A stretch of DNA of 33,956 nt from Ectobacillus funiculus (lineage in GTDB: Bacteria > Bacillota > Bacilli > Bacillales > Bacillaceae_G). The DNA is taken from the NCBI RefSeq assembly GCF_004138295.1, contig NZ_SCFM01000064.1, positions 1-33,956 of the forward strand, given 5' to 3'. This document shows, one piece after another, positions 1 to 33,956 of this stretch; within the stretch, counting starts at the first letter, position 1; every line of letters begins with the position of its first letter. A program made the translations under genes and the position numbers. The notes beneath the pieces were generated by a model that saw only the letters and a list, made by a program, of their open reading frames with translations, was not told the DNA's origin and ran no database searches.

Positions 1-3
1 TAA

Positions 4-94
4 TGGCGGAGAGCGAGGGATTCGAACCCTCGATACGCTTGTGACGTATACACGATTTCCAATCGTGCTCCTTCGGCCTCTCGGACAGCTCTCC
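4..94 (-). tRNA. tRNA-Ser (anticodon GGA)
   Basis: On the minus strand the acceptor strand GGAGAGC pairs with GCTCTCC, followed by discriminator G and an encoded CCA. The anticodon stem-loop reads GATTGGAAATC with anticodon GGA. The T arm contains GGTTCGAATCC. The long variable arm (TATACGTCACAAGCGTAT) is the class II mark of tRNA-Ser. It decodes UCC/UCU serine codons. The gene lies at the window edge, so any neighbouring tRNA cluster is not visible. Confidence 0.97.
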
Positions 95-143
95 ATGTTG
101 TATAGATTCTAAGTTGCAGTGCCTTGTCCGGCGACGCTTATTT

Positions 144-171
144 ATATTACAACATAAATTATAATTTGCAA
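144..171 (-). promoter_or_regulatory. Probable sigma-A promoter of tRNA-Ser
   Basis: Reading the minus strand, TTGCAA (166-171) is followed after 16 bases by TAATAT (144-149), about 50 bases upstream of the mature tRNA 5' end. Spacing and similarity to the -35/-10 consensus are good. No other gene upstream could use it. Confidence 0.5.
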
Positions 172-259
172 ATAACTTTTTTATATTTTTTTATTTCCTT
201 TTTAACCCAAGCTTATAGTCTGTAAATCTTAATTAAGAACCACTGAATAGAATTTCTAT

Positions 260-392
260 AAAGAAAACTTGCCAATTGGCGAGTCCTGCCTTTAGGCGAA
301 GACTGTGACGGAGTTGTACTTACACTTTGTTCCTAAAATGTCCGGCTACATCGAACTAGCTTCTAACTGGAAATCTATCCTTTATTACAGTG
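260..392 (+). repeat. Dispersed 134-bp-family repeat, copy A (diverged)
   Basis: This stretch begins AAAGAAAACTTGCC and ends ATTACAGTGC. It aligns end to end with the tandem unit at 14845-15653 but with many substitutions. The first hairpin is weakened (TTGCC-AATT-GGCGAG) and the long-range GGCGTAG/CTACGCC pairing is lost. It directly abuts the terminator of the GH30 operon. Confidence 0.8.
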
Positions 393-438
393 CAAAAAAA
401 AATCCCTATATCCACATCCTTTTGTGTACATAGGGATT
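393..438 (-). terminator. Rho-independent terminator of the GH42-GH30 operon
   Basis: The stem AATCCCTAT/ATAGGGATT (401-409 and 430-438) has further pairing inside. On the minus strand it is followed by a run of nine T (393-401 on the plus strand as A). It lies about 20 bases after the GH30 stop codon. Confidence 0.85.
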
Positions 439-459
439 ATTCCTTTTAGCTCTTATTGG

Positions 460-1788
460 TTACAAAACAATTGTATTAAATGACTCTGGCTCTAGCAGCA
501 ATTGATGTGTCACACCGCCATCAGCAAGCCGGAGCTCCTGTGCCTCTTTAGATGGGTTAGCTACGACAACAACCTTAGAGCCATCAGGGTTTTCAAATGC
601 AACTGTATTACCTGTCCAAGGCCCCTTCGTTTCGATTCTAACCGCCCCAGTTTCAACGAAATGAGAAAAATGCTTCATTACATAAAACTCTGGATTATTT
701 GTCGCTTGCTTTGATGCAGGATCAGCCGTGATCATTGAATTTTGTTCCCAGCCCCAAGTGCTTGGACCCTTTGGTTCTAACACCATGTTCCAATAGACAT
801 AGCTGTTTACACCGTTTACAAAATAATGGCGGAACAGGCTATGGACATAGTGTGCATACTCCCATGTATTCTTCCCGTCGCCGCATTCATTTTCGGTTTG
901 CATATAGCGTAATTCAGGATAGCTTTGGACCGTCTGCTGAACGACGTACTTTCCTGCCCATTGATAGCCAACCCCCTTAACATACTTATAAGCCTCGGGA
1001 TCGCTAAGAACAGTATTTGCATAAGAATTATAATCCTCTGATGACTCAGTAAATAGTTTTTCTACTCTTCCGTTTATCGTTCCTAGCCATATTTCTGTAT
1101 CCAGTCCATGCTTTTCAAATGCCGGTCCTAAATAGTCACGGATAAACTCGCGAAGCTGTTCACCTGTCCATAGGCATGAAGGAAATTTTTGGTCAGCCGC
1201 TACCTCATTTTGAACGTGAACCTGGTCAATTTTAATTCCTTCTTGTGCGTATGCTTCTACAAACTTCACAAAATATAAAGCATATGCTTCTAGCACCTTC
1301 GGCTCCCAGCGCAGCGTTCCATAGTTGTAAGCCTTAGGGAACTTCATCCATGTCGGCGGGCTCCAAGGAGAAGCAAATAGCTTGATATCAGGATTGCGCT
1401 TTAAAGCTTCTTTTATATAGGGAATCAGGTATTTACGATCTCGTTCAATATTGAAATATTCCATCTCATAGTCGCCGTCTACTTCATTATGGCTGTACCA
1501 TTCCAATGCATAATCGCTTGCGCCGATCGGCAGCCGACAAATAGTAAGCTTACAGTCCCCATCAGGAGAAAACAAAGCATCATATACCTTATTTCGATCA
1601 GCTTCTGGCAAATGCTGCAAAGCTGCCATTCCTAATTCATTAAAGCAGCCGCCAAAGCCTTCAAATACCTGCTGCTTCAAATCAGTCAAAGCCAGGTTAG
1701 GAGAACCATCCACCGCCCTAACAGACTGTTTTTCGCTCCAATATGTTTGTCTTGAGCTAGAAATCCACTGAATTTGCTTATCGTTCAT
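460..1788 (-). CDS. GH30 family glycoside hydrolase (442 aa, cytoplasmic)
   Basis: Retaining glycosidase of clan GH-A, family GH30. Visible marks are EGFGGCFNELG (about residues 43-53), ASPWSPPTWMK (139-149), the acid/base glutamate in VQNEV (E195) and the nucleophile in MQTENECG (E299). The last ~50 residues (TVAFENPDGSKVVVVANPS) form the usual beta-sandwich tail. The ATG at 1788 is chosen because GGAGGAGTAAGG stands just before it; an in-frame TTG at 1806 lies upstream of that ribosome site and would be poor. There is no signal peptide, so it acts on imported oligosaccharides. It is the last gene of the binding-protein/permease/GH42/GH30 operon. Family members include beta-glucosidases, beta-1,6-glucanases, beta-1,6-galactanases and beta-xylosidases; the exact activity cannot be read from sequence. 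Confidence 0.9.
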   Translation of the reverse strand: MNDKQIQWISSSRQTYWSEKQSVRAVDGSPNLALTDLKQQVFEGFGGCFNELGMAALQHLPEADRNKVYDALFSPDGDCKLTICRLPIGASDYALEWYSHNEVDGDYEMEYFNIERDRKYLIPYIKEALKRNPDIKLFASPWSPPTWMKFPKAYNYGTLRWEPKVLEAYALYFVKFVEAYAQEGIKIDQVHVQNEVAADQKFPSCLWTGEQLREFIRDYLGPAFEKHGLDTEIWLGTINGRVEKLFTESSEDYNSYANTVLSDPEAYKYVKGVGYQWAGKYVVQQTVQSYPELRYMQTENECGDGKNTWEYAHYVHSLFRHYFVNGVNSYVYWNMVLEPKGPSTWGWEQNSMITADPASKQATNNPEFYVMKHFSHFVETGAVRIETKGPWTGNTVAFENPDGSKVVVVANPSKEAQELRLADGGVTHQLLLEPESFNTIVL

Positions 1789-1841
1789 ATTCCTTACTCC
1801 TCCCAAAGTGCTGCGTGTTTACTTTTATTTATATGAAACTA

Positions 1842-3848
1842 TTAATTTTCTTCGATAATGATGACGCCCCATGCATCGACTTCCACTGCCTGTTCACTCT
1901 GTATTGCTGCCTCTGTAAGCAATTCAACTCCATCGTTATGTGGGTACTCGAAGGAGGCTGGGCAATCCGAGTAGTTGAAATAATAACGAACCACCTTGCC
2001 GGATTGATTGATGCCTGACTTCGTAATCAGCGGAAACTCCAGATTCTGGTCTGCTCCCCAAAGATCGGCTTGTTTCACAGCATGCTCCAATACCTTTTTC
2101 ATGATAGCCGGACTTGTCATACACCCAATGTATGTAGCAATGCCCTTCCCGTAATGATTCTGGGTGATTGCCGCATATTGCCCCCAATGCGGATGGTCAT
2201 AATAAGCTAATACCTCTGCGGTTGTAGGGGTAATCAGTTCCATCCACGTTTCGATATAATTATCCTCTGCCTCTACCTCAAATGGATCACCCTTCAGGGA
2301 AACATTTTTCGGCTCAACAAACATACTGTACGTGATGCCGCAAGCCTCGCTGATCATACCTGGTTGGCGCGTTGTTCTCACTTTGACATTTTCATCAGTA
2401 AACCCGCTTTTGAAGGAATACACGATATGACCGCCGTTTTTCACAAATTCATTTAATCTCTCTAGCAGGCTGTCCGACGCAGTATATAATGCTGGAACAA
2501 CCAATAGCGTATAGTCCTCAAGATTTTCGCTGGCTGGATGAACAAAATCACAGCCGATATTCATTTTGTACAGCTCGTCATACATCATTCGCACTACATC
2601 ATTGTAGTTTTTAGAGCTGGCAAAATTAAATTTAAACCATTCGATTGCTGTTAATGACTCGTTGCTGACAAGAACAGCCACCTTATTCTTTTTCTGTAGA
2701 TTAACGAGCTGTGGCGAAAGCCTTTTAAAATCTCTGCCAATTGTTTTCGCTTCGTTGTAGACAGGATTTGGTTCAAAATCATGACTCAATAATCCCTTCC
2801 AGTAGGTCTCAAAGGAGTTATGAATCGAATGCCAATGCCAGTACGCAACCATATTAGCCCCGGAAGCCAGATGGCTGAAGGCCTGCAGGCGCAATTGGCC
2901 AGGGTAGGGAACCCAATTTACAAATGCCTGCGCTTCAGTTTCAATGACAAGATAATTACTGCCCTTCATGGAACGCGCCACATCTCCGCCAAAGGAGATT
3001 TCGATTCCTGTCAAATCATCCTGCGACGGATGATAAATATCCACACCCGCAAGATCAAATGCTTTGGCGGCTTCAAAATGATCAACTTTCGGCTGGATGC
3101 CGTAGGAATAACCTCTCCATTCAAAATCAAAATTCTGCGTGACAAACTGATCATTGTGCTTATATTCATTTACAATGGCAACCTGCCAAGTAAGAAAATC
3201 GGTTACAAGCTTCCTTTGGAACTTGGCAAATTCAGCACCCAAGCTGCCATTAATCGTTCCGACTACCGAAGGAAAGTCCTCCCAGCTATTAATGCGGTTG
3301 CTCCAATAATCCAGTCCAAATGCCGCATTTACACGCTCCAGCGTTTCGAATTTTTCTCTCATATATTTCACAAACGCTAGCTGAACATTCGGCCCTGACG
3401 TATTGTAATGCTTTGTTTCATTATCCGTTTGATAACCGATAACAGCAGGATGGTCTTTGACATGCCCAATCAATTTGCGAATAATTCTTTCGGCATAGAA
3501 CAAATAGGTTGGGTTCGTAATATCCATAATCTGACGAGCCCCATATCGTCCTGGCCCTTGCGGCGTAATCGCCAATACGTCCGGATGCTCCTTGACCATC
3601 CAGGTGGGAACGGCATAGGTAGGGGTTCCCACAATAACCTTAATTCCTGCTTCATGCATGGCATCAAGTACTCTGTTAACCGATGTAAAATCAAATACCC
3701 CGTTTTGCGGTTCGTGAGTGCTCCAGGTTGATTCAGCAATCCGTACTACATTAATGCCAGCATCCTTCATCATTCCAATATCTTTTTCTAATCGATCGTA
3801 AGGCATGTATTCATCATAATACGCCACCCCGTATAAAAGTTTCTGCAT
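1842..3848 (-). CDS. GH42 beta-galactosidase-like glycoside hydrolase (668 aa)
   Basis: The N-terminal TIM barrel starts GVAYYDEYMPYDRLEKD, which is typical of GH42. The acid/base glutamate lies in QTDNET (about E144) and the nucleophile in YLVIETEAQ (about E303). The middle carries a beta-galactosidase trimerisation/glutaminase-like domain (VAVLVSNESL onward, about residues 395-560), and the C-terminus a small beta domain. It hydrolyses terminal beta-D-galactosides of short oligosaccharides in the cytoplasm; there is no signal peptide. The ATG at 3848 has AAAGG 11 bases upstream. A GTG at 3857 sits at better spacing behind GAGG, so the start is uncertain by three codons. It lies between the MalG-type permease and GH30 in one operon. 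Confidence 0.9.
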   Translation of the reverse strand: MQKLLYGVAYYDEYMPYDRLEKDIGMMKDAGINVVRIAESTWSTHEPQNGVFDFTSVNRVLDAMHEAGIKVIVGTPTYAVPTWMVKEHPDVLAITPQGPGRYGARQIMDITNPTYLFYAERIIRKLIGHVKDHPAVIGYQTDNETKHYNTSGPNVQLAFVKYMREKFETLERVNAAFGLDYWSNRINSWEDFPSVVGTINGSLGAEFAKFQRKLVTDFLTWQVAIVNEYKHNDQFVTQNFDFEWRGYSYGIQPKVDHFEAAKAFDLAGVDIYHPSQDDLTGIEISFGGDVARSMKGSNYLVIETEAQAFVNWVPYPGQLRLQAFSHLASGANMVAYWHWHSIHNSFETYWKGLLSHDFEPNPVYNEAKTIGRDFKRLSPQLVNLQKKNKVAVLVSNESLTAIEWFKFNFASSKNYNDVVRMMYDELYKMNIGCDFVHPASENLEDYTLLVVPALYTASDSLLERLNEFVKNGGHIVYSFKSGFTDENVKVRTTRQPGMISEACGITYSMFVEPKNVSLKGDPFEVEAEDNYIETWMELITPTTAEVLAYYDHPHWGQYAAITQNHYGKGIATYIGCMTSPAIMKKVLEHAVKQADLWGADQNLEFPLITKSGINQSGKVVRYYFNYSDCPASFEYPHNDGVELLTEAAIQSEQAVEVDAWGVIIIEEN

Positions 3849-3887
3849 ACAATCCACTACCTTTCCTCTTTCAAACAACTTGATAGG

Positions 3888-4712
3888 TTACTTAATAGCT
3901 CCTTCTGCAATTCCTTTTAGAATGTATTTCTGGAAAATCGCATAGAAAATAACAACTGGCAAAGCCGTCATCACAAGGGAAGAAAGAATTTTTGGCCAAT
4001 CATTGTTATATTCACCAAACAGCATGTTGATAGATAGCATTAACGTATAATTTTTCACATCGGTCAGCATAATCAAAGGTAATAAGAAATCATTCCATAG
4101 CCATAAGATATCTAAAATTAAGATTGTCGCAGTAATCGGTTTTAAAAGAGGAAAAATGATTTTGGTGAAGATTTGAAAATCATTACAGCCGTCGATTTTA
4201 GCAGCTTCCTCTAATTCTTTCGGGATTGTTTTAATGAAGCCATGGTACAAGAACACCGCCATATTCACTCCAAGTCCGATATAAATAAGACCTAATCCAA
4301 ACGTTGACCCTTGAACGGACAATCCTTTCGCTACTTTAGTCAAGGTAACCATAATCGATTGAAATGGCACCAGCATGGATGCGATGAACAGGGCAAAGAT
4401 GAAATTGCTTAATTTACCAGAGGTTCTAGCTAGTTTATATCCCGCTAACGATCCGCAAAAAACAATTCCTGCAAGCCCAACAACCGTAACAATAATCGTA
4501 TTCCAGGCACTATGGAATAAATTAAGCTGATCGAAGACACCCGTATAGTTTTCAAAATGAAGCTTTGTAGGCAGCGCGAGTACAGATTTAAAGATTTCTC
4601 CTTGTGTTTTAAAAGAGTTAATGATAGCCATGTAAATCGGGAAAAACGAAATGACCGCGAATACTGCCAACAGCAGTGTAGCACCAACAGACAATAAGCG
4701 TTTTGCCATCAT
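3888..4712 (-). CDS. CUT1 ABC sugar transporter permease, MalG type (locus 1)
   Basis: Inner-membrane permease with about six hydrophobic segments. The first is at residues 8-30 (LSVGATLLLAVFAVISFFPI). The EAA loop EEAAKIDGCNDFQIFTKIIFP contacts the shared ATPase. The C-terminus KGIAEGAIK is typical of MalG-type subunits. The start overlaps the stop of the upstream permease by ATGA, a sign of translational coupling; two consecutive ATGs leave one codon of doubt. No ATPase gene lies in the locus, so a genome-wide MsmX-like ATPase probably serves it (inference). Confidence 0.93.
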   Translation of the reverse strand: MMAKRLLSVGATLLLAVFAVISFFPIYMAIINSFKTQGEIFKSVLALPTKLHFENYTGVFDQLNLFHSAWNTIIVTVVGLAGIVFCGSLAGYKLARTSGKLSNFIFALFIASMLVPFQSIMVTLTKVAKGLSVQGSTFGLGLIYIGLGVNMAVFLYHGFIKTIPKELEEAAKIDGCNDFQIFTKIIFPLLKPITATILILDILWLWNDFLLPLIMLTDVKNYTLMLSINMLFGEYNNDWPKILSSLVMTALPVVIFYAIFQKYILKGIAEGAIK

Positions 4713-5662
4713 GATTCCACCTCTTTCTTTTTCAATACTCTCACTTGAATCAATGTTATAACTAACACAATCAGAAACAGAATCATCGCTTTTGCATTCG
4801 CATATCCATATCTAAAGTTATTAGAAAATGCTTCTTCGTAAATATTTAACGCCATGACCTGTGTATCTCTTCCTGGCCCGCCGGCTGTAAGAGCGTAAAC
4901 AACATCGAAAACTTTAAATGCTCCGTTCAATGTTAGGAACGCACAAATTGTCACCGCATGCATAATCATCGGGATTGTAATATGGAAAAGTCTTTGAATC
5001 GAATTAGCTCCGTCAATCATAGCCGCCTCTTTAAGATGCTGCGGAACCCCTTGCAATGCTGCCATGTAGATGACCATCATATAACCAATTCCGTGCCATA
5101 GCGACACAATGAGAATGGAGTAAAAGGCAACTTGGGCATCTCCAATCCAATGCTGATCCAAAAAAGCAAGAAGGGCTTTTTTAGAAAGCTCTGGAAGAAC
5201 GTTCGTAAAGATGAATGACCACATTAATGCACTAATAATCAAACTTAACATATTAGGCATAAAGAAAATGGTACGGAAAAAGCTTTTTGTTTTTCCTCTG
5301 GACTCAATCAATAATGCCAGCAGCAATGCAGCTGCATTTTGAAACACAAACATAAACACTGTATATTTGAGTGTAAAGAAGAAGGAATGACGGAAATCAA
5401 CATCATCTCGAAATGCCTCAATATAATTACTGAACCCTACAAATTTGTAGGTTTGCGATAGACCGTTCCAGTCTGTAAAACTGTACATTCCAGCTCCGAT
5501 CATGGGAATTAATAAAAATACGCAATAAAACAGGAATGCTGGGAGGACAAATAGCATTAAGCTAAGTGTTCCTTTCGACTTTTTCGCACTTAATGTGCTT
5601 TTAATACTTAATGGTTGTCCAATCCTTATCTCACTGCTTTGTTTTTTCAGCTGCAACATCAT
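4709..5662 (-). CDS. CUT1 ABC sugar transporter permease, MalF type (locus 1)
   Basis: This 317-residue protein has a ~30-residue polar N-terminus, then a membrane segment LSLMLFVLPAFLFYCVFLLIP. MYSFTDWNG follows, as in MalF/UgpA-type permeases. The EAA loop reads KEAAMIDGANSIQRLFHITI. The segment VVYALTAGGPGRDTQVMALNIYEEAF is characteristic of CUT1 MalF subunits. GAGGTG precedes tandem ATGs at the start. It follows the binding-protein gene after a strong hairpin and overlaps the MalG gene by 4 bases. Confidence 0.93.
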   Translation of the reverse strand: MMLQLKKQSSEIRIGQPLSIKSTLSAKKSKGTLSLMLFVLPAFLFYCVFLLIPMIGAGMYSFTDWNGLSQTYKFVGFSNYIEAFRDDVDFRHSFFFTLKYTVFMFVFQNAAALLLALLIESRGKTKSFFRTIFFMPNMLSLIISALMWSFIFTNVLPELSKKALLAFLDQHWIGDAQVAFYSILIVSLWHGIGYMMVIYMAALQGVPQHLKEAAMIDGANSIQRLFHITIPMIMHAVTICAFLTLNGAFKVFDVVYALTAGGPGRDTQVMALNIYEEAFSNNFRYGYANAKAMILFLIVLVITLIQVRVLKKKEVES

Positions 5663-5689
5663 TCACACCTCACTAGAGCCTTGTTTTAG

Positions 5690-5721
5690 TTCTAGTAGCT
5701 CAGCCGCCTGAGCTACTAGAA
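5690..5721 (-). promoter_or_regulatory. Intercistronic hairpin between binding-protein and permease genes (locus 1)
   Basis: A perfect 14-bp inverted repeat (TTCTAGTAGCTCAG / CTGAGCTACTAGAA) has a 4-base loop. No T-run follows on the minus strand. This fits an RNA stabiliser or processing/partial-attenuation element that keeps the binding protein more abundant than the permeases, as known from malE-malF type operons (inference). Confidence 0.75.
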
Positions 5722-5735
5722 TGGTAGACAAAGCG

Positions 5736-7016
5736 TTATTTGTTAACCTTTTCAAATTGTTCCCAAGCCCGATCCAAGCCCTTCACAACATCTTCTTTTT
5801 TGGTATTGCCCGCAGAATAGCTTTGTAACAGCTTTTGTGACTCATCCTTCACTGCAGATGGAATAGCTGGATCTTGATAAGCCTGTCCTTGTTTTACATA
5901 ATCATTTGCTTCCTTCATCCAGGCATATGGTTCAAAATTATGAACCTTTGCCACTGCATTGAAGCCAAGGCTCTTATAAAAGTCACTGGAATCGTTATCA
6001 TCTAAAATGTAATTCACAAAATCCTTTGCAACTTCTTTATTCTTGCTTAGCTTTGATACAGCAAGTGATGTAGATGTACTAAGATTTAACAGCGTCGCTT
6101 TCGGATTATCATTTACAGGTAATGGAGCAACAGCAAATTCAAAATCCTTATTGGCTTTCGTAATAGATTCTGCCATCCACGGTCCCTGCACCCACATAGC
6201 CGCTTTACCATTTGCAAAATCAGATGCTCCCTGATCTGCGCCAACCTCCAAAGCTCGCCCTGTACCGTTCTCATTCACTAAATCTATGATGTCAAACATA
6301 TTTTTCAATTCTGAGAATGAACCTTCGCCTTTACTCATTTTATCGATAAAATCAGGTTGATCCGTATTTACAGCTGCACCTACCGTTAACGGTAAAAACA
6401 ACTGCGGAACATACACATCTTTATAAGATAATAAGAACGGAGTAATATTATGTTCTTTCAACACCTTTACGACTTCTTTCATTTCAGAAATAGTTTGTGG
6501 TACCTTCAAATTTAAATCGTTAAATATTTTTTTATTGTATAGGTACCCCCATTGAAGTGTTTCTAATGGGACAGCTACAACCTTTCCTTTGCTCGTAACA
6601 GCCGGCTTAATAGTATCGTATATTTTATCAACGAATGGTTCATTAGACAGGTCTTCCAAGTACCCAGCTTTATCGAAAAGAGGAATATCATTAATCGCAT
6701 GTAAAGCAAAAACATCAGGACTATCACCAGAAGCAAGTCGTGTTTTTAACAATTGGCTCGCTTGGTTTTGGTTCGGCAGCTCCAGTTTAATTGTTACATC
6801 AATATTCTTCTCTGCCTTCTCCTTTTTCTTAAACTGCTCCAAATACTTTTCGTATTGAGCTTTAAACCGTGGTTGGGCAATAAAAAGCTTTAGCTCAACC
6901 TTTTTCCCTCCTGTATCCCCGCTTTTGCTAGAAGTAGATTGTGCGTCGGACGAACAACCAGCCAACAAACCGACCGCTGTAGTTAAGGTAAGTAACGCTG
7001 AAACCGCTTTCTTCAT
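5736..7016 (-). CDS. Sugar-binding lipoprotein of CUT1 ABC transporter (locus 1)
   Basis: Extracellular solute-binding protein of family 1, 426 residues. The signal peptide MKKAVSALLTLTTAVGLLAGC ends in lipobox LAGC (Cys21), followed by a Ser/Thr/Gly-rich linker. Fold marks include GDSPDVFALHAINDIPLFDKAGYLEDL, VPLETLQWGYLYNKKIF and GKAAMWVQGPW. It anchors to the outer face of the membrane and delivers oligosaccharide to the two permeases downstream. AGGAGG stands 9 bases before the ATG. The gene is first in the operon and lies directly after the two-component system, as in many YesMN-controlled sugar loci. Confidence 0.93.
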   Translation of the reverse strand: MKKAVSALLTLTTAVGLLAGCSSDAQSTSSKSGDTGGKKVELKLFIAQPRFKAQYEKYLEQFKKKEKAEKNIDVTIKLELPNQNQASQLLKTRLASGDSPDVFALHAINDIPLFDKAGYLEDLSNEPFVDKIYDTIKPAVTSKGKVVAVPLETLQWGYLYNKKIFNDLNLKVPQTISEMKEVVKVLKEHNITPFLLSYKDVYVPQLFLPLTVGAAVNTDQPDFIDKMSKGEGSFSELKNMFDIIDLVNENGTGRALEVGADQGASDFANGKAAMWVQGPWMAESITKANKDFEFAVAPLPVNDNPKATLLNLSTSTSLAVSKLSKNKEVAKDFVNYILDDNDSSDFYKSLGFNAVAKVHNFEPYAWMKEANDYVKQGQAYQDPAIPSAVKDESQKLLQSYSAGNTKKEDVVKGLDRAWEQFEKVNK

Positions 7017-7093
7017 GTTAGATGACCTCCTGTTTGGTAATGTATGACCTGTCTCTATAGTAATCCTTTATGATCATCTCGAAAATTCAAAAT

Positions 7094-7139
7094 ATTAGTG
7101 CTTTCATTTGTACTTTTTTAGTTTGTACTTTTTTAGTTT
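7094..7139 (-). promoter_or_regulatory. Operator-like region upstream of locus 1 binding-protein gene
   Basis: The minus strand shows a 15-bp direct repeat CTAAAAAAGTACAAA twice in tandem, then TGAAAGCACTAATA. The A-tract plus GTA and GAAAGCACT elements match the motifs before the other two binding-protein genes (20695-20736 and 26511-26553). The repeat runs into the stop codon of the response-regulator gene. This is a likely target of an AraC-type activator such as that neighbour (inference). Confidence 0.5.
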
Positions 7140-8206
7140 GATCTCATTTCACCTGGAGAGAGCTTGAAATATTTTTTGAAAACACGATAGAAATAAGACA
7201 CATCTTCATATCCGACCATTTGCGCGATGCTCTTAATTTGCAGCTCATTACTAATCAGCAGCTTTCTCGCATGCTCCATGCGATGGCTGATAATATATTC
7301 TGTAATATTGCATCCATACGTATTTTTAAATGCTTTGCTTAAATACTCCTTGCTGACAAAGAACTTGTTCGCTAATATCTCAAGGGAAATATGGGAATCT
7401 GTAAAGTTTCTCTCTATATATTCTTTAATCTCCCCCAAATTCACCCTATTTTTCCTTTTATTCATATGAAGCATATATTCTATAAAGTGTTTTCCCAAAG
7501 TCTGATGCTGCTCAATCATCCGCTCAAGAGACGTTTCTAATCTATCGTATAAACTTTTATTTTCTTCAAAAATATCGTTAACATTATAATTATTTTTCAG
7601 CATTTGCTCTTCTAATATCAGAATGAACTCTTGATGGATTTTGAACAGGGCATTTCTATCAATTCCCTCCATTTTCTTTAACTCTCCATAAAATCGCTGA
7701 TGCGCACTTTCAAATCCTAGTACATTGGCTTCCTGCAAAAAAGATGTGACTGTTTTTTTATATTCTCTAATTAATAATGAAAGATTATGATTCGTAAAAG
7801 AAAAAGGCTGATACGTATAGGAATCCCGCTGACTTTTGATTTCCTTTGTGCATTTTTCTAAAGCAAGATTTAATTCATCTTCATGAATCGGTTTCAATAA
7901 ATATTCATTCACCTTTGAATGGATGGCCTGTCTCATGTAAATGAAATCATTATAGCCGCTCGCTACAATAAGCTGAATATGAGGAAAACGTTCAGTAAGA
8001 GTTTGAAGCAGCTCCATCCCATCCATCCCTGGCATTTTCATGTCAGTAATCACAATATCTGGAGACAGCTTTTCAATAAGCTGTAATCCCTCCTCTCCAT
8101 CACTCGCTTCCCCAATAATTTCAATCCCATACTGCCCCCATCTTCCAAATTGCTTAATAACCTCTCTTGTCCATTTTTCATCATCAACAATTATGGTTTT
8201 GAACAT
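7133..8206 (-). CDS. YesN-type response regulator with AraC-family DNA-binding domain
   Basis: The receiver domain occupies about residues 1-120, with acidic pocket DD8-9, phospho-acceptor D55 in IVITDMKMPG, the threonine/serine switch near VASGYND and Lys in LLKPIHEDE. The middle is a helical region. The C-terminus (about 258-357) is an AraC double helix-turn-helix: SLEILANKFFVSKEYLSKAFK and IKSIAQMVGYEDVSYFYRVFKKYF. GGAGGGG lies 8 bases before the ATG, only 4 bases after the kinase stop. It probably activates the adjacent transporter/glycosidase operon when the kinase senses an external sugar. No yesN symbol is given because the orthologue is unproven. Confidence 0.94.
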   Translation of the reverse strand: MFKTIIVDDEKWTREVIKQFGRWGQYGIEIIGEASDGEEGLQLIEKLSPDIVITDMKMPGMDGMELLQTLTERFPHIQLIVASGYNDFIYMRQAIHSKVNEYLLKPIHEDELNLALEKCTKEIKSQRDSYTYQPFSFTNHNLSLLIREYKKTVTSFLQEANVLGFESAHQRFYGELKKMEGIDRNALFKIHQEFILILEEQMLKNNYNVNDIFEENKSLYDRLETSLERMIEQHQTLGKHFIEYMLHMNKRKNRVNLGEIKEYIERNFTDSHISLEILANKFFVSKEYLSKAFKNTYGCNITEYIISHRMEHARKLLISNELQIKSIAQMVGYEDVSYFYRVFKKYFKLSPGEMRSN

Positions 8207-8210
8207 TTCT

Positions 8211-10019
8211 TTACCCCTCCAAAGTCTTCGTAGTAGGAATTCTCATGAGTATTTGCGTCCCTTGACCAGGTTCGCTTGTTATATCAAGGCCATAATCATT
8301 TCCGAAAGATAATTTAATCCTTGCATCCACATTCTTTACGCCGATGCTCCCTTTTGCTTCTAAAGGATAATCTATATTGGACTGCAGCTGCCCCTTAATC
8401 TCCTGTAACCGCTCTGCTTCTATCCCCATTCCATTATCCTTAATGACAATCTCTATATCCTCAAACACCTTTTGAACTTCAATCGATAATTTCCATACGC
8501 CCGTCTTCTTTTCAAATCCATGCTTAAAGGCATTTTCTACAATAGGCTGAATAGACAGCATCGGAATATAATCATGCTCGACCCCATCTTCGATAAAAAT
8601 CTCCGTCTCTATTTTTCCTTCAAAGCGCAATTCCTGTATATACAGGTAGTTTTTGATATGCTCCATCTCTTGTTCAATCCAAACTAAGTTCCCGTGCTTT
8701 CTCGTAATATAACGAAACATATCGCTTAATGCACTCACAACAGAGTAAATTTTAGGAACATTATGCGCCACAGCCATCCCGCCAACGAGCTGCAGCGTGT
8801 TATATAAGAAGTGAGGATTCACTTGTGCCTGTAAGGCCATAAATTGAGCACTTCTTTTTTCTACTTCATTTTTGTATTCCCTTTCAATTAACTCCTTAAT
8901 TCTATGAATCATAGACGTAAATCGCTTTTCAAGTAAACCAATCTCATCCCTGCTATGCACTTCAACTTTTACATCTAAATTATGATCCTCTACCTCCTGC
9001 ATAGCGCGTGCTAGCTCAATAATCGGCTTTGTCGTTCTAAGTGATATAACAATAGATAAACCAACCGTAAGAATAATAGAGAAAATACTAATAATAATTC
9101 CGTACGTGAGTGTTTTAATCGATCCGCTTAAAATAACTTTGTTGGGAATTACCTTGACAACAATAACCTCATTATTTACAGCCTTTTGAAAAAAGATATA
9201 AGCTTTTTTTGTTTTCAAATAAGAAGTATGATTCTTACTGCTATTTATTTGCTTGATCACCTTTGCAAAATCAACAGGCGGCTCTTCTACTTGGTTAGGA
9301 TTATACATAATATGCCCACTTCGATTTAATAGAAAAACAGAACTTTCCTTCTCTGATTCCAGCATATCTATGACACTGTCAATTAAGCTCCATTTCATTT
9401 CTACTGATATACCGCCAACGATTTTCCGATCTTCAAACCGAATAATGCTGCGAGTCAAAGTAAAGCTTTGTTTCACTTCATCACTTGTAAATCTGTAGGA
9501 TGAATTCGGTGCTAAATGAGCCCACTTAGAACCAGTAGTATCATCAATTTCATCAACCAAATAACTATCATCCCTTAAGGAATACACAGTATGATTTTCT
9601 TTTGAATACAACGAAATGGCCCCAATATGTTCAGTTCCATAATAGAAAGAAAATAACTTATCCTCAATATAGTCCCATGCATTATACTGCAAGGACAAAT
9701 CTCTCTTCGTATCACTAATACTCGGGACCAGCTTTTCATCGACTAGACTAGAGTATAAGAGTTTATCACTTTGCCTCACCTTTTCGTTTACATATTTTCC
9801 TGCTAACACAATTCTGGAGTGATTCGAGTTTACAATTTCCCTCTCAAAAGTACTTTGAGACACGTTAATTGCAAATATAATTAACAACAATAATGGCACA
9901 ATCATGACCACAAGCATGAGAACCATAAGCTTGTATCGTATACTACTTGCAATACGGCGATACAAATTTTGATGTAAAAATGTTATGAATGTGTTCCAGT
10001 TTCGTTTTATCTTCAACAT
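8211..10019 (-). CDS. YesM-type sensor histidine kinase
   Basis: The 602-residue protein has two membrane segments, about residues 31-52 and 303-327, flanking an extracellular Cache-like sensor region. A HAMP domain follows (RTTKPIIELARAMQEVEDHNL, about 328-380). The His_kinase motif is ALQAQVNPHFLYNTLQ with phospho-accepting His403. The HATPase domain has an N box PIVENAFKHGFEK, a G1 box IVIKDNGMGI and a GSIGVKNVDARIKL segment. It partners the response regulator that starts 4 bases after it. The start ATG has only a moderate ribosome site (AAGGGAAAG). A copy of the 134-bp-family repeat lies about 40 bases upstream, where the promoter would be expected. Confidence 0.94.
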   Translation of the reverse strand: MLKIKRNWNTFITFLHQNLYRRIASSIRYKLMVLMLVVMIVPLLLLIIFAINVSQSTFEREIVNSNHSRIVLAGKYVNEKVRQSDKLLYSSLVDEKLVPSISDTKRDLSLQYNAWDYIEDKLFSFYYGTEHIGAISLYSKENHTVYSLRDDSYLVDEIDDTTGSKWAHLAPNSSYRFTSDEVKQSFTLTRSIIRFEDRKIVGGISVEMKWSLIDSVIDMLESEKESSVFLLNRSGHIMYNPNQVEEPPVDFAKVIKQINSSKNHTSYLKTKKAYIFFQKAVNNEVIVVKVIPNKVILSGSIKTLTYGIIISIFSIILTVGLSIVISLRTTKPIIELARAMQEVEDHNLDVKVEVHSRDEIGLLEKRFTSMIHRIKELIEREYKNEVEKRSAQFMALQAQVNPHFLYNTLQLVGGMAVAHNVPKIYSVVSALSDMFRYITRKHGNLVWIEQEMEHIKNYLYIQELRFEGKIETEIFIEDGVEHDYIPMLSIQPIVENAFKHGFEKKTGVWKLSIEVQKVFEDIEIVIKDNGMGIEAERLQEIKGQLQSNIDYPLEAKGSIGVKNVDARIKLSFGNDYGLDITSEPGQGTQILMRIPTTKTLEG

Positions 10020-10056
10020 CGCAGCACTTTCCCTTATAAAAAATTATTAGTTCTAT

Positions 10057-10190
10057 TAAGAAAACTCATCGATTAGCGAGCCCTGCCTTTGGGCGAAGAC
10101 AGAGGCGTAATTGCACTTATACTTTATTCCTAAAATTTCTCACTACGTCGAATTGTCTTCCTGCTAGAAATTTATACTTTCTCAAAGTGT
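10057..10190 (+). repeat. Dispersed 134-bp-family repeat, copy B
   Basis: The full-length copy runs from AAGAAAACTCATCGATTAGCGAG to TTTCTCAAAGTGT, close to the tandem unit. The core GGGCGAAGACAGAGGCGTA is intact, and CACTACGTCGAATTG differs slightly from the array. It sits just upstream of the histidine-kinase gene. Confidence 0.9.
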
Positions 10191-10224
10191 TAAAACTAGA
10201 TCACTACTTAACTAGGAAACTAAA

Positions 10225-10267
10225 ATCGGGTAGGTGAGAGGATAGCATGGTCCCTCACTTACCCGAT
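10225..10267 (-). terminator. Terminator surviving behind the ChbG remnant
   Basis: A long stem, ATCGGGTAGGTGAG (10225 onward) with CTCACTTACCCGAT (to 10267), has one mismatch. On the minus strand it is followed by TTTTAG. It lies at the 3' end of the degraded deacetylase gene and overlaps its residual frame. Confidence 0.7.
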
Positions 10268-10483
10268 GCAAATATAAATAGAGAGTCGATTATCATGATT
10301 ACGCCCTCTGCAAATCCCGAAGGTCCCGCCAATGAATTCAATAATGTCTGAAGCTCCGAATCCTGGAAAACATCAAACTCAAATCTACAAACCTTCCAAA
10401 AGTAATATGCGGATTGCTTGATTCGTAGAGTAGCACATTCCGAAATCATCCCCGTTAATAATGAAACAACGTTCATTCATCAT
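10255..10483 (-). pseudogene. ChbG/YdjC-family carbohydrate deacetylase, internally deleted remnant
   Basis: Behind the ribosome site GGGGGAGAAGG an ATG at 10483 opens a frame reading MMNERCFIINGDDFGMCYST. This is the ChbG/YdjC N-terminus with its metal-binding DDFG motif. The frame hits TAG at 10385. In the neighbouring frame the sequence continues RFEFDVFQDSELQTLLNSL, which resembles the family C-terminus (REFE-x-L-TS-x-E pattern). The intact enzyme has about 250 residues, so nearly all the middle is gone and the ends are out of frame. Family members deacetylate chito-oligosaccharides or related acetylated sugars. A cre site upstream and a terminator downstream survive. Confidence 0.7.
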
Positions 10484-10502
10484 TAGCCTTCTCCCCCTTC
10501 AT

Positions 10503-10516
10503 TTAAAACGCTTACA
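10503..10516 (-). promoter_or_regulatory. CcpA cre-like site upstream of the ChbG remnant
   Basis: On the minus strand it reads TGTAAGCGTTTTAA, one mismatch from the cre consensus TGWAARCGYTWNCW. It lies 20 bases upstream of the remnant's start codon, so it would have given carbon catabolite repression of the lost gene. Confidence 0.55.
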
Positions 10517-10838
10517 TTCAAAAGTATCGTTAATACCTTCTAAAGCTCTATGTACTTCCCTTCATTTAAGAGACTATATTTCCTGACGTTCCTATTTTCA
10601 GTATAACTACACATAAACTGGAAACTCAATCTAAAGTTTTTTCCATGTTACATCAATGACAAAGAGATTACATTTTTTGTTTTCTACATAATATAACAAA
10701 TTACCACTATCCCCTCCTGTTATAGTAATCATAAACGGCATCTTTTTATAACTGTTAAACAATCTTTCTTCCCTTGCTTTCTTGTACGGATATATACATA
10801 TCTCAAATAAACTAGAAAAATTTTAGGAGGGGATTATA
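10517..10838. other. AT-rich intergenic stretch, no gene recognised
   Basis: Between the ChbG remnant and the plus-strand small gene I see no convincing coding sequence. TTGTACGGATATATACATATC near 10780 could hold a weak promoter for the small gene, but no clean -35/-10 pair is visible. Confidence 0.4.
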
Positions 10839-11165
10839 ATGAAAGGGAAATTTTTAATAGGTAATCATTCGGTTGTTGAAATGCGGATTAAATATTACAT
10901 GAAGTGCTTATTGGTAGAAACTCCTGAACACGTCATACAATATCTAAACAAACGTTTAAAAACATTTAAATGTATGTTAGAAAATTGCAATATGTATCCA
11001 AGGATTGTGGTAGTATCCGTACAAGATCTTATTAAGGAATATTCTTTAGATGTTATTCGTATTAAAGAATACATAAATAGGAAAAAAGATTATGATTCCC
11101 CGATTCGTACAATTAATGTAGGTTTTAACATCAAAACAGGTATGGAAGGTAATATAAGTTTATAA
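10839..11165 (+). CDS. Small hypothetical protein (108 aa)
   Basis: Unrecognised protein. GGAGGGG stands 6 bases before the ATG, so translation is likely. The product is basic, soluble and rich in Tyr, Lys and Ile, with no signal peptide or membrane segment. Predicted strands (RIVVVSVQDLIKEY) and helices suggest a small alpha/beta fold, which is only an impression. Its stop codon TAA (11163-11165) overlaps the first bases of repeat copy C, so the C-terminus may have been set or truncated by the repeat. No operon partner is visible. Confidence 0.6.
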   Translation: MKGKFLIGNHSVVEMRIKYYMKCLLVETPEHVIQYLNKRLKTFKCMLENCNMYPRIVVVSVQDLIKEYSLDVIRIKEYINRKKDYDSPIRTINVGFNIKTGMEGNISL

Positions 11166-11294
11166 AGAAAATTCGCCGATTCGCGAGCCCCGCTCTTGTT
11201 CGAAGACAGAGGCGTAGCTGCCCTGATACTTTATTCCTAAAATTGCTCGTTACGTCGAACTGTCTGCCAGCTAGAAATTTATACTCTCTGGTGT
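11164..11294 (+). repeat. Dispersed 134-bp-family repeat, copy C
   Basis: The copy runs from AAAGAAAATTCGCCGATTCGCGAG to GGTGT, with the core GAAGACAGAGGCGTAG kept. The first base pair block is altered (TTCGCC-GATT-CGCGAG). It begins inside the stop codon of the preceding small gene. Confidence 0.88.
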
Positions 11295-11565
11295 AAATTA
11301 AAAGATTGCATTCCTTACTAAAATTAGGCTCCTGACGTGTATATCAATCATGTTCACCGGATATAATTTTTATTAGCAGGAGCTAAAGCTTCTTAGACAA
11401 CTTCGACAATCTCCACTAACACAGTAGAACACTCAAAGCAGTATGAATGACCTTGCTAGTTACAAAAACCGACCTCCAGAAGAGCTTGAAATCCACAGTT
11501 TTTATTCTTTTGCAGCCTTTTAATTTCAGAAGGACTTATCTTTGAAAAAGAACAGGAGGAACCTC

Positions 11566-11724
11566 ATGTATCATAATACTGAGCCGCAACAATGGGTGAA
11601 TGACTATTTAGATTTGTACCTTTATGCAGGAAGAATAGGTGACCAATCTTGGCAACAAGAAATCCTCGCTAAATTAATAAACTTTTCAACAAACCAGCTA
11701 TCCAGATCAGCTATAACCTACTAA
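11566..11724 (+). CDS. Small hypothetical protein (52 aa)
   Basis: AGGAGGAACCTC directly precedes ATG 11566, so this start is preferred over an in-frame TTG at 11542. The product begins MYHNTEPQQWVNDYLDLYLYAG and is mostly predicted helix (QQWVNDYLDLYLYAGRIG, WQQEILAKLINF). It looks like one of the short soluble Bacillaceae proteins of unknown role. A terminator follows at 11753. Confidence 0.6.
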   Translation: MYHNTEPQQWVNDYLDLYLYAGRIGDQSWQQEILAKLINFSTNQLSRSAITY

Positions 11725-11752
11725 ATTGAACTCCTAACCCTAAAGTAAAATG

Positions 11753-11808
11753 TCTAGCCTATCTGTTTCCGTATAACATTAGGAGACAAATAGGCTAGGT
11801 ATTTTTTT
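11753..11808 (+). terminator. Terminator of the 52-aa gene
   Basis: CTAGCCTATCTGTTTCC (from 11754) pairs with GGAGACAAATAGGCTAG (11782 on), and ATTTTTTT follows. It is a good plus-strand intrinsic terminator. Confidence 0.8.
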
Positions 11809-12005
11809 ATGAAGCTAGTGCAAGAAGTATTTATTTTATATAAGATCTTCATCAACTATCCCCCATTCATGCTTTACATCCTAAATGTATGTAAGTGTGG
11901 GTAGAGCAAATAACCCCTAAAACTACCAACTACCCCAAATAGAGAAGAATTACCAAATTGATTTGAATGATTTACAAAGAAAAATGAAATTGCTAAATTA
12001 TAATA

Positions 12006-12020
12006 ATGAAAGCGGTTACA
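12006..12020 (+). promoter_or_regulatory. cre-like site downstream of a -10 box, before the AraC remnant
   Basis: ATGAAAGCGGTTACA matches the relaxed cre consensus WTGNAANCGNWNNCW. It follows a TATAAT box (11999-12004) that has no clear -35. Binding of CcpA here would block the promoter. Confidence 0.5.
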
Positions 12021-12057
12021 TATCATTGTAAATTTATTAGAAGGAGGGTGATTTGGC

Positions 12058-12750
12058 ATGGATATCTCTATTCTTGAAAAACAATTGCGAGAAATGAACA
12101 ATTATGAAAAGAAGTATTCAGGAACCCCTGAACAGCCAAAGCATTACTCCCACATGGATGAATCAGAACTTACTTTTTCTCCAGACCAGCAAGCACCCAA
12201 CATTGTACCAACAGATTACTTTTTTAAGCTTGATCAAAATGTTGTATTTTTAAAGCACCCTCGGTATGTTAAATTTACAGAACATAGGCATTCCTTTATT
12301 GAGATGAATTATGTGTACTCTGGTTCTTGTACACAATATATTGGTGGCAAAGAGGTCACTTTAAATGAAGGAGATCTCTGTCTACTTGATACGAATGTAA
12401 CGCATGCAATTGATAGCGCTTCCGAAAATGATATTATTATCAATATTATGATTCGAACAAGCTATTTCGACTCTGCCCTACTCCAAAGATTATCAGGAAA
12501 TGATTTATTAACGGACTTTTTCGTGAATTCCATTTACCAGCGAAAGAAAAACAGCCGGTATATACTGTTTTCGAAAGGTCAAGACCACAGACTCAAGGAC
12601 TTAATCAGACAAGCATTATGGGAATACTCTCATCCACAGCTTTGCTCCGTTGAAGCCATCAATTCCTATATGTTATTGATTTTTACTGAGCTGCTGCGGA
12701 TGTACCGAAAGAAGATTTTCCAAAGAACAAATTCTGGAAATGTATTTTAA
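12058..12750 (+). pseudogene. AraC-family regulator, C-terminal DNA-binding domain lost
   Basis: The frame opens at ATG 12058 behind GAAGGAGGGTG. It encodes an AraC-type cupin sensor domain: FTEHRHSFIEMNYVYSG with metal/ligand-type histidines, then GGKEVTLNEGDLCLLDTNVTHAI, and a helical linker to about residue 215 (AINSYMLLIFTELLRMYRKKIF). At this point normal members continue into two helix-turn-helix motifs of about 100 residues. Here the sequence switches to a penicillin-binding-protein reading frame, and the AraC frame ends after QRTNSGNVF. The protein cannot bind DNA as a normal family member. A truncated ligand-binding peptide could still be made. Confidence 0.8.
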
Positions 12751-13138
12751 CACAAATTTATACGGCGGGGATATATATGGAGTTGCCAAAGCGGCTGAGC
12801 GTTTCTTTGGATTGAGTCCTGATGAGCTTGATCAATTAACACTAGAACAAGCTGTACTATTAGCAGGAATTCCACAAAGCCCAAATAGATACATGCCAAC
12901 TGTAGAAGCAAACCTTGATAGAGCTGAAAAAAGAAGAAATATGGTTCTTCACTATATGAATAGACACGGATACATTTCAGAATCAGAAATGATTAAAGCA
13001 CAAAGTACACCTATTGAAGATACACTCAATATTCAAATGCCAAAAGCTAATAAATAGTAAGCAGTTGTTAATACAGTTATTAAAGAGGTACAAGAAAAAA
13101 CAGATGCTAACATTTTTGAAAATGGATTAGAAATTTAA
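12713..13138 (+). pseudogene. Class A penicillin-binding protein, transglycosylase-domain fragment
   Basis: From 12713 one frame reads RFSKEQILEMYFNTNLYGG, then YGVAKAAERFFG, LTLEQAVLLAGIPQSPNRYMP and AEKRRNMVLHYMNRHGYIS. These are motifs of the second half of a GT51 transglycosylase domain. After ANK the frame has TAG TAA, then resumes in phase with AVVNTVIKEVQEKTDANIF, the linker to the transpeptidase domain, before another TAA at 13136. The N-terminal membrane anchor, the catalytic glutamate half of GT51 and the whole transpeptidase domain are missing. An internal ATG at 12740 opens 105 codons but has no ribosome site. It is fused out of frame to the AraC remnant. Confidence 0.85.
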
Positions 13139-13262
13139 CCGATTCTCCATGAAGGATTAAAACCATTTGGGGTTTATGGACCACCAAAAGAAGATTGGAT
13201 TCATTTAGGAGTAGAAAATTCACCACTTTAAGAACATCATCTAATACGGGCTTATCTTGAAT
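13139..13262 (+). pseudogene. Unidentified coding debris
   Basis: In the same phase as the PBP fragment the sequence reads FGVYGPPKEDWIHLGVENSP, TAA, then EHHLIRAYLEYNR, TAA. The protein-like composition suggests the wreck of another gene joined to the PBP piece, but I do not recognise the family. Low confidence. Confidence 0.3.
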
Positions 13263-13271
13263 ATAACAGAT

Positions 13272-13388
13272 AAAGCAGACCCACCGATTGGCAAAGACAG
13301 AGGCAAAGTTGCACTTATACTTTGTTCCTAAAATTTATAACTACGTCGAATTGGCTTCCAGCTAGAAATTTATACTTTCTTACATTGT
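13272..13388 (+). repeat. Dispersed 134-bp-family repeat, copy D (second hairpin deleted)
   Basis: CCACCGATTGGC is followed directly by AAAGACAGAGGC, so the ~18-base GAGCCCCGCTCTTGGGCG segment of the array unit is missing. The remainder (GCACTTATACTTTGTTCCTAAAATTT to TTACATTGT) matches the family. Confidence 0.82.
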
Positions 13389-13389
13389 A

Positions 13390-13430
13390 AAGAAAACCCT
13401 CCCTACTTAGCCATAGAAGGGAGGGCTTTT
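13390..13430 (-). terminator. Terminator of the YxjG/YxjH-like gene
   Basis: CCCTCCC (13397-13403) pairs with GGGAGGG (13419-13425). On the minus strand the stem is followed by TTTTCTTT. It is 20 bases downstream of the gene's stop codon. Confidence 0.85.
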
Positions 13431-13451
13431 ACTGCTATTTCAAATCACTGT

Positions 13452-14579
13452 TTAGTTGTTTCCCCATACATCTTCAGCAATTTTAATTACATGTTTTATC
13501 TTATTCCATTGATCTTCTTCCGTTAATTTGTTTCCTTCTTCCGTACTTGCAAATCCGCATTGAGGACTTAATGCTAGGTTTTCTAGAGGAATATATTGAC
13601 TTGCTTCTTTGATTCGCTCTTTAATCAATTCAGGATCCTCTAGTTCAGGGAATTTAGATGTAATTAATCCTAAGATAACTGTTTGGTCATTACGCTTAAA
13701 GCTCTTTAATGGTTCAAAATCACCTGAACGTTGATCATCATATTCTAGGAAGAGTCCATCTACATTTAAGTTAGCAAATATTGCATCAGATATATTGTCG
13801 TACCCGCCACTTGTAATATATGTAGACCTGAAGTTCCCACGACAAATATGCATTGTAATTACCATATCAGCAGGCTTCTTGGAAATAGAATCATTTAAGC
13901 AACGTACTCTAGTATCGATAATGTCTTGTACATCCATGCCGAGTTTTTCAACGACTGCTTGTATACGTTCTTCGGAAACAAAATCAATCCAGGAAGTATC
14001 GTCTAATTGTAAATAACGGCAGCCTGCATCATAGAAAGCCTGAATTGCTTTTTGGTAAGCTGCTACTGTATCATTATAAAACTCCTCTTGGTTGCCGCTA
14101 TAATACTCATCACCTTGAATTCTAGTGAATAACATATTAGGACTTGGAATGGAGAACTTAGCCACTTGGCTTCCATCACCATATTGGTTAACAGCTTCTT
14201 TTAGGAACTTGAAGTGTTCTAGCATATAATGATTATTAAAGCCTACTTTACCAACTACTTTGATTGCCGTATTTTTTGTTTTGGCACCCTTGAAGTTACT
14301 TATATATTCCGTTTCAAACTCAACTATCCCTTCTAAACCTGATAAAAAATCTAAGTGCCACCACGAGCGTCTAAATTCGCCATCCGTGATTGATTTAAGG
14401 CCTACCTCAATTTGTTTTTGCACAAGCTTCGCAATCTCTGTATCCTCTACAGCCTTTAGGGCATCCTTATCGATTTCCTCATTCGCATAAGCTGTTCTTG
14501 CTTCTTTAATAGGCGCCGTTCTTAGAAAGCTTCCTACATGATCGGCTTTAAATGGAGCTTTCACTAGTGTTGTTGTCAT
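13452..14579 (-). CDS. YxjG/YxjH-like MetE C-terminal-domain methyltransferase family protein (375 aa)
   Basis: The protein has the cobalamin-independent methionine synthase (MetE) C-terminal barrel without the N-terminal MetE half. It starts KAPFKADHVGSFLRT, then has SITDGEFRRSWWHLDF, the zinc-ligand type motifs MVITMHICRGNFRS (His/Cys) and LSPQCGFAST (Cys), and LQLDDTSW. This pattern and length match B. subtilis YxjG/YxjH, annotated as putative methionine-cycle methyltransferases; the exact methyl donor is not established here. The ATG at 14579 is preceded by GAAGGAAATTC; codons upstream fall in the riboswitch terminator. The SAM riboswitch upstream ties it to methionine metabolism. Confidence 0.9.
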   Translation of the reverse strand: MTTTLVKAPFKADHVGSFLRTAPIKEARTAYANEEIDKDALKAVEDTEIAKLVQKQIEVGLKSITDGEFRRSWWHLDFLSGLEGIVEFETEYISNFKGAKTKNTAIKVVGKVGFNNHYMLEHFKFLKEAVNQYGDGSQVAKFSIPSPNMLFTRIQGDEYYSGNQEEFYNDTVAAYQKAIQAFYDAGCRYLQLDDTSWIDFVSEERIQAVVEKLGMDVQDIIDTRVRCLNDSISKKPADMVITMHICRGNFRSTYITSGGYDNISDAIFANLNVDGLFLEYDDQRSGDFEPLKSFKRNDQTVILGLITSKFPELEDPELIKERIKEASQYIPLENLALSPQCGFASTEEGNKLTEEDQWNKIKHVIKIAEDVWGNN

Positions 14580-14599
14580 ATTGAATTTCCTTCTTTCTT

Positions 14600-14640
14600 T
14601 AATAATCAAAAAACCCTCTTCTCAAAAATAAGAAGAGGGT
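14600..14640 (-). terminator. Riboswitch-controlled terminator before the YxjG/YxjH-like gene
   Basis: CCCTCTTCT pairs with AGAAGAGGG (14614-14622 and 14631-14639), then TTTTTT on the minus strand. Its 5' arm can instead pair with the 3' arm of aptamer helix P1 (AAGATAAGAAGAG), forming an antiterminator when SAM is absent. Confidence 0.88.
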
Positions 14641-14659
14641 AATTACCGTAATAGGTTCT

Positions 14660-14760
14660 CTTCTTATCTTCAAGCAAATCGCTCCTGGAATTGGCACAGT
14701 ACTTAAATAGTCCGCTGCCGAGGTCTCATAGGGCCAGTCCCTCCACCTCTCAGGATAAGA
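14660..14760 (-). promoter_or_regulatory. SAM-I (S-box) riboswitch aptamer
   Basis: On the minus strand, TCTTATCCTGAGAGGTGGAG, then GGGACTGGCCCTATGA, ACCTCGGCAGC, GTGCCAATTCC and a closing AAGATAAGA reproduce the ordered conserved blocks of the S-box aptamer. P1 pairs TCTTATC with GATAAGA. SAM binding is expected to free the downstream terminator and switch the gene off. Confidence 0.95.
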
Positions 14761-14804
14761 ATATTCAAAAGTATTTAACTAGACAAATATTTAACTTAGT
14801 AATT

Positions 14805-14833
14805 AAACTACACTTGTTTTGTTGCCCTGTCAA
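14805..14833 (-). promoter_or_regulatory. Promoter of the riboswitch transcript
   Basis: TTGACA (14828-14833, minus strand) is separated by 17 bases from TAGTTT (14805-14810). It lies 45 bases upstream of the aptamer. The -35 is perfect and the -10 moderate. Confidence 0.65.
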
Positions 14834-14844
14834 TAAGTTTTTTT

Positions 14845-15653
14845 AAAGAAAACTCGCCGATTGGCGAGCCCCGCTCTTGGGCGAAGACAGAGGCGTAGTT
14901 GCACTTATACTTTATTCCTAAAATTTCTCGCTACGCCGAATGGGCTTCCTGTTAGAAATTTATACTTTCTTAAAGTGTAAAGAAAACTCGCCGATTGGCG
15001 AGCCCCGCTCTTGGGCGAAGACAGAGGCGTAGTTGCACTTATACTTTATTCCTAAAATTTCTCGCTACGCCGAATGGGCTTCCTGTTAGAAATTTATACT
15101 TTCTTAAAGTGTAAAGAAAACTCGCCGATTGGCGAGCCCCGCTCTTGGGCGAAGACAGAGGCGTAGTTGCACTTATACTTTATTCCTAAAATTTCTCGCT
15201 ACGCCGAATGGGCTTCCTGTTAGAAATTTATACTTTCTTAAAGTGTAAAGAAAACTCGCCGATTGGCGAGCCCCGCTCTTGGGCGAAGACAGAGGCGTAG
15301 TTGCACTTATACTTTATTCCTAAAATTTCTCGCTACGCCGAATGGGCTTCCTGTTAGAAATTTATACTTTCTTAAAGTGTAAAGAAAACTCGCCGATTGG
15401 CGAGCCCCGCTCTTGGGCGAAGACAGAGGCGTAGTTGCACTTATACTTTATTCCTAAAATTTCTCGCTACGCCGAATGGGCTTCCTGTTAGAAATTTATA
15501 CTTTCTTAAAGTGTAAAGAAAACTCACCGATTGGCGAGATCCGCCCTTGGGCGAAGACAGAGGAGAGGCGTAGTTGCACTTATACTTTATTCCTAAAATT
15601 TCCGACTACGCCGAATGACCTTCTAGCTGGAAATTTATACTTCCCTACAGTGT
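14845..15653 (+). repeat. Tandem array of 134-bp structured repeat (five identical units plus one diverged)
   Basis: Units start at 14845, 14979, 15113, 15247 and 15381, each exactly 134 bp and identical by eye. A sixth, diverged unit runs 15515-15653 and carries a duplicated GAG (GACAGAGGAGAGGCG). Each unit begins AAAGAAAACTCGCCGATTGG and ends TTTCTTAAAGTGT. Inside are a perfect hairpin CTCGCC-GATT-GGCGAG, a second CGCTCTTGGGCG stem, a long-range pair GGCGTAG/CTACGCC and AAATTTCT/AGAAATTT. There are no spacers, so it is not CRISPR, and no open frame longer than a few dozen codons. Confidence 0.95.
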
Positions 15654-15688
15654 AAAAAAGTAATCCTTTAAGCATTTTATAGGGAAAT

Positions 15689-17260
15689 TTACAAATTATA
15701 TTTTCGAATCAAATAAGTCGGCGTACAGCTCCACGCATGGCAGTAGCTATTAATCAAATAACTGCCGTACGGTGAAAAGTCTTTATTATTAGGGTCATAT
15801 AATTCCCAGAACGTATCTGCACCGTCATGGATCATTTCACCCCAGTACGCTTTTAGCTGTTCAACTGCCTTTTCTTTTTCGCCTACTATAATAAGTGCTT
15901 CCACTAAGTAATGGTACATATACGGTGTTGTGAGGACAATCTCAGGTTTCTCTGACAATAGACGGTTCATAAGCTGACGATTTTCCTCTGGCTCTAGTAC
16001 CTCCGCCAATGCCATCCAAATCTGGCTTGCCCACGAAATTTGTTTTTCTGCTCCGCTTACGAAAAAGCCTTTTTCTTCGTCCCATAGATGGGTAATCGTT
16101 GCCGTTACAATCTCCTGCAGACGCTCTTCTAAGAAAGCCTGCTTGTCGCTGCCCAACACCTTTGCCATTTCAATTGCCCGCTTGATTGCATGAATAAGCA
16201 CAGCCTGCGAAGGAGCTTGCTTGTTTAATTCCTGGTGCCAATCAATAAATGACCACCACGATTTATCATCCTTTACAATATTGTGCTCATCTAATCGTTC
16301 TAATGCGAGCTCAATTTGACGATAAGCACTAGGCCATAGCTCCACTAGCGTCTCTTTGTCGTTCGTTGCAAAGTAATAGTCATGCAATGTTGTTGAAAAT
16401 AGCAGTGAATAGTCAAATAAGTATATGTCATCTGGAATTAATGATGGCGCAATAAATACATTTGCCATAATTTTTCCTCTATCATCCGGCACACCTGCAA
16501 ATAAATATAAGCAGCGTTTTACTAAATCATTATTTTGGAATGTCTCGTAATTTGCTAATGCCTGAAGCCGTAAATCGCCGAGCCATAAACGACGGTCGCG
16601 CTTCGGTCCATCCTCAAATACATCCTGCATGCAATCCTGCAGCGTTTTAATGCTCACCTGATCAATCTGAGCCAGCAACGAATCCTTATGCTGAAGTGGA
16701 ATAACACGGGATGGATCAGCCGATGTCACTGTTTGGCATTGGATATCATCGAATGCGACACGATATTTTCGCGATGTATCCAACACTTCAAATTTAATAT
16801 AACGGAAGCTATAACGGCGTGGTAATTCGATACGAGCTGGCAGCACATCCACATAAATCGTTTCTTCCTGCAGCCATGAACTGCTTAACCAACCGTCATA
16901 TTCTGAAAATGGCTCTGCCATTTCAACTGGCATTTCACCGAATGTTAATTTAAGACTAAGAGGTGCATCAGGCGGACTGCCAACCGGTCTAATTTTCATG
17001 GATACATAGCCAACCTGGTGCGTACCAAAATCAAGGATAAATTCATCGCCCTTACCATAGGACTGTCCTGCTTGGGGTTCAATGGCTTGCGCTCGCCAGC
17101 CATGGATAACGGCTGGATCCGCTACTACCTCTACAAAGTTTTGCGGCATTACCGTTTCTCTTACTAGCTCTGGCTTTAATTGTTCAGACTTTGCGATAAA
17201 GTCTTCATTACGATCAATTACCAAATCATTGATTATTTGAGTTTGTGCTTCGTTTGCCAT
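15689..17260 (-). CDS. GH78-like alpha-L-rhamnosidase, short form (523 aa)
   Basis: The protein has a beta-sandwich N-terminal part (EFILDFGTHQVGYVSMKI) and a six-hairpin (alpha/alpha)6 catalytic domain. The catalytic signature EDGPKRDRRLWLGD (residues 216-229) matches the DGPxRD..W.GD general-acid motif of GH78. The end DTFWELYD...INSYCHAWSCTPTYLI is the usual glutamate/histidine region. At 523 residues it lacks the extra N-terminal domains of 900-residue GH78 enzymes but appears complete. GGGGAGGAATACTT precedes the ATG. It is the last gene of the second transporter operon and probably removes terminal rhamnose from imported oligosaccharides in the cytoplasm. Confidence 0.85.
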   Translation of the reverse strand: MANEAQTQIINDLVIDRNEDFIAKSEQLKPELVRETVMPQNFVEVVADPAVIHGWRAQAIEPQAGQSYGKGDEFILDFGTHQVGYVSMKIRPVGSPPDAPLSLKLTFGEMPVEMAEPFSEYDGWLSSSWLQEETIYVDVLPARIELPRRYSFRYIKFEVLDTSRKYRVAFDDIQCQTVTSADPSRVIPLQHKDSLLAQIDQVSIKTLQDCMQDVFEDGPKRDRRLWLGDLRLQALANYETFQNNDLVKRCLYLFAGVPDDRGKIMANVFIAPSLIPDDIYLFDYSLLFSTTLHDYYFATNDKETLVELWPSAYRQIELALERLDEHNIVKDDKSWWSFIDWHQELNKQAPSQAVLIHAIKRAIEMAKVLGSDKQAFLEERLQEIVTATITHLWDEEKGFFVSGAEKQISWASQIWMALAEVLEPEENRQLMNRLLSEKPEIVLTTPYMYHYLVEALIIVGEKEKAVEQLKAYWGEMIHDGADTFWELYDPNNKDFSPYGSYLINSYCHAWSCTPTYLIRKYNL

Positions 17261-17311
17261 AAGTATTCCTCCCCGTCTTAGCCATTTTGCATTATCAGCT
17301 TTCTATTCTTA

Positions 17312-17352
17312 AAACAAATACTGAACACTTTAGTAGTATTCAGTATTTGTTT
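17312..17352 (-). terminator. Hairpin between MalG-type permease and GH78 gene
   Basis: A perfect 14-bp stem (AAACAAATACTGAA / TTCAGTATTTGTTT) has a 13-base loop, followed on the minus strand by TTTTAAG. It could be a leaky terminator or a stabilising 3' end that lowers GH78 expression relative to the transporter. Confidence 0.6.
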
Positions 17353-17380
17353 TGTGCTTTGATTTACATTGGCTAGAACT

Positions 17381-18271
17381 TTACTTCACAGATCCCGCTG
17401 TCATACCGGCCACGATTTTCTTATTGAAGAAAATAAATAGAATGAGTGGCGGAAGCGAGATTAACACGATATTTGTAAATAACAGGTTCCACTGCGTATT
17501 GTACATGCTTGAGAAGTTATACAACGTAAGCTGAATGGTTGCATTTTTGGCACCTGGATAGAAATACAGCGGGTTTACAAAATCATTGTAAATTCCTACA
17601 GCAGTCAATACGATGACTGTTGCGGAAACTGGTTTTAATAACGGTAAAATGATGGAGAAAAACAAGCGGAAGCGGCTGCAGCCATCAATCAATGCCGCTT
17701 CATCAATTTCACGCGGAATCGTTGCCATAAAGCCTTTGTAAAGCAATACTGTAAACGGTAAATTCAATGCTACAAGTACAAGGATGATTCCCGGCATTGT
17801 TTTAAATAATCCGATTCCGTCTAATACCCAAATTGTCGGTACGATTGCTGGCGGGATAATCAGCCCTGCAAGAATCAAAAAGTCAAAGAAACGTGATGCT
17901 TTGCTGACCTTGCGCTGCAGCACATACCCCGACATAGCGCCAAGGATAATGAGTAACACGATAGAAAATCCGGTAATGAGGGTACTATTAAAGAAAGCGC
18001 GAATGATCATGCCATCTTGCGCTGCTAGTACAGCCTTCATATTCTCTATTAGCTGGAAGGAGCTTGGCCATGACATATTCAGCAGCGCAGACTCCTGTGT
18101 ATCCTTCGCAGCATTCACGAGAATAAAGTAAAATGGAATCCCGAATACGACTAAAGTTAATAACACCGCGATACATTCAGTTAATACCTTCCGAAGCTTT
18201 TTCCCGTTCAAGCCTTTTTTAGTATCGGAAGCAATAGACGGTACTGGAGATTGAGTAACTGCCTTATTCAT
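17381..18271 (-). CDS. CUT1 ABC sugar transporter permease, MalG type (locus 2)
   Basis: 296 residues with about six membrane segments. The first follows a polar 30-residue tail (VLTECIAVLLTLVVFGIPFYFILV). FNSTLITGFS, the EAA loop DEAALIDGCSRFRLFFSIILP and the end KKIVAGMTAGSVK identify a MalG-type subunit. Its ATG overlaps the upstream TAA (TAATG), showing translational coupling with the MalF-type gene. Confidence 0.93.
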   Translation of the reverse strand: MNKAVTQSPVPSIASDTKKGLNGKKLRKVLTECIAVLLTLVVFGIPFYFILVNAAKDTQESALLNMSWPSSFQLIENMKAVLAAQDGMIIRAFFNSTLITGFSIVLLIILGAMSGYVLQRKVSKASRFFDFLILAGLIIPPAIVPTIWVLDGIGLFKTMPGIILVLVALNLPFTVLLYKGFMATIPREIDEAALIDGCSRFRLFFSIILPLLKPVSATVIVLTAVGIYNDFVNPLYFYPGAKNATIQLTLYNFSSMYNTQWNLLFTNIVLISLPPLILFIFFNKKIVAGMTAGSVK

Positions 18272-19140
18272 TACAAATCCACCTCTTTTTTGTTCAAATA
18301 AGCATACAGTGGGAATGCCAATGCAGAAACAAGTAGGAATAAAATTACGTTTCCGGCTGTGGACAGACCGTAAAAGCCTGCTTGGTATTGCTTATATATA
18401 ATAGAAGCAATTAAATCTGTGCTAAAGCCAGGACCACCTTTTGTCATTGCCCAGATTAAGTCGAAGGAACGAAGACCACCGATAAATGCTAGAATAATAA
18501 CAGAGTTCATCGCAGGACGGCTCAGCGGCAGGATAATATTCCAAAACTTATGCCAGGCGTTTCCGCCATCGATCATAAGTGCTTCGTAGTAATCCTCTGG
18601 AATAGACATAATCCCTGCGATAAAGATAACTGTCGCCATCCCTACACCCTTCCACACATCAACTAAAGCGACGGAAAGAAGGGCAATTTTACTGTCACCT
18701 AACCAGTCTGGACCTACAATCCCTACTGTTTGTAACGCTAAATTAATGAGTCCTTGTGTTGGATGCATCATCATCGCAAATGCCATCCCGATTGCGATTG
18801 TACTTAAAAGAGTTGGGAAGAAGACCATAGAACGGATAAAGCTCACTGTTTTGAGCTTTGAGCTAAGGAATACACCAAGAAGCAAGCCAAGAATGACCTT
18901 AAGACCACATGTCACAATGGCGTAGATAATCGTATTTTTAAATCCAATATTCAAAGACGGTTCTGTCAAAAATGTCTTAAAGTTTTCTAGTCCGATAAAT
19001 TTCCAATCTGTTAGTGACCACCATGTCATACTAAAAAATAAGGACATGATGGTAGGCAATAAGAAAAATACAAAATAAATAATGCCGGCTGGAAGTAAAA
19101 AGCTATATGTGTATGTTCTATTTATAAGCTTATTATTCAT
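18271..19140 (-). CDS. CUT1 ABC sugar transporter permease, MalF type (locus 2)
   Basis: The protein starts MNNKLINRTYTYSFLLPAGIIYFVFFLLP. MTWWSLTDWKFIGLENFKTF, the EAA-type loop EALMIDGGNAWHKFWNIILP and IWAMTKGGPGFSTDLIASIIYKQ follow, as in MalF-type subunits. The ATG at 19140 is preferred: GAGAGGGGAG stands 8-9 bases before it, while an upstream in-frame ATG at 19167 has no ribosome site. It forms the membrane channel with the downstream MalG-type protein. Confidence 0.93.
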   Translation of the reverse strand: MNNKLINRTYTYSFLLPAGIIYFVFFLLPTIMSLFFSMTWWSLTDWKFIGLENFKTFLTEPSLNIGFKNTIIYAIVTCGLKVILGLLLGVFLSSKLKTVSFIRSMVFFPTLLSTIAIGMAFAMMMHPTQGLINLALQTVGIVGPDWLGDSKIALLSVALVDVWKGVGMATVIFIAGIMSIPEDYYEALMIDGGNAWHKFWNIILPLSRPAMNSVIILAFIGGLRSFDLIWAMTKGGPGFSTDLIASIIYKQYQAGFYGLSTAGNVILFLLVSALAFPLYAYLNKKEVDL

Positions 19141-19175
19141 CCTACTGTCTCCCCTCTCTACATTCATGGAGAACA

Positions 19176-19202
19176 GCGCCCTGTCCCTTTAGGGCAGGGC
19201 GC
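19176..19202 (-). promoter_or_regulatory. Intercistronic hairpin between binding-protein and permease genes (locus 2)
   Basis: GCGCCCTG-T-CCC pairs with GGG-CAGGGCGC around a TTTA loop; a single T is bulged. No U-run follows, so it looks like an mRNA stability or partial-attenuation element behind the binding-protein gene. Confidence 0.75.
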
Positions 19203-19235
19203 CTCATCCAAATATCACCTGTTTAAGCGGGCAAA

Positions 19236-20558
19236 TTACCAGCCCTTTAAGCCAAGCTGCTTCGCTTGCTTTTCTACGTCACTATCGTATGCTTTTGCTC
19301 CTTCTTTCGCCGATTTCATACCGCCGCCTACTTCAGATGTAATCTGTTGTAAGTTCGGTCCTTTTAACGGGCTTAAGAATTCAAGAGCCGGTGCTGTTTT
19401 GCCTTCGTTAAAGTATGGAAGCATGTCTTTTACTGCTGCATATACATTGTCTGGAAGCTTTATATCCTTGATTGCAGATGGACCATCAGGCGTTACTTTA
19501 GACATATACAGCTCTTGACCTTCTGGAGAAACGAAGAACTCTAGCCATTTCTTTGCTTCATCTACATGTTCACTTGCCTTGTTGATGTAAAGACCGTTCG
19601 GCGCCCATGCTGTTACACCATTTTTGTCAGCGCTGTCACCAGGCTGCGGGAAGAAGCCAATATTGTCAATTTGATCTGGATATAATTTTGCAATGTTTGG
19701 CAGCGCAAAGGAAATGATCGGATATTGTACACCTGTACCATCTACTAGCATTTTCAAACCTGCTTCATAGCCTGTTGCGTTAAAGTCTTTGTTCATGTAG
19801 CCCTTTTTGTTAATCTCCTCTAGTTTTTCAAAGCTTCTAAGAGCCGCTGGTGTTGTTGCCATTTTTGCCTTATTCGCTGTGAAATCGTCTGGGAATGATG
19901 GAGCTTCTGCTAGCACGTTGTAGTTGTCTGCAAGCACAATAACCTGAGATGTCCAAGTATCCTTGTATGTGCCAATAACCGCTGTTTTGCCGGCTGCTTT
20001 AATTTTTTCATTGTTTGCCATCAGCTCATCCCATGTTTTTGGAACAGAAAGACCGAGTTCTTTATATACCTTCTTATTGTATAACCAGCCACCGGCACTA
20101 AAGTTAGCCGCTGGGACACCGTATACCTTTTTGTTTACTGTTACCGCTGTCTTAAATGTATCTAGAAGCTTGTCCGCATACGGCTCGTTTGTGAGATCCA
20201 CAAAGTTCTTCTCTGGATTCAACGCTTGTAAAAGTGAACCGGAATTGTAGGAAATCAAATCTGACATGTCACCAGTAGAGAGACGAGTTTTAATGAGGTT
20301 GTCACCCTCTGTACCACCTGGACGAGTTTCGATTTCAGTCTTAATGTTGTACTTTTTCTCAATTTCCGCTGAAACAGCTTTGACACCTTCCATTTGCGCA
20401 GGACTTTGGTTATCCATTAAAAATGTAAGTGTAGTGGAACCTCCCCCTTTTAAAGCGCTTTCTTTACTACTGTCAGCGCTTCCACATCCAGCTAAAATAC
20501 CTGCAAAAAGTGCTGTTGTAGATAATACCGCTAAGATTTTCTTTTTTGTCTTCATCAT
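19236..20558 (-). CDS. Sugar-binding lipoprotein of CUT1 ABC transporter (locus 2)
   Basis: 440-residue solute-binding protein. The signal peptide ends in lipobox LAGC (Cys25). The mature part has MDNQSPAQMEGVKAVSAEIE, LSTGDMSDLISYNSGSLLQALNP, PAANFSAGGWLYNKKVYKEL and VTAWAPNGLYINKAS, all typical family 1 fold segments. GGGAGGAAGG precedes tandem ATGs. It heads an operon with two permeases and a GH78 enzyme. It is closely related along its length to the lipoprotein at 25014-26339, so one arose by duplication. An AAAGCGCTTT core at 20451-20464 within the first codons resembles a cre half-consensus but has two mismatches. Confidence 0.94.
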   Translation of the reverse strand: MMKTKKKILAVLSTTALFAGILAGCGSADSSKESALKGGGSTTLTFLMDNQSPAQMEGVKAVSAEIEKKYNIKTEIETRPGGTEGDNLIKTRLSTGDMSDLISYNSGSLLQALNPEKNFVDLTNEPYADKLLDTFKTAVTVNKKVYGVPAANFSAGGWLYNKKVYKELGLSVPKTWDELMANNEKIKAAGKTAVIGTYKDTWTSQVIVLADNYNVLAEAPSFPDDFTANKAKMATTPAALRSFEKLEEINKKGYMNKDFNATGYEAGLKMLVDGTGVQYPIISFALPNIAKLYPDQIDNIGFFPQPGDSADKNGVTAWAPNGLYINKASEHVDEAKKWLEFFVSPEGQELYMSKVTPDGPSAIKDIKLPDNVYAAVKDMLPYFNEGKTAPALEFLSPLKGPNLQQITSEVGGGMKSAKEGAKAYDSDVEKQAKQLGLKGW

Positions 20559-20694
20559 GCTGTACCTTCCTCCCTTTCAAACGTTAACCAAACATTACTT
20601 AAGAACTATACAGAGTGTTATTTATACTCTAGCCTGTATAATTCTAAAATCCTGTTATCGTTTGTTTCTCTATGTTGTTGCTTTCTTAACTTAA

Positions 20695-20736
20695 TTGTAA
20701 GGGCTTTCTTCCTTTATCGTAAGTGCTGCTTTTTTC
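20695..20736 (-). promoter_or_regulatory. Operator-like motif upstream of locus 2 binding-protein gene
   Basis: The minus strand reads AAAAAAGCAGCACTTAC, 14 bases, then GCCCTTACAA. Two direct GC[AC]CTTAC repeats are spaced 22 bases start to start behind an A-tract. The arrangement is nearly the same before the paralogous gene at 26339 and partly present before the gene at 7016. Length and spacing suit tandem binding by an AraC-type regulator (inference). Confidence 0.6.
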
Positions 20737-20765
20737 TGTTTGGTGGCTGTTTTTTTAGGAGATAG

Positions 20766-20826
20766 ATAAAAAAATCATACTTCTGAACATACAACAAGCC
20801 GAATGCTGCAGCATTCGGCTTGTTGT
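20766..20826 (-). terminator. Terminator of the binding-protein/GH78/galM operon
   Basis: A perfect 36-base palindrome (20791-20826; arms ACAACAAGCCGAATGCTG and its complement) is followed on the minus strand by TTTTTTT at 20768-20774. It lies 120 bases after the epimerase stop codon. Confidence 0.85.
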
Positions 20827-20882
20827 GAAGTATATTCATTTTTTACTGTTTAACAGCCTTTATGTCTTAGCAGCATAAACTA

Positions 20883-20944
20883 TCAGCCCTGTAAGCTTTG
20901 CTGCTTCGCCTGCCAATTCCATATCGCTGCCTTTCCTGCTTGCG
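20883..20944 (-). pseudogene. Tail fragment of a third binding-protein gene
   Basis: Directly after the epimerase stop the minus strand reads AGKAAIWNWQAKQQSLQG then TGA. This resembles the C-terminal ends of family 1 binding proteins; the two intact paralogues here end QAKQLGLKGW and QAKQLGLAGW. Only about 20 codons remain, so the call is tentative. Confidence 0.4.
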
Positions 20945-20945
20945 T

Positions 20946-22022
20946 TTATAGAGTGGCAAAAATATATTTCGTTACAGACCGATATTCTTCATTCTTATCC
21001 AATACACAAGAAGGAAAGTGTGGATGATGAATAGAATCCGGCAACCCTTGTGTTTCCAAACACAAGCCCAAATAGTTTCGTGACTTTGTCCCCCGAACAG
21101 AAAAATTCCCCTCTAAATGATTGCCTGTATATAAGACTACACCGCACTCATCTGTCTCAATCATCAGCTTTCTTCCGCTCTTCTCATCCCATAAAGTAAT
21201 TTCTTCATCATGATTCGCATTTAAAAAGAATGGATGGTCATACCCTCTTCCAGCCAGCAGATTCTGAGGATGATCTGATATAGCTCCGTCTTTTATTGCC
21301 CTTCCTTCACGAAAATCGAACACTGTTCCGTCTACATTGATAAATTCGCCTGTTGGAAGAAGCTCATCGGTTAACTCTAAATATTGATCACTTTTTAATT
21401 GCAGCTTATGATCCAATATATCTCGCTCTGTATCCCCGCTTAGATTGAAGTATGTGTGATTTGTGATATTCAACAATGTTTTTTGGTCACATACTCCATT
21501 ATAGGAGATAAGAAACTCATTATGATTATTTAATGTATATGTAACCTTCATATCCAGATTTCCCGGATACCCTTCTTCACCATCAGGGCTCATATAAAAG
21601 AACTCTACGCCAATTTCATTCTCTGTCTCAATCACACGAGCTTCCCACATGACAGCATCAAACCCTACCGTACCGCCATGCAGATGATTGCCATTATTAT
21701 TTTGCACCAACTGATATGTGACACCATCCAGCTCAAATTCTGCCCCCTTGATCCGGCCCGCAACCCGGCCAACAACAGCGCCAAAATACGGGGAATGATT
21801 CAGATAGTCCGCCAAGTTATCAAACCCTAAAACAACATTTTGATACGTTCCATTGCGATCAGGTGTTACAATTTTTGTAATAATACAACCATATGTAATG
21901 CAAGAAACTGTAATTCCTTGGTCATTGACTAGTGTATATTCATAGATATCCTGATTACCTAACTCAGCAAATTTTGTTTGTGTTATTTTCATAATAATAC
22001 GCGCAGGATATATAACATACAT
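20946..22022 (-). CDS. galM: Aldose 1-epimerase (mutarotase)
   Basis: Interconverts alpha and beta anomers of aldoses such as galactose. Family marks are RVAGRIKGAEF, NNGNHLHGGTVGFDAVMW (first catalytic His), NITNHTYFNLSG (second catalytic His), GRGYDHPFFLN and the C-terminal catalytic Glu in LCLETQGLPDS. Length is normal for GalM. The start is uncertain. ATG 22022 has AAGGGGG at 9-10 bases, ATG 22031 lies too close to it, and ATG 21992 (MKITQTKFAELG) matches the family start best but lacks a ribosome site. It lies 20 bases after a GH78 gene and ends the operon, fitting processing of released monosaccharide. Confidence 0.93.
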   Translation of the reverse strand: MYVIYPARIIMKITQTKFAELGNQDIYEYTLVNDQGITVSCITYGCIITKIVTPDRNGTYQNVVLGFDNLADYLNHSPYFGAVVGRVAGRIKGAEFELDGVTYQLVQNNNGNHLHGGTVGFDAVMWEARVIETENEIGVEFFYMSPDGEEGYPGNLDMKVTYTLNNHNEFLISYNGVCDQKTLLNITNHTYFNLSGDTERDILDHKLQLKSDQYLELTDELLPTGEFINVDGTVFDFREGRAIKDGAISDHPQNLLAGRGYDHPFFLNANHDEEITLWDEKSGRKLMIETDECGVVLYTGNHLEGNFSVRGTKSRNYLGLCLETQGLPDSIHHPHFPSCVLDKNEEYRSVTKYIFATL

Positions 22023-22043
22023 CCTGCGCATCCCCCTTCACAT

Positions 22044-24911
22044 TTAATTAACTTTAACAGCCAAATGATTTGTATCTAAAGAATAAGGTTTACCATTCAC
22101 TTGAACCTTTGTATTTGCAGGCGGCATAATTTCTACTTCAACCTCATCTGGAAGAATAATTTGCAAATCAATATACTCTCCTACATCTTTACAATAAATA
22201 TCTATCTTTCCTTGTGGAATAGGTACAGAACCCTTTATCCACTTTAATCCGTTTAAATTAGGAGATATCGCTACTTTCGTAAATCCTGGCTCTAATGGTT
22301 TTACACCTAAAAATAACACGCCAAACACATAGGTTGGGGCTGCAGACCAAGCATGACAATGGCTGCGGCTAAAGTCTCCCTCAATTAATTCCCAGCCTTC
22401 CCAGCATGTTGTTGCATCATGCTCCAGCATATAACCATAAATCTCCCGGATATTGTCTAGTACCATCCTGTTTTTCCCAAGATCCATGAGAGCTTGATAG
22501 TAGAAAAGGAGAACAAACGGACTTTTAATTTGAACAAAATCCTCTGGAGGGTTTGTTATATACTTCTCTATCACATCTCTGCGTTCTCCCTCTGCACAAT
22601 CTGTTAAAAAGGCAACGAGATTTGTTTGCACACTGCGAACTTTGGACGGTGTGCCATCCTCATGGATACTATCAACAAAAACCTGCTCTTCCTCATCCCA
22701 TAGGTGCGTGTTGATCGCTTGTTTCAACTGATCCGCCAAGGATAAAAATTGAATTTCATCTTCATGCTCTCCTATGAGTGACGCTAAGTAAGCTGTTTGT
22801 CTGAATGCCTCAACAAGGAAAGCATTTTGATGCGTTACAATCTTATGCTCTGTATCCATTGGCGCCCAATCCAACATGTTCCAAGCCGTGATTTCCAACA
22901 ATCCTTCTTCATTCAGAAATCCTTGAAAGCGCTGTACGGTCAGCTTTAGTTCCGGGTATACTTCTTTTACAAATTCCAGATCGCCAGAATATCGATAATA
23001 TTCTCTGCACGCCATCATCCATAGAATGGACCAAGCTGTTAGCACATTCTGCCACCCACTCGGTACATGTGATTCTGGCAGAGGAGAGCGATACACGGAT
23101 TTAGAAATTAGTCGTAAACAACGTCTTACCAAGTCATAGTTTCCAAATGCATAATAATTCATGAGAGAAATATTATAGGAATCGCCTGTCCAAAGTGCCT
23201 GTTCATAAGCGGGACAGTCAATAATCGTATCTTGTGCACACATCCGGATGGTGTGCTTTGAGATTTCCCAAATTTGATTCAGCTCATAATCAGAGCTGCT
23301 AAAGTTTCCAACATTTCCTGTAGGGAAAGTGGTTACATCTACTTTTACACTAAAGATTTTACATGGCATGTTAGTATTTCGAATCGTTAACAGCATGTAT
23401 CGGAATCCTCTAGGAATAAAGGAGCGATACACTTGCCGGCCATCCCTTGCAATATATCGTAAGGAATTGTTCAAGGAAAAGGTATGCTCGATTCTTCCGT
23501 CCTGGTGGATGCTTTCAAATAGGAAAAAGTCGAAAACAGTCCCTTTTGTGGCTTCTACTTCAAATTCTATATGGCCCAAGTATTCCTTGCCAAAGTCAAT
23601 TAGATATTCTGCATCGCCTTGTTCCATTGGTTCTACCTTTGTAAAACTATGATTTGGCAATACCATATTTTGATGCTGGAACTGTAAGGAATGGGTCCGA
23701 ATGTCTTCTTTGAACATGGAAAGAAGACCTACATGATCTGTACAAACATGGGCATTTGGAATTTCCTTAGCCCTCTTTTTAAACGCTTCCAATTCACTCA
23801 AGGACGACACTTGCTTCACTTGTACATATTCTTTCTCTAAAGGAGCAGCTTTTGGAACAGGTGTGCCGATTTGAAGATGGGTAGCTGTATAAAAAGGTCC
23901 AATCGCTAAAAATTTGGAATCCCCTTGGCCAAAAGGTGCCTTCAACTCGATTTTCTCAGGAAAATTAAATGCGACATGCATAATTGGTTCATGAAAAGAC
24001 CCGCCTACATCCACTATTAATAGATTCACGCCTTTTCGGAGATTCACCTTTTCATATTTCCCGTTCTGGGTTTTATACTCTACTCCATTTAGTTTGAACT
24101 CCCATTTAGCCATTGCATGCGGGTCAAACGTCAGAATCATTACTCCCTCGACATCTTCCTTTGCATGGATTTCAGTCACTACATACCCTTGCATCACTTT
24201 CCCTGAATTATTATCTAACTCCCCTGGGAAGAAAGTTGGTTTTAAATCAATAGAAAAGTGCTGTGAAATAGGTCTCACTTCTTTTAATGATAATACACTT
24301 TTGGGAAATTGAGTCTCATTGGTTAAATGGGGGATATCTCTAGGAATAAGTGTTTTCCACGGATTCATCCCATAAGCCCCAATGACTTCAGCGTTATTCC
24401 ATGCTGAAGCGTCAAAATCAACCTGCTCCCAATCATGATCAAATCGTCCCGCATTATAAATCTCGGACCAAGGCAAACAATTGGACATCTTAACAGTTTC
24501 CTTAATAAAGCCACTGTGATTGGCAGTCTTCCAGCCTTCATCGGTTATCATCCTGTCAATCACCTGACCGTTATTAGAGAAATCAATTTGTGCAATTAAT
24601 CCGCCGCGTCCTTCTATATAATGCATCGTCCCTATTCCATAATGATTTACTAATATTGCAATGACATTTTCCCCATTGTTTAGTCCGCTTACATCATATT
24701 GGTCATAGTACCATTCCGATGTCCAGCCGCGAACGGGACCGTATCCGATTAACTCACCATTGATATAAACAGCATATTTCGTGTCCGCAGATATAGATAA
24801 TGTTGCTGATTCATAATCCGCAGGAATAGTAAATGTTCTTCTAAAACATGACCATTGATTTCTTGGCTGTTCCCCGCTATTATCCCAAATCCAATTTGCT
24901 TTCCATTCCAT
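22044..24911 (-). CDS. GH78 alpha-L-rhamnosidase-like enzyme (955 aa)
   Basis: Large cytoplasmic glycosidase with no signal peptide. The N-terminus (MEWKANWIWDNSGEQPRNQW; YAVYINGELIGYGPVRGW) is the carbohydrate-binding-like jelly roll of GH78. Additional beta domains run to about residue 540. The (alpha/alpha)6 barrel has DCPAYEQALWTGD (565-577), the DxxxxxxxWxGD catalytic region. CWEGWELIEGDFSRSHCHAWSAAPTY near 850-880 is the second conserved site. The C-terminal Bac_rhamnosid_C domain ends GYxxxx...VQVNGKPYSL. GGGAGGTTAGCTTT precedes the ATG. It sits between a binding-protein gene and galM. It probably cleaves alpha-L-rhamnosides, though related unsaturated-uronyl or fucosyl specificities cannot be excluded. 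Confidence 0.9.
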   Translation of the reverse strand: MEWKANWIWDNSGEQPRNQWSCFRRTFTIPADYESATLSISADTKYAVYINGELIGYGPVRGWTSEWYYDQYDVSGLNNGENVIAILVNHYGIGTMHYIEGRGGLIAQIDFSNNGQVIDRMITDEGWKTANHSGFIKETVKMSNCLPWSEIYNAGRFDHDWEQVDFDASAWNNAEVIGAYGMNPWKTLIPRDIPHLTNETQFPKSVLSLKEVRPISQHFSIDLKPTFFPGELDNNSGKVMQGYVVTEIHAKEDVEGVMILTFDPHAMAKWEFKLNGVEYKTQNGKYEKVNLRKGVNLLIVDVGGSFHEPIMHVAFNFPEKIELKAPFGQGDSKFLAIGPFYTATHLQIGTPVPKAAPLEKEYVQVKQVSSLSELEAFKKRAKEIPNAHVCTDHVGLLSMFKEDIRTHSLQFQHQNMVLPNHSFTKVEPMEQGDAEYLIDFGKEYLGHIEFEVEATKGTVFDFFLFESIHQDGRIEHTFSLNNSLRYIARDGRQVYRSFIPRGFRYMLLTIRNTNMPCKIFSVKVDVTTFPTGNVGNFSSSDYELNQIWEISKHTIRMCAQDTIIDCPAYEQALWTGDSYNISLMNYYAFGNYDLVRRCLRLISKSVYRSPLPESHVPSGWQNVLTAWSILWMMACREYYRYSGDLEFVKEVYPELKLTVQRFQGFLNEEGLLEITAWNMLDWAPMDTEHKIVTHQNAFLVEAFRQTAYLASLIGEHEDEIQFLSLADQLKQAINTHLWDEEEQVFVDSIHEDGTPSKVRSVQTNLVAFLTDCAEGERRDVIEKYITNPPEDFVQIKSPFVLLFYYQALMDLGKNRMVLDNIREIYGYMLEHDATTCWEGWELIEGDFSRSHCHAWSAAPTYVFGVLFLGVKPLEPGFTKVAISPNLNGLKWIKGSVPIPQGKIDIYCKDVGEYIDLQIILPDEVEVEIMPPANTKVQVNGKPYSLDTNHLAVKVN

Positions 24912-24932
24912 AAAGCTAACCTCCCATGTTAA

Positions 24933-24970
24933 GACCCGATTGCATTGAATAGAATTGTTGCTCTCGGGTC
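24933..24970 (-). promoter_or_regulatory. Intercistronic hairpin between binding-protein and GH78 genes
   Basis: GACCCGA (24933-24939) pairs with TCGGGTC (24964-24970) around a 24-base loop, with no T-run. It occupies the same position, directly behind a binding-protein gene, as the hairpins at 5690 and 19176. Confidence 0.5.
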
Positions 24971-25013
24971 GTTATTTATATTTAAAATATAGAGTGAATC
25001 ATACTTATCTCCA

Positions 25014-26339
25014 TTACCAGCCTGCTAAACCAAGCTGCTTTGCCTGGGTTTCTACGTCTTTATCATAAAGCTGCGCCCCTTCTTTCGCTGATTTCAAACC
25101 GCCGCCTACCTCGAAGGTAATTTGCTGTAAGTTCGGACCCTTAAGTGGGCTTAAGAATTCTAGAGCCGGCGCAGTTTTATCTTCCTCAAAGTAAGGAAGC
25201 ATATCTTTGACTGCAGGATACACATCTCTCGGAAGCTTCACATCCTCTACTGCAGCAGGGCCATCTGGAGGCACTTTAGACAAATACAGCTCCACCGCCT
25301 CTGGAGAAACAAAGAACTCTGCCCATTTCTTCGCCGCATCCACATGATCGCTGTTTTTGTTAATATAGAAGGCATCTGGCGCCCATACGGTCATACCGTT
25401 TTTATCCGCGCTATCACCAGGCTGCGGGAAGAAACCAATGTCATTGATTTTGTCCGGGTGTAGCTTTGCAAAATCGGACAACACGTAAGAAAGCATAGGA
25501 TATTGAACACCTGTTCCTTCAGCGAGCATCTCCAGCCCTGCTTCGTAGCCTATAGCATGGAAATCCTTATTCATATATCCCTTTTTATTTACCTCCTCCA
25601 GCTTTTCAAAGCTTCTTAGAGCAACTGGTGTTGTCGCCATTTTGGCCTTGTTCGCCGTGAAATCATCTGGAAACGATGGAGCCTGCGTTATAACATTGTA
25701 ATTATCTGCTAACACAATAACCTGGGATGTCCAAGCATCCTTGTATGTTCCAATGACCGCTGTCTTGCCTGCCGCTTTAATCTTTTCGCTGTTAGCCATC
25801 AGCTCCTCCCATGTTTTAGGGACGGAAAGACCTAGCTCTTGATACACCTTTTTATTATAAAACCAGCCGCCGGCACTAAATGTCGCGAAGGGAATGCCGT
25901 ACACTTTACTATTCACCGTTACTGCTTCCTTGAACTCATCCGAAACCTTTTCCATATAGGGCTCGTTTGTAAGATCCACAAAACTTCTCTCTGGATTCAA
26001 TGCTTGTAAGAGAGAACCCGAATTGTAAAGTGCTAAATCGGTCATATCACCCGTGGCTAGGCGTGTTTTGACCAGATTGTCCCCTTCCACACCGCCTGGA
26101 CGGGTTTCAATTTCAGTTTTGATGTTATATTTTTTCTCGATTACGTCTGTAACAGCCTTAATCCCTTCCATTCGCGCGGAGCTTTGATTGTCCATTAATA
26201 GTGTCAGCGTAACAGGTTCAGGAGTTTGTTCAGTCACAGTGTTTTCGTGCTGCTTGCCGTCACTGCTGCATCCGGCTAAAATGCTTACAAATAATACCGT
26301 ACTAGATAATACCGTCAGGATTTTCTTTTTAGCTTTCAT
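25014..26339 (-). CDS. Sugar-binding lipoprotein, paralogue without adjacent permeases
   Basis: 441-residue family 1 solute-binding protein with signal peptide MKAKKKILTVLSSTVLFVSI and lipobox LAGC (Cys24). It matches the lipoprotein at 19236-20558 nearly residue for residue over long stretches, for example ATGDMTDLALYNSGSLLQAL, ADNYNVITQAPSFPDDFTAN and the end LSPLKGPNLQQITFEVGGGL. ATG 26339 follows GGAGGTATAACGGA; an upstream in-frame ATG (26378) lacks a site. Its operon holds GH78 and galM but no permease genes. It may therefore share the permeases at 17381-19140, giving the transporter two receptors with different ligands (inference). Confidence 0.93.
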   Translation of the reverse strand: MKAKKKILTVLSSTVLFVSILAGCSSDGKQHENTVTEQTPEPVTLTLLMDNQSSARMEGIKAVTDVIEKKYNIKTEIETRPGGVEGDNLVKTRLATGDMTDLALYNSGSLLQALNPERSFVDLTNEPYMEKVSDEFKEAVTVNSKVYGIPFATFSAGGWFYNKKVYQELGLSVPKTWEELMANSEKIKAAGKTAVIGTYKDAWTSQVIVLADNYNVITQAPSFPDDFTANKAKMATTPVALRSFEKLEEVNKKGYMNKDFHAIGYEAGLEMLAEGTGVQYPMLSYVLSDFAKLHPDKINDIGFFPQPGDSADKNGMTVWAPDAFYINKNSDHVDAAKKWAEFFVSPEAVELYLSKVPPDGPAAVEDVKLPRDVYPAVKDMLPYFEEDKTAPALEFLSPLKGPNLQQITFEVGGGLKSAKEGAQLYDKDVETQAKQLGLAGW

Positions 26340-26510
26340 TCCGTTATACCTCCTCTCCTTCAGATTATCACGATTCATCTCTTATGGTGGATACAAGGCA
26401 GAGGTTTCTCCCGATCTTTATATGAATTCTTCTTTATATAATAACTGTCAAATTACTTCTTCCATCGTGCATGATGCTTTTATAAAATGAATTCAATTGA
26501 CTCACTTTCA

Positions 26511-26553
26511 TTGTAAGTGCTTTCACACTTCTTTAGTAAGTGCTACTTTTTTG
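26511..26553 (-). promoter_or_regulatory. Operator-like motif upstream of the paralogous binding-protein gene
   Basis: The minus strand reads AAAAAAGTAGCACTTAC, 15 bases, then GCACTTACAATGAA. Two direct GCACTTAC repeats lie 23 bases apart behind an A-tract, and TATAAA lies 28 bases further on as a possible -10. It is the clearest version of the motif shared by the three binding-protein genes. Confidence 0.6.
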
Positions 26554-26556
26554 TTT

Positions 26557-28329
26557 TTATGTCTGTTCTTTTTTGATAATGAAATCCTTTGGCGTAGCGC
26601 CTACAAAGCTATTTTCTTTTGCATCAAGAGCTAACCAATCGCCAAAATGGAAGCCTTTATCCCAAAGATATTCATTTTTCCCCTGTCTGCGAATATATTC
26701 TACCCATGCTTTCATACTATCTTATTGCTCAGCAAGTAAACGTTTGTCTCCGTAAGTTTGATATACTGTCCACGGAATAATAGTTGCTGCATCGCCCCAA
26801 GCCGCTGAGCCAGCCCCGCTCACAACAGATGGAATCACAATTGGAACACAGCCATCTGGAAGCTGTTCTGCCTTCAAATCACGGAGCCACTTTGTAAAAA
26901 ATGGTCCCCCATGATAATTAAATAGAGCCGTCTGAATAAAGACCTGGGCATCTCCTGTCCATCCCAGCCTTTCATTCCGCTGCGGGCAGTCGGTCGGCAG
27001 GTCAAGGAAGTTCCCTCTTTGTCCCCAAACAATATTGCGCTGCAGCTGATTCACTAATGGATCCGAACACTCAAATTCACCTGCTGGCTCCATATCTGAA
27101 TGAATAACTTCACCTACAAAGTTTTCTAGCGGTAATCCGTTTTCTTGTCCAGGATATCCCTCTACCTTTACATATCGGAAGCCTTGGAATGTGAAATGCG
27201 GCGCATATGTTTCAATACCTTCCCCTTTTGCGGTATATTCAATCGTTTGCTTCGCCTTTCCAAGATTCCCAAAATAAATATTGCCGTCCTTATCCAGTAC
27301 CTCTGCATGCTTCAAAACAATTCGTGCACCCTTTGGAGCATTCACCTTAAATTTCATTCGGCCTACCATGTTTTGCCCCATATCTAAAACAGTGTCCCCT
27401 GCAGGAGTCACAAATGAAGCAATTGGTTGAATCACTTCTGTAACCCGCGTTGGCCAGTTTTCCTGGGCAACTAAATTGGTAAATGGCAAATCTTGAACCA
27501 TTGTTTCTTTCCAGCTGCTGTCATCGAAACCGGAACGGCTCCAACCAGCTTTTTCAAGTCTGGCATCATAGGTTTCGCCATCATAAATTTCTGAATATAA
27601 AATAGGGCCAGTAGATGCCTTCCATGTATGATCCGTTACAATGATTTCTTCTGACCCATCATCATACTTTACATAAAGCTGAAATAAGGCGGCCCGTCTA
27701 TCACCATACACATGGCGTTTATTTTCAAAGCTAAGAGTTCCCTTATACCAGCCATCCCCCAGCACAGTCCCAAGTATGTTTGCACCTTCGCTTAATTGCT
27801 CCGTTATATCATACGTCTGATATTGCAGGCGATGATGATAGCTCGTCCAGCCAGGAGAAAGCAAATCAGCCCCTACCCGTTCTCCGTTAAGGAATAGTTC
27901 GTAGAGACCAACTCCAGTCCCATAAATACGGGCTGAAGTAATGCCCGTTTTAAGTTTAAATTCTTTCCTTAATAGGAATGCAGGCTCAGAGAGAGGATCA
28001 ATACCTTCCGGTTCGGGTGTAATCCATTGTGCCTTCCACTCTGTATGATCTAACAAGCCAGTTTCCCACCAAACCGTACTACTCCATGATGATTCACGCT
28101 CAAAATTGTCCCAAACTTTTACGCGGTAAAAATATCTTGTTCGAGGCGTTACATCCGGGCCGCCATATTCGATCTGAATCGATTCTCCTGAACGAACCAT
28201 TCCCGTATCCCATAATATATTTGTAAAATCATCACAACCTGCTGATACTTGAATCTGGTAAGCCTTTTGCATCGTTCCCCGTTGGTCTGATTGAATTTTC
28301 CAACTGATACGCGGTTCTTTTATATCAAT
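26557..28329 (-). pseudogene. GH78 alpha-L-rhamnosidase, truncated at both ends with a nonsense codon
   Basis: From about 28329 the frame reads LGIDIKEPRISWKIQSDQRG, then MQKAYQIQVSAGCDDF and onward through the Fn3-like, jelly-roll and beta domains to the catalytic motif DCPQRNERLGWTGDAQVF. The true N-terminus (about 15-20 residues) is missing and replaced by a repeat fragment. At 26722 a TAA stands where a residue (often Tyr) is expected; the same frame continues DSMKAWVEYIRRQGKNEYLW and HFGDWLALDAKENSFVGATP, then loses homology at KDFI. The last third, about 350 residues including the rest of the barrel and the C-terminal domain, is deleted. A 516-codon open stretch (26722-28272) survives but lacks the full active site. 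Confidence 0.9.
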
Positions 28330-28374
28330 TCCCAGCTAGAAATGAATTCGACATAGCAGGAAATTTTAGGAATA
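28329..28374 (-). repeat. Partial 134-bp-family repeat, copy E (reverse orientation)
   Basis: The minus strand reads ATTCCTAAAATTTCCTGCTA, then GTCGAATTCATTTCTAGCTGG. This corresponds to the TTCCTAAAATTTCTCGCTACGCCGAAT...TAGAAAT part of the unit, and TTCTAGCTGG is as in the array's sixth copy. It fills exactly the space between the GH1 and GH78 remnants and is the only copy on the minus strand. Confidence 0.7.
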
Positions 28375-28379
28375 CAGCT

Positions 28380-28724
28380 TATCCTCTATCTAGTACTAGT
28401 GCATTCATTTGAGCGATGCGCCCTAGATAACGCGCGCTTTCCTTCACTTTCCGTTCCTGTGTGGACCGATCAACCCCGATAAGACCAAATTGCATAGAAT
28501 AGCCTGAATTCCATTCGAAATTATCGAAGGTGGACTAATGTAAATAGCCTCTAATAACAATCTCCCTTCATCTAGACAAGCTTGTACGCCCTCTAGGCCT
28601 CTGCATGCTCCTCTGCCCAGAAATCACTGTTCACATTATTACCTTCAACTTGGTGTCCCGCTTTCGCCGAACCCCAAAGAAAATCTGCTGGAAAATTAAA
28701 TTGCACTTGAAATACTCCTTCCAT
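28380..28724 (-). pseudogene. GH1 beta-glucosidase-type gene, internally deleted remnant
   Basis: From ATG 28724 the frame reads FNFPADFLWGSAKAGHQVEG and NNVNSDFWAEE, the GH1 N-terminus, and stops soon after. After a shift the sequence continues (ACLDEGR...) DNFEWNSGYSMQFGLIGVDR and STQERKVKESARYLGRIAQM, the GH1 C-terminus, to TAA at 28380. About 350 central residues, including both catalytic glutamates (NEP and ENG motifs), are gone. A perfect cre site stands upstream. Confidence 0.88.
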
Positions 28725-28755
28725 TTCCTTGGTGCTACTTTCTTCTCTATATTGT

Positions 28756-28769
28756 AGCAAGCGTTTTCA
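28756..28769 (-). promoter_or_regulatory. Perfect CcpA cre site upstream of the GH1 remnant
   Basis: The minus strand reads TGAAAACGCTTGCT, matching TGWAARCGYTWNCW at every position. A second AAAACGCTT lies 9 bases upstream as a partial direct repeat. It is 32 bases before the remnant's ATG. Confidence 0.8.
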
Positions 28770-28790
28770 AGCGTTTTAATATCAAAAACA

Positions 28791-28836
28791 AAGAAGAAGC
28801 TTGCTCGATTCAAAGATAAGCTTCAACTTCTTTTTT
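28791..28836. terminator. Possible terminator (plus-strand T-run)
   Basis: AAGAAGAAGCTT (28791-28802) pairs with AAGCTT-CAA-CTTCTT (28818-28832), then TTTT. On the minus strand it is followed by TTCTTCTTTGTTTTT, so it may act in both directions. No intact gene is adjacent. Confidence 0.45.
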
Positions 28837-29231
28837 GCAGCGAAGGAATCCCGGGCTCACCCAATATTTGACTAATACTTAGCTTTCTTTGAGGTACATA
28901 CTCCCCTGCCCCATTATTGAACAAGGAACAATCTTAATACCAATTCTTGCATCTATGTATAAATGGGGGAAAACTACATGGATATCCTTATGAAGAGTCA
29001 GGAAGATACAGTTGAAAACCCATAATGAACCAACTATCACATAAGAGAAGTCAACAAATCTTTAATACATTCAATAGATGAATATTGTAAATTTGCTAGT
29101 TAAAGGCTCCCTCATAATATACTTCTAGTAACTATTTGATTTTAAAGTGCGTACTTTTTTTTTAGGGATGACAAATCTAGAATAAAGTTGTAGCCAATAA
29201 AAACCAAAATTACTTAAGGAGTGAAGAATTC
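28837..29231. other. Intergenic stretch upstream of hxlA
   Basis: I see no gene. GGGGGAAAACTACATGG near 28965-28981 opens a 15-codon frame (MDILMKSQEDTVENP) of no clear meaning. The 3' part carries the hxlA regulatory region. Confidence 0.4.
29144..29183 (+). promoter_or_regulatory. Possible operator and -10 region of hxlAB
   Basis: A palindrome AAAGTGCGTACTTT (29144-29157) lies just upstream of a weak or missing -35, with TAGAAT (29178-29183) as candidate -10. In B. subtilis hxlAB is activated by HxlR in response to formaldehyde. A poor -35 beside a palindrome fits activator control, but the site assignment is inference. Confidence 0.35.
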
Positions 29232-29873
29232 ATGGAACTTCAATTAGCGTTAGATCTTGTAAACATTCCAGAAGCGAAGCAAGTAGTCAAAGAGGTTGAG
29301 GAACACATTGATATTGTAGAAATCGGTACACCTGTTGTCATTAATGAAGGCCTTCGAGCTGTGAAGGAAATCAAAGAGGCTTTTCCTTCTTTAAAAGTAT
29401 TAGCTGATCTGAAAATTATGGATGCGGGTGCGTACGAAGTAATGAAAGCATCTGAAGCTGGCGCTGATATTATTACCGTACTAGGAGCAACTGATGATTC
29501 TACCATTAAAGGGGCCGTAGAAGAAGCAAAGAAACAAGGCGTACAAATCCTTATTGATATGATTAATGTAAAGGATCTTGAGCAGCGTGCTAAAGAAGTA
29601 GATGCGCTTGGTGTTGATTATATTTGTGTACATACAGGCTATGACCTTCAAGCTGAGGGAGAAAGCCCATTTGAACAGCTCCAAACGATTAAACGTGTCG
29701 TAAAACATGCAAAAACAGCGGTCGCAGGCGGCATCAAGCTAAATACCCTCCCAGAGGTTGTCCAATCACAGCCTGATCTTGTCATTGTAGGTGGCGGAAT
29801 TACAGGTCAGCAAGATAAAAAAGCAGTAGCTTCCGAAATGCAACAGCTCGTTAAGAAAAAGGTCCTTGCTTAA
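29232..29873 (+). CDS. hxlA: 3-hexulose-6-phosphate synthase
   Basis: Condenses formaldehyde with ribulose 5-phosphate to D-arabino-3-hexulose 6-phosphate in the ribulose monophosphate pathway, here most likely for formaldehyde detoxification. The 213-residue protein is an OMP-decarboxylase-superfamily barrel: MELQLALDLVNIPEA, EIGTPVVINEGL, the metal/phosphate-binding LADLKIMDAG (Asp-x-Lys-x-x-Asp), GADIITVLGA, VHTGYD and the phosphate-binding end VAGGIKL...LVIVGGGITG. AAGGAG stands 12 bases before the ATG. hxlB follows after 8 bases. Confidence 0.95.
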   Translation: MELQLALDLVNIPEAKQVVKEVEEHIDIVEIGTPVVINEGLRAVKEIKEAFPSLKVLADLKIMDAGAYEVMKASEAGADIITVLGATDDSTIKGAVEEAKKQGVQILIDMINVKDLEQRAKEVDALGVDYICVHTGYDLQAEGESPFEQLQTIKRVVKHAKTAVAGGIKLNTLPEVVQSQPDLVIVGGGITGQQDKKAVASEMQQLVKKKVLA

Positions 29874-29881
29874 GAAAGAGC

Positions 29882-30448
29882 ATGATAACCATGCAAACTA
29901 CCCAATATTTAACTGAAATCATCAAAGAACTGCAGCAAACAGGAACATTAATACTGGATGAAGAAGCTGAAAAACTAGTAAATGGAGTTCTTGAAGCAAA
30001 GAAGATCTTTGTAGCTGGTGCAGGCCGATCTGGATTGATGTCTAAGTCGTTTGCGATGCGCATGATGCATATGGGTTTAGATCCTTACGTAGTAAGCGAA
30101 ACTGTTACTCCTAACTTAGAAAAGGATGACATTTTCATCATTGCATCTGGTTCAGGGGAGACAAAAAGTTTAGTAGCTATGGCCCAGAAGGCAAAAAGCA
30201 TGGGTGCAACTCTGGCTGCTGTAACCATTTCCCCTGAATCAACTATCGGGCAGCTAGCAGACATCGTAGTTAAACTGCCAGGCTCGCCTAAAGATCAGGA
30301 AGGAGCTCAATACAAGACGATACAGCCAATGGCATCCTTATTTGAGCAAACCCTCCTGTTATTTTACGATGCTGTTATCCTGAGACTGATGGAGAAAAAA
30401 GGGTTGGACTCTACTACCATGTTCAGTAGGCATGCTAACCTCGAATAA
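29882..30448 (+). CDS. hxlB: 6-phospho-3-hexuloisomerase
   Basis: Isomerises hexulose 6-phosphate to fructose 6-phosphate, completing formaldehyde fixation. It has a single SIS domain with VAGAGRSGLMSKSFAMRMMH (about residues 44-63), the sugar-phosphate-binding SGSGETKSL and AAVTISPESTIGQLAD. The glutamine/His-rich end (KTIQPMASLFEQTLLLFYDA) carries the conserved catalytic region. It is separated from hxlA by 8 bases. The first ATG has a weak AGAAAGAG site, and an ATG three codons in is an alternative. Confidence 0.94.
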   Translation: MITMQTTQYLTEIIKELQQTGTLILDEEAEKLVNGVLEAKKIFVAGAGRSGLMSKSFAMRMMHMGLDPYVVSETVTPNLEKDDIFIIASGSGETKSLVAMAQKAKSMGATLAAVTISPESTIGQLADIVVKLPGSPKDQEGAQYKTIQPMASLFEQTLLLFYDAVILRLMEKKGLDSTTMFSRHANLE

Positions 30449-30803
30449 ACTTATATTATATGGATTTTTATAAAAGAGTCATAGTATGCAACGAATTCAT
30501 CAAGCGGCTAGAAGCTCTTTTAACCAGGCTTTTTCTTAGAGGGCTCCGTCCCCCATCCATCAAGTTAGCAGTTCTTATCCCTAACCCCCAAGGCACGTTA
30601 TTCTTTTCCTATATTACTAAATAAAGGATAACGTGCTTTTTTTAAATGATAGGTAAGAACAAGAGCTTCATTTATTTACTAGGATCTATATTGCCACTTG
30701 TCCCCCATGACACTCCATCAGTAGCTATAAAAACAGGAGGACTAACCTGTACACCAAAAAGTTACGAATTTACATTCTTTATATACAATGGGGGGAGTTT
30801 ATA
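30449..30803. other. Intergenic stretch between hxlB and the TnrA-like gene
   Basis: It contains the hxlAB terminator (30593-30643). An open frame from 30646 overlaps the next gene and has no ribosome site, so I do not call it. No TGTNAN7TNACA GlnR/TnrA box is obvious upstream of the TnrA-like gene. Confidence 0.4.
30593..30643 (+). terminator. Terminator of hxlAB
   Basis: GCACGTTATTCTTT (30593-30606) pairs with AAAGGATAACGTGC (30623-30636), then TTTTTTT. It is a strong plus-strand intrinsic terminator 145 bases after hxlB. Confidence 0.85.
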
Positions 30804-31118
30804 TTGGAAAATAAGTCTTTCTATCGAACTAAAAAAGTCATGAAAATAGGGATTGTAACTGAATTGACAGGTTTATCTGAGAGACAAGTTCGTTATTATG
30901 AGGAAAAAGAATTAATTTTTCCAGAGCGTACGTCCTCAGGTATTCGCAAATATTCTTTTTCTGATATTGAATTATTGATCGAGATCTCTAAAAAAATAAA
31001 AAGTGGTTTTCCAGTCACAGCTGTTCGTATGGAACTCCTAAAACGGAAAATCCAAATAAAAACGAATGCCATGAGAAAAAGCCCCTTAAAAGCCTATGTT
31101 CCTTATACTTGTCTTTAA
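30804..31118 (+). CDS. TnrA-like MerR-family regulator with altered C-terminus
   Basis: 104 residues. The N-terminal arm and winged HTH (KVMKIGIVTELTGLSERQVR, YYEEKELIFPERTSSGIRKY, SFSDIELLIEISKKIKSGF) match TnrA/GlnR, closest to TnrA by the leading KSFYRTKKV. TnrA controls nitrogen genes and is held off DNA by feedback-inhibited glutamine synthetase, which binds its C-terminal tail. Here the tail reads TNAMRKSPLKAYVPYTCL, without the LEGQLNAHFRYKNR-type signature of TnrA. GlnR tails also differ. The start is TTG 30804, with GGGGGGAG 6 bases upstream. Either a paralogue with a different partner or a tail damaged by mutation. Confidence 0.75.
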   Translation: MENKSFYRTKKVMKIGIVTELTGLSERQVRYYEEKELIFPERTSSGIRKYSFSDIELLIEISKKIKSGFPVTAVRMELLKRKIQIKTNAMRKSPLKAYVPYTCL

Positions 31119-31387
31119 AAGAAGCTAAATTGTTCCCTTCCCTGCAAATCACTTACAACGCTTAACCATATAGATGCTGCCTCATGCTGGTCAGTTCAGT
31201 ACGTTGTCTCGCACGGGGGAGTCATGGTTTTGTGTTTTTTTACATTACTGGACAATTCCTCCGTCTTCGCGAGGCTGGAAATTTCTCGGGCATGATACAT
31301 TTTTTGGGTGCAAGCGTAGAGGAAAGAATTTGTAGGGTTTTACATTGCTCCCCATAACTGATGGGCCAGTTCCACTAACGCCGTCTA

Positions 31388-31965
31388 CTAACGGATAACC
31401 ATCCTACCATACTTGGCATTCCGGAAGTATTGGTAAACCCGATTCAGCTTCTGTTCCTGCCTGCCGTCTGGATTTTCCATCCCACCAAACTCAAAAAACT
31501 TTACTTTCTTAATCCCGACGTAAGAAAACAAAGCACGTCGCATCAATACTTTATGGGAATTATTCAACCAAAATAAAGGATAAAATGTTGGTCCTTTCAT
31601 GGTTGAGATGCAAACGACTCGTTTTCCCTTCAATAGTCCCCCTGGGATTAGCCCCCGACCTGTTCGAAAAGCAAACCCAGCAGCATGGCTGGCGGTCTTC
31701 CCCACCAAATTGGATAGATGAACACAATCTGTTCCGCCCATGACAGTTGTTCTCGGTATCGAGCCAGCCCCGGATCGGTATGCATATCCCTGCGGCGCTT
31801 CTTCTCGTTAAAGACGAGAACCGGATCAAATCCCTCCGTGTACAAATCTAACAATTGAATCTCCGAAATCACTAGATTGTCTCGGCAGCCCTCCAGCACT
31901 TTTTGTAAAAAGGCATAGCATAAACTTTCGTGATTCGGATGTGCATAAATGATGAGAGTTTTCAT
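31388..31965 (-). pseudogene. Flavodoxin-fold NAD(P)H dehydrogenase (quinone), frameshifted by a small deletion
   Basis: From ATG 31965 (behind GGGGTGGTATC) the frame reads MKTLIIYAHPNHESLCYAFL and VFIYPIWWGRPPAMLLG, the FMN-binding half of a KefF/MdaB/YwrO-like flavodoxin-fold oxidoreductase. It then runs out of frame to TAA near 31648. The second half (GFAFRTGRGLIPGGLLKGKR, VVCISTMKGPTFYPLF, HKVLMRRALFSYVGI) is in a neighbouring frame. The expected FxDRVxxx segment of about 8 residues is missing at the joint, so a deletion of roughly 25 bases caused the frameshift. The product would lack part of the flavin site. It is divergent from a MarR gene that probably controlled it. Confidence 0.85.
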
Positions 31966-31981
31966 GATACCACCCCTATTG

Positions 31982-32038
31982 GTTATCTTTTGATAACAAA
32001 ACAATAGCACCCCCTTTTATTAGTTGTCAATTGATAAT
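31982..32038. promoter_or_regulatory. MarR-type operator sites between the divergent oxidoreductase and marR genes
   Basis: A perfect inverted repeat GTTATC-TTTT-GATAAC (31982-31997) and a near copy GTTGTC-AATT-GATAAT (32023-32038) lie in the shared promoter region. A third half, ACGATAACC, follows at 32045. Spacing suits a MarR dimer repressing both directions. Confidence 0.65.
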
Positions 32039-32066
32039 TGTTTTACGATAACCTTTTTGCTATAGT
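32038..32066 (+). promoter_or_regulatory. Promoter of the MarR gene
   Basis: TTGTTT (32038-32043), a 17-base spacer and TATAGT (32061-32066). The -35 abuts the second operator copy, consistent with autorepression. Confidence 0.6.
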
Positions 32067-32090
32067 GGCAGATAGAGGTGATTCTTTTCC

Positions 32091-32543
32091 ATGGACAAAA
32101 CAACCCTATTTCATAAAGTCATCAACTTAACTACATCCATGCACCAAGTAACCCATGAGCTGACCAAAGAGGTTAAGTCCAAAGCCTTTTCCGTCACCCC
32201 TGTTCAATACCGTATTATGGAACTTATTACGGTTCGACAGCCGGTGACATTAAGTGAAATTTGTGATTGTCTCGATTTATCAATGCCCAACGCAAGTCGT
32301 GAACTAAGAAAACTCAAAGAAAAGGACTTGTGTGAAAAAGTCGTAGCGGTTGACGATAAACGCAAGCACATTATCCGGCTCAGCGAAAAAGGACAGAACA
32401 TGATGAATGCTGCTTTTCAAGGGATTGAAGCCCGGTTTCTGGAACGGATTCAGCATGTGTCCGAGGAAGATCTTGCCCAGATAGATTTTGCACTTGATGT
32501 ATTACAAAGCAAGGTATTTTATCCTGCAAAACCGCCTCAGTAA
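32091..32543 (+). CDS. MarR-family transcriptional regulator
   Basis: 150 residues. A helical dimerisation N-terminus is followed by the winged HTH: FSVTPVQYRIMELI, VTLSEICDCLDLSMPNASRE (recognition helix) and EKVVAVDDKRKHIIRLSEKG (wing with the conserved D-x-R). The C-terminal dimer helices follow. GAGGTG lies 11 bases before the ATG. It is divergent from the flavodoxin-fold quinone oxidoreductase remnant, and palindromes between them are likely operators. Such pairs usually respond to quinones or other electrophiles, with or without cysteines; the ligand here is unknown. Confidence 0.93.
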   Translation: MDKTTLFHKVINLTTSMHQVTHELTKEVKSKAFSVTPVQYRIMELITVRQPVTLSEICDCLDLSMPNASRELRKLKEKDLCEKVVAVDDKRKHIIRLSEKGQNMMNAAFQGIEARFLERIQHVSEEDLAQIDFALDVLQSKVFYPAKPPQ

Positions 32544-32551
32544 TTTAGCAG

Positions 32552-32599
32552 CGTCTGAAAAGGGAAGGCTGCGTCTGTCTTGTTTCAGACGGTTTTCCT
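32552..32599 (+). terminator. Terminator of the MarR gene
   Basis: CGTCTGAAA (32552-32560) pairs with TTTCAGACG (32583-32591), and a nested CGTCTG/CAGACG alternative exists. GTTTTCCTT follows. It lies just after the stop codon. Confidence 0.65.
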
Positions 32600-33114
32600 T
32601 AGAGTTAGGCATTATATTTTGCCATATCCATATTAGAAGGAGAGGCCGTTCGTATTGGTGATCTTGGTTCCTTCTCCTTAGAGGACTTTTGAGCAATTGA
32701 TAAGAATACTTCTTCTCCTGTACACGCTTCTGAGAAAAATAGGCAAAGATCACACAGGTATGAGAAGAAAATTATTTTTGACATACTCGCAGTTGTGTAC
32801 GAACGAAGGTAAAGGGAAAAGAAAGCTGCATAATTTCAAAAAAGCACCAATTTGGGGCTTCTTTAGTATGGGCATTTTTGTAGAAAACGGCGGATGACAA
32901 ACAAATTGAAGATGTATAGCGGTGCACTTATACATATTGTCTTTCACTAGCTTGATAGGCATGGGGCTGACCCCATGCCCATCAAGGTAAGATATCCATA
33001 ATCCCCCCAAAACAATAAAAATGAGTCTTATTGATATAAAAGACACAAATCTTCATTCTAAGAGCATCATAAAATTTTAACTTGGTGGCGATAGCGCACT
33101 GCCCCATTATCACC
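32600..33114. other. Long intergenic stretch
   Basis: No gene can be supported between the MarR terminator and the DUF421 gene. It holds one strong palindrome (32951-32986). A 59-codon minus-strand frame (32605-32784) lacks a ribosome site. Confidence 0.4.
32951..32986. repeat. Isolated strong palindrome (GGGG-CTGA-CCCC core)
   Basis: CTTGATAGGCATGGGG pairs with CCCCATGCCCATCAAG around CTGA with a single mismatch. It has no T-run on either side, so a terminator is unlikely. The GGGGTCAGCCCC core resembles REP-type palindromes, but one copy only is seen here. Confidence 0.6.
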
Positions 33115-33825
33115 TTATTCTTGATCAATTGGAGACTGCAAATGGTCATCATATGTATCAATGTATAGAAGCCCATTTGCCCCTAAAACTGCGTATGTCA
33201 CGTCATGTACATGCAAATTGCGCTTCTTTAACTCATCCTCTAACCACGAATGAGTAATTTGATTTTCCTGCAAATTTCTATCCATGATTTTTCCGTCCAT
33301 AATTAATTCAACTGAAAGTCGCTGTTCTGGAGTAGTGGCGATCCATAAATCTTTTCTTGTCACGGTACGATACTGCGGTTTTTTCAATATAGTTAATGTC
33401 CCGTTGATTTCAAGAATAGCAAAAAGAACCTCCTCAATATCAAATACATTTTTTTCTCGAAGTTCTTGATTTAAGTAGTCCAAGGTATAACGCATTTTTC
33501 TCATGTTATGTTCTAATATTTTTCCATTCTGAATAACAATAGTTGGATCTCCAGCGAAAAATTTACGAGCTTTTTTGCTTTTTAAGGAAATATAAGCGCT
33601 CAGAAAAGTAATCCCAACAAGGATACAGAAAGAAAGGAAGAGATGGTGCACTTTAACATAAGTATTAAACGCTAAATTCGCTGCGATTGCCCCCATGGTA
33701 ATAGTAACGACAAAATCAAAGTAGGTCATTTGAGTAAGGGCTTGTTTTCCTAAGATACGGGTAGTAATCAGCAACATAAAGAATGCTCCGAACGTACGAA
33801 GAATAACTTCAACATAATCAGGCAT
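33115..33825 (-). CDS. DUF421 (YetF/YcaP-like) membrane protein (236 aa)
   Basis: Three N-terminal membrane segments: VILRTFGAFFMLLITTRILG, FDFVVTITMGAIAANLAF and LFLSFCILVGITFLSAYI. A cytoplasmic part follows with FFAGDPTIVIQNGKILEHNM, RYTLDYLNQELREKNVF and FAILEINGTLTILKK, then a second related segment ending YAVLGANGLLYIDTYDD. This is the usual DUF421 order. Several Bacillus members are spore- or stress-associated, but the biochemical role is unknown. ATG 33825 has GGAGGAAGAAC directly before it; upstream in-frame codons to 33885 lack a site. Confidence 0.88.
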   Translation of the reverse strand: MPDYVEVILRTFGAFFMLLITTRILGKQALTQMTYFDFVVTITMGAIAANLAFNTYVKVHHLFLSFCILVGITFLSAYISLKSKKARKFFAGDPTIVIQNGKILEHNMRKMRYTLDYLNQELREKNVFDIEEVLFAILEINGTLTILKKPQYRTVTRKDLWIATTPEQRLSVELIMDGKIMDRNLQENQITHSWLEDELKKRNLHVHDVTYAVLGANGLLYIDTYDDHLQSPIDQE

Positions 33826-33956
33826 GTTCTTCCTCCAAGTAAGTTCACTGTTTCTTCTTTCATTGTAGTCAGTATCGCATTTCAATAAACATTTTTATCT
33901 ATTGGGGTCCCGACACACATCCATCAACTTAAGCATTTAGGCTATTCTTAAAGTTA

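Follow-up and report, generated by a model that had tools for sequence, protein, structure and literature searches.

What has placed five identical non-coding units and a diverged sixth side by side between two genes of Ectobacillus funiculus? The window analysed here, a 33,956-bp contig that makes up one part of a 146-contig draft assembly, carries a tandem array at 14844-15656 with a period of 134, 6.0 copies, 97% matches and a score of 1474 (TRF). The first-pass annotation described five identical units beside a diverged one, single and diverged copies elsewhere in the window, and a glycosidase gene and a riboswitch gene as neighbours, and each of these observations stands (Table 1). As assembled, units 1 to 5 show no difference from one another, and unit 6 departs from them at 16 of 132 model columns and by a 5-nt insertion (about 85% identity by BLAST); it also differs at both diagnostic columns used. 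Four of the other copies lie on the plus strand and one, which is partial, on the minus strand. Read along the minus strand, the end of a GH78 rhamnosidase gene (15689) is followed by a T-tract, the array, a SAM riboswitch and the MetE-like gene that the riboswitch precedes. As argued below, the unit is very probably a mobile repeat that seeks terminators and recreates its own target.

Table 1. Repeat copies and neighbouring features in the window, in order of position.
Feature	Position	Strand	Description
Dispersed copy	259..389	+	
Dispersed copy	10057..10187	+	
Dispersed copy	11163..11289	+	
Dispersed copy	13271..13382	+	Internally shortened; directly behind a strong hairpin (-17.5) downstream of the MetE-like gene
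SAM riboswitch	14661..14761	-	RF00162, 83.4 bits; neighbour, belongs to the next downstream minus-strand gene (MetE-like)
Unit 1	14844..14977	+	TAAAG...AGTG, 134 bp, outer end of the array; element ends set by empty sites in another genus
Unit 1, minus-strand 3' end	14844..14868	-	Hairpin CTCGCC-AATC-GGCGAG, then TTTTCTTTA; terminator-like
Unit 2	14978..15111	+	Same as unit 1, no difference
Unit 3	15112..15245	+	Same as unit 1, no difference
Unit 4	15246..15379	+	Same as unit 1, no difference
Unit 5	15380..15513	+	Same as unit 1, no difference
Unit 6	15514..15652	+	Older, apparently independent insertion of another subfamily; adjoins the original target
Target T-tract	15653..15659	-	TTTTTTA on the minus strand; unit 6 lies directly behind it
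GH78 alpha-L-rhamnosidase gene	15689..17260	-	Neighbour; ends just ahead of the array's target
Partial copy	28323..28380	-	

The surrounding DNA has features of its own. Between 460 and 28272 the window is rich in sugar-use genes, among them GH30, GH42, several GH78 rhamnosidases, ABC sugar transporters and a two-component system. One GH78-type frame at 26722-28272 (minus strand) stops at position 123 of the 339 in the catalytic-domain model and looks truncated or frame-broken; the partial repeat copy lies just upstream of it. A 15-bp short tandem repeat is present in 2.3 copies at 7107-7140.

The repeat is a large family. A search of the unit against its own genome and relatives, which the first-pass annotation had recommended, found many copies elsewhere, with 938 first-look candidates in the own genome, of which 40 were scored, and at least 71 matches listed. 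To describe the family, 80 stretches of 20 kb and the window were sampled (1,633,956 bp in total; 15 of the first 20 stretches were picked around known hits). A profile search of this sample gave 325 hits in 259 clusters, 36 of which hold more than one copy. The first 20 stretches contributed 107 hits, the 60 stretches taken regardless of hits 207 (172.5 per Mb) and the window 11; by extrapolation from the 60 unbiased stretches, the genome is estimated to hold approximately 940 copies in its 5.45 Mb. The family is intergenic, with only 7 of the 259 clusters lying more than half inside an open reading frame of at least 90 aa.

Beyond its own genome, the element is patchily distributed among related genomes. 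Matches were found in 20 of the 40 genomes searched (own included), in 9 of 25 genera, and the three other species of the window's genus gave no match at E<=1e-3. A 42-nt core is matched exactly in 15 stretches from Cytobacillus, Gottfriedia, Fredinandcohnia and Bacillus sp. records. A plasmid search returned one copy, on a 250-kb plasmid labelled Arthrobacter citreus with the same coordinates as G015:C2 (G-numbers denote genomes, G000 being the window's own, and L-numbers loci), and a phage search returned no match to the element. No Rfam family matches the unit at the gathering threshold; at a relaxed threshold the array region gave sR53 only, with an E of 0.66 or worse. Another dispersed family, whose copies are about 155 bp long (TAAAGAAAAGCGGACAAGG...TTATACTTTCTTATCTTG) and have similar ends but a different interior, has 21 hits in the 1.63 Mb, and in eight clear cases one of its copies directly abuts the start of a copy of the first family (L040, L169, L180, L146, L176, L175, L192 and L179).

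Copies of the element are about 125-139 bp long and have well-defined ends. Read in plus orientation, the unit starts with TAAAGAAAACTC after a left flank of near-random sequence; the right end reads ...CTTTCTTA[A/C]AGTG and is followed by an A-tract. On the minus strand, the order is therefore T-tract, element and random flank. The third-last base of the target is T in 99% of cases and the second-last in 80%, with a T-rich tract ahead of them, and the flank at the other end is near random. Hairpins at the junctions were scored with a simple measure of our own (threshold 9) in those 149 of the 259 clusters whose two ends are complete and whose flanks are long enough. A hairpin immediately precedes the T-tract at the minus-strand 5' junction in 74 of 149 clusters, compared with 94 of 2000 T-matched random positions and 1 of 149 at the other junction; the remaining 75 have no scored hairpin beside the T-tract. 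At the window array, only a weak fold (energy -2.0) lies ahead of the T-tract. A generic terminator scan of 13000-16200 was uninformative, with three sites, one of them the unit 6 hairpin, against a mean of 2.9 in shuffles.

The far end of the element resembles this target. Its terminal hairpin and tail have a folding energy of -13.2 kcal/mol (z -3.65), and in the window they recur in units 2 to 6, with one changed stem base in unit 6.

The precision of insertion can be judged from sites that lack the element. Within the window's own genus, species give no usable synteny (for the MetE-like gene, two of the three other species give matches of no more than 24-25%, and the rhamnosidase gene has no match), and empty sites were consequently taken from another genus. 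The joined, element-free flanks of 11 copies in G013 and G015 were used to search 13 congeneric genomes, from which 30 loci were retrieved. Among these loci, 8 of the 11 sites have at least one continuous match (27 alignments in total), and L241, L250 and L258 have none. By reading of the alignments, removal of TAAAG...AGTG restores the empty sequence exactly in 17 of the 27, at six of the eight sites (L245, L246, L247, L252, L257 and L260). The other 10 alignments, including all three at L256 and the only one at L242, show small gaps or longer differences near the junction. The exact junctions indicate that the mobile unit is TAAAG...AGTG, inserted without duplication or loss of target sequence. 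At six of the eight empty sites, a hairpin is already present behind the junction (by eye; L260 is less clear than the other five), and the terminator is therefore older than the element.

The L252 site (L264, L265, L271, L272, L274, L277, L278 and L291-L294), which has no clear hairpin, is filled in five genomes and lacks the element in seven. Five of the empty alleles are within one base of the joined flanks and two have 11 and 14 extra nt; orthology is clear for the copies in G013, G010 and G011. This pattern of presence and absence disagrees with a one-locus tree of ten of the genomes, and could result either from precise loss or from exchange between strains. Precise excision is not claimed, as flank haplotypes suggest exchange.

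If the end of the element resembles its target, new copies should land behind old ones, and the clusters behave in this way. There are 28 two-copy clusters, 22 of them with near-full members, and in 20 of these 22 the outer (TAAAG-side) copy is nearer the consensus (p 1.2e-4). Members of a pair are mostly not duplicates of each other: their identity falls below the 95th percentile of random pairs in 20 of 22 comparable pairs, and in 20 of 22 each of the two is matched equally well or better by another copy in the sample (the exceptions being L046 at 15389 and the 3' member of L179). Thus, a new copy has usually been inserted behind an old one. The first-pass annotation read the window array as a very recent expansion beside an older unit, which is retained; a divergence of units 1-5 and unit 6 after a single duplication is not, as the young and old units appear to have been inserted separately.

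Larger arrays appear to have a further source of growth. The sample contains eight arrays of at least three units, the window's included, several with graded or chimeric units, and the interior units of the larger arrays are identical. At L043 and L159, an interior unit joins the 5' part of its inner neighbour to the 3' part of its outer one, with one private base each, and an interior unit at L157 shows the same pattern but for one column. Such chimeras are what unequal crossing-over predicts, and they support later growth of the large arrays by unequal recombination, as the first-pass annotation had supposed for the window. The window array and L203 show no chimeric pattern. In the window, interior units equal to the first unit fit unequal recombination without proving it; L203 was initially considered a chimera and then dropped, since its interior units resemble the outer one apart from four changes.

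The orientation of the element also follows replication. Cluster strand was scored where the GC skew of the locus was at least 0.06 either way (225 clusters), and the plus strand of the element lies on the G-poor strand in 196 of these. Genes favour the G-rich strand (992 of 1250), and part of the element's bias therefore reflects gene orientation; the classes in which the flanking genes disagree in direction are exempt from this effect. There, the bias persists in 69 of 81 clusters (p 7e-11), both between convergent genes (41 of 49) and between divergent ones (28 of 32). The count is 111 of 113 for two genes opposed to the element and 16 of 31 for two genes in its direction. GC skew is an established marker of leading and lagging strands. 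A G-poor plus strand consequently puts the minus strand, with its hairpin and T-tract, on the side of the lagging-strand template.

Taken together, these observations lead to the following model. The element is inserted with precise ends immediately 3' of a T-tract on its minus strand, preferably that of an intrinsic terminator. Its far end, consisting of its own hairpin and TTTTCTTTA, resembles the target, so that copies stack with the oldest nearest the original target, and large arrays probably grew later by unequal recombination. Movement would take place in the form of single-stranded DNA, with the lagging-strand template as both source and destination and the terminator hairpin exposed on the single strand, and an HUH-type enzyme would act in trans, as in IS200/IS605. 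The absence of a target duplication, the one-sided fixed target, the subterminal hairpin and the replication bias all fit single-strand movement by an HUH enzyme; the model as a whole, with a non-autonomous element moved in this way, is a reading to which we give slightly under an even chance, and its core, a terminator-seeking mobile repeat that recreates its target, is held to be very probable.

The search for a driver bears on this part of the model. The window's own genome has no intact Y1 transposase (PF01797), only two broken fragments, and a Y1 search of the copy-rich G015 and G010 gave no hit. Y1 loci fetched from relatives are not flanked by element ends; the only element matches among the fetched Y1 loci are at L070 and, weakly, at L093, and the L070 copy, although close to a broken Y1 gene, seems to be no more than an old copy of the usual kind, located behind a terminator. 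A Y2_Tnp search found no match, though its control likewise matched nowhere. TnpB has 13 matches in the own genome; 11 span most of the domain, and three of these 11 are in frames of at most 113 aa. Searching eight TnpB loci (L311-L318) with the element profile gave a partial copy at L312, 24 matching nt at L317 and no match at E<=1 in the other six; the four readable TnpB ends (L311, L312, L313 and L318) are unlike those of the element. A candidate autonomous parent at L043, where terminal pieces are separated by a 1,064-bp gap (the sole such pair in 1.63 Mb), was rejected, as the pieces overlap in the model and are taken to be two truncated copies; the gap contains a gene that we take to be EcsC-like. 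The moving enzyme may have been lost, or may lie outside the families tested.

Two other routes, both through RNA, could also carry a short sequence to a terminator. In the one, an RNA form would be joined into DNA behind terminator hairpins by a group IIC intron protein acting in trans. Bacterial-C introns insert right behind terminators, according to passages of PMC8919778, and the group II introns of relatives (Rfam) start directly behind a hairpin and T-tract at five of eight loci by eye (L119, L120, L121, L123 and L124). The precise, duplication-free insertion of the element agrees with such a route, and reverse transcriptases are found in 16 of the 20 genomes with the element and 5 of the 20 without it. 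However, the relatedness of these 40 genomes means that the co-occurrence is no independent evidence; the reverse transcriptases are of mixed types, some of the five proteins compared being nearer to defence enzymes; and G013 has at least 22 element matches and no reverse transcriptase hit. Moreover, the two group II introns of the own genome (frames of 568 and 621 aa) show no sign of class C, judged by size and Rfam model, and the element itself matches no group II model (in the window, and at relaxed threshold in the array), and its length of about 130 nt leaves no room for a ribozyme core. The route is therefore considered unlikely. The other, a SINE-like retroposon whose plus-strand RNA is copied from its 3' end with T-tract priming, would leave 5'-truncated copies, and among 323 hits away from stretch ends, 54 do lack the plus-strand 5' end compared with 21 lacking the 3' end (5 lack both and 243 neither). 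Divergence in copies missing over 20 nt is close to that in full ones (0.0747 vs 0.0668, p 0.078) and is higher in the 15 copies missing 6-20 nt (0.1047), and the A-tract after the 3' end would also suit a retroposon. Yet empty sites show neither target duplication nor deletion, orthologous copies have acquired internal deletions after insertion, and the asymmetry of end loss could reflect selection against deletions that reach the host terminator, all of which makes a retroposon decidedly improbable.

A different kind of explanation is that the host keeps the element for a job, as a terminator booster, an insulator, a structured RNA or a protein-binding array. Sequence and structure are conserved across genera, each unit has a terminator-like hairpin, and the copies keep to intergenic DNA. 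The description of the unit as structured in the first-pass annotation was partly borne out. Single-strand folding of one unit is weak (z -1.30 and -0.87), and the support comes from the terminal hairpin and from a set of helices (hairpin H1, A, B and C, with A crossing B and C) that was chosen after inspection of the data, so that the test is not blind. Across 44 copies from several genera, 87.9% of cells are paired, compared with 84.2% in shuffles and 31-44% when slid, and double-change cells number 52 against 22.7 in shuffles; pairs with a double change (11 vs 7.8, reached by 30 of 500 shuffles) are less telling. Within the genome, in contrast, pairing among the 325 copies is at chance for H1 (458 vs 457 expected weighted cells) and A (457 vs 453), and covaries at a few positions in B (803 vs 757) and C (446 vs 424). 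We read this as active masters under constraint whose copies drift, an argument against every copy serving the host, as are the patchy presence between relatives and the lack of matches in the three congeneric species. The counts of G-T against A-C pairs, which at first favoured a plus-strand RNA, were set aside: A and C point in one direction and B in the opposite one, H1 is roughly even, and across the 325 copies pairing in neither H1 nor A departs from chance. IS200/IS605 elements have subterminal hairpins at both ends with guide tetranucleotides; here, the end opposite the terminal hairpin has only a weak hairpin by eye, and an inner segment may pair with the junction in a guide-like manner through helix C, which is suggestive. 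A retained host role is thus very improbable, and the functions proposed in the first-pass annotation (structured RNA, protein-binding array or recombination hot spot) none of them quite fit a repeat that behaves as a terminator-targeting mobile element. Finally, the run of five identical units could in part be an artefact of assembly, given that short reads struggle with identical 134-bp units and the draft has 146 contigs. Against this, the sample holds eight arrays of at least three units, several of them graded or chimeric, and neither the family nor its stacking depends on the exact number of units; the chance of an artefact appears slim.

The terminator-seeking mobile repeat shares traits with several known systems. 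IS200/IS605 elements, a family treated in PMC6006769, lack a target duplication and have a subterminal hairpin, a short one-sided target and a bias towards the lagging-strand template. The present element shares these traits, with a strong hairpin at one end, but its genome contains no intact Y1 gene, and it prefers a terminator hairpin ahead of its target. REP sequences are 21-65 nt long and are intergenic, abundant and clustered. The last three properties are shared by the element; unlike REPs and BIMEs, it is a 134-bp unit with no GTAG or GTGG foot beside its hairpin (by eye), and where REPs have a RAYT gene, its genome has no intact gene of the Y1 type. Group IIC introns resemble it in their position directly behind a terminator hairpin and T-tract, and differ in that the element starts with CACTTTAAG rather than GTGCG, has no group II match and no open reading frame, and is far smaller; no class-C intron was recognised in the own genome. 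Like classical MITEs, the element is short, non-coding and present in high copy number, but it has no target site duplication and, by eye, no perfect terminal inverted repeats.

The nearest described repeats are bcr1-bcr3. According to PMC6542083 and PMC3446304, bcr1-bcr18 are intergenic, MITE-like, high-copy repeats of 100 to 400 bp in the B. cereus group, the mobility of bcr1-bcr3 is linked to a TTTAT motif, and bcr1 has 11-130 copies per strain, compared with several hundred copies of the element here. The element may prove to be a wider branch of that kind. In the literature searched, mostly outside subscription journals, no report of a terminator-seeking short repeat was found. A more tentative possibility is that the repeat belongs to an undescribed mobile class that seeks terminators, rebuilds one at its far end and stacks directionally, moved by a novel enzyme or by borrowing from group IIC introns, and comprising at least two families with similar ends.

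For the biology of these genomes, terminator-side insertion that leaves a terminator-like end as the next target offers a testable rule for how many hundreds of copies can accumulate without damage to genes. The same rule explains arrays in which the oldest copy sits at one fixed end, and needs no host function to do so. It also carries a caution, since apparent repeat expansions in draft genomes may mix independent insertions with later recombination. More broadly, the family points to an unidentified mobility system in Bacillaceae.
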